Assembly: GCA_024635485.1 (NCBI GenBank)
Contig: JAGXIV010000017.1
Location: 1-64,000 of the forward strand
Origin: a bacterium
Lineage (GTDB): Bacteria; Patescibacteriota; Gracilibacteria; BD1-5; UBA6164
Reading direction: 5' to 3'
Length of the DNA: 64,000 nt
Part shown: piece after piece, positions 1 to 64,000 of the stretch
How the letters are laid out: each line of letters opens with the position of its first letter
Numbering within the stretch: position 1 is the first letter of the stretch
The notes under the pieces: generated by a model
What the model saw: the letters and a program-made list of their open reading frames with translations, nothing else
Databases searched by the model: none
What the model was told of the DNA's origin: nothing
Program-made: the position numbers and the translations under genes

Positions 1-1059
1 CAGAAATACTTTTGAAAATACAACAGGATTTCAACCGATATCGAGAACTGTGATCTTACATCCTGCAGCAAATCATGGGTCAAGCGCAAGAATAGTTTTT
101 CCATATTCTGGTTTTGTCATGAGTAGTTGCCCTAAATTTTTTTGAAATGTAGTAATGGCATCATCTTCTCATAGTTCTGTGAGTCGAGACCGAACTTCAT
201 TTTCAACTGATGAAAAAAGTGTCGTATATCCAGCCTTAAATGCAGATTCTAATAGTTCAATAAAATTTGTTGAAATATTATGTTTGAAGGCGTATCGCTT
301 TTTTATTATTTCATAACTTTCTTCATTTTTTTCTATTTTAATGCTGAGAATTCATATTTTCTCTCCTCTATTGAGAGCAAGTATTTGATAAGGTTTTAAT
401 AGAGAAATTTTTTTAGAAAAATCTGAGTAAATTTCAAATTTTGAAATTTGCTTTGTATCTTTCTCATTGAGCTTTTCAAGAGATTTAATGCTTTTTGTTT
501 TAGATGAAAGTATAGCGTATCATTCAATTTCTTCTTTTAGCTTTTGTCTCAGGCTTGTATCGGCAGAAATCTCAGCTGAAATAATATGACTGGACCCCTC
601 TAGTATTTCTTCCTTTGAAAAAAGAGCTAAGAGATTCTCTGGAATTTTTGGACTTATATTTGTATTGAGTTGATCTGCTATTGATTGAAATCAGTTTTCT
701 ATAGCTATCATTGCGAGCGTTTTTTTCTTACTCTTGTATGGTTTATATATTTCTTCTACCTCTTTAAGACTTATTGCATTTTGTATATTTTTTAGTAACT
801 CAGGAGTCATTTTCTCCATTTCGGTAATAGTTTTTATTGCAGTTTGTTTGAGTTTTTCGACATTTTCTTTTTTTGTTTTGAGCTCTAAAATATTTCTAAT
901 TTGTACCTCATCAAGTCATCCGGTCATTTCTTTTCTATATCTTGCAATAAAGGGAACAGTTGCACCTTGTAATATCATTTCTGATACAACTAAGATTGAT
1001 GATTCTTTTATTCCAGTTTCTTTCTCTATCTCTTTGAAAATAATTTTTTCTGTTTTCAT
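1..1059 (-). CDS. tex: Tex-like transcription accessory / RNA-binding protein (3' part cut by window edge)
   Basis: The first 353 codons are present and the rest lies left of the window. The N-terminal region carries the Tex signature: residues about 32-55 read TVPFIARYRKEMTG and then GLDEVQIR, where the second Gly of the GG pair is a TGA codon. The visible end reaches the YqgF/RNase H-like domain (ILALDPGFAAGCKI). Tex family proteins bind nucleic acid through a C-terminal S1 domain, not visible here, and act around transcription. The ATG at 1057-1059 fits the family N-terminus. A terminator at 1081-1105 separates it from the lipoprotein gene upstream. Family call is firm; the cellular role in this lineage is unknown. 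Confidence 0.93.
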
Positions 1060-1080
1060 TTGTAGGCTAATAATAATAAG

Positions 1081-1105
1081 AAAAAACTCTCAAAGAGAGT
1101 TTTTT
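1081..1105 (-). terminator. Intrinsic terminator after lipoprotein gene
   Basis: An A6-CTCTC / GAGAG-T6 stem of 11 bp with an AAA loop lies just past the stop of the lipoprotein gene on the minus strand. Its A and T tracts would let it work in both directions. Confidence 0.8.
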
Positions 1106-1128
1106 ATGAAGGCATGAGAACTATAAGA

Positions 1129-1662
1129 TTAATCAAAAGTTATAGGAAGGTCATATTTATCCTCTCCATCTGTTGCTGACTGAAATCGTAATATTCCTGC
1201 AGTTATTCATTCCATTTTTTCAAAATTTAATTCTGCAATAAATTGTACTGATTCTCACGTTGGATTTCATTCTTCATCTATAACTTCTCAAGTAGCACTT
1301 GTTTCAGTTATAATATTACCTTGTGTATCAAGTAGCATTATAGGAAAACTACTTTCTTTTGAATACCATGATGCTGAAACATTTCAAATGATAAGCTCTC
1401 CAGGCTCGATACTGCTTCCATCCTCTAAACTATTAATAAAAATATCTGTTCCTGTTGAAGTTGTTGTTTCTAAAACAGTTTCTTCTACATTTTCATCATT
1501 CACATCTATTTCTCCACTTGCTGTTCCTGACGATACATCTTCATTCGTTACTATTTGAGCTTGTTGTGAGGTAGTATTTCGTTGTGGTTGATTTTGTGTT
1601 CCACATGAAGCTAGGATAAGGAATCAAAACATAAAAGCTATAAATATCTTAGGGTTCTTCAT
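1129..1662 (-). CDS. Secreted lipoprotein with Gmad2-like immunoglobulin-type domain
   Basis: 177 aa. A hydrophobic N-terminus runs into a lipobox (LILASCG, Cys about residue 20), so the protein is probably lipidated and surface-anchored. A low-complexity Ser/Thr/Glu linker follows (about 25-75). The C-terminal part (about 80-177) has the pattern of the Gmad2 domain: SIEPGELIIGNVSASWYSKE followed by SFPIMLLDTQGN. Gmad2 domains were named in Gram-positive germination proteins and are common in CPR surface proteins; their ligand is not known. It lies upstream of tex with a terminator between. The lipoprotein call is firm, the domain call good, the function unknown. Confidence 0.75.
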
Positions 1663-1814
1663 AATAATTTAGATAGTAAATAAAGTAACATACAATATAT
1701 CCTAATTTGTTTTTGGAATAAATCAATATTTAGCACTTATATCATCTCTACATTTTTAGTTTGCTATTTAAAATATATAATTAAAATTCCGAAGTTATTT
1801 CTCACAAAGATTTC

Positions 1815-3182
1815 ATGAAAAAAATAAAAACTCTGTTATTAGCTCAAGTCGCAAATGTTTCAAAAGATACTATACTGAGCTTTAGTTCTTTACCGTATAC
1901 CAAAATAGTTTTTTTATATGATGGGAAACGAGATACTGAAAAAATGCGACTTCCAGCACACATGGAAATAGTCAGTTATAATGGACAAAATTCTCTCAGC
2001 CGAGCAATCAATATGGTATTTAGTGAGCATTTAGAATATACTATTATTCCACAATTTTCATGAGATGATAATTCTAAACACGCAATTAAGGTCTATAATA
2101 AGACATATGGAACAAAAATAAATCCTAAAATATTTAAAGAAAAAGATGTGATGCAGAACTTTCTTTGAAATGTTTGAGAAAAAAATATTCTTCGTAAAAC
2201 TTATAAGGAAGTATTGCATATGGAGTATGAAGAATTGCTAGAAAAAGTAGGAACAACGAGTATTATTAAGCCGACAAATGCGAGCGCCTCTCGTAGTACT
2301 TTTAAAATATCATCAAAAGAAGACTTTGAATCTATACTTCCAAAACTTTGAAGAAGTTTTGATTATCTTATTGAAGAGTATATAGGAGGAGAACTCTATT
2401 CTGTCGATGTATATTATGCTGATTGAAAAATGTATCTACTTACGTATGCAAGAGAAATTGCGATGATTGAGTTATCAGATAAAAAGAAATTTTCAAAAGA
2501 ATTTTTAGAGAAATATGGTGAAGACCTACAAAAACATTTTAATTTTATTCTTCCTATTGCCTACCATCTAGATTTTTCTATGTTGGCAAAAATGGAGCTT
2601 ATGTTACTTGAGCAACTGCGAGTAAAACTACAAGGAATTGATTATAGGGGAGTAATTCATCTTGAGTATAAATATGATAAGTCTGCAAAAAAAATTGGAT
2701 TTTTAGAATGGGGTGCGAGATATGGGTGATATAGAAAAGTTTTTATTAAAGAAATCTATAATACAGATATTAAAAGAATACCTTACTACTTGCTCATTGA
2801 AAAGGATACTTCAAGATTCAAACAACTTAAATGAGATATTCTTTGTTTTAAAGAACAAGAGCACAATCTTAATTTTGTAAGAATGAAAACTAATTTTATT
2901 GAAACCACAAACTATATTGATATTCTGAAAAAAACTGGAAATATATTTGAAGTATCATTCCAAAGTTTTTTGAAAGAATACTATCTAAGAAATTTTTGAA
3001 TTAAAATAAAAAAAATAGACTTTTTTGTAAAATATTCTTCTGGTTTTAACTTTTTTCCATTTTATAATGAAAAAGTTACAAAACTCGATTATATTCTTGA
3101 GCTTGATGATGAAAATTTTGAACTCTATAAAAAGAAAAAATTTAGAATCATAGAAAAAACATTCTTTCACGATTATAAATAA
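1815..3182 (+). CDS. ATP-grasp domain protein, possible amino-acid or peptide ligase
   Basis: 455 aa with ATP-grasp features. Residues about 155-165 (IIKPTNASASRST) match the nucleotide-binding Lys and glycine-rich loop region. LIEEYIGGELYSVDVYY (about 183-199) is the adenine-binding hinge, and HLEYKYDKSAKKIGFLEWGA supplies the acidic Mg-binding residues ahead of the RYGG motif. ATP-grasp enzymes make acyl-phosphates to join carboxylates to amines. The C-terminal 130 residues match nothing I recognise. The stop overlaps the ATG of the following MFS gene (TAATG), so the two are probably co-translated. Ligase-exporter pairs of this kind occur in dipeptide or peptide antibiotic pathways, but the substrate here is open. 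Confidence 0.75.
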
Positions 3183-4444
3183 TGAAAAATACATTCTTGA
3201 ATATGATGAAATCTCGATTTTTTATTGTATTCATTTTAACTTTTGTTAATGGACTGAGCTTTACCATGCTTTTTCCTGTTCTTCCATTTATTATTAAGCT
3301 ATATCAAGAACCCGAAGTAGTTCTGGGGATACTTCTATGAACTTTTAGCTTATTTCAATTCATAGCGGCTCCTATTCTTGGTTCGCTATCTGATACCTAT
3401 GGTCGTAAACCTATTCTTATAATTACACAGGCTGGTACCATGTTAGCATGGATTGTATTATGAATTTCCTATTTACTGCCAGAGTTTGAGTTTTTATGAC
3501 TGATTTCATTTCCGATACTTATAATATTTCTTTCTCGAGTATTTGATGGTATCACAGGAGGTAATAATTCAGTAGCACAGGCAATAATCGCAGATCTTTC
3601 AACTCCAGCTGAGAGAACAAAAGTATTTTGATTTAACGGAGCTATAATGTGAATGGCTATAGTAGTTGGTCCTTCTATTTGAGCATTTTCAATGTGAACC
3701 AGCTACTGATATTTATGAACTGCGATAGCAGGTGCAACTATTTCGCTTATAACACTTCTCATTATGATTTTCTTTTTGCAAGAATCTCTTGCAGTAGAAG
3801 ATATGAAAGAAAAAGTTAAAATTTCACTTAAAAATACAAATCTTTTTGCTCAAATAGGGAAGTGGTGAAAATTTGAAAATATTAGATATACCATATTTAT
3901 GAAAACATGTATGTTTTCAGCTTTTGTAGCCTATACAAGTATTTCGGCACTCTATCTTATAGATACCTTTTGATTTGATGCTATTAATGTAGGGTATTAT
4001 ATGACTTTTACAGGAATGTTTCTTATTTTTCACCAGACAGTTTCTATTAGATATTTTGTTAGAAAATTTAGAGATAGAAAAAGTCTGTATATATGAATGA
4101 TTCTGATGTGAGTATGATTTTTTTTAATGGCATCTACAAAAAATATTGTACTTTTTACTCTATTCTATTTCTTCGCAGTCCTCGGTATTTCTCTCTCTTG
4201 GAGTACCCTAAGTTCACTATTTTCTAGAAGTGTAGATAAAAAAAGCCAATGAGAAATTATGTGAATGGTCGCAGGATTAGAGAGTTTTATCTCTGTGTGA
4301 ATTCCGGTTGTAGCTACTCTTCTTTATGGATATATAGATTTTTCTATTTATTATCTCCTTGCTATTCTTCCTCTCGTATCTGTCATAATAAGTTCGCTTG
4401 TTTATAAAAATATAGAGTTTTCAAGTGTCAAAGAAGCTTCATAA
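3182..4444 (+). CDS. Major facilitator superfamily transporter
   Basis: 420 aa with about 12 hydrophobic segments. The loop between TM2 and TM3 carries the MFS motif A (GSLSDTYGRKP, about residues 66-76). Many transmembrane Gly codons are TGA. The arrangement, with short N- and C-termini and a central loop near residues 195-230, resembles drug/H+ antiporters of the TetA-like kind. It overlaps the preceding ATP-grasp gene by one base, so it may export that enzyme's product. Transporter class is firm; substrate and direction are inferred from context only. Confidence 0.9.
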
Positions 4445-4450
4445 AATCTT

Positions 4451-4478
4451 TTGCAAGAAAATTATATTTCCTTATATT
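4451..4478 (+). promoter_or_regulatory. Candidate promoter of the 64-aa gene
   Basis: TTGCAA (4451-4456) and TATATT (4473-4478) are 16 bp apart, 30 bp upstream of the small ORF at 4508. This is a sigma70-like match in an AT-rich gap, so false positives are possible. Confidence 0.4.
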
Positions 4479-4507
4479 TAAGCTATTACTTTTCAGTTTA
4501 GAGCAAA

Positions 4508-4702
4508 ATGAATTTCCTTACAGCACTCCTAGCTTATGCAATTTCTCACGACATATCTCGAGATGAAATGCAAATACGTCACATAAATTATTGTCAAAAT
4601 CTCTATTTTCAACCTAACAGTGAACAAAAACTTCTTGATGCATCTTGTGATTTAGCTCAAACACAATATGATATAGCTTATGTAAAGACAGGGAAGTACT
4701 AG
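4508..4702 (+). CDS. Small hypothetical protein (64 aa)
   Basis: 64 aa, soluble, with no signal or membrane segment apart from a mildly hydrophobic start (LTALLAYAI). It has two cysteines and no TGA codon. It is supported as a gene by a promoter-like element before it and a strong terminator 13 bp after the stop. I do not recognise the family. The region beginning at LLDASCDLAQTQYDI may form an amphipathic helix. Confidence 0.6.
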   Translation: MNFLTALLAYAISHDISRDEMQIRHINYCQNLYFQPNSEQKLLDASCDLAQTQYDIAYVKTGKY

Positions 4703-4714
4703 TATAATTCATTT

Positions 4715-4744
4715 AAAAAACTCAGTAAAATACTGAGTTTTTTT
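4715..4744 (+). terminator. Intrinsic terminator after 64-aa gene
   Basis: A6-CTCAGTA, an AAA loop, then TACTGAG followed by seven T. Confidence 0.85.
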
Positions 4745-4797
4745 ATTTTTCTCCATTAATGTGTTATATTTATTGAAATATCATATTATAGTTAGCT

Positions 4798-5031
4798 ATG
4801 TTTTGAAAACACGAAGTAGAAAAACGTTTTACAAGAAAATCTCTCCTGAATGATTTGAGGATATTAATAATTTCAATAGCTGTTATTATGATATGGAGAT
4901 GAGTTTGGAATCTACTTGATCATTATTTTCTGCCAGATTTCTGGGTATTATCTAGTGTATTATCGATTGTTATAGGTGTCATTATTCTTATATTAAACAA
5001 TAATAACTTAGAGAAGTTAGGAGATGAATAA
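4798..5031 (+). CDS. Small two-helix membrane protein
   Basis: 77 aa. A charged N-terminus (about 1-20) leads into two hydrophobic segments: about 22-42 (ILIISIAVIMIWRGVW) and about 48-67 (FWVLSSVLSIVIGVIILIL). A polar tail ends in GDE. TGA is used for Gly at residues 3 and 36. It lies between two terminators and so is probably transcribed alone. It resembles the small uncharacterised two-TM proteins common in CPR genomes; no function can be assigned. Confidence 0.65.
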
Positions 5032-5060
5032 AAAAGAAGGAGTTATCTCCTTCTTTTTTT
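5030..5060. terminator. Bidirectional terminator between convergent genes
   Basis: AAAAAAGAAGGAG, loop TTAT, CTCCTTC-T7. It overlaps the stop of the small membrane protein on the plus strand and the last codons of the ABC-F gene on the minus strand, so both share it. Confidence 0.85.
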
Positions 5061-6755
5061 ATCACGACTGAATTTATTTTTGAGTCGTTTAAATTCCTTT
5101 TCTCATAGTTTTTCTTCTAGTACGAGATTAAGTTCTGCTTCTTCGTCAAATAGATGCATATCCATATCGAGTTTATGCTCAATTTTGAATCGGTAATCTT
5201 CATAGTTTCAGTATGAAATAGAGAGTTCTCCGTCATGAATGAACCATATATGTGTCGCAAGTTTATTCACAAAATATCTATCGTGTGATATAAATAGAAT
5301 GGTTCACTGATAATTTCTGAGTGATTCCTCGAGAGATTCACGCGTATCATAATCAAGATGATTGGTTGGTTCATCAAATATAAGGAGATTTGATGATTGT
5401 TGTCAGAGAATAGCAAAAAGAAGTTTACTTGTTTGCCCCCCAGAAAGCTCAGAGACTTTTTTATCAAGGTCTGTTTTTTCAAACAGGTAGTGTTTTATGA
5501 GTCCTATGAGATGCTCATCTGGATAATTCACTCAATGTCTATGAAAGTTTTCTCTCATAGTGAGGTCTTTATAAAGCTCTTCATGCATTTGAGAGTAATA
5601 GAGTATTTGTGACGCTTTTCCAATGGATTGATATCCATCAAGGAGTGGAATCTGACCTAGAATAGTTTTTATAAATGTTGATTTTCAAACACCATTTTCT
5701 CAAACAACTCCTACTCGCATTGATTTATGCAGTACAATTTCATTTATAAAAAATAAACTCTCTTCTCTCCCTATAAATGCTTCTTTATAACTCACAAGTT
5801 TTTCTGGTGATTCTCAAGAATATTCAAAGAAGAACTTTGGTTTTTGTGGAATAAATGGTTTATCGAGTCTCTCCATTTTATCAATCATTTTTTCTCGACT
5901 TTTTGCCCATCAAGCTCTTGAACCAGCACGGAATCTATTAATGAGTTGTTCTTGTTTTCCTATATAATCTTGCTGTCTTTCCCAATCATCCATTCTAATT
6001 TTTTCTACCTTTTCACGCTCAATTACATAATCACTATACCCAGAATGATACATAGTACTCGGTCTTCCTGGTTGAATTTCTAGTGTTTTTTTACAGGTCC
6101 TATCTAAAAATTCTCTATCATGAGAAATAATAACATATCAACCATTCCATTTATTTTGCAAGTAACTCTCAAGCCATTCAACACTCGTCATGTCTATGAA
6201 ATTGGTTGGCTCATCCAAAAATAACATATCAGGTGATTCAAGCAGTACTTTAGCAAGAGCAACTTTGGTACGTTGTCCTCCAGATATTTCTGAAAGTTTT
6301 TTATCAAGGAGTTCTAGTACTCAGATTCATTGACTCACTTGGTGTATTTTGTTTTCATAATCATATCAGCCAATATTTCAAAACTGCTCTAGCAGATTAG
6401 AATATTCTTCTATTACTCAGGTATCTTCTGCCATAATTTCCTCAAGCTCTTTGAGTTTTCTTTCCATGGACTGAATTTGAGCGAAAGCTTCTTTGAGTTC
6501 CTCATGTACTTTTTTTTCTTCATTATCACTATACACTTGGTGTAAATATCCAAGCGTCATATTTCATACATTCTCTATAAAACCTTCATAATTTTTTATA
6601 GCTCAAACAACTACTTTCATAAAAGTAGTTTTTCCTGATCCATTTGGTCAAACAATTGATATTTTATCATTTTGATTTATAGTCAGTTCTATTTCTCTCA
6701 GTACAGGTTCTCATTGAAATTCTAATTTTTCAATATTAATTTTTAAATGATTCAC
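5043..6755 (-). CDS. ABC-F family ATPase (Uup/EttA/YheS-like translation factor)
   Basis: 570 aa with two ABC ATPase domains in one chain and no membrane segments, as in ABC-F proteins that act on the ribosome. Domain 1 has Walker A GPNGSGKT (about 34-41, first Gly TGA), signature SGGQRTKVALAKVLL and Walker B LFLDEPTNFID. Domain 2 has GENGVGKS, LSGGQTSKLLFAI and LIFDEPTNHLD. A charged linker of about 80 residues (REKVEKIRMDDWERQQ and onward) lies between them, as in the P-site tRNA interaction motif. The start is taken as GTG at 6753-6755; the nearby ATG is out of frame. The exact subfamily cannot be fixed by eye. Confidence 0.92.
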
Positions 6756-6858
6756 ATATTTTTTTTAAGTTTTCAAGTATATAAATTGTATTCAAGTTTT
6801 ATTTTTTACAAACTTTCGTATTAGGTGTATAATTAATTCTTAAAAAATGTAAGTATTT

Positions 6859-7554
6859 ATGACAAAATTTGAAATTAAACCTAAAATTACTCAACAAGAG
6901 ATAGATTTTATGTTATTTAAAAAATTAGTAAATAGTGGGGCAGAAGTTAGCTCTACACAGTCTGATATTTCAAAAATTGTTTGAGAATTACTTTTTGATT
7001 CTTTGTGATTAGAAGACATAAAATCTATTCCTTGAGATGTACAAGAACTCTATAAATTATTTAGAACGAAAACAGTTTATATATTTTCACATACATTTAT
7101 ATGCTCCTTTCTTGGTGAAAAAATAAGCGATGAAAATCTTCGAACAAAAATTAAGGTTTTAAGAAATTTCCTCCCTAAGTGAATTGATATTATTACTGTT
7201 CCAAAGTATTGATATTATATGTATGTAGAAGGAGAAGATATATCTAAATTTACGAGTATTTTAAAAGTTTCACCTGATTTTTTAGTACTTCCTAAGCTTC
7301 ATAGTATTCAAATTAATGGTAAAATATTAGTATTACGAAAACAATATTTCGACTATTTATATACACTGTTATTAAATATATGAAGTACTGTAAAATACGA
7401 AGATTTTATTGGATTTGTTGAATGAATAGAAACGAGAGATACAAAGACTCTTTCTGATATTAAAAATAGAGTAAGAATATCACTGAATGCTTTTGAATCA
7501 TGATTGTGAGATAATATTATATCAGTTGGTAAAAAAGGATATAAATGGAAATAA
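6859..7554 (+). CDS. Tandem winged-helix (OmpR/PhoB-type) DNA-binding protein
   Basis: 231 aa. The C-terminal end matches a Trans_reg_C winged helix: KTLSDIKNRVRISLNAFESG, then a hairpin ending in GKKGYKWK, the same pattern as the recognition helix plus wing of response regulators. A similar layout occurs earlier (DENLRTKIKVLRNFLPKGID, then VPKYGYYMYVEG), so the protein seems to hold two winged-helix units and no receiver domain. It is probably a regulator. It sits 100 bp upstream of ftsH in the same direction, so it could control ftsH or share its transcript. Fold assignment is from pattern only. Confidence 0.6.
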
Positions 7555-7656
7555 TTCCCTTATTTTTCCATTTGCAAATACATACCTTTCCCATACAATA
7601 ATGCAGCATAATTTAGAGTGCAAAACACAATATACTGTATATAATAAATCAAATAC

Positions 7657-9549
<1,893 letters not shown>

Positions 9550-9552
9550 AAT

Positions 9553-9587
9553 AAAAAATAATCTAGAATAATCTAGATTATTTTTTT
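9553..9587 (+). terminator. Intrinsic terminator after ftsH
   Basis: AAAAAATAATCTAGA, loop ATAA, TCTAGATTATTTTTT. Confidence 0.85.
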
Positions 9588-9598
9588 GCATTACATTT

Positions 9599-9934
9599 AT
9601 GAATACAATCTCGTGGAAAGATTTTGAGTCTGTTGATATGAGGGTAGGTACTATTATTCAGGTAGAAAGCTTTCCTGAAGCTCATAATCCAGCCTATAAA
9701 GTATGGGTTGATTTTGGGCAAGAAATTGGAACAAAAAAAACATCTGCTCAAATTACTAAGCTGTATACTAAAGAAGAACTTATTTGAAAACAAATTATAT
9801 GAGTTTTGAATTTCCCTCCAAAACAAGTGAGTACTTTTATGAGTGAGTTTCTGATTACATGAGTGCATAGTCTAGAATGAGTTGTTCTGACATCTCTAGA
9901 TAAAAGAGTAGCTAATGGATTAAAAATATTATAG
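9599..9934 (+). CDS. csaA: CsaA-like tRNA-binding (OB-fold) domain protein
   Basis: 111 aa, the size of stand-alone CsaA/Trbp111 proteins. Conserved features in order: DFESVDMRVGTIIQVESFPE, AYKVWVDFG, KTSAQITKLYTKEELIGKQI, then NFPPKQVSTFMSEFLITG. These are the hallmarks of the tRNA_bind OB-fold dimer also found at the ends of methionyl- and phenylalanyl-tRNA synthetases. CsaA was described as a secretion-related chaperone in Bacillus, while the fold suggests structured-RNA binding; the role here is not decided by sequence. It is flanked by terminators on both sides. Confidence 0.9.
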
Positions 9935-9959
9935 ATCAAGATTTTTTTCTTGGTTTTTT
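9935..9959 (+). terminator. Weak terminator after csaA
   Basis: A 7-bp stem ATCAAGA/TCTTGGT with one G-U pair and a T6 loop is followed by TTTTTG. Confidence 0.55.
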
Positions 9960-10003
9960 GTTGCTCTACCATACAATAGAACTATTATTCTTAATCTGAG
10001 CGC

Positions 10004-10687
10004 ATGCATAATATAGTTGATGTAATTTTAGGTCTGGTAGAGTGACTAGGGTACACTGGAATATTTATAATGATGACGATAGAATCATCATTCATTCCAT
10101 TTCCAAGTGAGGTGGCTATGATTCCAGCTGGATATTTAGCAAGTCTTGGGAGAATGAGCTTTGCTTGGGCATTATTTGCAGGTACGATGGGAGCATTAGT
10201 GTGAGCGAGTATTAATTATTTCTTAGGTATGTACTTAGGAAGACCTGTTGTTAAAAAACTTATCCATTCATACTGAAAATATATTTTACTGAGTGAAAAA
10301 CACTATATCCAATCAGAAAAATACTTTAAGAAACATGGAGCTATCACTACCTTAATAGGGAGATTTATACCAGCAGTTCGACAACTTATTTCTATTCCTG
10401 CTGGAATATTTAGAATGAATTTTCTCACTTTTATTGTTTTCACTGCAGTTGGAGCTGCTACTTGGAATGCAATATTACTTACAATATGATATGTGGCAGG
10501 ACAAAATGATGCTCTTATAAAGAAGCTAACATCCGAAGTATTGCTCTATATTATTATCATACTCGGAACTATAATTATAGCATATGTGCAATACGTCAAA
10601 TCACAATCTAAAAAACTTAGAGAAATAGAAGAAACTATCGAACATAATGATGAAGTTCTAGCTGAGGAAGCAAGTCATAGAAAATAA
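10004..10687 (+). CDS. dedA: DedA/SNARE-associated family membrane protein
   Basis: 227 aa. The DedA pattern is clear: [20 protein letters not shown] near the N-terminus (the reentrant loop with the conserved Glu), [13 protein letters not shown], and [18 protein letters not shown] (the GRF(I/V)P-R region), followed by a final TM and a charged cytoplasmic tail of about 40 residues rich in Lys and Glu. DedA proteins support membrane homeostasis and some are proposed to recycle undecaprenyl phosphate or move phospholipids. It lies directly upstream of murD (16 bp), so a link with envelope synthesis is reasonable. Confidence 0.92.
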
Positions 10688-10703
10688 TTTAATTCATATT
10701 CTT

Positions 10704-12062
10704 ATGCATCTCAAAGACCTAAAAAATAAAAAAATTGCTATTCTTGGATTTTGAAAAGAAGGGAAGAGTAGTTTAAACTTCTTGCAGAATTATGGTATTC
10801 AAGATATTACAGTACTCGATAAAGAAATTCCAGAAGATTATAATAGATGAGAGAATATTACATTTATAAGCTGAGAATCATACTTAAATAACTTATGAGA
10901 CTTTGATTATATTTTAAAATCACCATGAGTCAGTCCTTTTCATAAAAAAATAGCACCATTTCGAGATAAATTAATTTCTCAAACTCAGTTATTTTTTGAA
11001 AATTATAGAGGAAAAGTTATTGGAATTACTGGAACAAAAGGGAAGTCTACCGTCTCTACTCTTTTATATGAACTTCTTAAAAAAGCATGATATGATACAC
11101 AACTGGTTTGAAATATTTGAAACCCAGTATTAGATGAGATTGATATTCTTTCATGAGAAATACATGATTTTGTAGTATATGAAATGTCGAGTTACATGCT
11201 TCAAGATTTTGTTCCAGAATTGTATATTTGATTTTTCAATAATGTCTTTCCTTGTCATTTAGATTGGCATACCAGTCTCGATATATATACTCAAGCAAAG
11301 CATAATATCGTAAAAAATGCTGATTATGCAGTTATTCATAGTGAGTTTGTATCTACCTTTCAAGCAGAAGAAATTTCATGAAAAAAAATATATTTTGATG
11401 ATGCAAAACAGTATCATTATAATGATTCGTGATTTTATATATGAAATGATATAGTATTTTGATCAGGTCAAATTTGATTAAATTGAGATCATAATAAAAA
11501 AAATATATCTTGAGTGATAGCTATTTTAGATATTATTCTTCAAGATACTAAGATAATATCTGAATTATTGTACCAAACTCTTCCAAATTTTATGTGACTT
11601 CCACATAGAATCGAGATAATCTGAGAACACGAATGAATTATATTTGTGGATGATGCTATTGCAACAACACCTGAAAGTACGATTGCAGCAATACAGAGCT
11701 TCAATCAGACAATACAAACACTCTTTCTTGGGTGAGAAGATAGTTGATTTAAGTTTGAAGCCCTTAGAAAAAATATACTGAGTAGTAAGGTGCAAAATAT
11801 TATTGCGTTTCCAAATACGAGTGAAAAAATATTTCCTGAAATACTTATTCGTGATTATGAAGTCCCATTTGAAATGGAAATTGAGGGAAGAATACTTCAG
11901 TTCATAAAAACACGTAGTATGAAGAAGGGAGTTGATTTTGCATACAAAACTACTTTTCCTGGAAGGGTTGCTCTCTTGTCTTGTGCTGCTCCAAGTTTTT
12001 CTTTATGGAAAAACTATATAGAAAAAGCACATGATTTTGTTCAAGAAGTAAAAAATTATTAA
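10704..12062 (+). CDS. murD: UDP-N-acetylmuramoylalanine-D-glutamate ligase MurD
   Basis: 452 aa. An N-terminal Rossmann-like domain begins KKIAILGFGKEGKSSLNFL. The central Mur ligase domain has the P-loop GITGTKGKST (about 109-118) and the HLDWHTSLDIYTQAKHNI motif, and the C-terminal domain begins near LPHRIEIIG with DDAIATTPESTIAAI, diagnostic of MurD. It adds D-Glu to UDP-MurNAc-L-Ala in the cytoplasm. It ends with a 4-base convergent overlap with the next gene on the other strand. With the amidase and transglycosylases in this window it shows a peptidoglycan wall. Confidence 0.96.
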
Positions 12063-13087
12063 GAACTAATTTCTGTTTGAAGAATTTTAAGTTCTCGTTC
12101 TAACCTATTTAACAAGTACACTCGAGTCAAAAGAGGAAGGGAAGTGATATCAATCACATATCCAGTGTACTCTCATGATTCTGTATAGGTATCAACAGAA
12201 TTTTCATCATAAATTTTTGCTCTTATAGAAGTTATAGCTCAGAGAATTTCTCGAATTCTAGACTCAGCTTTTTCTTGTGTATATCTTTTGTAAAGAGGTC
12301 TTAGAATGGACATAATGTAACTAATTTTTTTCTCTTGTTCAGCAACATTTAGACCTACTCGTTCGATTACAAATCCATCAAGAATATTTCTGTTTGAATA
12401 TTCAAGTCTTCTTCCATTATAAAGGTATTGAGTAGAGTTTCATGCATCAAGATTAATTGCGTCCCAACAACCAAGCTTAAAGAGTGCAGGAGTGAGATCA
12501 TCGAGTGATGCAGAAGATGTGCTTCCAAATATTATTTTAGATTTATCTTTTGTAGAACAAATAAAATGTCGTTTCATTGGATTTTTCATTTTATTATCAT
12601 AAAGTCCAATATCATGATAATGTTCTAGCTGACTAATTCCATTAGCGAAGAGAATAGGGAAGTTACCCATACCTTCAAAAATTTCACCCCTTGAATCTGG
12701 ATTAATTCGTGCAGTTTGATGCAAAAGTGGAACTCAGTTTTTATCCCATCAAAAAATAGCTCTCTCTCAAGTATCTGGATAAAAACTATAATCTACTCAG
12801 TTTACTATTCTTTCGTTAATGGTATAACTTTTTCAATTACATTCAGTGTAATCCTCAGGACAGAAAAATATACCATTTATGCCAGTGATAGCATTCTCTC
12901 TTTTTGCAAGTTGGTCAATACTGGTTTCACTGTCAGAAATTGCAGCATGAATTTTGTACTCATTTGAATTCACATTATAGATAACATTATTAAATGTTAT
13001 TCCATCAATTGTTAATTTTTGAAATGTATTGGCTGAAGCTATAGATGGAATACTGAGAATAATGAGAAACAAAAATAATTTTTTCAT
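12059..13087 (-). CDS. Exported phosphodiester glycosidase (NAGPA-domain) protein
   Basis: 342 aa with a Sec signal peptide (KKLFLFLIILSIPSIASANT, cleavage near residue 20). The NAGPA domain pattern follows: AITGINGIFF (about 68-77) and, late, LGCWDAINLDAGNSTQYL, the equivalent of the family's NLDGGGSS motif. The family includes the mammalian uncovering enzyme that removes GlcNAc from phosphodiesters and bacterial proteins acting on wall or exopolysaccharide phosphodiesters. The last 90 residues are helical and of unknown role. It is probably secreted and acts on envelope glycans. It shares an intergenic region with the amidase gene behind it. Confidence 0.8.
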
Positions 13088-13170
13088 AAATAATTTAGAA
13101 ATATGTTAATAAGCTTATTATATTGATTGAGAGGGAAATAGATACTGTAATGTGTGAAGATTATCTAAAT

Positions 13171-13212
13171 ATCAATCACTTAACATAATATAACTTATGT
13201 TAAGTGATTGAT
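13171..13212. repeat. Perfect 18-bp inverted repeat in a 386-bp gap
   Basis: Arms 13171-13188 (ATCAATCACTTAACATAA) and 13195-13212 are exact reverse complements around a 6-base spacer. There is no T-tract on either side, so it is not a normal terminator. It lies 84 bp upstream of the NAGPA gene start and could be an operator or an RNA 5' hairpin. The rest of the gap 13088-13473 is AT-rich and shows no gene that I can support. Confidence 0.8.
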
Positions 13213-13453
13213 GAGTTTTATTAGGAATAAAGTATATTGCTGTAAATATGCTAATTTCATTGATACTGTAATATTTTTAAGTATTTTACTCATTTCTTTA
13301 TTTCATTTATATCTTAATTATACAAATGAATATTAATTTACATTATAATATTATACATTTATTTACGTATGAATTTTTATTAAGTAATACATACATAAAA
13401 TATTTTTTAAGTAATGTAAGACTGTGATCTATAATATGAAATCACTAATAAAA

Positions 13454-13485
13454 ACCATTAATTAAGAATATTCTTAATTAATGGT
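13454..13485 (-). terminator. 32-bp perfect palindrome terminator of the amidase gene
   Basis: ACCATTAATTAAGAAT followed by its exact reverse complement, with no loop bases. On the minus strand it is followed by TTTTTATTAG. It contains the stop codon (13474-13476) of the amidase gene, so the last codons form half of the stem. Confidence 0.75.
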
Positions 13486-14589
13486 ACTGCTTGTATTATT
13501 TAATAATAAAGATTTTTTTACTCATAATTCAATAATTTTTAATTCTGATATCGTTTTTTCACTAATATTTTTTTTATTAAAATATACTGTAATTCTTTCT
13601 AGTACTTGTTCTTTTTCAAATTGTGAAAATTTTGCAACAAGTTCAACTACTTTATCTATCTTTGGATCACTCGTTACTTTTGGTGAAGTGTTAGTATCTA
13701 CTAATGCTTGAGACCTATTCACTGGTTTAAATCCAGCTGTAAATATCAGATTATTGAGACGTATTTGTTCAATTTGTGTATATAGCTTATCTCATGGACA
13801 ACTTGTATGTCATGTGTCTTTATGTCATGCCAGTGTATAATTTTGCTTTGTTTCAAGTGGAAAAGTGTCACAAGCTGCTCAAGCACAAGCCATATTGTAG
13901 TAATATTTGTTTGAAAAATCTATACCATATTTCCATGCAAGATATTTTACTAGTTTCTCTAATGATTTGTATTGTTCTTCATTAATTTCTTTGTTACTAT
14001 AATTTCACATTACTGCAACTCCAAGTGTTGAATAGTTATTCCACACTGAATGTGCAGCAGAAATATAATCTCATCACTTTCTCCCTTCAAATATCTCTCC
14101 ATCGTATCAGATAACATAATTATATCCAATATCTCCCCAAGCTCTATTAATACTATGATATTTATAAATTTGTTTTATTCATTCTAAACTAGATTTATAT
14201 TCATCCGCTGTATGATGAACTACTATTGCATTCACATTTTGAGTATATTTAAGTGGCCATGCAAGTTTGTATCAATCTTTTAGGTCATAATCTTCCCTCT
14301 CTGCTACTGTATTTTCTTTTCAAAAATTTTCATTTATATAATTGAGTATTTTTATGTTTTTTTCTTCCCTTGCTTTTTTAACTTCGGGACTTACGTATGG
14401 TGCAACATAATCACTCCAGCCTTGGAGTATTTTTTGCCAATAGCTTGATTCTCTTGAAGTAAATTCTTCATTTGCTCACCAACTTGCTCTTGGGATAATT
14501 ATTGGTTTTTCTGGCTCTACACTTGTAATCGCAAAAGTTGATTGAGCGAGAGTCAAAAAAAATACACAAAATAATATGATTTTTTTCAT
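13474..14589 (-). CDS. Secreted N-acetylmuramoyl-L-alanine amidase (Amidase_2/PGRP fold)
   Basis: 371 aa with a signal peptide (about 1-20). The Amidase_2 domain spans about 115-275: NAIVVHHTADEYKSSLEGI holds the first zinc His, then GDIGYNYVIGYDGEIFEGR, STLGVAVMGNYS, and LAGHKDTGHTSCPGDKLY with the second zinc His and the catalytic region. This is the T7-lysozyme/PGRP pattern for cutting the MurNAc-L-Ala amide. A region of about 95 residues before the domain and 95 after it is unassigned. Many core glycines are TGA. It probably acts in wall turnover at the surface. Confidence 0.93.
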
Positions 14590-14678
14590 TGATATTTTTA
14601 GAGAATAAAACCATAGTCATACTATGGTTTTATTATTCTTTATCAATGAATTAATCTGAAGATTTAGTGTGAATTTTA

Positions 14679-15719
14679 TTAACTATCAATTCCGTATTTT
14701 TTTATGTGAGCATCATAAATTTCTTGACTGATTTCTCATTTTTTGAGAAGATATTCAAGATATTTCTTCATTGGAATCATTCAGTGCTCCTTCCCTGTTT
14801 CAATGGCTCCATTTATTTGATGAATATGATCTTCACGAATCATATTTTCAATTGCTTTATTCTTTACTAGTACTTCTGTAGCTACTACTCTTGTTCCATC
14901 TTCTTTTTTGATGAGGTCTTGCCATACTACTCATAAAAGTGACTCAGCAATTTGAGCTCTAATATATCCTTTTTCATCTCATGGAAACATATCTACTATT
15001 CTTGAAACTGTTCGAGCAGCTCATGAAGTATGAAGGGTTGCAAATACTAAGTTCCCTGTTTCAGCTGCACGAAGTGCAAGTCGAAATGTTTCAAGGTCTC
15101 GCATTTCACCTACCATAATTACATCACTTGCTTGTCTTAGAGCATATTTGAGTCAATTCTCAAAACTAAGAGTTGAACTTCAAAGTTCTCTTTGCTCTAT
15201 AAGTGATTTTTTACTAGTATGTACAAATTCAATTGGGTCTTCAATTATTATAACATGTTTGTTATAATTTTTATTTATTTCATTAATGAGTGAAGCAAGT
15301 GTCGTTGATTTTCATGAACCTACTCAACCAGTAATAAGTACCAGTCCACTCTTTCTATGTGAAAAACTTTTAATTATTTGAGGTATATTGAGATCATCAA
15401 ATTCTGGAATTGTATCTGCAATGACTCGAAATACCAGACCATATCCATTTTTTTGCTTAAATGCGTTTACTCTAAATCTTCCAAAACCTTCTATTTGAAG
15501 TGAATAATCAAGTTCAAAAGTTGCTTGAAAATTTGCTCTATGCTTTTCTGGAATAATGCTAAAAATCTCAGCGTCTACTTCTTTTTGTTCAAGTATACCA
15601 TAGCTTTCTAGGTAGACTATTTCACCACTTTTTTTAATAGCTGGAAAGTTCCCTGCTGATATAAGAATATCAGAAGCACCCATTTTAACAGCATCTTTAA
15701 GGACTTGAGAAATTATCAT
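14679..15719 (-). CDS. pilT: Type IV pilus retraction ATPase PilT
   Basis: 346 aa, typical for PilT. The N-terminal PAS-like domain ([20 protein letters not shown]) is followed by the RecA-like domain with Walker A GGVGSGKST (about 134-142, one Gly from TGA), an Asp-box region [11 protein letters not shown], Walker [11 protein letters not shown] and the His-box [18 protein letters not shown]. PilT hexamers depolymerise pili for twitching or uptake of DNA. Pilus ATPases are common in CPR, where they are linked to host attachment. No other pilus gene is in the window. Confidence 0.95.
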
Positions 15720-15776
15720 AGTTGTATAATAAATAATAGTTACTTTTATGATAGCATAAATTTATAATGCGAGCAA

Positions 15777-16538
15777 TTATTTTATCAAAGTATTATAATA
15801 TTCTTCAAATTCTCTAAAAGTAATATCTCATTTTCAATAAAAATCGAATAACTTCTTGAATATTACATCCGATATTTCTAAGTACTTTCGAATATTTCTG
15901 AGTCCATGGATATATAATTCTAGAACTTGTTTCGATCTATATATATTTTTATTGACTCATAATAAAAATTTAAAATAATTTACATCTTTTTTCCATTTTG
16001 ATATTTCTACTCACATTTCTATGGAAAATGGAAAATCAGCATAATACAAGAACTCTGGAAAATTCATTCAAACAGTAGATACATCTAAGTCTGCTAAAAG
16101 GATAGCATATTTATCTGTATTTTTTGCTCTATTTTTAAATACAGTTCCTATAATTGATTTACGAACTATACCATAATCAATTCACGAATAATTATATTTT
16201 TGTTCAAAATTTATGATTCATTCAAAGGCAATATCAACTGAACGAAACTCATCTAAATCCCTTGATGTTCCAGTGTGACCTGCATCATGAAAGAGTGCTG
16301 CTATAAATAAGCTCTTTATTTCTATTATATTAAATGAATGTCTTTGTAATTTTAAAACTCACTCTGCTACTTTAAGTGCATGCAGAAAATTATGATATGG
16401 AACATGTGAGTTATAGGATTCTCTTATTTCTATGAGTTGTTTTTTTGTAATAAGCTGTGATTGTGAAAGATGTTCAATCAGAATTGATTCTTCTTGAGTT
16501 TTATAAGTGAATTGAGAAAGTGTTTTTTTATTTTTCAT
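15777..16538 (-). CDS. HD-domain phosphohydrolase (PDEase-like)
   Basis: 253 aa. YHNFLHALKVAEGVLKL and SLFIAALFHDAGHTG give the H...HD pattern of an HD domain. The YHNxxHxxxV form is nearest to class I cyclic nucleotide phosphodiesterases. A further conserved Asp is in ILLADLDVSTVG. The start is taken at the ATG at 16536-16538; an in-frame GTG 21 bp upstream (16559) is possible. Metal-dependent phosphohydrolase is likely; the substrate, whether cyclic nucleotide or other, is not shown by the sequence. Confidence 0.8.
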
Positions 16539-16578
16539 ACTCAAATAATAGCATAACACTTCCCTTTTACAAAAAATT

Positions 16579-16606
16579 TTGACTTTTTGGTGACTCTTTT
16601 TATTAT
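16579..16606 (+). promoter_or_regulatory. Promoter of the thrS leader transcript
   Basis: TTGACT (16579-16584) and TATTAT (16601-16606) with a 16-bp spacer give a good sigma70 match. Transcription would start near 16613, about 26 bases before the leader peptide ATG. Confidence 0.6.
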
Positions 16607-16638
16607 TGATTTAGGTATTACTTAAAGAAAGCACGTAT

Positions 16639-16695
16639 ATGCTAGCATTACTTGAAACATCTACAACTCCCACTCTCACTTGAGGGATTTTGTAG
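16639..16695 (+). CDS. Threonine-rich leader peptide (thrS attenuator)
   Basis: An 18-aa ORF, MLALLETSTTPTLTGGIL. Five of the eight residues at positions 7-14 are Thr (codons ACA, ACA, ACT, ACT, ACT), and residue 15 is a TGA Gly. It sits between a promoter and a terminator just before threonyl-tRNA synthetase. This is the layout of ribosome-mediated attenuation, as in pheM before pheST of E. coli. A ribosome stalled on uncharged Thr-tRNA would keep segment 1 of the RNA occupied and let transcription proceed into thrS. Confidence 0.75.
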
Positions 16696-16745
16696 TTTAC
16701 TAGCAGTAATTTCTATAATCTCTCAGCCTTATGAGAGATTTTTTT
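16661..16745 (+). terminator. thrS transcription attenuator with three exclusive hairpins
   Basis: Terminator 3:4 is AATCTCTCA (16717-16725) with TGAGAGATT (16732-16740) and a T-tract to 16745. Antiterminator 2:3 is TGAGGGATT (16681-16689) with the same AATCTCTCA, nine pairs including one G-U. Pause hairpin 1:2 is CTACAACTCCC (16661-16671) with GGGATTTTGTAG (16684-16695), with a small internal loop. Segment 1 lies inside the Thr codon run of the leader ORF. The three pairings exclude each other as in classical attenuators. Confidence 0.75.
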
Positions 16746-16764
16746 ATATATTAAATTTGAGAGA

Positions 16765-18651
16765 ATGAATTATCCAGTTGAACTTAAAAGACACTGACTT
16801 GCACATGTTATGGCTCAAGCAGTACAAGAAAACTTTCCAGAAGTAAAAATAGCAACTGGTCCATATACAGATGATGGATTTTATTATGATTTTGATTTTG
16901 CTAGTGAGGAAATATCTGATAAAGATTTCAAAAAAATTGAAAAATCAATGAAAAAGATTGTTTCGCAAAATCAAAATTTTGTAATGTTTGAAGTAAGCTA
17001 TGAAGAAGCAAAAGAAATTTTATTCCAGATGTGAGAGGAATTTAAGATTGAGCTTGTTGAAAGACTTGAATCTGGTGAATTTAAAAACAAGGAAAAAATC
17101 ACGGGAAGAATATCATTTTATCTCAATGTTTGAAAATGAAAATCTACGGAAAAAAATAGTGCAACACAAGCATTTTTGAAAGAAAAATGATTTTTTGCTT
17201 TTGAGGATATGGATGGAGATCAGGTGAAAAATCTTAAATTCATTGATATGTGTACTGGTCCTCATGTTGAAAGTACAGCAAATTTAGATGCAAATAGTTT
17301 TAAGTTAGCGAGAATTGCTTGAGCGTATTGGCTTTGAAATTCAGAAAATATACAACTTACAAGGATATACGCTTTTGCATTTGAAAATAAAGAGCAACTT
17401 GATAAACATTTGCACATGTTAGAAGAGGCAAAAAAAAGAGATCATAGAATTCTTGGTAAAAAATTAAAACTCTTTACTACTTCTGACCTTGTGTGATCTT
17501 GACTTCCACTGATGCAACCAAAAGGAATGATTATTCGAAAAGCAATTGAAGATTATTTATGGGATCTTCATAAAAATAGATGATATGATCGAGTTTGGAC
17601 TCCACATCTTGCAAAAGAAGAACTCTATCAAACATCCTGACATGCTGGGAAATATCTAGAAGATATGTTTTCTGTATATGGTTGAACGAGCAAGGAAAAT
17701 TTCTTTCTGAAACCTATGAATTGCCCTCATCATATGCAAATCTTTGCTGACAATCAGTTTTCATATAGAGATATGCCAATACGTTATTTTGAACCAGCAA
17801 CAGTCTACAGAGATGAAAAAACAGGACAACTCTCAGGTTTAACTCGAGTACGATCTATTACACAAGACGACGGACATCTCTTCTGTAGAGTCTCACAAAT
17901 TCAAGAAGAAGTGGGTGCTATTGTTGAAATTGTAAAAGAATTTTATAAAACATTTGGACTACTCGAAGGATATTGGGTATCACTTTCAGTTCGAGATCCT
18001 GAAACTCCTGAAAAATATATTGGTTGAAATGATGTTTGGGAAATAGCGGAAAAATCACTGGAAGAAGCTGCAAAAGCACAGGGGCTTAACTATAGAGAAA
18101 TGCCTGGAGAAGCAGCATTTTATGGTCCAAAACTTGATTTTATGTTCCAAGATGCTATAGGACGAGAATGGCAACTTGCAACAATTCAATGTGATTTTAA
18201 TCAACCAAATAGATTTGAACTTAGTTTTAAAAATGAAGATAATGAAGACGAACAACCTGTTGTAATTCACAGAGCTATATCTGGGTCACTTGAGAGGTTT
18301 ATGGGAATTATGATTGAGCACTTTGCTGGGACATTCCCACTTTGGCTTGCTCCTGAACAAGTACGACTCGTTCCCGTTGCAGAAAACTTTGCTGATTATG
18401 CTTTTGACGTAAAGAAAAAACTTGAAGCTCAGTGAGTGAGAGTTACAGTTGATGCTTCTACAGATAGTCTGAATAAAAAAGTAAGAAATGCGGAACAAAT
18501 GCATGTAAACTATATTTTAGTAGTAGGTGAAGAAGAAGTAAAAAATAGCTCTGTGGCTGTCAGAAATTATAAGACAAAAGAACAAAGTGTTATGAAAATA
18601 GAAGGATTTACTGAAATGCTAGAAAGTGAGATTATTGAGAAGAAGTTATAA
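16765..18651 (+). CDS. thrS: Threonyl-tRNA synthetase, lacking the N-terminal TGS domain
   Basis: 628 aa. It starts directly in the editing domain, with [12 protein letters not shown] (the HxxxH motif) at residues about 9-20 and [10 protein letters not shown] for the second editing motif. The class II catalytic core has zinc ligands Cys320 (MNCPHHM), His371 (DDGHLF) and His502 ([10 protein letters not shown]), motif 2 near [15 protein letters not shown] and motif 3 with SLERFMG. The anticodon-binding domain is about 525-628 ([11 protein letters not shown]). Most bacterial ThrRS begin with a TGS domain of about 60 residues that is absent here. The gene is controlled by the leader attenuator upstream. 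Confidence 0.97.
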
Positions 18652-18763
18652 AAATATAGAACTAAAAAGTTTATTGATACTGGAATATTTTTTGCTAATT
18701 ACTCATATACTCTTATCGTATATATTATTCTAGTATTCATTTTAGCATTTAATATATTTTAGT

Positions 18764-20104
18764 ATGGCGCTTGATAATCACATAGAAGATAAACAAGATA
18801 CACAGACAGAGCTTATGAACTTATGAGCAGTTTGATTATGGCTAGAAATTTGCAATGCTGCTATAAAAAAATCCTTAGAAATACAAACATCATTTGTAGA
18901 AGAATCAAAAACACTTGCTTTACAAACTACAAGAGCTATGCAAGATAATGCCAGAACAGCTTGTAATGTTCTTTCTCATTCTCGTATTCCAGAAGTAGCT
19001 CATTATGCAAAAGTTACAGAATCATATATATTTAATACTCATAAAAGAAAATTTGAAATACCAAATGCTAAAAGTTTAGAGCGAGTTAATTTTCATCCAC
19101 TTGCAGATATAATTCATGTGACTCCAGAACTAATAAATCCAAACATTAGACCAAAACTTGTTATTCCAGCTGCAAGTAGTCATGATGAGATGTTGGCTCA
19201 AGATACATCGGCTGCTATGACTCGTTATGAAACAGATCATCATGTACTCGCAAGGAAGTCTTGAGAAGATCTTGATTCTGGAATTGACAGTACTATGAAT
19301 GCTGAAATAGGAATGATGGTCGAAGCACTTAAACTCATGAATGAGAAATATCCCGACGGCTTTGATGTACTTGCTATTTGTGAAGGGACACAAGTTGGTT
19401 TTATTGCATCAATGGTATGTTTAGAGGAATACTGATTTGCTCCTAGAAATTTTGTTTGAATTGCGGCAGCTACGTTTCCAGATGCATATCCATCTGAAGT
19501 TTCTACATCTTCCAGAGAAGTTTCAAATAAGGATGTAGATTCTTTATCAGTAAATCTTCCATCTTGAGTTAGAGTTATTCCAGCAGAGATTAATATACTT
19601 AATTTTCTTGGTCAAAGTTTTCAAGCAAATGCAAAAAGAGCACTAGAATTATATACTAAATGACTCCATGACGAAGATCTTACAAGAAAAGGAATTCACC
19701 AAAACCATCTTATGATGAATGGAAGAAGTTTTACATCTGCAAGTTTTTTAGGGACAGAAGATGAACTAGGAAAAAAAGATAGATATTTTACTGATCCAGA
19801 ACTTCAAAAGGGCTACTGAATATTTAATGGTAAAAAGTATCCAATCAAAAATTATAATACTTGAAAATATATTACTGTGGGATGAGATAATGATGAAATA
19901 GCTCCTCCAAAACAAGGAGATGCTATATTAGAAGAACTTGATGCAGAAGTAAGATGAAATCCTATAAGAGTTACAGGAGGACATTATTCCACATTTACTT
20001 GATCAAATTGGAGAAAATTATGATATCCATGAATTGTTCAACAAACTGACTGAGTGACGCTTGATCCTGCTATATTTAAAGAAGATATAATCTTTGCTGC
20101 TTAG
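18764..20104 (+). CDS. PHA-depolymerase-like alpha/beta hydrolase with helical N-terminus
   Basis: 446 aa. The nucleophile elbow is FDVLAICEGTQVGF with Cys206 in place of Ser. An acidic stretch ITVGGDNDEIAPPKQG (Asp375 or Asp377) and GGHYSTFTGSNWRKLGYPGI (His407) complete a Cys-Asp-His triad. Pattern and spacing agree with intracellular poly(3-hydroxybutyrate) depolymerases (PHB_depo_C), where the C-terminal motif is GHYGxFSGxRWR. The first 70 residues are amphipathic helix, reminiscent of phasins. Substrate is uncertain because no PHA synthase is in view; a storage-polymer or other acyl ester is possible. It stops 4 bases into the convergent recX. Confidence 0.65.
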
Positions 20105-20706
20105 TTTAAAACTATAGTTTTCACCTCATCATATTTAAATCACTTGGAAATTAATTTCTGAGTGATTTTTTGTTTTCCTTCTCTCGAATTCAATAGTTCA
20201 GGCTTACTTGAGATTATTTTGTCATATTCTCTTCGTATATTTTCTCACTCTCCTACTGGAAAGTACTCACTGAGAAGTCATTCTAGTATTTCCCTATCTG
20301 CTGAGGTTTCTCAAAGATTATAAAAAATATAACTTCGACTCTTCCCTCTTGTTGCGAAATTTTGTATTTTTTTACGAAGCCATATCTCATCCAAAATACT
20401 TTCTCCTGATTCGATCATTGGTTCTAAATATTTCTCAACTTTTTCACTGGGAAAAAGCTTCTCTCTCATTTTTTGTCTGATATATCGAAAGTTTTTATTT
20501 CGAAATAGGTAATTATCTATCTTAGCTTTTATGATTTCATCTTCTTGCAAGAGATGTTCAATGTCTTTAAAAATCACATCAGCATCTTCCCTCTCTCCTT
20601 TTTCATAGAGTTTTTGGAGGAGACGACCATTACTTGGGTAATATCTAAAATAATACCACAAAGAGTAATCTTTGAGTCGCTGAGAAGTGTATTTTGTGTT
20701 ATTCAT
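20101..20706 (-). CDS. recX: RecX family regulatory protein
   Basis: 201 aa. Repeated three-helix units are seen: YTSQRLKDYSLWYYFRYYPS, then LLQEDEIIKAKIDNYLFRN with FRYIRQKMREKLFP, and GKQKITQKLISKGFKYDEVK near the end. These match the RecX repeats that bind the groove of the RecA filament and control recombination. It is longer at its N-terminus than some RecX. It converges on the hydrolase gene with a 4-base overlap and diverges from groES across 74 bp. No recA is in the window. Confidence 0.8.
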
Positions 20707-20734
20707 AAAAGTATTGAAATTTAATATGAGTCCC

Positions 20735-20754
20735 TATACTTATAAATAAGTATA
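20735..20754. promoter_or_regulatory. 9-2-9 inverted repeat before groES, possible operator
   Basis: TATACTTAT, AA, ATAAGTATA is a perfect inverted repeat 26 bp before the groES start, in the divergent recX-groES gap. The left arm contains a TATACT that could be a -10 box. It is not CIRCE (TTAGCACTC-N9-GAGTGCTAA), which I do not find here. Confidence 0.4.
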
Positions 20755-20780
20755 TTTATATTTTTCTAAGTCAAAATTTT

Positions 20781-21059
20781 ATGAAAATAGAACCTCTCTT
20801 TGATAGAGTTGTGCTCAGAGCTATTGAAGCTGAAAGCATAACAAATTCAGGAATATATATTCCTGATAGTAGTTCAAAAGAAAGACCCTTTATCTATGAA
20901 GTTATAGCTGTGTGACCTGGAAAAAAAGACCGAGATATGTCGAGTGTTTCTGTGGGAGACAAGGTCTTAGCTGGACAGTTTTCTGGTGATGAAGTGAAAC
21001 TATGAAATGATGAATACAAAGTTGTAGCGATTGAATATATTTTATGAAAAGTAATATAA
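20781..21059 (+). CDS. groES: Co-chaperonin GroES
   Basis: 92 aa. IEPLFDRVVLRAIEAES, then the mobile loop TNSGIYIPDSSSKE with a conserved hydrophobic tripeptide, EVIAVGPGKKD, VGDKVLAGQFSGDEVKL and EYKVVAIEYILG. All are standard GroES landmarks, with TGA Gly in VGPG. The heptamer caps GroEL. It is first of a three-gene unit, with a small thioredoxin-like gene two bases downstream and groEL after that. Confidence 0.96.
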
Positions 21060-21061
21060 TT

Positions 21062-21289
21062 ATGAAAAAACTATTTACCTCAGATAATTGTGTGAATTGT
21101 GTTGCTGCAAAAAAAACTATTTCAGACAAAGGACTTGATATAGAAATAATTCATATTGATCCAATGACGAGATGAGGTAGGGATTTACAAATGCAATATA
21201 GAGTTATGGGAGTACCAACTCTTATAACATTTGAAAATGATGAAGAAGTTTCAAGACAAGTTGGAGTTATTGATTTTACTAATATATAA
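21062..21289 (+). CDS. Small thioredoxin/glutaredoxin-fold protein between groES and groEL
   Basis: 75 aa. KKLFTSDNCVNCVAAKKTI holds a CxxC active site (CVNC) at the end of the first strand, and the cis-Pro motif VMGVPTLITFEN follows. This is the minimal thioredoxin fold seen in NrdH-like or glutaredoxin-like proteins. Two bases separate it from groES and five from groEL, so it is surely co-transcribed with the chaperonin. A redox function on folding clients or on ribonucleotide reductase is possible; only the fold and the CxxC are seen. Confidence 0.85.
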
Positions 21290-21294
21290 TTTAT

Positions 21295-22944
21295 ATGCCG
21301 AAAGAAATTAAATTTTGAGATGATGCCCGTTCAGCAATGTTTGCTGGGATTGAGCAAGTAGCAAAAACAGTAACAGTGACAATGTGACCAAGAGGTCGAA
21401 ATGTCGTGTTTGATAGAGGATATGGTGCTCCACAGGTAACGAATGATGGAGCGACTATAGCAAAAGAAATAGAACTCCAAGATACGTTTGAAAATATGGG
21501 AGCAGAACTTATAAAAGAAGCAGCAGAAAGAACAAATACTCTTGCATGAGATGGAACAACAACTGCGACACTCCTCACATACGCTTTGGCAAAAGAATGA
21601 CTCAGTAAAATAAAGTCTTGAGTTAATTCAGTAGAACTTAAAAATGGTATGAGGTTTGCAGGAGAACTGGTTTGAAAAGAACTGACGAAAAATGCTAAAC
21701 TTATTAGTACTCAAGAAGAAATTTCTCAAGTGGCAACTATTTCTGCGCAAGATGCTGAAGTAGGACAAATTATTGCAACAGCTATGCAAAAAGTATGAAA
21801 TGATGGAGTTATTACGGTTGAGGAATGACAGACTTTTGATATGGAGGTTGAGATAACGGAATGAATGCAGTTTGACCAATGATATATGAGTCCCTATATG
21901 GTCTCTAATATGGATAAAATGAGTTCTGAGATAGCTGACGCTCCAATACTCATTACCGATAAGAAGATATCTAATATGAAGGAAATACTGCCTCTTTTAG
22001 AACAACTTGTGAATTCAGGAAAAAAAGAGCTTGTTATTATTGCCGAAGATATAGATGGAGAAGCACTTACCACTATCATACTCAATAAACTCAAGGGGGT
22101 TTTAAATGTACTTGGTATTAAAGCTCCAGGATTTTGAGAAAAGAAAAAAGAAAACCTGAAAGATATTGCTATTCTTACTGGCTGAACGGTTATTGCAGAA
22201 GAGCTTTGAATGAAATTAGAAAATGTATCGCTTGAACATTTAGGGAGTGCAAAGAATGTTATTGCAACTCAATCTATCACTACGATTATTTCATGAGCAT
22301 GAGATAGTGAAGAGATAGCTTCAAGAGTAAATGAACTCAAAAATCAATACCAAACGACACAAAGTACATATGATAAAGAAAAACTTGCAGAAAGAATAGC
22401 AAGACTTGCAGGATGAGTTGCTGTAATCAAAGTTGGAGCAGCAAGTGAGGTCGAAATGAAAGAAAAAAAGCTTAGAATAGAAGATGCACTCAACGCTACA
22501 AGAGCTGCTGTAGCAGAATGAGTTGTTGCTGGATGATGAATTGCCTTACTTCGAGCATCAAAAGTACTTGAATGACTCGACCTATGAAGTGTAGATAAAA
22601 ATATCTGAGCTGAAATAGTGAGAGAAGCTCTTTCTTATCCATTGAAACAAATAGTTCGAAACTCTGGTCGAGATGAAAACCTTGTTCTTAAAGAATTATT
22701 GAGTCAATCAGATATTAATTATTGATATGATGCTGCAAAAGAAGAATTTACAGATATGTTAGAAGCTGGAATTATTGATCCCAAAAAAGTTGAAAGAATT
22801 GCTTTACAAGAAGCTATTTCTCTTGCTTGAATGTTTCTCACAACAGAATCTGCGATTGCTGATATTCCTAAAAAAACAGATGAAAATTGAGAAATCCCGA
22901 ATATGTGATGAATGTGAGGTATGCCGTGAATGGGAATGATGTAA
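21295..22944 (+). CDS. groEL: Chaperonin GroEL
   Basis: 549 aa, full length. The ATP site includes [13 protein letters not shown] and [11 protein letters not shown]. The apical domain and [20 protein letters not shown] are present, and the tail is the usual Gly-Met repeat (GGMGGMPGMGMM), in which most glycines are TGA codons. It forms the double ring that folds proteins with GroES. It is third in the groES-thioredoxin-groEL unit and is followed by a clear terminator. Confidence 0.98.
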
Positions 22945-22954
22945 GGTATTTTTT

Positions 22955-22983
22955 AAAAGCTCTGATATTTTCAGAGCTTTTTT
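22955..22983 (+). terminator. Intrinsic terminator after groEL
   Basis: AAAAGCTCTGA, loop TATTT, TCAGAGC followed by six T. Confidence 0.9.
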
Positions 22984-22990
22984 GTATTAA

Positions 22991-23019
22991 TTGACAGTTT
23001 ATGATAGTATCATTAATAA
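22991..23019 (+). promoter_or_regulatory. Candidate promoter after the groEL terminator
   Basis: TTGACA (22991-22996) and TAATAA (23014-23019) with 17 bp between. The next gene starts at 23042. Confidence 0.5.
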
Positions 23020-23041
23020 TATACATTCAAGTATTCTTATT

Positions 23042-24250
23042 ATGTGAATAGAACAGTGTAACATACCTAGTAATACATTTTCCTGACTTGATATACAACT
23101 TCCTCAAGAACTAAAAAATGAAGTAATACAAGAAACTCATAATGAACTTATAGAATGTTCAGTTGATAGTTTTATTGAGGGTTTAGGTATAACTGGATGA
23201 AACGATGTATTTACAAGTATATTTCGAGATACTCTGAGAAGGAATTTAATAGAAGAATGAAAATTATATTCAAAATTAGATGAGGCCTATATTTATAAAA
23301 CGATCTGAGATTCTCTCACTGAGTTTGAATGAAATGGTTGATTAGAATATGATAATCTGAAACAAGATATTTCTCAATCATATATAGTAATAAACTGAGT
23401 TTCTATAAATTTTAACGAACTATTTTTAAATTATGCTCCAAGAGAGGTTTGAAGACCAGTTTCACGTGCAGAAATTCAAAATAACATCATTCCAAGTTGG
23501 GATTGACTCGAACCAGAAGGTTGATTTCAAAGAGATGAAAATAGTGAATGAAAGAATCTCAGTGACTTGATCGAAGAAGTCTGACTTTGAAGAGATTTTA
23601 TAATGTTTTTTTTGTATGAATTAAAGTTTATGGAATTAGATTCCCAGCAATTGAAAGATGTTGGTTTACTCGTGAGATATATCGCTGAGGCAGAATCTTG
23701 GGGCTGATATAATAGATCTCATGATGATTGATTTCCTGGTTCTGGTTGATATTTTGAATATCAAAAAAATGATTGAAAAAAATGATGGGAAAGATTAAAT
23801 TCAGAAGAAAAATATGAATCTTTAGAAAGTGAACCTGATGTAAAAGATAATAAGGTGAGAGAGGTTTGGTTACAAAGTTCATATGATCAAGCTTTGAAAA
23901 GATTACCAGAGTCTACTCGAAAGTCTGATGAAAAGTTACAGCAGGAATTTGATAATATTTGAAATCCAGAAAAACAAGATATGGCAAGTCTTTCAGCTGT
24001 ACAACAAATAAAAATTCTTCTATCTGATTTATATTTTTCTCCAAATGGAAAAGAATTATTTGAAAAACTATTTTCATGAGATAAAACTGCTATAATAGAT
24101 ATTTATACACAACTGCATCATACAGATTTTTCTAATCAAGACACTGCACGATTAGTAATGAGATTGAATAAAGAACTTTTATGAATTTATCCAAGACCAG
24201 TATCACGTCCAGATAATTTATGAAATGATGTTATGGCTGAAAATAATTAA
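23042..24250 (+). CDS. Hypothetical acidic protein with two RPVSR motifs
   Basis: 402 aa, soluble, with no signal peptide and no family I recognise. An acidic N-terminal half contains ECSVDSFIEGLGITGGNDVF. The motif RPVSR occurs twice, near residue 140 (VGRPVSRAEI) and near the C-terminus (YPRPVSRPDN). The middle is Gly/Asp-rich around RYIAEAESWGGYNR, and the region near residue 270 is charged. It has its own promoter-like element and a terminator after it, and follows groEL. The repeated motif could be a docking or binding peptide. Confidence 0.6.
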
Positions 24251-24288
24251 ATAAAGCTCACGTTTGCAATTCTTCCCTTCTTCCCTAC

Positions 24289-24322
24289 AATCTCTCTCAA
24301 TTATTATTAAGAGAGATTTTTT
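24289..24322 (+). terminator. Terminator ending at the rlmD start codon
   Basis: AATCTCTCT (24289-24297) and AGAGAGATT (24310-24318), then T5. The last T directly precedes the ATG at 24323. It ends the upstream unit, or acts as an attenuator for the methyltransferase. Confidence 0.75.
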
Positions 24323-25753
24323 ATGAAAAAAGGAGAAATTTTAGAAAATATTGTAGTTGAGAAACTCGTTTTCTGAGGAAAAGGTTTTGTAAGACTCGAA
24401 GATGGAAAAGTTGCATTTATCACTGGATGAGCCGTTCCTGGTGCAAAAGTGAATATGAAAATCATAAAAAAAAGAAAGGATTTTTATGAAGCTCAAATAA
24501 CCGAAGTTATAGAAAAATCTCCTCTGGAAACCGAAAACTATGATTTGTTTCCTGGAGCTCCTTGGATGAATATTTCTTATGACGCTCAACTTCAAATAAA
24601 ACAAACTCAGATTGAAGAATCTATGTTTCATATTAAAAAACTTCAGGAAGATATTACCTTTCTTCCCATTATCCCAGCTCCTGAGCAATTTGGATATAGA
24701 AACAAAATTGAATTTTCATTTTGAAAATATATTTCTCATAGAGATGATATCAGACAAGAGTTTAATGTCGGGTTTCATAAAAGATGAGAATTCTCAAAGG
24801 TTGAAGATTATGACACTTGTTTACTTATTGATGCAGAACAAAATAAGATTTATGCTGAAGTAAAACAATTTTGTAAAGATTCAGGTCTTCCTGTATATGA
24901 CCAAAAAATGTGAACATGATTTTGGAGACATTTTATGATGAGAAAAATGCATTTTTCTTGAGAAATACTCTTAGTTTTATCTATTTATCCAGACTATTTC
25001 AATGCTAATGAAAGTGAATGATTTGATAAAATACAAGAATTACAAAAAATTAAAAACTTTTTGATCAATCTATCTGAAAAATATATAGGAATAAAATCAG
25101 TTTATATTACACATAACTGAAAAAAAGCTGATATACTTATTTGAGATATGGAACTTGTATATGGTGATCTAGTTATTCACGAAACACTTCTTGGTTTAAC
25201 CTTTGATATTGGACCCAAAAGTTTTTTCCAAACAAATTCTCAGTGAGCTGAAATACTCTATTCTAGAGTAAAAGATTTTTTTACTGATTTCCAAGCTGAT
25301 CAACAAGTCTGAACGGTACTAGATTTATACGCAGGAACATGAACCATTGGAATGATATTTGCAAATAGTGCTGCAGAGATTATTAGTGTAGAGCTAGTAA
25401 AAGAAGCTTCTCAAAGTTGATTGAAAAATGCGGAAAAAAATGGAATAACGAATATGAGTTTTGTAAATGCTAAAGTAGAAGAATTTTTAGACACGTATAT
25501 TTCACAAGGTAAAAAAGCTGATTTACTTATTATAGATCCACCAAGAGCAGGTATGCATCCTTCTGCTCTACCAAATATACTAAAGTTTTGAACAAAACAA
25601 ATGATTTATGTGAGCTGTAATCCGGCTACTCTTGCAAGAGATTTAGAGTTTATTCTAAAAAATTCTGATTACTCAATTGAAAAAGTACAAGCTGTTGATA
25701 TGTTTCCTCATACACACCATATTGAAACCATTGTAAGTCTCGTTAAGATATAA
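24323..25753 (+). CDS. rlmD: 23S rRNA (uracil-C5)-methyltransferase, RlmD/TrmA family
   Basis: 476 aa. The N-terminal TRAM domain ([18 protein letters not shown]) is followed by a region with [10 protein letters not shown] and DTCLLID. The methyltransferase core has [16 protein letters not shown], motif [27 protein letters not shown] and the catalytic Cys in [13 protein letters not shown]. The N-terminal domain lacks the usual CxxxxxCxxC iron-sulfur cluster: only the Cys in DTCLLID is seen, as in cluster-free RlmCD-type enzymes of Gram-positives. The target (U747, U1939 or both) cannot be told apart. Confidence 0.92.
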
Positions 25754-25789
25754 AAAAAAGAAGAAGTATTCAAACTTCTTCTTTTTTTT
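25752..25789. terminator. Bidirectional terminator between rlmD and dnaA
   Basis: A8-GAAGAAGT, loop ATTCAA, ACTTCTTC-T8, between the two convergent stops. Confidence 0.85.
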
Positions 25790-27218
25790 ATATTCCTATT
25801 CCGTCTTTTATAGCATTAACTTCGTAGAGTAAATTTTTATCTTTCTTGATAATTTTTTCTAGTTTATTACATGAGTATAAAACTGATGCATGATTTCGAC
25901 CATTAAATATATTCCCTATTCTTTCATAAGTATAATGCATCTTTGTTTTTAACAAATACATTGAAACTTGTCTTGGAATCATAAATTCTTTTTTTCTATT
26001 TTCTCAGAGTATTCCCTCTTTTTCTATTCCAAAATGTTGGCTTACTGCATCGAGAATATCTTCATAACTTTTTATTGAGCTCGTATTTCTAGATTTACCA
26101 GAGTTTCTTCCTTCTCAGAGTAAATCAGTAGTAAAGCTCAATTTTTGAAGTTTAGCTGCTATTCGAGTTAAACTTGGAGTATTTCCAGTAAGTTCATATT
26201 CTGCAATCATTTGGTTGAGTACTCATTCAAGTTCTCGTACATTTTCTGTTACATTTGCAGCTATGAATTCTGAAACATCTTGAGGAATCATGAATTCTTT
26301 TTCTCGAGCTTTTTCTTGAATAATAGCAAGACGAGTTTCAAAATCTGGTTTTCCAATATCTACTGTTATTCCCCATTCAAATCTACTTCTCAGTCTTGGT
26401 TCTAGTTCTGTCAGTTCTTTAGGAGCTCTATCTCCAGATATGATGATTTGTTTGTTGCTATCATAAAGTAGGTTGAATATATTGTACAGCTCATTTTGAG
26501 TTTGTTCTTTCTTTGATAGAAATTGTACATCATCTATTACAAGTACATCTATTTCTCTGAATTTTTCTCTCATTTTTTCTACATTTCTTTTTTTAACTGC
26601 TGTAACATATTCTGTAATAAATTTATCAGCAGTAGTATATGCTACTTTTTTGTCTTTGTACTTTCTTAATATTTCATTTCCTGTTGCTTGAAGTAAGTGT
26701 GTTTTTCCAAGTCCAACATCACCATAGATATAGAGAGGATTATAAGACTTCCCTGGGTTTTTAGTAACTGCTTCACAGGCTGAAAAAGCAAGTTGATTAT
26801 CAGCTCCTACTACAAAATTATTAAGTGTGTATCTTAAATGAGCCCCTGCCTTTTGTTCTATTGGACTTACACTGTTTCTAGATTTTTTATCTGCAATTTT
26901 ATTTGATTTAGTGATTTCTTTATAAAAATCCTGACAATCGACTGCGTTTGTATTTGATGGATTATCTATTGTTGAGTCAACTACAAAACTTATACTCGTT
27001 ATCTTTTGTCCAAGTTCTTTTTGGCTTGCTTCAAGTACGAGTGTATTGAACTTAGCTTGAAGATTATCTTTCATGAAACTTGAAACAGTACCATATACAA
27101 TTGTAGAATCAGTTATTTCTACTATTGAAATTTTTCGGAAATATACTAAGAAGTCTTGTTTTTTTACTGACTCAATAACATGAGTGAGAATATTTTTTAA
27201 TTTATAGTGCTTTTCCAT
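25788..27218 (-). CDS. dnaA: Chromosomal replication initiator DnaA
   Basis: 476 aa. Domain I is about 1-85. A linker leads to the AAA+ domain starting at YTLNNFVVGADNQLAFSA, with Walker A YGDVGLGKTHLL (about 169-180), Walker B IDVLVIDDVQFLS and the arginine-finger region LRSRFEWG. The DNA-binding domain IV ends in MHYTYERIGNIFNGRNHAS, matching the family signature GRDHST with Asn for Asp. It binds DnaA boxes and opens the origin. It has almost no TGA codons in its first 330 codons. The origin often lies next to dnaA; see the adjoining gap. Confidence 0.97.
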
Positions 27219-27438
27219 AATTTTTCGAGATTCGGTTTTCTAGTAAAATAATGTTGATTGATTTCGTTGTTTGGAGAAATCTTAGAACTTAGAATATGTA
27301 TAAAAGTACTTCGGTCAAAAGAAAAAAAATATTTGACACATTGGGCTGTTCACAAAAATTATACACTATATTTTTTGCTTTGCATAGCTAATTGAATACA
27401 ATTAACTAATAAACCTTAGTATACTAATTTTTTTATAA
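27219..27438. other. dnaA-mltD intergenic region, possible origin or divergent promoters
   Basis: 220 bp, AT-rich, upstream of dnaA. TTATACACT (27359-27367) is one base from the DnaA box consensus TTATNCACA. ATTATA (27358-27363) reads TATAAT on the minus strand and could be the dnaA -10. TTGACA occurs at 27333-27338 on the plus strand. I do not see the cluster of DnaA boxes plus unwinding element needed to call oriC. Confidence 0.25.
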
Positions 27439-28323
27439 ATGTTAAAAAATAATTCTCTCTTAGCAATAGTTTATGGAGTACTTTTTTTCTGCATCATTTG
27501 AGTTTTTTTTGCTTCAAAATTTCAAAATTGAGATAATACTTTAGTTTTTAAGTATCCAGATACAAATATTGAGTTTGCGTGAGAGGAAATTCCTTTTGAC
27601 GGGAATAATTTTGATAATAAAGAACGTTTTGATAAAGAATTTTTACTCACCTCAAATAATCTCTATCAATTTTACCTATATGTGAAGAGATACCCTCTTT
27701 ATATTCCTTATATTGAAAAAGAATTAGAAAAAGCATGAATTCCTGATGATTTTAAGTATCTTCCCATTGCTGAAAGTGCACTTCGTGATGATGTAGTCTC
27801 CAGCGCCGGAGCTGGTTGAATATGGCAATTTATGCCAGATACTTGAAAAAGATATTGATTGCGCATAGATGATGAAGTTGATGAAAGGTATCATTTCGAA
27901 AAATCTACTGCTGCAGCAGTAGAATATTTGAATGATTTACATGATAAATTTTGAGATTGGGCGCTTGTAGCTGCTGCGTATAATAGATGAGAAAATTGAC
28001 TTGCGCGTGATTTAAAAAATCAATGAGTTGAGTCATACTATGACCTGTACCTCAATCAGGAAACATCACGATATGTTTTCAGAATAGTTGCTATTAAGTA
28101 TGTAATGCAGTCTTATATGGATAGAAAAGATACTATAGATACATTCATAGGTGGTGTTCAAGAAATACCTAACACTAAGATTATAGAGGTTCAAGAGGTA
28201 CCTGACCTTGCTCTTTGGAGTCAAATGAATAATATTAGTTACAAAGATGTGAAAATCCTCAATAGATGGATTATAGGCGATTCACTTTCAAGTTGAAATT
28301 GGAATATAACCGTATTAAAATAA
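27439..28323 (+). CDS. Membrane-anchored lytic transglycosylase (MltD-like SLT domain)
   Basis: 294 aa. A single N-terminal TM (about 8-26) precedes the SLT fold: IPDDFKYLPIAESALRDDV contains the catalytic Glu in AESAL, GAGGIWQFMPDTGKRYGLRI is the GIWQFM motif, and LVAAAYNRGENGLARDL is the AYN motif. Such enzymes cleave the MurNAc-GlcNAc bond to 1,6-anhydro products. No LysM domain follows, and the final 60 residues are short and unassigned. It diverges from dnaA and lies two bases before a DUF1704 gene. Confidence 0.92.
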
Positions 28324-28325
28324 TT

Positions 28326-29885
28326 ATGATCTATTATTTGAAATTATATTTTTCCCGTTCACTTGATGAAGTTACATCATTGATAGATGATGAGATTTTT
28401 CATGGTAGTTTAGAAAAGATTATCGAAGTAACGTATAGTTACAAAGATATATGAGAGTGAAACCTATATAACGAGACTCTTTTTGAAGATTATCTCAAAG
28501 TTCCATATTCAAAAAATATGAATTTATCAGTTCTATGAAAAAAATATTCTCATAAAATATATAAACAAATTTGAACAATTGATGATAGTATTAAAAAATT
28601 GGAACACCTTAATGTGCTTTCACGTGTAGAGAGTTTAAGGAGAAGTATCTTGATAGATGCCTTGTTATATGTAAGAAATATACTGGAATTATCATCAAAA
28701 GCTGTTGTATTTGAAATTGAGAAAGCGTGAGATACTATTTGAATTATAGATTCTCAAAGAAATAGATTACTGCATACTATTGAATCCTTAGAAAAAAAAG
28801 CATTTTGACCATTAGTTATGGAAAACTCTGGAGAGTTTTCTCGTTGTTATAATTTTATAGAAAGAAATCATAACCTTCAAAAATCAAAACTCAGCAGAAG
28901 TGATGTTATTAAAATGAATAAATTTCTTAAAATTATTAAAAATTCTAGAAAATGTGATTTTACAGAAATCCATGAAGTACCTTCTCCAGAATTGGAGGAG
29001 CCATTATTTAATATAGATATACAAAGAAAAGATTATAGGAAAATATTTGATAGTGTATGTGAAATATATAATCTTCCTCAACGAACAGTTCTTTCAAATG
29101 CAGGTTCTATTTATGATTGAGATGAATCACTAGAAATACCAAGAAACGAGAATTTTTCTTGTCTCCCACTTGATCGTGTGCTTAAACTTTTAACTCATGA
29201 AATTGAGTCTCATTATATTAATCAATATAATTGAAAAAAAATATTATGAAATTTTAGGTGAGCTAAAAATCTACCAAAAGAAGAGTGACTTGCAATGTTT
29301 ATGGAAAGAATTTATTTAGGCTATACCTATGATACTATAGATACTATCGTTGAATATTTTTTTACAATTCTTGCCTGAGAAATATTAAGCTGAGAAGATT
29401 TTCAAGAGTTTATGAGAATCATGGTAACAGAATATAAATGTATGCGGTCTTATGATGTAGCGGTACTTCGTGCTAAAAGAAACTACTCTTTCCATGCTCC
29501 TTGAGTACAACATAAAGATGTTGTATATTTCAGAGGACTTACAGAAGTAATTGATTATTTGAAAACCTGATGAGAATTTAAGAAATTATTCCTCTGAAAG
29601 GTGTGATTTTTGGATTTAGATAATATGTATGATTTATATCAAAGGTATGAAAAAAAAGAAGAGATTGTATTTCCATTATTCATATCAGATCTTATTAGTT
29701 ACTATTTTAAGAATTTAGAAAAAAATAATCAATACGAATTCAATATTCAAGAATATAATCTATTTTTGAAGAAAAAATATTGGTTTTTAGATTTAGATTC
29801 TTTTAAGATTATTCAACGTCTGACAGAGGATTGGAATAGAATTGATAAATTGTTACAATTCCTTAAAAAAATACTTATAAAATAA
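28326..29885 (+). CDS. DUF1704 (MATCAP/QEGLA-type) metallopeptidase homologue
   Basis: 519 aa. LLTHEIESHYINQYNG gives the HExxxH site (His291, Glu292, His296), followed by NLPKEEGLAMFMER (Glu319-Glu320), the counterpart of the QEGLA motif. A later block, GVQHKDVVYFRGLTEV with FLGKVGFLDLDNMY, matches the KDVVYLRGL and GK conservation of DUF1704. In eukaryotes this family removes C-terminal tyrosine from tubulin; the bacterial substrates are unknown. The N-terminal 200 residues are helical and unassigned. It starts two bases after the transglycosylase stop and is paralogous to the gene at 32121. Confidence 0.75.
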
Positions 29886-29891
29886 TTAGTA

Positions 29892-31016
29892 TTATGAAAG
29901 TGTTTTAATTTTAAGAACCATTTTTTTAAAAAATAACGTACTATTATAGTTATTATCTGAACTTATGAGTCATTGCTCGATTTCTTTTATTCATATATCT
30001 CAAGCCATTATTAGGTTATAATTTTCAGAATTTTTATGAATTAAATTTATAACATTTTTGTATCACTTATTATAAACTAAATCCTTTAAGTAGAAATCAC
30101 TACTTCAAAAACTACAATATCTATGGAATCGATTATAGTATTTTTTTGATTGTTCTAGATTAAATCATTTGCACTGCAAAATTTGGAAAATACTATTTAT
30201 TTTTTCATCCTCAGTGACATCTTTTAGGAGTATTTCAAAACAAGCATTATAATATGGAATAAATTTTCATATATTAGTTATTTTATTCCCATAGAGATAT
30301 TCGTTGTAAATAGCTATTCCCTCTTCTAACTGGTAATAATTTGAAAATCAATATTTAAATCATAGATTTTTTTCTCCATTAAATGATCGAAAGAAATGAG
30401 TTGTTTCATGAAAAAATATGGTGATGATAGTTCTAATAGTATAGAATCTTTTTTTTGGGATGAGTATTGTTCCTCATCTATGAATAAGATTTGGAAATTT
30501 TCCAAACTCAAATTTTAGTTCTGGACATATACTCTGTGCATAGAGTATTAAATCTAAAAGAGTAGAATATGAGTATTTTTCTTCATAATATTGGCATGAA
30601 GTTATGGGGTTATTCTTTCAAATATCTTTTTTCGTAACTCAAAAAAAAGCAAGATTATAATAATCCATATTTCCTCTTTCTGATGCATAGATATCTGGTT
30701 CAACCTTTTTAGCTTCTATATCAAATCTTTCTCGTAAAAATTGAATTTTTAGAAGCACAGAATTTATTTCAGAATGTATAATAGCTGAGTCTTTCTCTGA
30801 TAATTTTTCTCAATATGTTTGTTTTTGTAGTTTGAGAATATTTCTTTCCTTTTTTCTTAATTTTTGGAAATATTCAAGTTTATAAGACATCACATCTCAT
30901 CTAAATTTATTTCAAAATATCGTTGTATTTATAAGTTCTCAGTCATTTTCTTCAATTCTTCAATTGATTGCAATTTGGTTTTGTGAAAGTTTTTCTAGTA
31001 ATTCTTGTAAATTCAT
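29892..31016 (-). CDS. Divergent DUF1704-like metallopeptidase with HETTH motif
   Basis: 374 aa. TIFFHETTHFFRSFNGEKN has a regular HExxH (His203-Glu204, His207), followed by YYQLEEGIAIYNEYLYG (Glu231-Glu232), the same two-motif order as in the DUF1704 genes on either side. The N-terminus is coiled (about 40-95, KLRKKERNILKLQKQ). It is shorter, and the KDVVYxRG block is not clear. It follows the ATP-grasp gene on the same strand by 3 bp, so ligase and peptidase form one operon. Membership in DUF1704 is an inference from the motif pair and context. Confidence 0.6.
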
Positions 31017-31019
31017 CTA

Positions 31020-32003
31020 TTAAATATCTAATTTAAATAATTTTTCTAACATTATTTTTCAAGGATTTCGTGTTGATAGTTCTCTATATCCTCATATTCA
31101 TGGAGAGGCATTTACTTCTAAAATAATTCAATTTCCATTTCCTAAATCTTTTGAGGGATCTTTTAGTATCATATCAACGGCACAAATTCAAAGTCCGAAC
31201 TCTTTTGCTATTTCTATTCAAATATTTTTTGTTTTTTGAGTAATAATATCTGTTACATCAATCATAGATCAACCAGTTCCAAGATTACTATTTCATCGTA
31301 GTTGCACGTGTTCTCACTGATCAGGGATGCTTGTAAGTAATGTATCACTCTTTTCTAGGTATCAGAGTGTTTCGGCATCGATTTCGATTTCTGTGAGATA
31401 ATTATTATATCAGACTCCTCTTTCAGGTCTTTTATTCTTTTTTACAATAAGTTCTTCGATATTTTTTTCTCCATCTCAGGTAATATGTGCCGGTACTCTA
31501 TTTATTGCTACTACTACTTCTCATAATATAACAACAAGTCGAACTTCATCTCATTCAGCTTGTTCTTGAACTATCATAGTATCATAGATTTCAAATGACG
31601 TGTTGAGTTTTTCTGACAGTTCTGAAAAATTATGTATATGCATCATTACTCAATTTCCATGTCATTCATCCAGGGGTTTAATGACAAGTGGATAATGAAA
31701 TCATTTTAGATTTTTTTCACTTAAATTCGATAATTCATTTTTTTTAATATAGATAGATTTTGCAATAGGAGCTTCTATTCTTTCTAGCATATCATAGCTC
31801 AGTCCTTTATCCATACATATCTTAAAACCAAGAGCTGTATTTTTTCAAAAATCTGTACTTTTGAAGAGTATTGATTTTTTGTTATCTGAAACGATATAGA
31901 GATTTTTATCCTTATTTATTATTTCAGTCTCTAATCATAGTAAGGCAGCTTCTTCAACTATAACTTGAGAACTGATTGACCAATATGATAATGGAAGACT
32001 CAT
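31020..32003 (-). CDS. ATP-grasp ligase, cyanophycin synthetase/GshF-like
   Basis: 327 aa, an almost pure ATP-grasp unit. HYPLVIKPLDEGHGNGVMM, DTMIVQEQAEGDEVRLVVI, then VVAINRVPAHITGDGEKNI with EELI, QLRGNSNLGTGGSMIDVTD, GLGICAVDMIL and IILEVNASPGIGGYREL. The RVPAHxTGDG...LRxNxNLxTGG order is that of the ATP-grasp half of cyanophycin synthetase and the second half of GshF, which join amino acids to peptides. Here the Mur-ligase half of CphA is missing. It heads a minus-strand operon with the HETTH peptidase gene. The substrate is unknown; it could be a peptide tag, poly-amino acid or thiol tripeptide. Confidence 0.8.
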
Positions 32004-32120
32004 GGAATTTTAATTTTAGAAATTATTATAATTATAATACATAAAAAACATTATTTTACAAAGCTACATAATACTTGTATAATAATGTAGATATGTTTTA
32101 AATAATATACTATAGTAAAT

Positions 32121-33840
32121 ATGAATGAATTAAGACAAGAAGATTTCTTGGAAAATATAAGTCTAGAACTCGCTGATATTTTAGACTCAAAAAACAATCC
32201 ATGATTAGATAGTATTATCGAATTAACGTATTGATATAAGAGTCTAGATAATTGAAAATATTTCAATATGACTCTCTTTGGTAAATACTGTTGAATAGAA
32301 ATAGTAGATGGAGTATTAGTTATGAAATCATCTCAAAAAACAGTAAGTCCAGAAGAAACAATTTCAATTTTTAAATCAAAGTCAGATGGTAATATCACAG
32401 CCCTTGAAGAAATTAAAATAACACTTCGATGAAAAAATGATATTGATGATATCACACAAAGGGATTCAATAATTGCGGCGCTTGAATATAATATTAGTTG
32501 TATAAAATATGCACAAAATAGTATTGAATTTGAGCTTGAAAAAGTTTGATTTGAATTTAAATGAAGAAGAGAGGATAGTAAAAAGAGAAGTCAACGAAGC
32601 ATTCGAATTAAAATTATATGGATGAAAAATTATAGAAAATAGAGAAGAATCTAAATTTTCAGTAGAATTTTTATGGAGCAAAATAAAAGAGTATGAAGAA
32701 GCTCCAACAGAAGCAGCTAAAACAGCTTTAGTAGAATGAGAACCAGATAGAGTTTTAAATCTTGATGAAATAGCGAGATTAAAAGGTTATATACGAAAAA
32801 TTCAAGATGAAGTAGAAGAAACGCATTGATTGACAGTTCAAGAATCTTCGGAGAAGGATAAGTCAATAACGCATGTTTTTTTAGATTCTATCAAGAAGGT
32901 AAATATTTCTCGTGACGATACAATTTGAATATTTAATGATATCTTACAATTTTTAGGGCTTTCTCAAAGAGCGAGAGTTGGTATAAATGGTGAAGTTCAG
33001 TCAATATATGATTCTCCTACTGAATTAGTCATCCCTGATACAAAAGAATTTGAATCTCTCTGAGCTGGAAGAGTTTTAAATTTGATTATTCATGAGATTT
33101 TATGTCATTATATCAATCAAAAAAATCATGAAGAAAATAATTGAAAGCTGAGATTTAATTTAAATGTACCGAAGGAAGAAGGATTGGCCATTTTATGAGA
33201 AAAATGACATGCTGGAAAATGATTTGAATGAAAAGATCTCATTTCTGCTCCATTCGCTCGAATTTTAGCAGGAGAAATTTTAGTTCCTGAAGAATTTCGA
33301 GATTTCGTAGATCTCTTTTCACAAATTTCTGAACGTAAAGGCTCGGTAGATGTACTTATTAATAGACATAAAAGGAATCAAGAAACAGAAGTAAAATGAG
33401 TTCAACATAAAGATGTTGCTTATATACGATGACTTATAGCTAATCTTAGTTATTTAAAAGAATGATGAGATATTGAAAATCTGTTCGTTTGAAAGGTATG
33501 ATTAGATGCTATAAAAAATTGAGAATATTCATTTGATAATGAGAATATGCTATTTCCTTTTTTAATCACTGATGTATTTTTGTTTTTTCTTCTTACTCAA
33601 AAAGAAGGTTTAAAATTTACTCATAGAGATTTCATTAGATATTTAGAAAGTAAATATGGAAGTATTATCAAAAAAGAAAGCTTTGCAAAAGTAACAAAAC
33701 TGCTCTGAAGAAAACAATTATTAGAGTTATTTACAATACTCAAACCTCTTTCAAATGCAATTGCCCAATCTTGAGTTGATGCTTCAATATGAGAAAATAT
33801 ATCCAGAGTTCACAAAGTTCTTGATAAAAGTAAAGCATAA
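32121..33840 (+). pseudogene. DUF1704 metallopeptidase homologue with a +1 frameshift
   Basis: The first frame runs from the ATG at 32121 and stops at TAG 32640-32642. The rest continues in the +1 frame to TAA at 33840; the total, 1720 nt, is 3n+1. Alignment with the paralogue at 28326 (FEIEKAG versus FELEKVG, then NEEERIVKREVNEAF) puts the change near 32552-32564, where frame 0 reads TTT AAA TGA AGA. The second part is well preserved: LIIHEILCHYINQKN (HExxxH), NVPKEEGLAI and GVQHKDVAYIRGL. It may be a broken gene, a base error in assembly, or programmed +1 slippage at AAA-UGA. An in-frame ATG for the second part exists at 32509. Confidence 0.7.
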
Positions 33841-33876
33841 TTTCATTTTTACATTAATTTCTATATACTTCCAATC

Positions 33877-34250
33877 GTGAGAGCAGGTATCTACGCAGAG
33901 TAATCTGTGAGGAAAGTCTGGACATCATGAAAACAGCTCTAAAGCTAACGGCTTTGAGGCAAGAATAATTCATAAAACTTGTCGACGGAAAGTGCCACAG
34001 AGACAATACTTGTCTTGCTTGCAAGACCAAAGGTGAAAAGATATTTGGTGTGAGTAATCGCTACAGATATACCATACTGGCAACAGTATGAGTTTGGTAA
34101 ACCCAGAGTGATGCAATGGGAATGGTTGTGTGAAATGTTACAGTTTTCTATTGCGTTGAAACACAATACCCAGCTAGAGCGCGTCAGTGATGATGCGTCG
34201 AGATAGATTGATACCGAAGTACAAAATCCGGCTTATTACTCTCACATTTT
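33877..34250 (+). ncRNA. rnpB: RNase P RNA (catalytic subunit)
   Basis: Bacterial RNase P RNA. The 5' and 3' ends pair as P1 (GTGAGAG 33877-33883 with CTCTCAC 34239-34245). GAGGAAAGTCTGGACA near 33911 is conserved region I. AGGTGAAAAG near 34031 is the A/G-rich mid block, GGTAAACCC is near 34098, and the 3' part has ACAAAATCCGGCTTAT, the CR-IV/V and tRNA CCA-interacting loop. It matures tRNA 5' ends. A T-run follows P1. TATACT at 33864-33869 may be its -10 box. Confidence 0.93.
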
Positions 34251-34263
34251 TCTTGAAAATATC

Positions 34264-34297
34264 AAATAATCCCTATACTATGTGGGATTATTTTTTT
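34264..34297 (+). terminator. Terminator between rnpB and adk
   Basis: AAATAATCCC, loop of ten bases, GGGATTATTT followed by T. It ends 14 bases before the adk GTG start. Confidence 0.8.
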
Positions 34298-34310
34298 ATA
34301 TAATAAACTC

Positions 34311-34934
34311 GTGAAATTAGTATTTACTGGAATACAATGATGTGGTAAAGGAACACAGGCTCGCTTACTTGTTGAAAAACATGGTTTTAAACTCCTTGAA
34401 ATGTGAGGTGAGTTTCGAAGAGTTATTGCTTCAGGAAGTGAACTTGGGAAAAAAATTCAAAAATTGTACGATGCATGAGATCAAATAACAGCAGAACTAT
34501 GAGTTGCAGTAATGGAAGATGCAGTTCAAAATATAATTGATAATCATAATAATGAAAATGTGATTTTTGATGCATTTATTCGAAATGATTGGAACTTAGA
34601 AATATTTAATCGATTACTTCCAGAATATCAGGTGATACTTTTTCAACTGTCTGAAGAAAAATCAAAACAAAGACTCTTAGGTCGAATGTTTAATCCAAAA
34701 ACTTGAGAAACATTTATGACTGGTATGACTCATGACCCTAAAACCTGAGATGAACTTATTCAAAGAGCTGATGATAATGAGGAAGGTATCCTTAAAAGAA
34801 TTGACCTATACAACGATGTTACTCTCCCAATTGTAAGAATCCAAAGACAACAGTGAAAGGTTTTAGAAGTAAATGCCGATCAATCAGTTGAAGAAGTTTT
34901 TGCAGAACTAGAAAAAAAATTAGAACTTAAATAA
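34311..34934 (+). CDS. adk: Adenylate kinase
   Basis: 207 aa. P-loop GIQGCGKGTQA (about 6-16), then GGEFRRVIASGSELGKK in the AMP-binding region, VIFDAFIRNDW (in place of the usual DGFPR), a LID region with GRMFNPKTGETF and DPKTGDELIQRADDNEEGI, and a final VEEVFAELEKK helix. The LID has no zinc cysteines. The start is taken as GTG. It balances ATP, ADP and AMP. The changed Arg-motif (AFIRN) is unusual, so a related NMP kinase is possible. A second, more divergent homologue lies at 58680. Confidence 0.85.
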
Positions 34935-34940
34935 TATATT

Positions 34941-35129
34941 ATGATTTGAAATGTAGAAACAAGAGAAGTTAATCCTTTGGATTGAATGAGACTAGCATGA
35001 AAACCAAACGCAGGAAAGAAATGAGTCAGAGAAAACTTGAAAAGAAGGAGGGAAAATAGTGAATTCGAAGATATAGTTACAATTTCTGAAACAACTCAAA
35101 TTAATGCAAGAAATATACTTGAGTTATAA
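34941..35129 (+). CDS. Small basic hypothetical protein (62 aa)
   Basis: 62 aa, six bases after adk and so in the same transcript. The N-terminal half is basic and Gly-rich (RLAGKPNAGKKG, VRENLKRRRENS) and the C-terminal half acidic, then polar (EFEDIVTISETTQINARN). Five TGA glycines fit the genome's codon use, which supports a real gene. No family is recognised; it may bind nucleic acid. Confidence 0.5.
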
Positions 35130-35135
35130 TCCCTA

Positions 35136-35858
35136 TTATAGATTTACTCAAAATATATACCCCACGAGTGCTGTGAGTCACATAGCTATTGTTCCCCAAA
35201 AAGTAATCCTTACGATTGCTTTTTTCATATTTGCTCATCCTGCTTTTGCTGAAATTGCTCAGAGTAGTGCTAAAAATAGTATTGAAGCAATATAGAGTGA
35301 ATATTCCATAGATGATACTGGAAGTAGGAGCACAACAAGAAACGGCAGAATACCTCACACAGTAAATGAAAGACCCGAGGCCATAGCTGCTTGAAGTGGA
35401 TTAGCCTTTGATACTTCGTTAATACCAAGTTCGTCTCTCATGTGAGCTGCAAGGGCATCTTTTTGAGTGAGTTCATGAGCCACTAATTGTGCAGTTTCTT
35501 TTTTTAGACCACGTTCTTCATATATTTTAGCAAGCATTTGTAGTTCTAGTTCTGGCATCTCTAAGAGTTCTTGTTTTTCCCGTTCGATATCTCACGTTTC
35601 TATATCTGTTTGTGAACTTACAGATACATATTCTCAGGCAGCCATAGAGAGTGCACCAGCAACTAATCAAGCAAGCGTTGCGAGAATGATAGGTTCTCTA
35701 ATATCACTTGCAGCAGCGACTCCAATAGCAAGACTTGCCGTTGAGAGGATTCCATCATTGGCTCATAATACTGCAGCTCTCAGCCAATTTGTTCTATTTA
35801 TATAATGTGTATCAAGATAATTATCGAGATGAATCTCAGTATCTTTTGTTTCTTTCAT
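35136..35858 (-). CDS. VIT1/CCC1 family iron/manganese transporter
   Basis: 240 aa. NWLRAAVLGANDGILSTASL in TM1 and LAGLVAGALSMAAGEYVSVS in TM2 are the two signature blocks. A cytoplasmic helical region follows (about 90-150, with repeated Glu that bind metal in plant VIT1: EREKQELLEMPELELQML), and then TM3-5. These carriers move Fe2+ or Mn2+ out of the cytosol by H+ exchange. It converges on the small gene after adk. It is probably used against metal excess. Confidence 0.92.
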
Positions 35859-36006
35859 ATGAATTTTGATTTTAAGTATTTTTCAATAATACTTTTTTTT
35901 TGTGTATTGTAAATACTGTAAATTCTAAAATTATTTTCTTTATAAGACAGTTGATTTTTCTGAGTATTTCAATACTATTTGAACGAAAATATTTAATTAG
36001 ACATAG

Positions 36007-37122
<1,116 letters not shown>

Positions 37123-37133
37123 TCAAAATAGTT

Positions 37134-37967
37134 TTGAAACGTATAAAATCAATAAAACATTTTGACTGAGAAATTCAGTATTTTGAACATGATTCAACGA
37201 GTACAAAAACATCTATGAAATTTTCAGTTTTTATTCCTCAAGGAAATTCAATTCCAGATTCAGCCTTAATTTGGCTTTCTGGCTTAACCTGTAATGAAGA
37301 AAACTTTATATCAAAATCTGGATTTGGTTCACATCTTGCTGCAACGAAAACTATGATTATTTGTCCAGATACTTCTCCGAGATGATTAGATCTCTCGTGA
37401 GAGCACGAAAGTTATGATTTTGGATCTGGAGCATGATTTTATCTTAATGCAACTACTTCAAATTATGCATTGAATTACAATATGTATGATTATATTAATA
37501 CTGAAATTTATACTCTCTTAGTTAAATATTTTAAGGTTCCTGAGAGTAAGATTTCAATTTTTGGACATTCAATGTGAGGTCATGGAGCTCTGACTATTGG
37601 ACTCAAGAATCTAGAAAAATATCAATCAATCTCTGCATTTTCTCCAATAGTTAATCCAGTAAAAGCTCCTTGGGGGAAAAAAGCATTTACATGATACCTA
37701 TGAGAAGATGAATGAACTTGGAAAAATTATGATGCAGTTGAATTAATTAATGCTTGAAAAAAGCATAAAAACCCTATTCTTATCGACCAAGGAAGTGCTG
37801 ATGACTTCTTAGAACAAGAACTACTCACAGAGAATATTGTTGAGGCAACTCACAATTCTGATCAAATTTTGGAGCTTCATTATAGAGAGTGATATGATCA
37901 TAGTTATTACTTCATTTCTACTTTTCTCTGAACTCATATTTCTTTTCATTTACAATATCTTAAATAA
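37134..37967 (+). CDS. frmB: S-formylglutathione hydrolase
   Basis: 277 aa. Esterase D family: [28 protein letters not shown], then [15 protein letters not shown] with the Ser nucleophile (first GG from TGA), [12 protein letters not shown] with the Asp, and [12 protein letters not shown] with the His. It splits S-formylglutathione into formate and glutathione, the second step after frmA. TTG at 37134-37136 is the best start; the next in-frame ATG is about 27 codons in and would trim the first strand. Confidence 0.93.
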
Positions 37968-37972
37968 TATCT

Positions 37973-39160
37973 ATGTACGCTTTCCAACTCGGTCGAGAAT
38001 TTAAATTGTCACTCGCTGAAATATTTGCAGTATTCCCTCAATCTCGAATTGAATACGCTGATAAAAATATCTGTATTATAGATATAGAATCTAAACAAAA
38101 GCTCCTGAATCAACTAGAATATATGTGAGGAACGATTAAAGTCATCGAACTCTTCCCTGCCTACAAGTGAAAACCAGTAGAATCAATCATTGATATTGCC
38201 AGAGAGGGAGAATGAAAATTTAGATTCGGTCTTTCTTTTTTATGAAGTGATAGTTCACTCAAAACTCTGCTCATGCAGGCAAAAAAAATGCTGAAAGAAG
38301 AAAATATATCTGGAAGATTTGTGAATAAAAATTTTCAAAATTTATCAAGTGCACAAATAATTGGAGAGTGACTTGTAGAAAGAGGAGCTGATTTTACTAT
38401 TATTTCTGCTGGGAAGCTTGAATATTTTGGAAAAACTATTTGGGTACAAGACATAGAAAACTATTCTAAAAGAGATTACGGAAAAGCACGAGACATGATA
38501 GTCGGGATGCTCCCACCAAAACTTGCTCAAATGATGATTAATATTTCAGTTTCGGTATTTAGCTCAAAAAATAAAAGTACACCAGCAGTCTATGATCCAT
38601 TTTGTGGACTAGGAACGGTTCTGATTGAATCAATCCTTATGCAAAACTCAGTGGTGTATGGAAGTGATATTTCTCCAGAAAATATTGATAAAACGAAAGA
38701 AAATTTGAATTATGCTCGAAAGAATTTTAAAAATTCTGTTAAAACAGCAGAAGCTATAGTTCTTGACGCAAAATGAATTTCAAGTAGCCCTTATCTTAAA
38801 AAATCTGATGTCATCGTAACAGAATGATATCTCGGGCAAGTATTTCAAAAATATTCCGTTACTGAGAAGAAAATAGAAGAGGAAAAAGTACATCTTTTAG
38901 AAATGTACACAAAATTCTTTGATGGACTTTCACGAGCTAATTATTCAGGTATTATTGTAATTTCTTTCCCATTTTGGGAAGTTCGAGGAAAGTATGTATA
39001 TTTAAATGAAATCTATGAACTGATAAAAAAATATACGAAGAATCTTCCTCTACTCCCCTCTCATGATGAAATAAAACATACTCGTTCTTGAAGTCTTCTG
39101 TATAAAAGACCTGACCAAATAGTGGGACGAGAGATATTTAAGTTGAAAATGAAGAAATAA
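37973..39160 (+). CDS. Trm11/TrmG10-like tRNA guanosine N2-methyltransferase
   Basis: 395 aa. The N-terminal THUMP-like part begins YAFQLGREFKLSLAEIFAV. The C-terminal SAM-methyltransferase domain has motif I VYDPFCGLGTVLIES, then VYGSDISPENIDKTKENL, and VIVTEGYLGQVF in the place of the DPPY catalytic motif (usually D/N-PPY). The Trm11 family methylates G10 of tRNA in archaea and eukaryotes and is also common in CPR genomes. The catalytic motif is odd (TEGYLG), as in several bacterial members, so the exact product is not certain. It follows frmB by 5 bp. Confidence 0.75.
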
Positions 39161-39199
39161 TAGGGTAAAATATAGATATATTATTTTTGAAATATTTTT

Positions 39200-40732
39200 A
39201 TGCATCTAGATTCTACAATTCTTACTTGATGAGATGATCATAATAAAGAGATGACTGAAGAGTTTTCTTGGTCAGATCATGGAGATATTATTCGAAAAAT
39301 TGGTCCTGACCAAAAATACATCACTTTCTTGAATTCAAGATGAGAAGAAGTCAAAATCTCACTTTTGGATCTTGATAATATCTGAAATTTAAATGATGAC
39401 GAAATTTCTGAAATGCTCCGTATTATTCTAGGTATTTCTATTCAAAGTGTTGATTGACTGAAGAAGGTGAATATCTTAGCTCAAAAGGCATTTATTTATC
39501 TGAAAAATGAACTACTTTATACAGATAAGGAATTACGTGGAATATGAAATATTCACTTCAATAACTCTTCTGAAATTATAAATTTTTTTAGAAATACAAA
39601 ATTAGCACATTGATTACAAAAGTGTATGTTATCAAAAATATGACTTTTGCTGCATGAATGAATTGGCCATGATGTTGAGGAAAAAAGAAATAAAACCATT
39701 GACGTACTAGAAAATAAAGTTGTAAAAAACTTAGAAGATCTCGCGAAAGAATCATCACTTTGATTTGAAAATGTATCAGCAATAGAACAATTTAGAGAAG
39801 AATGAAAAACAACTTTTAATGGGTCTATTTATGTTGAAAATTTAAATTCTCAGGCAAGAAAAATAAATTTTACAGTTGAGATTCGTGAAAAATCACTTGA
39901 ATCATCAATTTCAAAGGCATTGAGAGAAAAAGATTATGTCAGCCAATGAGATATTATGGATTTACTTGGTATAAGAATTACAACGAAAAATAAAGAAGAT
40001 AAACTCTTACTCATGAATAGAATTTCTCAGCTAGCATTTAAATATTGAGAATACAGAATAAAAAACAAAAATGGAATAGGTAAATTGGACTTAGAAACTA
40101 TATTATGAGAATCAGAATTCTTCACAAAAAATGAATCGACAAGACTCTTTATACAACGATTAGAAGAAAGTTTTAATTCACTTGATCGTAGAGCGAGTAC
40201 TGCACTAAAATACTCAGATGTAAAAATCGTCCCAGTATGAGATGGAAATAAACTCAGTTTTGAAATTTTATTTTTCGATGAGTGACATATTAATAATTTT
40301 GGTCTTTCACATCATATCTCTTTTCAATATAAAAGAAAAATTGAAGAGAGAATTAGGCTAGAGTGATTTATACTTTGAGAATGAATAACTATTATTGCTG
40401 ACGCAATGGTTGATAAAATCTGATCAAGTACAAAAGCGTCACTTTGAAACATTACCCCAACTGATCTCTTAGGTCAAACCTTGATAGATATTTATGATGA
40501 ATCTCTTGTATATAGGAAAGATTATTGATTAAAAAATCATTCAGAAATTAAAAAAATGCAAAAGCAGGAACTTGTGTATGAATTAAAACGAGTATTGCCT
40601 TTATATTTTGCTACTCGACTTATACCATATAAGGATTCAAAATGAAACACATCTCGAAGAAAGAAATATACTAATAAGATTTGAATAGAAAATCTCTCTG
40701 TATTAGAAGAATCAAATACATATCTTAGTTAG
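39200..40732 (+). CDS. RelA/SpoT nucleotidyltransferase-domain-like protein
   Basis: 510 aa. The part around residues 225-275 reads NFTVEIREKSLESSISKALR and then DIMDLLGIRITTKNKEDK, matching the start and the DLxGIRI core of RelA/SpoT synthetase domains. No HD hydrolase, TGS or ACT domain is seen, so it would be a single-domain (small alarmone synthetase-like) enzyme within a larger protein. The N-terminal 200 residues and the C-terminal 200 are unassigned. It could make (p)ppGpp or a related nucleotide, or act on RNA. The motif is short, so the call is tentative. Confidence 0.5.
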
Positions 40733-41036
40733 ATTTCTTCCATTCATCAATTCAGCCGATTAAATCATAGACTTCTCAAAATCAGAGTTCTTGCATGAGG
40801 CTTGCTACTTGTTGACTTCTATTTCCATGATAACAATATATGAGATACTTCCCTTCTCTAGGAAGTTTTTTTATATGTTCAAGAGCTTCTGGTTTATATA
40901 CATCTATATGAACTTGTTTTTCTGAAATTACTCAAAAAATATCTTGTTCTTGTTTGGTTCGTACATCAAGAAGTGTGTGTTCTCAAGAATCCAGAGCATC
41001 TTTGAATTCAATTGTATTAAGTCTATTTATTGTCAT
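40725..41036 (-). CDS. Single-domain rhodanese sulfurtransferase
   Basis: 103 aa. HTLLDVRTKQEQDIFGV, then KYLIYCYHGNRSQQVASLM with the active-site Cys in CYHGNRS, then VYDLIGGIDEWKK. A stand-alone rhodanese of the PspE/GlpE kind that carries persulfide sulfur. Its start overlaps the end of the membrane protein gene behind it by 10 bp, and it overlaps the stop of the RelA-like gene on the other strand by 8 bp. Confidence 0.92.
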
Positions 41037-41281
41037 GTTCTTCATTTTATATTTCTAGTCGTATTAGGAGCAATATTTCATATATCATTATCTAAGTTTT
41101 GTTCTATCTCTGTGATATTTCAAAGAATTTCATCAATTTTCTCTAAAATTATTTCATTATAATTTTGACCAGTCAGTGCATCAATCTTATTTGGTACTAA
41201 TTGAAAATGGTATATGACAATAAGATAGAGAAAAATTATTAAAATAATCATACTGAAGAATTTTGTAAGAGTATATGCCAT
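41027..41281 (-). CDS. Small membrane-anchored hypothetical protein
   Basis: 84 aa. One N-terminal TM (TKFFSMIILIIFLYLIVIYH, about 6-25), then a short polar domain with helical acid-rich sequence (EIILEKIDEILGNITEIEQN). It has no known family. It sits between miaB (34 bp upstream) and the rhodanese, with which it overlaps, so it is probably part of their transcript. Confidence 0.55.
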
Positions 41282-41314
41282 AGTTCAAATTTTAAGAATT
41301 AATGTAACACTCTG

Positions 41315-43369
41315 CTATGAAAATATTTCAATGAATTCTCATTTTAGTACATATTTATCAAGTTCTGTTATTTTAACTGAAACAATACTTCCAACTTTGG
41401 TATCTAAGGGAGCTTTGAAAAATACCTCTTTAAAGTTTCTGGTTCTTCCGAAAAAAAATCCATCTCTACTTCCTGAAACTAATATTTCTTCTGTCCTAGC
41501 TATCATAAGCTTATTTCTTTTTTTGACACTTTCTAAAAGAGCATCATTTAAAATATGCCACCTTCTTGCTTTTTCTGCTTCAGGTACGTCATCAGGAAGG
41601 ACTTTAGCTGCAGCTGTATTTGGTCGAACTGAATATCGTGCAATATAACAATAATCAAATTCACATTCTTGTATTGCCCTCAATGTTTCAAGAAACATTT
41701 CTTCTGTTTCTCCTGAAAAACCTACAATAATATCTGTAGAGATGGAAAAAAGAGGATCTCTAGACCTCATATATTTCACCATTTCTTTAAAATCATTGTA
41801 ACTATGTCTTCTATTCATTCTTTTAAGCATAGCATCACTTCATGATTGGAGTGCAAAATGTAAATAATTACATGTTTTATCACAATCAAAATGAGCATCA
41901 AGTATATCTCGAGTCATATCGTGAGGATTACTTGAAGTAAAGCGAACCCTATCAAGTCAATCAATACTATCTATACTTCATAATAGTTCTCTAAATGGAG
42001 AAGTAAAACTGAGTTTTGGGAGGAGTTTTTCAAAATCATACCAGTCTTTAATTCTAAATATATTTGAATTGTTTTCAGTAATATTCCTATTCCATGGAGC
42101 ATGAAAAACACATATCTTCCCATTAAAGTGAGTGTTATATGATGTAATATGATGAGGCCCATCATCTATTACTATCTCTAGAGATAGTTTATTTGCAGCG
42201 GTGTATTTATTATCATGTCAGTTCTCTTTGATAAAGATAATTTCTTCAAAAAAATTATCTCAGAAATACTTATTTAAAATATCATGTGTACTTTGTTTTG
42301 CATCTATTTCTCTAGAAGTGATAACATAGATTTGATGTCACTGGGATTTAAGTCACTTTAATACACTTTCTCAACCGGTATGAATCTGCAAATTTCGAGC
42401 ATTATCAGTTTCAAAAATATGATACTCATTCATTAATTCCTGTATTCATCCACAATCAAAAGTATCTATATCATCCATTTTGATTATTTCGTGGAACTTT
42501 TGGTTATATTGTTCAAGTAATTCTTCTCAGAGAACAACAAAGAGTGTATCATCAAGATCTACTCAAATCTTTAGCTTGTTATCTTCATTGTTCCATTTTG
42601 ATTTTTCGTTATTCCATAATTTCAAGTTTTTTTGTTTTCCATATGAATTTACATTTTGTCAGAGAAGTGTGACTTCTTTTGCTCATTGTGAAACAGCCCT
42701 TTGAACTTCGGAAACTATTTCTTCTTTATCTCGAGAAAGCTCAGATCATCTCGTAAATGGCACGATACAAAAGCTACAAAAATTATCACATCATGATTGT
42801 ATAATTATGGAGGCTGAAAATGGATTTTCTCTTTGTTGTACTTGTTTTAAATAATCATCAAATTTATCTTCTTGTCCTACTTTTTCTTGATATATCTCAC
42901 TGAGAATGAGAGCTAAGTATTTCGTCTCTTCTATTCTGAGAGTGAAATCAAGAAGTTTTGTTCTTCGAAACAAGTCATCTTCATAATTAAATATTCCCTC
43001 TTTATTTTCAAGAAGTTGTATTTTTTTAACCGTTTTTTTTCTTGTTTTTTCTCAGTCACTCAATTCTGTTACATATTTCTCTGCTAGACCAGTTTTTCTG
43101 ACCATACATCCAGTGATTCAAGCTATTATAGGTCATCTATCTCAAGTTATTTTTCTGTTGTTATTGAATTTATCAATTTCATGCAGGAATCAAAAGACTC
43201 TATCTTCTCATTTTTGTCGTACACTACACGTATTGAAAATCACAAGATCAGCATCTTCTATTGTGAGAGAACGAAAAAAACCAGACTGGAGAAGAATCAT
43301 ATGAATCTTCTCACTGTCAGCCTGGTTCATTTGACATCAAAATGTTTGAATGAAGTATTTACGTTGCAT
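41315..43369 (-). CDS. miaB: MiaB tRNA methylthiotransferase with inserted HAD phosphatase domain
   Basis: 684 aa against about 440 for usual MiaB. The N-terminal UPF0004 domain has Cys12 (TFGCQMNQADSE), Cys48 (FNTCSVR) and Cys88 (ITGCMVRK). The radical SAM cluster is C194-x3-C198-x2-C201 (GCDNFCSFCIVPFTRGS), then LLGQNVNSYGK. At that point a HAD domain of about 190 residues is inserted (about 262-455): IGVDLDDTL (Asp271, Asp273), YVITSREID and VIDDGPHH (Asp402-Asp403), like 5'(3')-deoxyribonucleotidases. MiaB then resumes with SPFRELLGSIDSID, RVRFTSSNPHDMT and ALQSGSDAMLKRMNR, and a TRAM end. I followed the frame codon by codon through the insert. It modifies ms2i6A37 in tRNA; the added activity is unknown. 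Confidence 0.9.
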
Positions 43370-43383
43370 GAAAGGAAATGAAT

Positions 43384-44916
43384 TTAATATTTGAGAGCTT
43401 CTTGAAGCTGATTATCTATGTTCTGGGTTTTAAAAAGTTCAGTATCAAATTCTATTGTAATATCTGGCTGTATTCCTACCCCATCTATTCAATTTTTATT
43501 TTTTCAAGTATACCACTTTGCAGATGTATATTTAAGAGTTGATCCATCACTATAATTTTTAAGTGATTGAACTGAACCTTTTCCAAAACTTTTCTCTCAA
43601 ATTATTATAGATTCTGGAAAATAATCTTTGAGTGTTCAAACAAGTATTTCAGATGCAGAAGCACTTCATGCATTTTGAAGAAGTATAATATTGTAGTCTT
43701 TTGGATTAATTGTTTCAAGTCCAATTGAGGTGTATTTGATATCTTTTTGACCATTACTTACTATAGCAGTAGCACTCCCCTGAGGTACAAAATAACTCAG
43801 TATTAATGAAGCTTCATCGAGGTATCAACCTGGATTATTTCTAACATCTATAACTATATTTTTTATAGAACTATCTTTTGCAAGCGTTTCAATTGCATTT
43901 TTAAACTCATCACCAACATTATCTCAAAAAGTTTTAATTTGAATATAATATGTATCTGAGTTTTCTTTCCTATGTTCAATATTATGAATCGTTATTGTAT
44001 CTCTTTTGACCTTGAATTTTTTCTCTTCTGACTTACGAAGTACCGTAATTTCTGTAGTTGTTCCAGCAGGACCTTTTATCCAGGAAACAAGTTCAGCTAA
44101 AGAGTTTTGAGGAGTAACCGTTTTTCAATCTACAGAAATTACTTGATCTCATGCACGTAATCAAGCCATCTCTGCAGGAGAACCTGCTATAGGCGAAATA
44201 ATAATAAGTTTTCCTGGTTCATTCATTTCAATATAAGCTCCTATTCCTTCGAACTCTCCGTTGAGTCATGAGAAGAAGTCAGAACTTTCTATTGCAGGAA
44301 AATAACTTGTATACTTATCTCAAACTCAATCAGCTAGTCATTTAATTGCTGATTCAACTAATTGTTCTTTACTTACTTGATCTCTGTCATAATAAGAACT
44401 AGTAATAGTATTGAATACATCATTAAATATTGTTTCTTTTTCTCATAGAACTGAGTTCGTATTTCAGCTTGTCTGAACAATAGTAATTGGATTTTCTGAA
44501 GTTTTTGTTTGAAGAGTCTCATTTAATGAAGCTAAATCTTGTTCTCGTAAAAAATTTGATTTCTTTTCCGAGAGGCTTTGATTTCATGAAATCTTGAGTT
44601 TTAAAATATTTTTGACTAGTCATTCAAATGTGTAGAGGTCTACATTTTTGTTTGGTACTATTTGTGTGGAAACATTTTTTATCAGATTTAAATATACGAG
44701 TTTTTGAAGAGCATCCTCAAGTAAAGAGTCTTTTATAACATCAGTATACTTTAGGTTAATATATTGAAATGATTCTGGAATTGTAGTATCAACTGAATTT
44801 GCGAGAAATATAAAAGCATCATTTCTGTTAACTATATCCTGAGGAGCAGCATTCAGTCAAGAATAACTAGTGAGTGATACAATTGAAATGAGAGTATAAA
44901 ATAATTTTTTGTGCAT
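43384..44916 (-). CDS. Carboxy-terminal processing protease (S41, CtpA-like)
   Basis: 510 aa with a signal peptide (about 1-23). An N-terminal helical region of about 190 residues is followed by the TSM/PDZ part (GIGAYIEMNEPGKLIIISPI, RAGDQVISVDGKTV) and the S41 core: VIDVRNNPGGYLDEASLIL, NAGSASASEILVGTLKD with the catalytic Ser, and GEKSFGKGSVQSL with the catalytic Lys. It processes or degrades exported proteins from their C-termini. It lies 14 bp upstream of miaB on the same strand. Confidence 0.94.
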
Positions 44917-44988
44917 AAATTTGTATTAGATATAGGTCTATATATTCTACTTATTCTTTTGTAAATAAAAATAGTTTTTTATCTATTT

Positions 44989-45237
44989 TTACTTTAAAAC
45001 TGTTCCACTACTTCCTGTTCAAAATAGTAAATCTAATCCTCAAAAAGGATAGAGTACTCCTACAAATATCATAAACAGACCCACTAATATCATTATCAGA
45101 TAGGTTCAACCACTTCACAGGTATTTCTCTGCCCACATAAAATTTCAAGTCCATGATTTTACATTTCTTCTAAATTTTATGAGTGAAATTCAGCCTGCAA
45201 TAAATAATAGGGCATAAAATATCTTAAGAAATATCAT
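44989..45237 (-). CDS. Small membrane protein with two TM helices
   Basis: 82 aa. TM at about 2-19 (LKIFYALLFIAGWISLI) and about 46-65 (YLIMILVGLFMIFVGVLY), a basic loop between them (KFRRNVKSW) and a Gly-rich end. It lies 34 bp after the polA-like gene on the same strand and 72 bp upstream of the S41 protease. Family not recognised. Confidence 0.55.
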
Positions 45238-45271
45238 TGTATTTTGTATTAAAGGATAAGTGTTACAAACA

Positions 45272-46747
45272 TTATTTACATTCTTTCCAATTTTTTCATT
45301 CTCCTGAATCTACTTTAAGTTCAATAGGAGCTTCTGGTAGGATAGATTCCATAATTTTAGGAATTTTAATTATCAATTCATCATATTCATTTGGAACTAT
45401 ATTAAATACAAGTTCATCATGTACTTGTAATAACATGGTACTCTTATAATTTCAATCTTTTAGCATTGCTGAAATCTGAATCATAGCGATTTTGATAATA
45501 TCAGCACTACTTCACTGAATGGGCATATTTATAGCTTCTCGTTCGGCTCAAGAAGCAATCATCTTATTTTTATCATTTATTGCTGGGATATATCTCCTTC
45601 TTCAAAAGAGAGTTTCTACATAACTTTTCTTCTTACATTCTTGTATAGTTGCATCATAAAATTCTCGTACTCTTGGATAATTTTCATAAAAGGCATCAAT
45701 ATACTCGCGTGCTTCTTTCTGACTTATATCAATCATCTTAGTGAGTCAAAAAGGACTAATTCAGTAAATAACTCAGAAATTCACTGCTTTTGCAACTTTT
45801 CTTTGGGTACTGGTGATATTTGAAGTTTTGAAAATAAACTCTCACGTTACTTGATGGATATCTCTCCCCTCTTTAAAAGCTTTGAGAAGATTTTCATCCT
45901 TACTCATAATTGCAAGCAATCTTACTTCTACTTGAGAGTAATCAAAAGCTACTAGTAAGTCTCATGGAGAGTCAGCTATAAAAGCAGACCTTATTTCTCC
46001 TGCTACATCATCTCATGTTGGAATATTTTGAAGATTAGGATTGGTACTTGAAAGTCTTCAGGTTGAAGCAATAATTTGATTATAGCTTGTATGGATTCTG
46101 TTATCATTTGAAGTAACATTTAAAAGTCATTCAACATAGGTTGAACGCAGTTTACTATAATGTCGAAACTGTACTATCTTACTTGCTATAGGGTAGCTTT
46201 TTGCAAGATTATCTAACACTTCTGAATTTACAGAGAAACCTGTTTTTGTTTTTTTTGCTGTAGGATATCATAATTTCTCAAATAAAACTTCTCAAACTTG
46301 TTTTGGAGAATTTATATTAAATATTTCTCATGCAAGGGAGTAAATATCTTTTTCTAAATCAGATAAAGCTGCTTCAAGCCTCATTCATAATCATTTCAAT
46401 TGATCTCGCTGAATCTTAATTCCATGCATCTCCATATCGCTGAGTACATACATAAGTGGAAATTCAATTGATTCAAGAATTCATCATTTTTTTAGTTCTT
46501 GTGTGATGTAAGGATTTTGTTGTTGATGTTTGTAGATTTCATACGTCATATATACATCTTCACCAGAATATATAGCAGCCTCTGTGAGTTCTACTTCTTC
46601 GAATTTCAGAGTTTTTTTAGAGGTAATATCATCATAAGAGATCATGGTGTAGTTAAATTCCTTGTCTGCTAAAGTATCAAGTCAAAGTCATCTTTGACCA
46701 GGATTTTTTATGTATTGAGCTAGTATCGTATCATAGAATCGAGCCAT
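45272..46747 (-). CDS. polA: Family A DNA polymerase without exonuclease active sites (short PolA)
   Basis: 491 aa against about 900 for full PolA. It begins in the last third of the 3'-5' exonuclease fold (DTILAQYIKNPGQRG is the DTMLxSYLLNPG block), so the DxE active site and the whole 5'-3' exonuclease domain are missing. The polymerase is complete: FDYSQVEVRLLA (motif A), RKVAKAVNFGVIYGIS (motif B), LLQVHDELVF (motif C), with TGRLSSTNPNLQNIP before them. The frame is closed by TAA just upstream of the ATG, so the start is real. Repair synthesis without proofreading, or with an exonuclease encoded elsewhere, is expected. Confidence 0.92.
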
Positions 46748-46938
46748 AGATTTTTCTTATAATTATTAGCTATAGTATATGAGATTTTATCATAAAAAAA
46801 AGTTTGAATTTATGACTCATCTCAATATAGTATGTTGACAATATGCTTTTATAGATTATTTATATAAAATATATTGAGTAATTTCTATTATAAAAATATG
46901 TTTTTATAATTATTTATTAGTATGTAACTTAAGAATTT

Positions 46939-47682
46939 GTGAAAAATTTAAACTTAGCCACTGAATCAATTGTTCAAGATTTTGATATAAAGTTTCAAAG
47001 GCTTTTCTTAACTTTGTTATCCTTTTATGAATGACAAGAATTTGATGAATTCGATACATTACGAAATAAATTAAATATTCCTTTATTTTATAAGCTTTAT
47101 AAAGCAATCTCAGAATTATATAAGTCACAGAGTGATGAAGTATATGCTAGAGATTGAAAATACTTCGTTGGAAAAACAGAGTTTTTTATATATGAAATTA
47201 TAGAAATATTTAGTGCTCTGAGTTGAAATGCTAATTTTCAAGATTTTTGAGTATTGATGTATTGAGAAAATACAAATATAGATGTAGAAACCACTATCAC
47301 TATGTTAATAAATGATATGAATAACATTCTTGATAAAAATCAAGAATCAGAAATATCTCAATTTAGAAATTTTTCTCATATGATTTCCATATTGCATCAG
47401 TTTAGACTTAATTTTAAGGATTTACCTTATATTCCTTCTCAAGTTTTCAATGAAAATTGAAAAATATCCTCAGACTATAATATTATTAAGAAAGGAACAG
47501 CATATCATATAGTATATATATGATGAAATAAAGGTTGATTATTCCAAGAATCATTCGATAAAATCGAGAATGTTGTATGCTCCATAAGTGCTCTTGAACT
47601 TGCAAATGTTCATGATGTACATAAAAATCAAAAAGAAATTCCGGTTCAAGTATATGAATTTATACGCTCTCAAAATATATAA
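46939..47682 (+). CDS. Hypothetical protein (247 aa)
   Basis: Helical, soluble protein with no family I recognise. The start is taken as GTG, since the frame is closed nine bases before it. The first 130 residues are rich in Phe, Leu and Glu helices (QRLFLTLLSFYEGQEFDEFD), and the last 80 are of mixed strand pattern (GTAYHIVYIGGNKGGLFQES). It ends in a terminator shared with ndk. The 191-bp gap before it (46748-46938) holds nothing clear. Confidence 0.6.
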
Positions 47683-47690
47683 TTTTTTAC

Positions 47691-47722
47691 AAAAAAAAGA
47701 CTCATAATTGAGTCTTTTTTTT
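47691..47722. terminator. Bidirectional terminator between convergent genes
   Basis: A8-GACTCA, loop TAAT, TGAGTC-T8, a perfect 14-bp stem. The same core occurs at 54492-54522. Confidence 0.9.
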
Positions 47723-47734
47723 GTGTTGATAGAA

Positions 47735-48178
47735 TTATAATATTCCGTCAAAACCTCTTGAGTAATCAAATATGTTTTCTCCTTTAAAAAATCTTTTTAG
47801 TTCTGTTTGAGCTGTTTCAGCAGAATCAGATGCGTGGATGATATTTCCATCAATAGTAAGACCAAAATCTCATCTAATAGATCCTGGAAGTGCTTCTTGA
47901 GGGTTTGTAGCTCCTGTTAACATTCGTACCGTTGCAATAGCATTTTGACCTGAAACAGCAAGAGCTACAACAGGAGTTCTCATCATGTATTCTTTGATGC
48001 TAGGAAAAAATGGTTTATCAGCAAGGAAGTCATAGTGTTCTGTTACGATAGCGTCATCAAGTTGCATCATTTTAAGACCATTTATTTTTAGACCTTTTTG
48101 TTCAAGTCTTGAAATAACTTCACCGATAAGACCTCTCTCAACCGTATCTGGTTTCAATAAAATCAAAGTAGTTTCCAT
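47735..48178 (-). CDS. ndk: Nucleoside diphosphate kinase
   Basis: 147 aa, standard size. ETTLILLKPDTVERGLIGEV (Lys binds phosphate), HYDFLADKPFFPSIKEYMM, then RMLTGATNPQEALPGSIRGD and NIIHASDSAETAQTEL, where the His is phosphorylated. It equalises NTP pools. TGA is used in the RGD-F-G part. It converges on the unknown gene at 46939 across a bidirectional terminator. Confidence 0.97.
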
Positions 48179-48247
48179 ATTTTTTTATTTATGTAATAAG
48201 TTGGCTAGATTATAGCGATAATAACTATATTGCAAGCCAATTAATGA

Positions 48248-49366
48248 CTAATCTATTACAAAATCTTCTTTTTGAGAATTTTTATGATTAAATACAACTC
48301 AATTCAATTGCTTTTGAAGGTGTTTTCTTATTTCGTTTTGTATTTTGTCTGTCAGTTCTGGATGAGATTTAATGATACCTCTTTTATTTTTATAATTCAT
48401 CGAGTCCATTGAGATATCATTTTTTACCATAAGTGTTTCTAGTGCGAGGTCAGCACATTCCTGGCTACAAAATCAAGCATGCTTCAGATACTCATTTCTA
48501 TCTACTATAATTCGAGCATTACAGCTTGAAAGTCTACAGTTTTCACAATTATCAGTTTTATTTCCAGTATAGAGACACTCTCAAATAGTCGTATGAGTGT
48601 TATCATCTCATACTTTTTGACTGACTCTATCGTCAAATACATACAGATTTCCAAGCCAGTTTCCATCATTGTAGGTATTTATATATTTAACGACTCATCC
48701 ATCGAGTTGATAGGTATTTTTGAGACCTGCTCTTTGAAGCATGACCGTAGACTTTTCACATCGTATACCTCCAGTACAATAGGAAATAACTTTTTTATCT
48801 CCGAATTCTTTTTTGTATTCTTCGACTTTATCTTCCAGTTCTCTAAAAGTGAGCGTATTTGCTGGGATAGCATTTTTAAAATGGCCAAGATTATATTCGT
48901 GATTATTTCTCATATCGAGAATAATATAATCATCCATTTTCCCTTCGTCGAGAATTTCTTTAAATTCTTCAATCTGCATTCTGTTTCCAGCTGATTCGAT
49001 TTCCAAACTCGTAAATTTTTTCCCAAGTCCAACTATTTCATCTCTTACTTTTACTTGCATTCGAGGAAATTTGTGAGCATCTACGAGAGACGCTTTGATA
49101 TCAAGGTCAGGGATGTTATTCCAGAGTGGATGGTTATGTAAATAAAGCTTGTAAGCTTGTATTTGACCCTTATTTCCCGTAACAGTACTTGATATTCCTT
49201 CAGTTCCTATATAGACTCTCCCCTTCATCCCAATATCAGTGGTAAACTCGAGATGTTCCAATGTTTCTTGTTCAGGATTTTGGACATCCACAAATTTATA
49301 AAAAGTAAGAAGTGTAAACTCTTGTTCGTATTTCATATTTTTCAGATTATTTATATAACGTGCCAT
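48248..49366 (-). CDS. trhO: tRNA U34 hydroxylase TrhO (UPF0176/YceA), rhodanese domain
   Basis: 372 aa. The N-terminal domain has GRVYIGTEGISSTVTGNKGQ, a clear UPF0176 block. The rhodanese domain has ILDMRNNHEYNLGHFKNAI and VISYCTGGIRCEKSTVML with the active Cys in CTGGIRCE. Its C-terminal zinc-like cysteines follow (ECLYTGNKTDNCENC, CSQECADL). TrhO makes 5-hydroxyuridine at the wobble base using O2 in E. coli; whether it does so in this, probably anaerobic, lineage is open. The ATG at 49364-49366 is used; a second Met is ten residues in. Confidence 0.93.
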
Positions 49367-49561
49367 GTTATAATTTCTTTCGTTGTAGGAAAGATTTGGC
49401 AGCTTTATTATAGGGATAAAGGAGTAGAATCAATATTATTTTATAGAATATGTATTTTTTGATACTCAAAATACTCTAAAGTCAATTTAATTATGCTCGC
49501 TCTTACTTGCAAGTATATTTTAAATGATACACTATAAAAAATATTCTATTATATATCAACT

Positions 49562-50746
49562 GTGAAATACCTTAATATTCTCTTTCTTGTTCTGAGCATT
49601 TTTTATGCCATCTATTATTATTTTATAGCTTGAAAAGATATTAGTTATTGGGCTCGATATAATTATACAAATGGTTGATTATATCTTTCTTATTTTCATG
49701 CCAGTCTTGCATTTATTTCTCTCGTGATAGTTTTTTGATTTGTAATTTATTTAGTAATATGACTCCTTAAAAAATTCCTTGTTAAGTTGAGTTTAGGACA
49801 TAAGAAGGAATTTCCAATTATTCTTAATTTTTCATTGAGATTCTTGACTCTTGTAAAATATCTCTGAGCACTCCTTATTGCAAGTTTTTTTATTACTGAA
49901 AACTATGTAACTCGAAACTGGATTACAAATGTACAAATTATCGTTGCAACAACACTCGTAGTATATTTTTTGAGCGGAGTAAGCCGTATACTCTTAGAAA
50001 GAAAATTTCAAAAACTTTCAAATGAGAAATCTTCCAGTGCCTCAGTTTTAAAATTCTGAAACAAGATTTTATTTATTCTTATTTGGATTGTAGGGATATG
50101 ATATATTCTCTGAAACTTTTGATATAATTTGAATGCTCTCTTAGCTTGAGCTGGAATTTGATGACTTGCTGTCGCTCTTGCAGCTCAAAAAAGTATTACA
50201 AATATATTTTGAGCAATAACAATTATATTAAATAAACCATTTCAAATTTGAGATTATGTAAGTATTAATGGTCAGGAATGAACTGTTCGAGATATTTGAT
50301 TATCTTATGTTACACTTATAGATAGAGCATGACATCAAGTTATGATGCCGAATGAAAATATAATAACGAGTTCTATTGCCAATATGTCTGTAAGAGAAAG
50401 CCGAAGGGTTGATTTTATTATTTGAGTCGTGTATTCCACGAGTTTAGAAAAAGTGAAAGAGTGAGTAAGTATGATTGAAAATCTTCTAAAGAAATATGAA
50501 ACGAAACATGAAATTAGTGATGACATACGTGTCACTTTTGATACTTTTAATTCATTTTCTCTTGATATAAAAGTTACTTATTTTTCAATCGTTTGAAGTC
50601 TTTCTGAATTTAATCATCAAAAACAGGAAATCAATTTAGAAATAAAACAACTCTTTTCTGATGCTCAAATCGATATGGCATTCCCAACAAGTGAGATGAT
50701 TATAAAGAATGAAAGCATTCCAACTCCCAAGAGTTCTAAAAAATAA
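49562..50746 (+). CDS. mscS: MscS-type mechanosensitive channel
   Basis: 394 aa. About four to five TM helices precede the pore helix GAGIGGLAVALAAQKSITNI, where three Gly are TGA codons, then KPFQIGDYVSINGQEGTVRD of the beta domain and NMSVRESRRVDF with the C-terminal alpha/beta part. It opens under membrane tension to release osmolytes. The start is GTG at 49562. It is probably transcribed alone, diverging from trhO. Confidence 0.94.
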
Positions 50747-50757
50747 ACAACTTATTC

Positions 50758-51399
50758 CTAGTCACTGATATCTGGCTCTTCTTCATTATTTTCTCTTGGA
50801 TGTATTCTACTTTCCTTCCATCATTTATAAAATTGTGGAATAAGATCTTTCCAAACCCATCAAAAAAATGCTACAATCAATAAGAATATGGATTTGTAGA
50901 AAATTAAAAATCACAACAAAATAAAAATAACCCATGGAAGTTTTTCAAATGTTTGAAAGAGCATACTTTGAGAAAAGAATTCAAAGACCTTTCTCCAAAA
51001 TGTATTTTCTGATAAAATACTTGCGTCAGCTAGGTTTGCGAGTATTCCAACAAGAAAGACTGGAAGTAGTATTCAGAGTAATATGTGTGAGGGGCTTTTG
51101 AAACTCGTATGTATTTGAAACTTATTATTGAGCATAAAAAATAATCACAGTATTGGAATACTTAGGAGGATTACACTGAGAACACCCATGGCATTTTTTG
51201 ATAAGAATGTTTGATATCAATTCCACATAACGGGAGAAGTATAGTTTGTTATGACAAGCTGATAGGATACAACGAGGTACATGAGAAATCATATTATAAG
51301 TCCTAAAAATAACTTATGAAGAGAGTCTCATCCATTTAAAAAAGATGCTATTCCAGCACAAAGTCATAAAAAAAGGAGTACAATATCTAGAATTCACAT
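50758..51399 (-). CDS. Multi-TM hypothetical membrane protein
   Basis: 213 aa with five or six hydrophobic segments: ILDIVLLFLGLCAGIASFL, LFLGLIIGFLMYLVVSY, GVLSVILLSIPILGLFFML, ILLGILLPVFLVGILANLA and WVIFILLGFLIFY. A basic and then acidic tail (HPRENNEEEPDISD) is probably cytoplasmic. The start fits colicin V production protein-like (CvpA) proteins in size and layout, but I see no diagnostic motif. The ATG overlaps nothing; the stop of rlmE is 3 bp upstream, so they share a transcript. Confidence 0.6.
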
Positions 51400-51401
51400 A
51401 A

Positions 51402-52097
51402 TTATTTTTTTCAAAAACAAATTACATACTCTTCAAAACTTCTATCACGACACGCAAAAGGTTTATATTCAGTAAATGAACTATATCTCGTTTTTATTTC
51501 CTGTGTGAGATCTCTGAAATCTTCTCACTTAAATACTTTAAGTAATAAATTTCATCACTTTTTTAGATATTCATCGGCAAATCTAAGTATCTCAATATTG
51601 AGTTCTACACTTGCATATTGATCAACATCTTTCCTACCTGTCGTATTAGGTGCGATATCACTTGTAATTAAATCAAATTGATTTCATTCTCCTATGAGTT
51701 CATTTATTTTTGGTCGAAGAGTCTCAAATTCAAATATATCATGAACTAATGTATTAATATTAGTTTGCGAATATTTATCTATTGGTTTCAAATCGATTCA
51801 GACAATATTTCAACTATCTTGGATTATTCTTTTTATGAACTGAATAAAACTTCAAGGAGCTGCTCAAATATCACATATATTCATATTTGGGGTGATAAGT
51901 TCAAATTGTTCTTGTATTTCTTTAAGTTTATAGACACTTCTTGCTCTATATCACTCTTTTTTTGCAAGTTGGAAATACTTATCATGCATAATATATGGAG
52001 CTGGTCGTTTTTTACGTACATTTTGAGCTTTTTTTTGATGCCCTACTGTGAGTTTCTTTTTATGATTTGTTTTTTTTGCTTGATTGAGAGGTTTCAT
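51402..52097 (-). CDS. rlmE: FtsJ/RlmE-like rRNA 2'-O-methyltransferase
   Basis: 231 aa. A basic N-terminal tail of about 35 residues (KKTNHKKKLTVGHQKKAQ) is followed by EGYRARSVYKLKEIQEQF (catalytic Lys), motif I NICDIGAAPGSFIQFI, DLITSDIAPNTTG (catalytic Asp), LLKVFKGEDFRDL (Lys) and DRSFEEYVICF (Glu), the K-D-K-E tetrad. RlmE methylates U2552 of 23S rRNA at the A-loop. The tail is an addition to the usual 209-residue form and probably aids RNA binding. Confidence 0.93.
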
Positions 52098-52133
52098 TTA
52101 TTTTCGTGTATATAATATAGTTGTAGTATAAAT

Positions 52134-52162
52134 AAAAAAAGGATTATTGAAATCCTTTTTTT
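52134..52162 (-). terminator. Terminator after the thioredoxin-like lipoprotein
   Basis: AAAAAAAGGATT, loop ATTGA, AATCCTTTTTTT. On the minus strand it follows the stop at 52190. Confidence 0.85.
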
Positions 52163-52189
52163 ATTTAAAATAATTCTATGATTTGAGTA

Positions 52190-52708
52190 CTAGTTAGCAG
52201 CTCATGCATTTGTCTCTTCTACTATACTTCCAGATGAAACCACATCTTCTTGAATTTCTCATGGAACTATCTCATCAATAATTTGATTGACCATATCATC
52301 ATCTACTTCTCAACTTCCAGTCATTTCTTCTTCCTCATCTTTTTGAGTAGATCAGGTATCTGAAAAGAGATTATATGCTGGTTGTGTTCCTATTGCATAT
52401 TCTCAAGTTTTTCTATTAAGCACGAAAGGCACTCCAACTTCTGATTCATTGAGTCCTAAAGCATTTGTAGTAGCGAGAAATAATTCTCTATTTTCATTGT
52501 TGAAAAATACTTCTCTTTTTTCTACACTCACTTTAGAAAAGAGGTCTTCTTCTTCTACCATTCTATTGAGTTCTTGGCAATGAGGACAAGTGGCTCAATA
52601 AAAATATAAAAAGTCCGAATCTGGATTAATTATATCAGCAGAATTCGTTCCAGAACAAGATACAAGAAAAAATGCAGTAAGTCACAGTATAGCAAGGATT
52701 TTTTTCAT
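52190..52708 (-). CDS. Exported thioredoxin-fold lipoprotein with CPHC motif
   Basis: 172 aa. The signal ends in a lipobox (FFLVSCSGT, Cys about 18). FLYFYGATCPHCQELNRMV contains a CxxC (CPHC) as in DsbA and DsbG, and VGVPFVLNRKTGEYAIG is the cis-Pro region. A long acidic and Ser/Thr tail of 50 residues follows (DEEEEMTGSGEVDDDMV). It is surface-bound, and it could oxidise or isomerise disulfides of exported proteins. A His-rich membrane protein gene lies upstream. Confidence 0.85.
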
Positions 52709-52781
52709 AATGCGGGATAATAATTTAAAATATTTATATTCTCTAGATAGTAACTTTTAATAGTAAGAAAGCATTAAGAGA

Positions 52782-53426
52782 TTAATGTTGATGATCTGTT
52801 CACGTGAATGATTCAAATAAGTTATGAACTAACACTACAATCCCATTTTCGTTTGTTCCACCACAACTTCCTGGATCATATTTAGAGTTGTATTCAGATG
52901 CATCTTGATTGATTGTTCCAAACGCTTCTAATAGATTCTCATCATTTTTATTTCAGTAGTAAACCAAAAGAGTATCTTCTGAATTTATAAGGTTATAGAG
53001 AGGAAAATCAACTTTTTTTCCATTTAGTACAAATTGAAGTGAATTATTTGTGTTGTTTTCTATGAGGCCTGATTCTTTTGAATAAATGAAGTCTGGTCCA
53101 ATATTATAAGCAATATTATTAAAAAAATGTTCCCAAGATACTCACGCTGCATGAATATGTATACTGTCATCATCATTATTATGCATATGTACACGAGACG
53201 CTGGATATACTTTTCAAGTTAATGAACAACCTGCAACATCTTCCATGTATTTATCAGCTGAGAGATCTACTTTGAGTCCGTTTACATATAGTGCAAAATT
53301 TGCGTGATAATGAGGTGGGATATACTTGATTCATGAATATACATATCATATTCAGAATAATAAAAATGCTCCAATGATTGAGACAGCTCAAATTATGAGA
53401 TAATGTACTATTTTCTTCTTTGTCAT
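52782..53426 (-). CDS. Membrane-anchored His-rich extracytoplasmic protein
   Basis: 214 aa. One TM at about 8-28 (LIIGAVSIIGAFLLFGIGY) is followed by an outside domain with many His: YIPPHYHANFALYVNG, RVHMHNNDDDSIHIHAAGVS with WEHFF, and a TDHQH end. Two Cys occur (VAGCSLTG and DPGSCGGTN). The His clusters suggest copper or other metal binding. The family resembles uncharacterised proteins of CPR; a name is not assigned. It lies 73 bp upstream of the thioredoxin-like lipoprotein, so a joint redox or metal role is possible. Confidence 0.6.
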
Positions 53427-53456
53427 GAATAAAAAATTAATATATATAAAACAAGT

Positions 53457-53508
53457 ATACACGTAAAAAATAAAAACCCAAAATTGGGTTTTTATTTTTT
53501 ACGTGTAT
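53457..53508 (-). terminator. Exceptional 24-bp perfect hairpin
   Basis: Arms 53457-53480 and 53485-53508 are exact reverse complements with loop AAAT; the stem holds A6TA5 and T5AT6 tracts. It follows the stop at 53512 on the minus strand and also lies just upstream of the His-rich protein gene. Confidence 0.8.
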
Positions 53509-53511
53509 GTA

Positions 53512-53733
53512 TTAACTGAAGAAGCCTTTTTTCTTAGGAATTACTTTTTCTTGAGTAAAGATACATCCAGAAAATTCTCTTCCATAAATACCCTGGAGTG
53601 CAAAGTATAATCATGTTATAAAGAATCCAATTCCACTCATAAATGAAGGATTTGAAACTTCTGGAAAATTATACATCATAACAAGTCAGATTATCATAAG
53701 CATAATCTTGAGAGCAAAAGCAATATATTTCAT
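53512..53733 (-). CDS. Small membrane protein (73 aa)
   Basis: Two hydrophobic segments: about 3-20 (YIAFALKIMLMIIGLVMM) and about 32-50 (SGIGFFITGLYFALQGI), then a short basic end (VIPKKKGFFS) with one Cys. It lies downstream of the SOUL gene by 47 bp and before the 24-bp hairpin. No family is recognised. Confidence 0.55.
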
Positions 53734-53780
53734 AAGAATCGAGGTAAGAAAATAAGTTCTAAATTTATTATATGTTTTTT

Positions 53781-54425
53781 TTAGCCAATATCCACCATTA
53801 TTTCATTTCTTCGAATAAATGGAAAAGTAAAGGGAGGGTTATAAATAGCAGTGACAAATTTACCTTTCACACTAATTTTTTTTCACAGCATTATATTTTT
53901 TAAGTCTTTTGTTTTTTTGAGAATTTTTTTTCCACTCGCATTTCAGTTAAACGTAACAATTGCTCTTCGTCTCATTGGAATTTCAAGTATTTGGATTTCT
54001 GAGTCTCTCGGAACAGGGATATTTTGAATATTATATTTCCTGGGCATTACAAACTGAACTACATAAAAATTATTTGATTTAGGAATTTCCATCACAGGAA
54101 CTGTCATGGGAATAACTTCACTTTCAACGGTAGCATTTTTATATGAATACTGATAAGAAGGATGTTTTTTGAGTGTTTCATTGTCTCAAAATATGTAGGA
54201 GGAAAGTTTATTAAATCATTTTTTAATGGCCTCTTCCCTCTTTCATTTTACTTTTACTTGCGCTATAATGTATGGTGCATAATCTCTTATTTCAAAACTT
54301 CCATCTGTTTTTACTAAAGAAAAATCGGGTTCTTCAGTGTTATAGAGTGTGAAATATGAAATAATAATCCAAAGGAGAAATACAATTATTAGGAAAATAA
54401 AAATATAGTATACTGCTCAGAACAT
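53781..54425 (-). CDS. SOUL family (heme-binding-like) protein, membrane-anchored
   Basis: 214 aa. One N-terminal TM (about 6-26, YIFIFLIIVFLLWIIISYF), then the SOUL domain: DGSFEIRDYAPYIIAQVKVK, AIKKGFNKLSSYIFGDN, PMTVPVMEI, QFVMPRKY and a C-terminal YNPPFTFPFIRRNEIMVDI. SOUL proteins include eukaryotic heme binders and many bacterial members of unknown ligand; no axial His is evident. A paralogue of the same layout lies 99 bp upstream, so the pair came from duplication. Confidence 0.88.
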
Positions 54426-54491
54426 TTTTATAATTATTAATTAAGTTACCACATATTTTATACAGAAGATGTATGAAGTATGTAATAATAT

Positions 54492-54522
54492 AAAAAAAAG
54501 ACTCATGTTGAGTCTTTTTTTT
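54492..54522 (-). terminator. Terminator after the second SOUL gene
   Basis: A8-GACTCA, loop TGT, TGAGTC-T8. The 14-base arms are identical to those at 47691. Confidence 0.88.
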
Positions 54523-54523
54523 A

Positions 54524-55129
54524 TTAAATATGTATTTCAATCATTACTTCATTTCTTCTCATGAGTGGAAAACTAAGTGGAGGATTGTAACTTGCTGAAG
54601 TAATAGATCCAGAATACGTGATATTTTTTTTATCTAAGTATTTTAAAAGTATCTTTTTCATTTTTACAACTTTTTGAGCATTATTATATCCTGAATATTT
54701 TAGGACAGCTACTGTTTTTTTGGGAACTTTTTTCAAGGTAACGTTTGTACTATTTGGGATAGGAAGTGATTTTAGTGTAAAGGAGCTTGGCATAGTAAAT
54801 TGTATAAGATGTTGATTCTCTCAAGCACTACTTTCCATAACTGGACTGGTCATAGAAATAGAATCACTCGACGTATTTCCTCAGAAAATATAATTTGCAA
54901 GAATTCTAAATCATTGATTCATTGCTTTTTTTCTATTTCATATAACATTTGTTTCAGCCACTATAAATGATTTATATTCTCTTATTTCATATTTTCATTT
55001 TTTTTCAATGAGATTATATTCAGGAGATTCAATATCTTTAATAGCATAATAACTGAGTCATATCCATGTTCCAAATCAAGCAATAAGTGCTGCAGATCAG
55101 ATTGATATTGTTTTGTATTTTTTTTTCAT
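54524..55129 (-). CDS. SOUL family (heme-binding-like) protein, second copy
   Basis: 201 aa. One N-terminal TM (about 8-27), then KKGKYEIREYKSFIVAETNV, AMNQGFRILANYIFGGNTSS, SMTSPVMESSA, QFTMPSSFTLKSLPIP and a C-terminal YNPPLSFPLMRRNEVMIEI. The same order of blocks as the copy at 53781 shows a tandem paralogue. Its outside domain is free of Cys and rich in Lys and Ser. The terminator after it separates the pair. Confidence 0.88.
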
Positions 55130-55250
55130 GATTTTTATTTAAATAAATATATCAAAGTATTTTACATGTATTGTGTATGAAAGGTGCATAGAAATTACTT
55201 TTATAATAAAAAATAAAGATATACTACAAACATATTATAAAAAATATTAA

Positions 55251-57527
55251 ATGGGAATTACTAAAACTAAAATTTGAGAATGGTTTGAATATCTACAAAA
55301 GTATACATTCACTATATTTTTATTCATAATTATGAGTTCTATTTGATTTGTATCAAATAGTATTTTTTATCCTTTAACTGCTGAAATCAAAGAAAATTTT
55401 TGATTTGCTCTAACTTATATTACTCAACTAGATATATTGAGATATGTAAGCTCGGCATTTATTACTCATGGAGAAATGTATTTTTTACGAGCTCTACTCA
55501 TAATCATTCTTGTAGTTGGAACACTTGAGGCTAAAATTGGCTCACTCAGGACTTTATTCATTTTCTTTTTATCTCATATTTGAACATTGCTCCTTTTTAC
55601 AATTATAGCATGAATTTGATATTTTTGATTTTCAACTCCATTATTTAATTGATTATTTATAACGCATGATGTAGGGCCTTCAGCTTGATATATTTGATGT
55701 TTTGCAGCATTGTGCGCTCTCAGTCATTATAGATATATATGACTTATAGTATCAAATTTGATACTATGATGATTCCTTCTTTTTCATATTTCTTATGGAA
55801 TGAATTATGTCGAAATAATTGCTGATGTTTTACACATCATTGCATTTCAACTATGATTTTTTTGAGTAGTTATATATGGAATATATGAAAAATATGAAAT
55901 AAAAAGTGTTTCGGTATCCCTTATGAATATTTTTCAGTCATATTACCCTACTTTGCTCGCTTTTTTTGTATTTCTTAGCTGATTATATTTAAGCTTTGAG
56001 TGAACTCTCCCATTACATCCTGATACTGAAAAAATACTTAAAAATACAATTCCGCTTCCTTTTTTTGAAATTACGCATTTTTTAGGAAGTATAATTGGGA
56101 TTCTTCTCATTATTTTATCTTTTTGATTAAAAGATAGAACACGATCATCGTACTATTTATCGATTTTACTTTTTATAAGCGCTATACTACTGAGTTTTGT
56201 GAAATGAATTGATAACTTCATAATTTTTTTATTTATTCTACTTCTTTGATTGAGTATCAGTTCAAGAAGATATTTTTATAGAAAAGATTCTTTTTTACAT
56301 TCACATATAAATTTAAAAGATATATTCTTACTTTTTATCGTTTTAAGTGCGGTACTGTGAGTTTGACTTATACTTTATAAAAATGTTAATTATGCTCCCA
56401 ATATTTGGCTCTACTTTTCCTGGTCTTCTGATGCATCTAGATTCTTGCGAAGTTATGTAGCTCTTACACTTATTAGTCTCCTGTATGTTGGAATAAAAGT
56501 TTTAAAAGCTCAACCAAATATACCCACATTTCCAAACAAAGAAGAAATGGATTTATTGCTTCCAATTATTAAAAAATCAAAGAAAACTTATCCGTACTTA
56601 ATATTTTTGTGAGATAAATATATATTGAAAAGTAGCTCTTGAAATACTTTTATATCTTTTTCAATACAGTGAAAATCTGCTATAGCACTTAAGGATCCTG
56701 TATGACTTGTTGATGAGTATGAGGAATGTATATTAAATTTTAAAATATTTTGTCGGCACAATGCACTTAGATGTTCATTTTATGAGGTGAGTACTACTCA
56801 TTTAGAGATATATTTAAATCTTGGATTTTATCTTATTAAAATATGAGAAGAGGCGAAAATTAGACTCCAAAATTTTAGCTTAGAATGAAAAAAGAAGCAA
56901 AATATGAGAACGGCTCAAAATAAGTTTTTGCGAGATTGATATAGCTTTGAATATATCCCACAAAATAATATTTCTCAGTATATTTCTGAGTTACAAAGAA
57001 TTTCTCATAATTGGCTTACACAAAAAAAAGCATCAGAAAAATGATTTTCTTTATGAAAATTTTCTCTTGATTATATTTCTCATTTTTCTTGTGTCGTTGT
57101 AAAAAACATAGACTGAAAAATAATAGCATTTATGAACCTTTGGGAATGAGGCGATTTTCAAGAAATTTCATGAGATATTATGCGCTATGATACTCAAGCA
57201 CCAAATTGAGTTATGGAATTTTTATTCACGGAAACGATTCTATGGGCAAAAAATAGTGGATACATCTATTTTGACATATGAATGGCTCCTTTATGATGAA
57301 TAATAAGTGGAGAATGAGCATCTGTTTGGAATAGCTTTGCTTCTTTTATTTACAACAATTGAGAAAAGTATTATAACTTTAAATGACTTCGATCTTATAA
57401 AGAAAAATTTAGTCCAGAATGGGAAAATAGATATATAGTTGTAAGCCACAAATTTCAAGTTCCTCTCATTTTAAAAGATATAAGTGCACTTATATCATGA
57501 GGAGTTGTTAAAATTTTTAAAAAATAA
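55251..57527 (+). CDS. Rhomboid-like membrane domain fused to MprF-type aminoacyl-phosphatidylglycerol synthase
   Basis: 758 aa. The C-terminal 300 residues match LPG_synthase_C (DUF2156): SAIALKDPVGL, CSFYEVSTTHLEIYLNLGF, RLQNFSLEGKKKQNMR, FDIGMAPLGG and YNFKGLRSYKEKFSPEWENR. It transfers an amino acid from aa-tRNA to phosphatidylglycerol. The N-terminal 430 residues have about 12 TM helices. Instead of the MprF flippase, TM segments contain HDVGPSAGYIGCFAAL and IIADVLHIIAFQLGFFG, resembling the GxSG and His motifs of rhomboids. The domain boundary is near 430. The lipid-modifying call is firm, the rhomboid resemblance an inference. Confidence 0.82.
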
Positions 57528-57558
57528 AAAAAGTAATGTTTAATGACATTACTTTTTT
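57526..57558. terminator. Bidirectional terminator
   Basis: A7-GTAATGT, loop TTAATG, ACATTAC-T6, between the MprF-like gene and the DUF1993 gene. Confidence 0.88.
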
Positions 57559-57562
57559 ATTT

Positions 57563-58075
57563 CTAACTATTTGGAATAAGAGGAATCTCTCCAGCATAAT
57601 CTTGTTTTCCGATTTCAAAACCATGATTTCTACAAATATTGTAGGCAGTCGTAGTATGAAAATGAAAATTTGGAATAAAAAATCACATTATATACCCTGT
57701 TGCAGTGAAATGCATATCTTTAAAATAAGTCATTTCTATTTTTCTCTCTTCTGCACCTATAAAATCATCTGGAGTCATAGAATTTACATAATTTATTGTC
57801 TTTTCGATTCTGGTAAGTAGGTCATCAAGATTTGATTCATTATCTTCAAAAACTGGAGCTTCATTTCCTGTGAGACGTGCTACGCATCATTTTGCATTAT
57901 CACACGCTACTTGAATTTGTTTTCCGAATGCAAACATATCTGGAGCAAGTTTGAGTTCCATTACATCACTATCACTCATAGATTTTTCATGAGCTTGCTT
58001 TTGAATTTTTTTTACTAAACTATCAAGGGCTTTGAGTCTGTTACTTGTATGGGTAACGGCTACTTCATAGAACAT
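57563..58075 (-). CDS. DUF1993 family protein
   Basis: 170 aa. KLAPDMFAFGKQIQVACDNA, ARLTGNEAPVFEDNESNLDD and NFHFHTTTAYNICRNHGFEI with GKQDYAG all match DUF1993, a DinB-like four-helix bundle family, with His residues that may bind a metal. Function is unknown in every organism I know of. It is followed by a bidirectional terminator. Confidence 0.9.
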
Positions 58076-58150
58076 AGGTATATATATTAATATGTAAAAT
58101 TTTACTGGGGTATGATAAGAGTTTACTGTAAGGAATCAATAAGAATAAAA

Positions 58151-58567
58151 CTAGATTATAATACCTACATCAAACATTTTATTTTGATATTCCATTACTA
58201 GAGCTTCATAATATTTAGGAAATAGTAAAATAGCATCATCTCACGCTTCTGTAATTGCTTGCAAAAATGCATCGAGATTCATGCACATTATAGAGAGAGT
58301 TAAGTCTTTTTCGTCTTGTGTCATTCTTCTCATATAAAATGTATCCCTATTATCCTTTAACAAAGTTTCTATATTAGATACTTTTATTCTTATATATTCA
58401 CTTTTTAAAAGTGATTCAGCACTCAAGATAAGTGGTATAACTTTTCGCTTAGTTATTTCAGTTTCTTGCGATATATCTCAAGAATTTCATAATTGAAGAG
58501 AATCCCCTGATTGAGATTCTAGTTGATTTCAAGATACAAAAAAATTATGATACAGTATGTTGGTCAT
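58151..58567 (-). CDS. Hypothetical protein (138 aa)
   Basis: A soluble protein with Ser/Gln/Gly-rich start (about 10-35) and a helical rest (RMTQDEKDLTLSIMCMNLDA). No membrane segment and no family I recognise. It lies 75 bp upstream of DUF1993 on the same strand and diverges from the kinase gene at 58680. Confidence 0.5.
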
Positions 58568-58679
58568 AGGCTTTAATAATAGTATTAAATCAATATTTGT
58601 TTCACAAAATTTTTGTAAAAGTTATATTGAAAAATTAAATATATTAATATAATAATTTAATAATATTAATAGTCAAACT

Positions 58680-59342
58680 ATGTCAAAATATCCAAATGCA
58701 TTTGTTTTTATGTGACCACCTTGTGCTGGAAAAGGAACACAGTCTCTTATTTTGGCAGAAACCTTATCAGTAGTGAAGAAAGAATCTTGAGAAGTACTTG
58801 ATAGAATAATCAATTGAACTCACGCTCCGGATTTAAATGAAATTGCTCAAAAAATTAGAAAAAAATGAAGTAAAGTGAGTGCTCTAGACAAACAGAAACT
58901 TGCTCATGCTCAAATATGAGATATTGCTGAGTTTAGTAGATTTGCAGTGCTTGATTGATATGCGAGAGATTATAATCAATATAAAGTTCTCTGTGAGATA
59001 TTTTGAATAGAGAACATCACTATTCTCTTTTTTAATATTACTCAAGAAACAATGTTACAAAGGGCTCAAAGCAGATATATTGATCCAAAAACCAAGAAGA
59101 GTTATCGATTATCAGGACCTGCAGAAGCGAATCAATTATGATTTATACGAAGAGAGTCTGATATTCCAAAGAATGCACTGAGAAGATACAGTTGATTTGA
59201 AAAAAGAGGTCTTTGAATAATTGAGAGTCACAGAAATTCAGAGTGAAATGTCATCGATATAGATGCGTCAAAAACTCCAGAAGAAGTAACTGAACAAATG
59301 TTGAGAAAAATTAAAGATATATTTCCTGAAATTTTAATCTAA
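58680..59342 (+). CDS. Adenylate-kinase-like nucleotide kinase, second copy
   Basis: 220 aa. P-loop FMGPPCAGKGTQSLILAE (about 10-27, first Gly TGA), then a helical NMP-binding part, FAVLDGYARDYNQYK in place of the DGFPR motif, and QRYxDPKT-like LID (RAQSRYIDPKTKKSYRL). The end has DASKTPEEVTEQMLRKI. It is an NMP kinase by fold; the changed motifs and the copy at 34311 suggest a special substrate or a moonlighting form. It converges on a small basic protein gene (7 bp). Confidence 0.8.
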
Positions 59343-59348
59343 ATCTCA

Positions 59349-59576
59349 TTATCTTCCTCTTTGAGCAGCTCTCCCCATTCGTTTTCCTGTTGCTCATCCA
59401 AATTTATTTCATGGTCAAAATTTTGTATTATTATTTGCTGGATGGTTAAATTTCAGATGTTGTTTTACTGGAATAGCTGGTTTTTCTTTTTCCTCTTCTT
59501 TCACTTCATTTTCAACCAATCATTCTTTATTTTCTTCACTTATCGGAGTTATTTCTTCTTCGGATTCTTTTGTCAT
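59349..59576 (-). CDS. Small acidic-then-basic disordered protein
   Basis: 75 aa. The first 35 residues are Glu-rich (KESEEEITPISEENKEG), the last 35 basic and Gly-rich (NNNTKFGPGNKFGGATGKRM with GRAAQRGR). This charge split resembles small RNA- or DNA-binding tails. The ORF uses four TGA Gly codons. It lies in the 5' direction of nothing; a 179-bp gap to the ftsK terminator follows. Confidence 0.5.
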
Positions 59577-59726
59577 ATTTATTTTTTAATAATAATGTAA
59601 TTCATTTATATATTATAAAATCTTTTGAAATTTACTAGAAAATGTTTAGATATTTTAAATTATATTATTTTTAATAATCATAGATTTTTATAATACTCTC
59701 CGTTTCTTAACGAATTAATTATATAT

Positions 59727-59755
59727 AAAAATAGAGCCATTTCTGGCTCTAAAAA
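59727..59755 (-). terminator. Terminator after ftsK
   Basis: TAGAGCCA, loop, TGGCTCTA (59732-59751), followed on the minus strand by TTTTTATAT. It is adjacent to the ftsK stop at 59756. Confidence 0.8.
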
Positions 59756-61987
59756 CTAATCAACATACACATCCCTTGGTTTACTCCCATTAGCAGGTCA
59801 CACAACTCAGAGCTCTTCTAGGATATCAAGAACCTTGGCAGCTCGGGCATATCCGAGTCAGAGTTTACGTTGGATAAGTGAGGTACTTCCCTTCTTGGAT
59901 TCTTTGACTACTTGAATCGCTTTTTCGATGATTTCTGGAGATTCTTCTTGGTCTCATTGGTAGCCTTCCATGATAGAACCAGCTGTAGAAGACTTACCGT
60001 TTGCTATTTCTGGATCTTGCATATTTTCAAGCATATCTGGATCGACCGTGAGTTTGAGTTGATTGACTACAGCTTCTATTTCGTGTGTTTCTACGAGCAT
60101 CCCTTGAACTCTCTCTGCTTCAAGATTCCCTGTTGGGAAATAGAGCATATCTCAACGACCAAGTAAATCCTCTGCTCCCATTTTATCAAGGACAGTTCGT
60201 GAATCAATTTGAGAAGCAACAGTGAAGGCTATTCTTGATGGTATATTTGCTTTAATGAGACCGGTAATGACATCAACTGATGGTCTTTGAGTAGCAACAA
60301 TCAAGTGCATTCATACAGCTCTCGCCATTTGTGCGATTCTGGCAATGTTACCTTCTACTTCTTTTTTTTGTCCACTCATCATGAGATCAGCAAGTTCATC
60401 AATAACGATAACTATATATGGAAGTTTTTCTTGTTTTGTAACTTTTGCGTTGTACTCTTTGAGATTACGAGCATTCACTTTGGTTGCGAGGTCATATCTT
60501 CGTAGCATCTCAGCCACACACCACTTGAGTGAATTGAGAGCTTTTTCTGGATTAGTGATAACAGGAGTCAAAAGATGAGGAATCCCATTATACACGGAGA
60601 GCTCTACTCGTTTTGGATCGACCATTATGAGCTTGAGTTCACTAGGAGAAAATTTATAAAGCATAGAGATGAGAAACCCATTCATCCCCACAGATTTCCC
60701 AGAAGCTGTTTGACCTGCTACAAGGAGATGCGGCATCTTCGTCAAATCTCCAAATACGAGATTTCCAGAAACATCTTTTCCTATCGCAATAGGTATATCC
60801 ATTTTTTTATTTTTGAATTCTGGATCAGAGAGAAGTTCGTGGAGTCAGATAGTTTGACGCTCTTCGTTTGGTACTTCAATCCCTACAACTCCAAGACCTG
60901 GAATTGGAGCTTGAATACGAATATTTTTTGCGTGGAGTGCAAGTGTGAGGTCTTTTTTGAGATTCACGATACTCTGCAGCTTCACTCCTTTATTAGGTTT
61001 GAGTCGATACTGAATAACCGTAGGACCAACCTTGAATCCATCCATAGAGACCTGAATCCCAAATTGCAGGAGATTCTCTTGGATGGCAATTTCTTTCGTT
61101 CGTATTTCATTATTATCTACTGGAATTTCAGTCGAACGCTTTGTGAGTAAATCGAGACTTGGAAGTTGCCAGTTATTAAATGTTTTCACTGGAACTTCGC
61201 TCTTCCCTGCTGGATTAATTTCTTTTTTAGATCAAAAGAGAGATGATATAGCTCCTCAGCTATTTCCTCCTGCAACCGACACTTTTCTGTCTCGTTGCTT
61301 TTCTAGTTGCAGTTGTTTTGGTTGTCGCATTCGAGCGAGTTGTTCTTTTTCTTTGCGGAGTTCTTCAAGTTGTCTTTCTAAGCTTGAAGAGTCTTTTGAA
61401 ATCTTTTTTTCTTCTGCTGAGAGTCGTTTTGTTTTTAGTTGCGCTCATTTAGTTTCGCGTTGAGCCTTGGTGAGCTTCTTTTCTGAAGCATAACTCTCTT
61501 TTAAATCATTAAAAGTTGGGAGAACTTTCGCAGTATCAAGAGCATGATGCACAATAGAGTATCGAAATAATATATAAAGTGATACAAAAAATAGTATCAA
61601 AAAACTAAAAAGTAATGGGAGTCTTCCGAGTAAATCTATAAGAATAGGATACAGATTTAGAACTGCTGTATAGTCTGTATTATACCATCAAATAAGAGTC
61701 GTGAGTGACGCAAAATAAAAAAGCAATCCAGTTGCTCGGTAACTGTTAAATTGTAGATTTTTTTCTTTAAAAAGAAAAATAGCAAGGATAATAAGTACCG
61801 GAGAAAATATCCAAATATAAAGACTTCAAAAAGCTTGAGTCAAAAATCAAAACAAATATCGACCAATCACTGATTCGGTATCTCAGAGAAATGCTACGAC
61901 TCATAAAAATAAAAATATAAGCGCGCAGGCAGTTGTTATATATTCGTTTGGAATCTGAGAAATGATGGATTTTTTTCTTCGTGCCAC
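59756..61987 (-). CDS. ftsK: DNA translocase FtsK/SpoIIIE
   Basis: 743 aa. The N-terminal part has about four TM (from 27 to 150), a charged coiled-coil linker (about 160-240), then alpha and beta motor domains: [18 protein letters not shown] (Walker A), [13 protein letters not shown] (Walker B) and [19 protein letters not shown]. The gamma domain ([27 protein letters not shown]) reads the KOPS-type guide sequences. It moves chromosome termini through the closing septum. The start is taken as GTG at 61985-61987, since no in-frame ATG comes before TM1. It is followed by a terminator. Confidence 0.95.
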
Positions 61988-62064
61988 GAGTTTGGGAGTA
62001 ATACAGTAATGGTATGAAACTTAGTATATACAAAAAAACTCCCAATTCAAGGAGTTTAATGCTA

Positions 62065-63426
62065 TTAATGTATAGTTTCACTGTGAGATCAGAGGTACAA
62101 TTCTGGAAAGTAGTCAGCAGATTTTATTACAAAAATCTTACCATCATTGCACTTGCATTCAATAATCATTCAGGTAATAGATTTTTCTTTTATTTTAAAT
62201 GACGAAATTTTCAGTTCACTTTCAGTCTCTCAATATATTTCTCAGCTTACCATTGATTGAATTGTATAATATGTCTCTTGCGTATTTGTATTTTTTCAAT
62301 TTTGCGAAATGACGATTACATCTGATTCAGTTTGGAGAACTTGTACTACATTTCTTGATATAATATTTATTTCTCTTTTCGGATCAGAGTTGTTTTGAGT
62401 ATCTTTTGGATAATAACTTAAATTAAAAACTTCGTTTGAGGCAACTTTTCCGTCTTTTGAAATGGAAGTATCTGTATAAATCGTACATATAGTGATTCCT
62501 TTGTTTGTTTTCAGTAATTGCCTTAAAACTCAAGGTTGTTCAGAAATAATTTCTTTAGTATGAAAATTTCTTAAAAGGATTTGTAATCTTCATTTTTCTC
62601 GCTTTTCTCATTTATGATATCAATTAAATTCTAAATAAGATGTTTCGATAACATAGGGTTCCCCATCTCTTTCAAATAATCAGTACATGTTTCACGCAAA
62701 ATTTTTAATTTGATTATGATAGTTGACTTCTTCCTCCAAACAATAAATATAGAAATCTGTTGGTTGATTGGAATCTGGATAGACAGAGAGTAAATAGGTT
62801 TTTCATCAAATTATGTAAGTTTCCAAATGTTCTCCATCTATTTCAGCGAGCTCTCCTGTTTCGAGATTAAGAATGACTGTTTTTAATCCACCGGTAAAAA
62901 ATAAATAAGAATCTAGTTTTGTATAATAGTCATCACGCAAATTTATTTCAGCATATATCTCTCAATCTAATTGTAGAGTATGGATTCCTTCAGTTTTTGA
63001 TTTATATACTACATAGGAATCTCATGAAGCAGTCAAGTCATATTCACTTTCGATATTTCAAGACTCTAATGCTTCATATATTTTATATCGCGTAAGGCAA
63101 TCTATGACGCAAGCTCTATATTCTCACGCAGCTAGCTCAATAAATGATGGAGGAATACTCATTTCTAATTCCTGCATTGCTGCAGTAAAATCTAATTTTT
63201 GAAAAAAATCTTCAAAATCTTGTGGAGTAATTTTACTCAACGCTTGAAATCAAATTTTATCTACTTCTCAAAATTCCAAAGCTTGATTCAAAGCCTTCTG
63301 AACTGGAGCTCAAAATCTTTCAATAATTTTTTTTTGAAAATCATTTGAATCGTGTATTACACTTAATAATCAATCAAGTCAGTTTTTAATTTCTTCTCTA
63401 CTTCAATTTGGAGTATTACTTGTCAT
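62065..63426 (-). CDS. Hypothetical protein (453 aa), possible beta-propeller-like sensor
   Basis: A helical N-terminal region (about 1-95) is followed by a long mixed strand region with repeated short motifs like GGLKTVILNLETGEL and ESDVIVISQNGKNTN, the sort seen in beta-propeller or WD-like proteins. No signal peptide, no TM. CDCL-type Cys are few (ACVIDCLTRY, ECKCNDG). It is co-directional with the partial gene on its left end and with ftsK on its other side. Family not recognised. Confidence 0.6.
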
Positions 63427-63427
63427 A

Positions 63428-64000
63428 TTAATTAAATTTAGTTGGAACTGTTTGTTCTTCAGTATCACTTAGGTCATAGACTTGAGAATTTTTTAATTTT
63501 TGTAAAGCAGAAAAATTTTCTCAGTCATAATCGATAAATAAACTTTTTCATGTATCTAAAAATAATCTTAGTGTAGAATTATTTATCATTTCTCAAGTAA
63601 GAAATCAAATTGCTTGAATGTATTTTTGAGTTATATCTAGAATATTTTTACTTCCATCCATATTTTTTATTATTTGAATAAGGTTTTCTCCTAAAATAAT
63701 TTTTTCTCATGAATGTTCTTCAAAAGTTGTAGAGTGTTTTTGAACATGAAGTAGATATATATTTCAATTTAAGTTAATTGAATCATAATAACGAGATTTT
63801 TGGTATTCTCCTCATTTCAGCTCTAATTCATTTAAAGATAGAATTCAACTCAAAGAATTAAAGAAAATGTTTCAGACTTTTATAAAACGTAAATGACAAA
63901 ATTCTTCTCATGTAATAAACAACACGTCTAAATTTTTTGAAGAAAGATAATTACAATATTCTTGAGAAAAATTACAACATTCTCACAAATAGAATATTTG
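63428..64000 (-). CDS. Hypothetical protein, 5' part cut by the right window edge
   Basis: The C-terminal 190 codons only. Mixed helix and strand, with CCNFSQEYCNYLSS (three Cys) near the edge and GEKIILGENLIQII and KNILDITQKYIQAIGFLTG later. No family recognised. The stop TAA is one base before the ATG of the 453-aa gene, so the two genes are probably translated together as an operon. Confidence 0.6.

What the first reader, a model, noticed from the sequence alone, without database searches (positions are those of the whole stretch)
28326..33840. Cluster of three DUF1704-type metallopeptidases and a CphA-like ATP-grasp ligase: candidate tag-addition/removal system
Three genes share an HE-x2/3-H plus EEG(L/I)A motif pair (28326-29885, 29892-31016 minus, 32121-33840), and a CphA-like ATP-grasp ligase (31020-32003) is in operon with one of them. 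In eukaryotes a DUF1704 peptidase (MATCAP) and an ATP-grasp ligase (TTL) form the detyrosination/tyrosination cycle, and in some bacteria DUF1704 occurs beside ATP-grasp genes. An opposing ligase-peptidase pair with paralogues fits a reversible amino-acid or peptide tagging system in a CPR bacterium. The substrate is unknown.
Basis: partly seen in the sequence, partly recalled or inferred. Interest (0 to 1): 0.78.

Follow-up and report, generated by a model that had tools for sequence, protein, structure and literature searches.

The report
CPR bacterial ligase–carboxypeptidase gene cluster
A tiny bacterium carries an enzyme that joins amino acids onto something next to enzymes related to the human tubulin-trimming peptidase MATCAP, and relatives keep this pairing so often that the two probably make and undo the same amino-acid tag or peptide, on a target still unknown.

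Summary
Read with the Gracilibacteria code (TGA=Gly), 28326-33840 encodes three MATCAP/DUF1704 (PF08014) metallopeptidases with intact zinc motifs and a stand-alone cyanophycin-synthetase-type ATP-grasp ligase, 3 bp upstream of one peptidase gene. One correction: the third peptidase gene is split between two frames. The genome has a fourth MATCAP domain, fused to a different ATP-grasp (PF14397). The pairing is conserved: in this order 18 of 22 CphA-like ligase genes have a MATCAP gene within 5 kb, with different peptidase subfamilies and layouts; three of four exceptions lie near contig ends. No non-CPR CphA relative fetched as control had one. Peptidases of the same subfamily sit beside an ATP-grasp_4 ligase in other genomes. 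A Paceibacterota contig carries an extended cassette: 7TM-transglutaminase, ATPgrasp_ST, MATCAP, RimK-like and three CphA-like ligases. This resembles the Pseudomonas Rlo/Rim ligase-protease systems, with MATCAP in place of the aspartic protease. Most likely the ligase adds amino acids to a carboxyl end and the peptidases remove them. Substrate, residue and direction are not shown; a free peptide or storage polymer remains possible. New variant of a known kind.

The parts
28326..29885 (+). P0001, MATCAP/DUF1704 metallopeptidase, P1 subfamily, 519 aa; HEIESH + EEGLA
   Evidence: PF08014 E=1.5e-11, 44.3 bits; orthologues at the same place beside the lytic transglycosylase gene in G004, G005, G008
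29892..31016 (-). P0002, MATCAP/DUF1704 metallopeptidase, P2 subfamily, 374 aa; HETTH (HExxH variant) + EEGIA
   Evidence: PF08014 E=3.3e-9, 36.6 bits; relatives in 19 of 77 genomes of the order
31020..32003 (-). P0003, stand-alone CphA-type ATP-grasp ligase, 327 aa, directly upstream of P0002 on the same strand (3 bp gap)
   Evidence: TIGR02068 partial E=4e-67; model pLDDT 90.8 superposes on CphA1 159-484 with Z 33.7; Mg/ATP residues E296, N298 conserved
32121..32642 (+). N-terminal part of the third peptidase gene, P1 subfamily, first frame
   Evidence: matches the P1 profile at 7.9e-15; no Pfam match alone
32509..33840 (+). P0005, C-terminal part of the third peptidase, with the catalytic domain; HEILCH + EEGLA; in the +1 frame relative to 32121-32642
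   Evidence: PF08014 E=1.8e-6, 27.6 bits; frame change placed near 32576-32588
1815..3182 (+). Second ATP-grasp ligase gene (ATP-grasp_4, 455 aa), overlapping an MFS transporter gene; its close relative in G004 sits directly beside a P0002-type peptidase gene. Membership in the same system is inferred.

Best explanation
The locus encodes an opposing pair. P0003 uses ATP to activate a carboxyl end of a protein or peptide and joins an amino acid to it, as the ATP-grasp domain of cyanophycin synthetase does with aspartate. P0002, helped by the paralogues P0001 and P0005, is a zinc carboxypeptidase of the MATCAP type that trims the added residues. Together they would set the level of an amino-acid or short-peptide conjugate. 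Shown: the families, intact active-site motifs, the operon-like layout, and conserved linkage with exchange of partners. Inferred: that both act on the same bond, that the acceptor is a cellular protein, and that aspartate or a similar residue is added.
For: 18 of 22 CphA-like genes of the order have a MATCAP gene within 5 kb; three of the four exceptions are near contig ends; a rough chance calculation gives p about 1e-20, ignoring relatedness. Control: MATCAP genes beside CphA relatives occurred only in CPR contigs among the 80 loci fetched. Peptidases of the P0002 subfamily pair with a CphA-like ligase in G000, G005 and G003, and lie directly beside ATP-grasp_4 genes in G004, G061 and G063 (and a similar truncated gene in G048). 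A fourth MATCAP domain in the same genome is fused to ATPgrasp_ST, and the fusion is conserved in the order. Paceibacterota L154 has these families as neighbouring genes. In rhizobial-type plasmids DUF1704 sits beside a glutathione-synthetase-like ATP-grasp gene. All 45 MATCAP domains compared keep both zinc His, the catalytic Glu, the EG motif, and Lys and Tyr equivalent to K311 and Y315 of P0002. Precedents: RimB removes the glutamates that RimK adds, and a RimB-RimK hybrid exists (PMC11957791); loss of RloB or RloC rescues loss of the RloA proteases (PMC12239564); MATCAP/TMCP enzymes are carboxypeptidases and deglutamylases (PMC10499314).
Against: No substrate or activity was tested. P0002-type genes in genera g4 and g5 lie beside lepA with no CphA-like ligase in those genomes, so that subfamily can work without this ligase. 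Outside the order only 5 of 39 sampled CphA-like loci in the phylum had a detected MATCAP within 5 kb. P0002 has HExxH rather than HExxxH, and its predicted structure was too poor to check the site. The third peptidase gene is frame-broken and may be a pseudogene.
Confidence: 0.58

Rival explanations
1. The pair makes and recycles a free oligopeptide or polyamino acid (a storage, osmotic or export compound) rather than tagging proteins. The ligase polymerises amino acids and the peptidases break the product down.
For: The nearest structural relatives of P0003 are cyanophycin synthetases and the bifunctional glutathione synthetase GshAB, which make free products. RimK also makes free poly-glutamate (PMC11957791). 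The ATP-grasp_4 relative in the window overlaps a transporter gene.
Against: P0003 lacks the Mur-ligase half that CphA needs for its second amino acid, and it belongs to a subtype in which the CphA-like RMHxxPS stretch is replaced by a GGxRE type. MATCAP enzymes studied so far act on protein tails (PMC10499314).
Confidence: 0.26
2. Ligase and peptidase act in the same direction, as maturation enzymes of a ribosomally made or assembled peptide (graspetide-like), the peptidase trimming a leader or tail.
For: ATP-grasp ligases with peptidases are a usual layout for such pathways (general knowledge); several cassettes hold two to five ATP-grasp genes.
Against: No precursor gene is evident in the locus: the gaps are a few bp, apart from a 117 bp divergent gap without a convincing small frame. 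P0003 matches CphA far better than the graspetide ligase PsnB (Z 33.7 against 16.5).
Confidence: 0.1
3. The cluster is a coincidence in a variable spot of the genome where paralogous peptidases accumulate.
For: The stretch between the lytic transglycosylase and adenylate kinase genes varies between related genomes.
Against: Linkage recurs at other genomic places, in other families of the order and in another CPR class, with different peptidase subfamilies and with fusions; control CphA loci lack it.
Confidence: 0.03

Closest known systems
DUF1704/QEGLA operons of Proteobacteria (N-formylglutamate amidohydrolase, QEGLA peptidase, glutathione-synthetase-like ATP-grasp)
   Same: A DUF1704 peptidase gene directly beside an ATP-grasp ligase gene
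   Different: Other ATP-grasp subfamily, an extra amidohydrolase, and peptidases in another part of the tree
Rlo system of Pseudomonas aeruginosa (RloA aspartic protease, RloB 7TM inactive transglutaminase, RloC ATP-grasp; PMC12239564)
   Same: Ligase opposed by a protease; a 7TM_transglut protein and an ATPgrasp_ST domain (related to the one beside a 7TM_transglut gene in Aeromonas) co-occur across this order and are both in the genome of the window
   Different: The peptidase is a MATCAP metallopeptidase, fused to the ATP-grasp in this order; the window locus itself lacks RloB and RloC relatives and uses a CphA-type ligase
RimK-RimB, including the RimBK hybrid (PMC11957791)
   Same: An ATP-grasp that adds residues to a C-terminus and a partner protease that removes them; fused forms exist
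   Different: RimB is an aspartic protease; the window ligase is CphA-type, not RimK
MATCAP/TMCP with TTL, the tubulin detyrosination cycle
   Same: Same peptidase family (PF08014)
   Different: The opposing ligase is not a TTL family member; the substrate is unknown
Cyanophycin synthetase CphA1
   Same: P0003 superposes on its ATP-grasp module over nearly its whole length (Z 33.7)
   Different: No N-terminal domain and no Mur-ligase domain, so it cannot be a cyanophycin synthetase as known

Membership tests
MATCAP / DUF1704 (PF08014) | Profile match over the curated cut-off | tested here: met
   44.3, 36.6 and 27.6 bits against 27
MATCAP / DUF1704 (PF08014) | HExxxH plus EEG zinc site | tested here: met
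   Met for P0001 and P0005; P0002 and its whole subfamily have HExxH with the EEG motif kept
MATCAP / DUF1704 (PF08014) | MATCAP fold | tested here: inconclusive
   Model of P0002 has mean pLDDT 43; a sequence profile of P1 types reaches MATCAP1 7z5g at E=3.9e-6
MATCAP / DUF1704 (PF08014) | Carboxypeptidase activity | not testable with these tools
   Needs enzyme assay
TIGR02421 QEGLA equivalog | Score over the equivalog cut-off of 338.65 | tested here: not met
   51.8, 33.6 and 31.8 bits
Cyanophycin synthetase (CphA) | ATP-grasp module with conserved ATP/Mg residues | tested here: met
Cyanophycin synthetase (CphA) | Mur-ligase-like second module; full-length score | tested here: not met
   P0003 is 327 aa; 226.9 bits against a cut-off of 850
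Rlo system | RloB (PF14402) and RloC-type ATP-grasp (PF14397) at the locus | tested here: not met
   Not at the window locus; both are elsewhere in the genome, on C23 and C20
Rlo / RimB systems | Retropepsin-like aspartic protease partner | not tested
   No search for RimB/RloA relatives was made in this genome
Tubulin tyrosination cycle | TTL-family ligase | tested here: not met
   P0003 matches RimK-type and CphA profiles; TTL is not among its Pfam matches
Graspetide pathway | Precursor peptide gene near the ligase | tested here: inconclusive
   No plausible small frame in the 117 bp gap; distant precursors not searched

The most novel reading that the evidence does not exclude
A ligase-carboxypeptidase tagging system spread across the Candidate Phyla Radiation, in which MATCAP metallopeptidases, relatives of the human tubulin detyrosinase, oppose CphA-, RimK- and RloC-type ATP-grasp ligases, with a 7TM-transglutaminase membrane protein, to write and erase amino-acid tails on cellular proteins.
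Probability: 0.33. Interest if true: 0.82.

Novelty: new variant of a known kind. Interest (0 to 1): 0.62.

Why it matters
MATCAP peptidases were characterised in animals and ciliates, and their bacterial relatives carry only a placeholder name. A conserved pairing with ligases of several classes, including fusions, gives a concrete hypothesis for what bacterial MATCAP enzymes do, and suggests that the pairing of a carboxypeptidase with an ATP-grasp ligase is older and wider than the tubulin cycle. That such small genomes keep several copies suggests the function matters to these little-known bacteria.

Tried and rejected
A scan of viral contigs for the P0002 family found no relative. PADLOC gave only a marginal GajB match for P0001 (E=6e-4, 66 residues near the C-terminus), rejected as chance. 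Standard-code reading of the window breaks all four genes and was rejected. Iyer et al. 2009 on amidoligases, which I recall as having predicted DUF1704/ATP-grasp pairs, is not held; no held paper names both DUF1704 and ATP-grasp. Graspetide pathway and coincidence were considered and rated low.

Full report
Setting. The window lies in a 1.14 Mb genome that needs the Gracilibacteria/SR1 code (TGA=Gly): under table 11 the genes fall apart, under table 25 they are open.

The observation. Four genes are present. P0001 (28326-29885, +), P0002 (29892-31016, -) and P0005 (32509-33840, +) all match PF08014, the MATCAP/DUF1704 family, over its curated cut-off. Each has a zinc site: HEIESH/EEGLA, HETTH/EEGIA and HEILCH/EEGLA. 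P0003 (31020-32003, -) is an ATP-grasp ligase whose best named relatives are cyanophycin synthetases; it lies 3 bp upstream of P0002 on the same strand. The third peptidase gene is in two frames: 32121-32642 supplies the N-terminal part and 32509-33840 the rest, and joining them with a one-base shift near 32576-32588 gives a protein that matches its subfamily end to end. This may be a real mutation or an assembly error. A fourth MATCAP domain sits on contig C20 in a 795-aa protein whose N-terminal half is another ATP-grasp, PF14397.

Conservation of the pairing. In 77 genomes of the order, relatives of P0002 occur in 19 and relatives of P0003 in 31. I fetched the neighbourhoods and scanned them with profiles of each peptidase subfamily. 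Of 22 CphA-like genes, 18 have a MATCAP gene within 5 kb. Of the four without, three (G037, G049, G061) are close to a contig end and one (G022 contig C116) is a true negative. The layouts differ: CphA-like plus P2 plus P1 (G000, G005); CphA-like, P1b, P2 (G003); CphA-like against P1 (G002, G009); CphA-like, RimK-like and P1 (G007); fusion, 7TM-transglutaminase, RimK-like and CphA-like (G017, G033, G036); 7TM-transglutaminase, fusion, CphA-like (G044); and a further subfamily, P3 with HEIDGH, directly before the CphA-like gene (G025, G045, G049, G071, G076). A rough chance calculation gives p about 1e-20, but related genomes are not independent, so this number only says that chance is not the reason. 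As a control, none of the non-CPR CphA relatives among the 80 fetched had a MATCAP gene in the flanks held, up to 9 kb.

Exchange of partners. The same peptidase subfamily as P0002 sits directly beside a different ligase class, ATP-grasp_4, in G004, G061 and G063, and beside a similar truncated gene in G048. A close relative of the G004 ligase is in the window itself at 1815-3182. In genera g4 and g5 P0002-type genes lie beside lepA without a CphA-like ligase in the genome, so the pairing is not obligate.

Wider distribution. A Paceibacterota contig with the standard code (L154) carries 7TM-transglutaminase, ATPgrasp_ST, MATCAP, RimK-like ATP-grasp, three CphA-like ligases and then a second MATCAP gene. 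In a sample of 192 genomes of the phylum 51 have a strong CphA-like match; among 39 loci looked at, MATCAP was detected within 5 kb in 5, while 7TM-transglutaminase and ATPgrasp_ST were together in 10. So the ligases are common in the phylum and the tight link to MATCAP is strongest in the order of the window. In the order, genomes with a full-length MATCAP match (the fused type) and genomes with the 7TM protein coincide: 40 both, 31 neither, 6 discordant. In Aeromonas the matching ATPgrasp_ST gene lies directly after a 7TM_transglut gene, the layout of RloB and RloC. In plasmids of Shinella and Roseateles records the DUF1704 gene stands between an N-formylglutamate amidohydrolase gene and a glutathione-synthetase-like ATP-grasp gene.

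Active sites and structure. In 45 MATCAP domains from all these groups, both zinc histidines, the catalytic glutamate, the EG of the third ligand motif, and Lys311 and Tyr315 (P0002 numbering) are invariant; Arg296 is kept in 44 and Asp312 in 42. The tree places P0002 in a clade of its own (support 1.0) and P0001 and P0005 in another. The P0003 model (pLDDT 90.8) superposes on residues 159-484 of CphA1 with Z 33.7, 2.8 A over 320 residues, far ahead of RimK (Z 20.6) and D-Ala ligases. It has neither the N-terminal nor the Mur-ligase part of CphA. The invariant ATP-grasp residues are kept. In part of the family, P0003 included, the CphA stretch RMHxxPS is replaced by a GGxRE type, which may mean another acceptor; this is inference. 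The model of P0002 was too poor to use.

How it probably works. ATP-grasp ligases activate a carboxylate as acyl phosphate and join it to an amine (established for this fold). MATCAP/TMCP enzymes remove C-terminal residues, and also added glutamates, from tubulin tails (PMC10499314). A ligase of the first kind in operon with a peptidase of the second kind, conserved across genera and fused in one case, fits a cycle of adding and removing residues. The best analogues are RimK/RimB, where a hybrid protein also exists (PMC11957791), and the Rlo operon, where loss of the ligase-side genes rescues loss of the proteases (PMC12239564). Which molecule is modified is unknown. No precursor peptide gene is evident in the locus. 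A free peptide or storage polymer is the main rival.

Verdict. The gene families and the pairing are well supported; the cycle is the best-supported reading but unproved. The pairing of DUF1704 with ATP-grasp genes is not new as a kind (it is seen in proteobacterial plasmids here, and I recall it from Iyer et al. 2009, which could not be read). What is new to me is the breadth in CPR bacteria, the CphA-type ligase as partner, the fusion to ATPgrasp_ST, the exchange of ligase classes beside one peptidase subfamily, and the combination with Rlo-type genes.

Noticed in passing
window 1815-4444 (+): An ATP-grasp_4 ligase gene (455 aa) overlapping an MFS transporter gene; a possible unit that makes and exports a small peptide.
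   Followed up: partly
window 41315-43369 (-): A MiaB-type radical SAM methylthiotransferase (684 aa) appears to carry an inserted HAD-like domain in its middle (weak HAD_2 match at residues 283-380).
   Followed up: partly
L154:7953-11041: Three CphA-type ATP-grasp ligases in tandem on a Paceibacterota contig, within a cassette that includes two MATCAP genes.
   Followed up: partly
L093-L102 (genera g4, g5): P0002-type peptidase genes lie beside lepA in all of these genomes, without a CphA-like ligase; they keep HExxH and mostly EEGF(A/S).
   Followed up: partly
L094:8773-9909 (-): The P0002-type gene of G053 is interrupted by a stop (TAA), so it may be decaying in that lineage or be an assembly error.
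   Followed up: no
window 39200-40732 (+): A 510-aa protein with a weak RelA/SpoT match (21.4 bits, below the cut-off).
   Followed up: no
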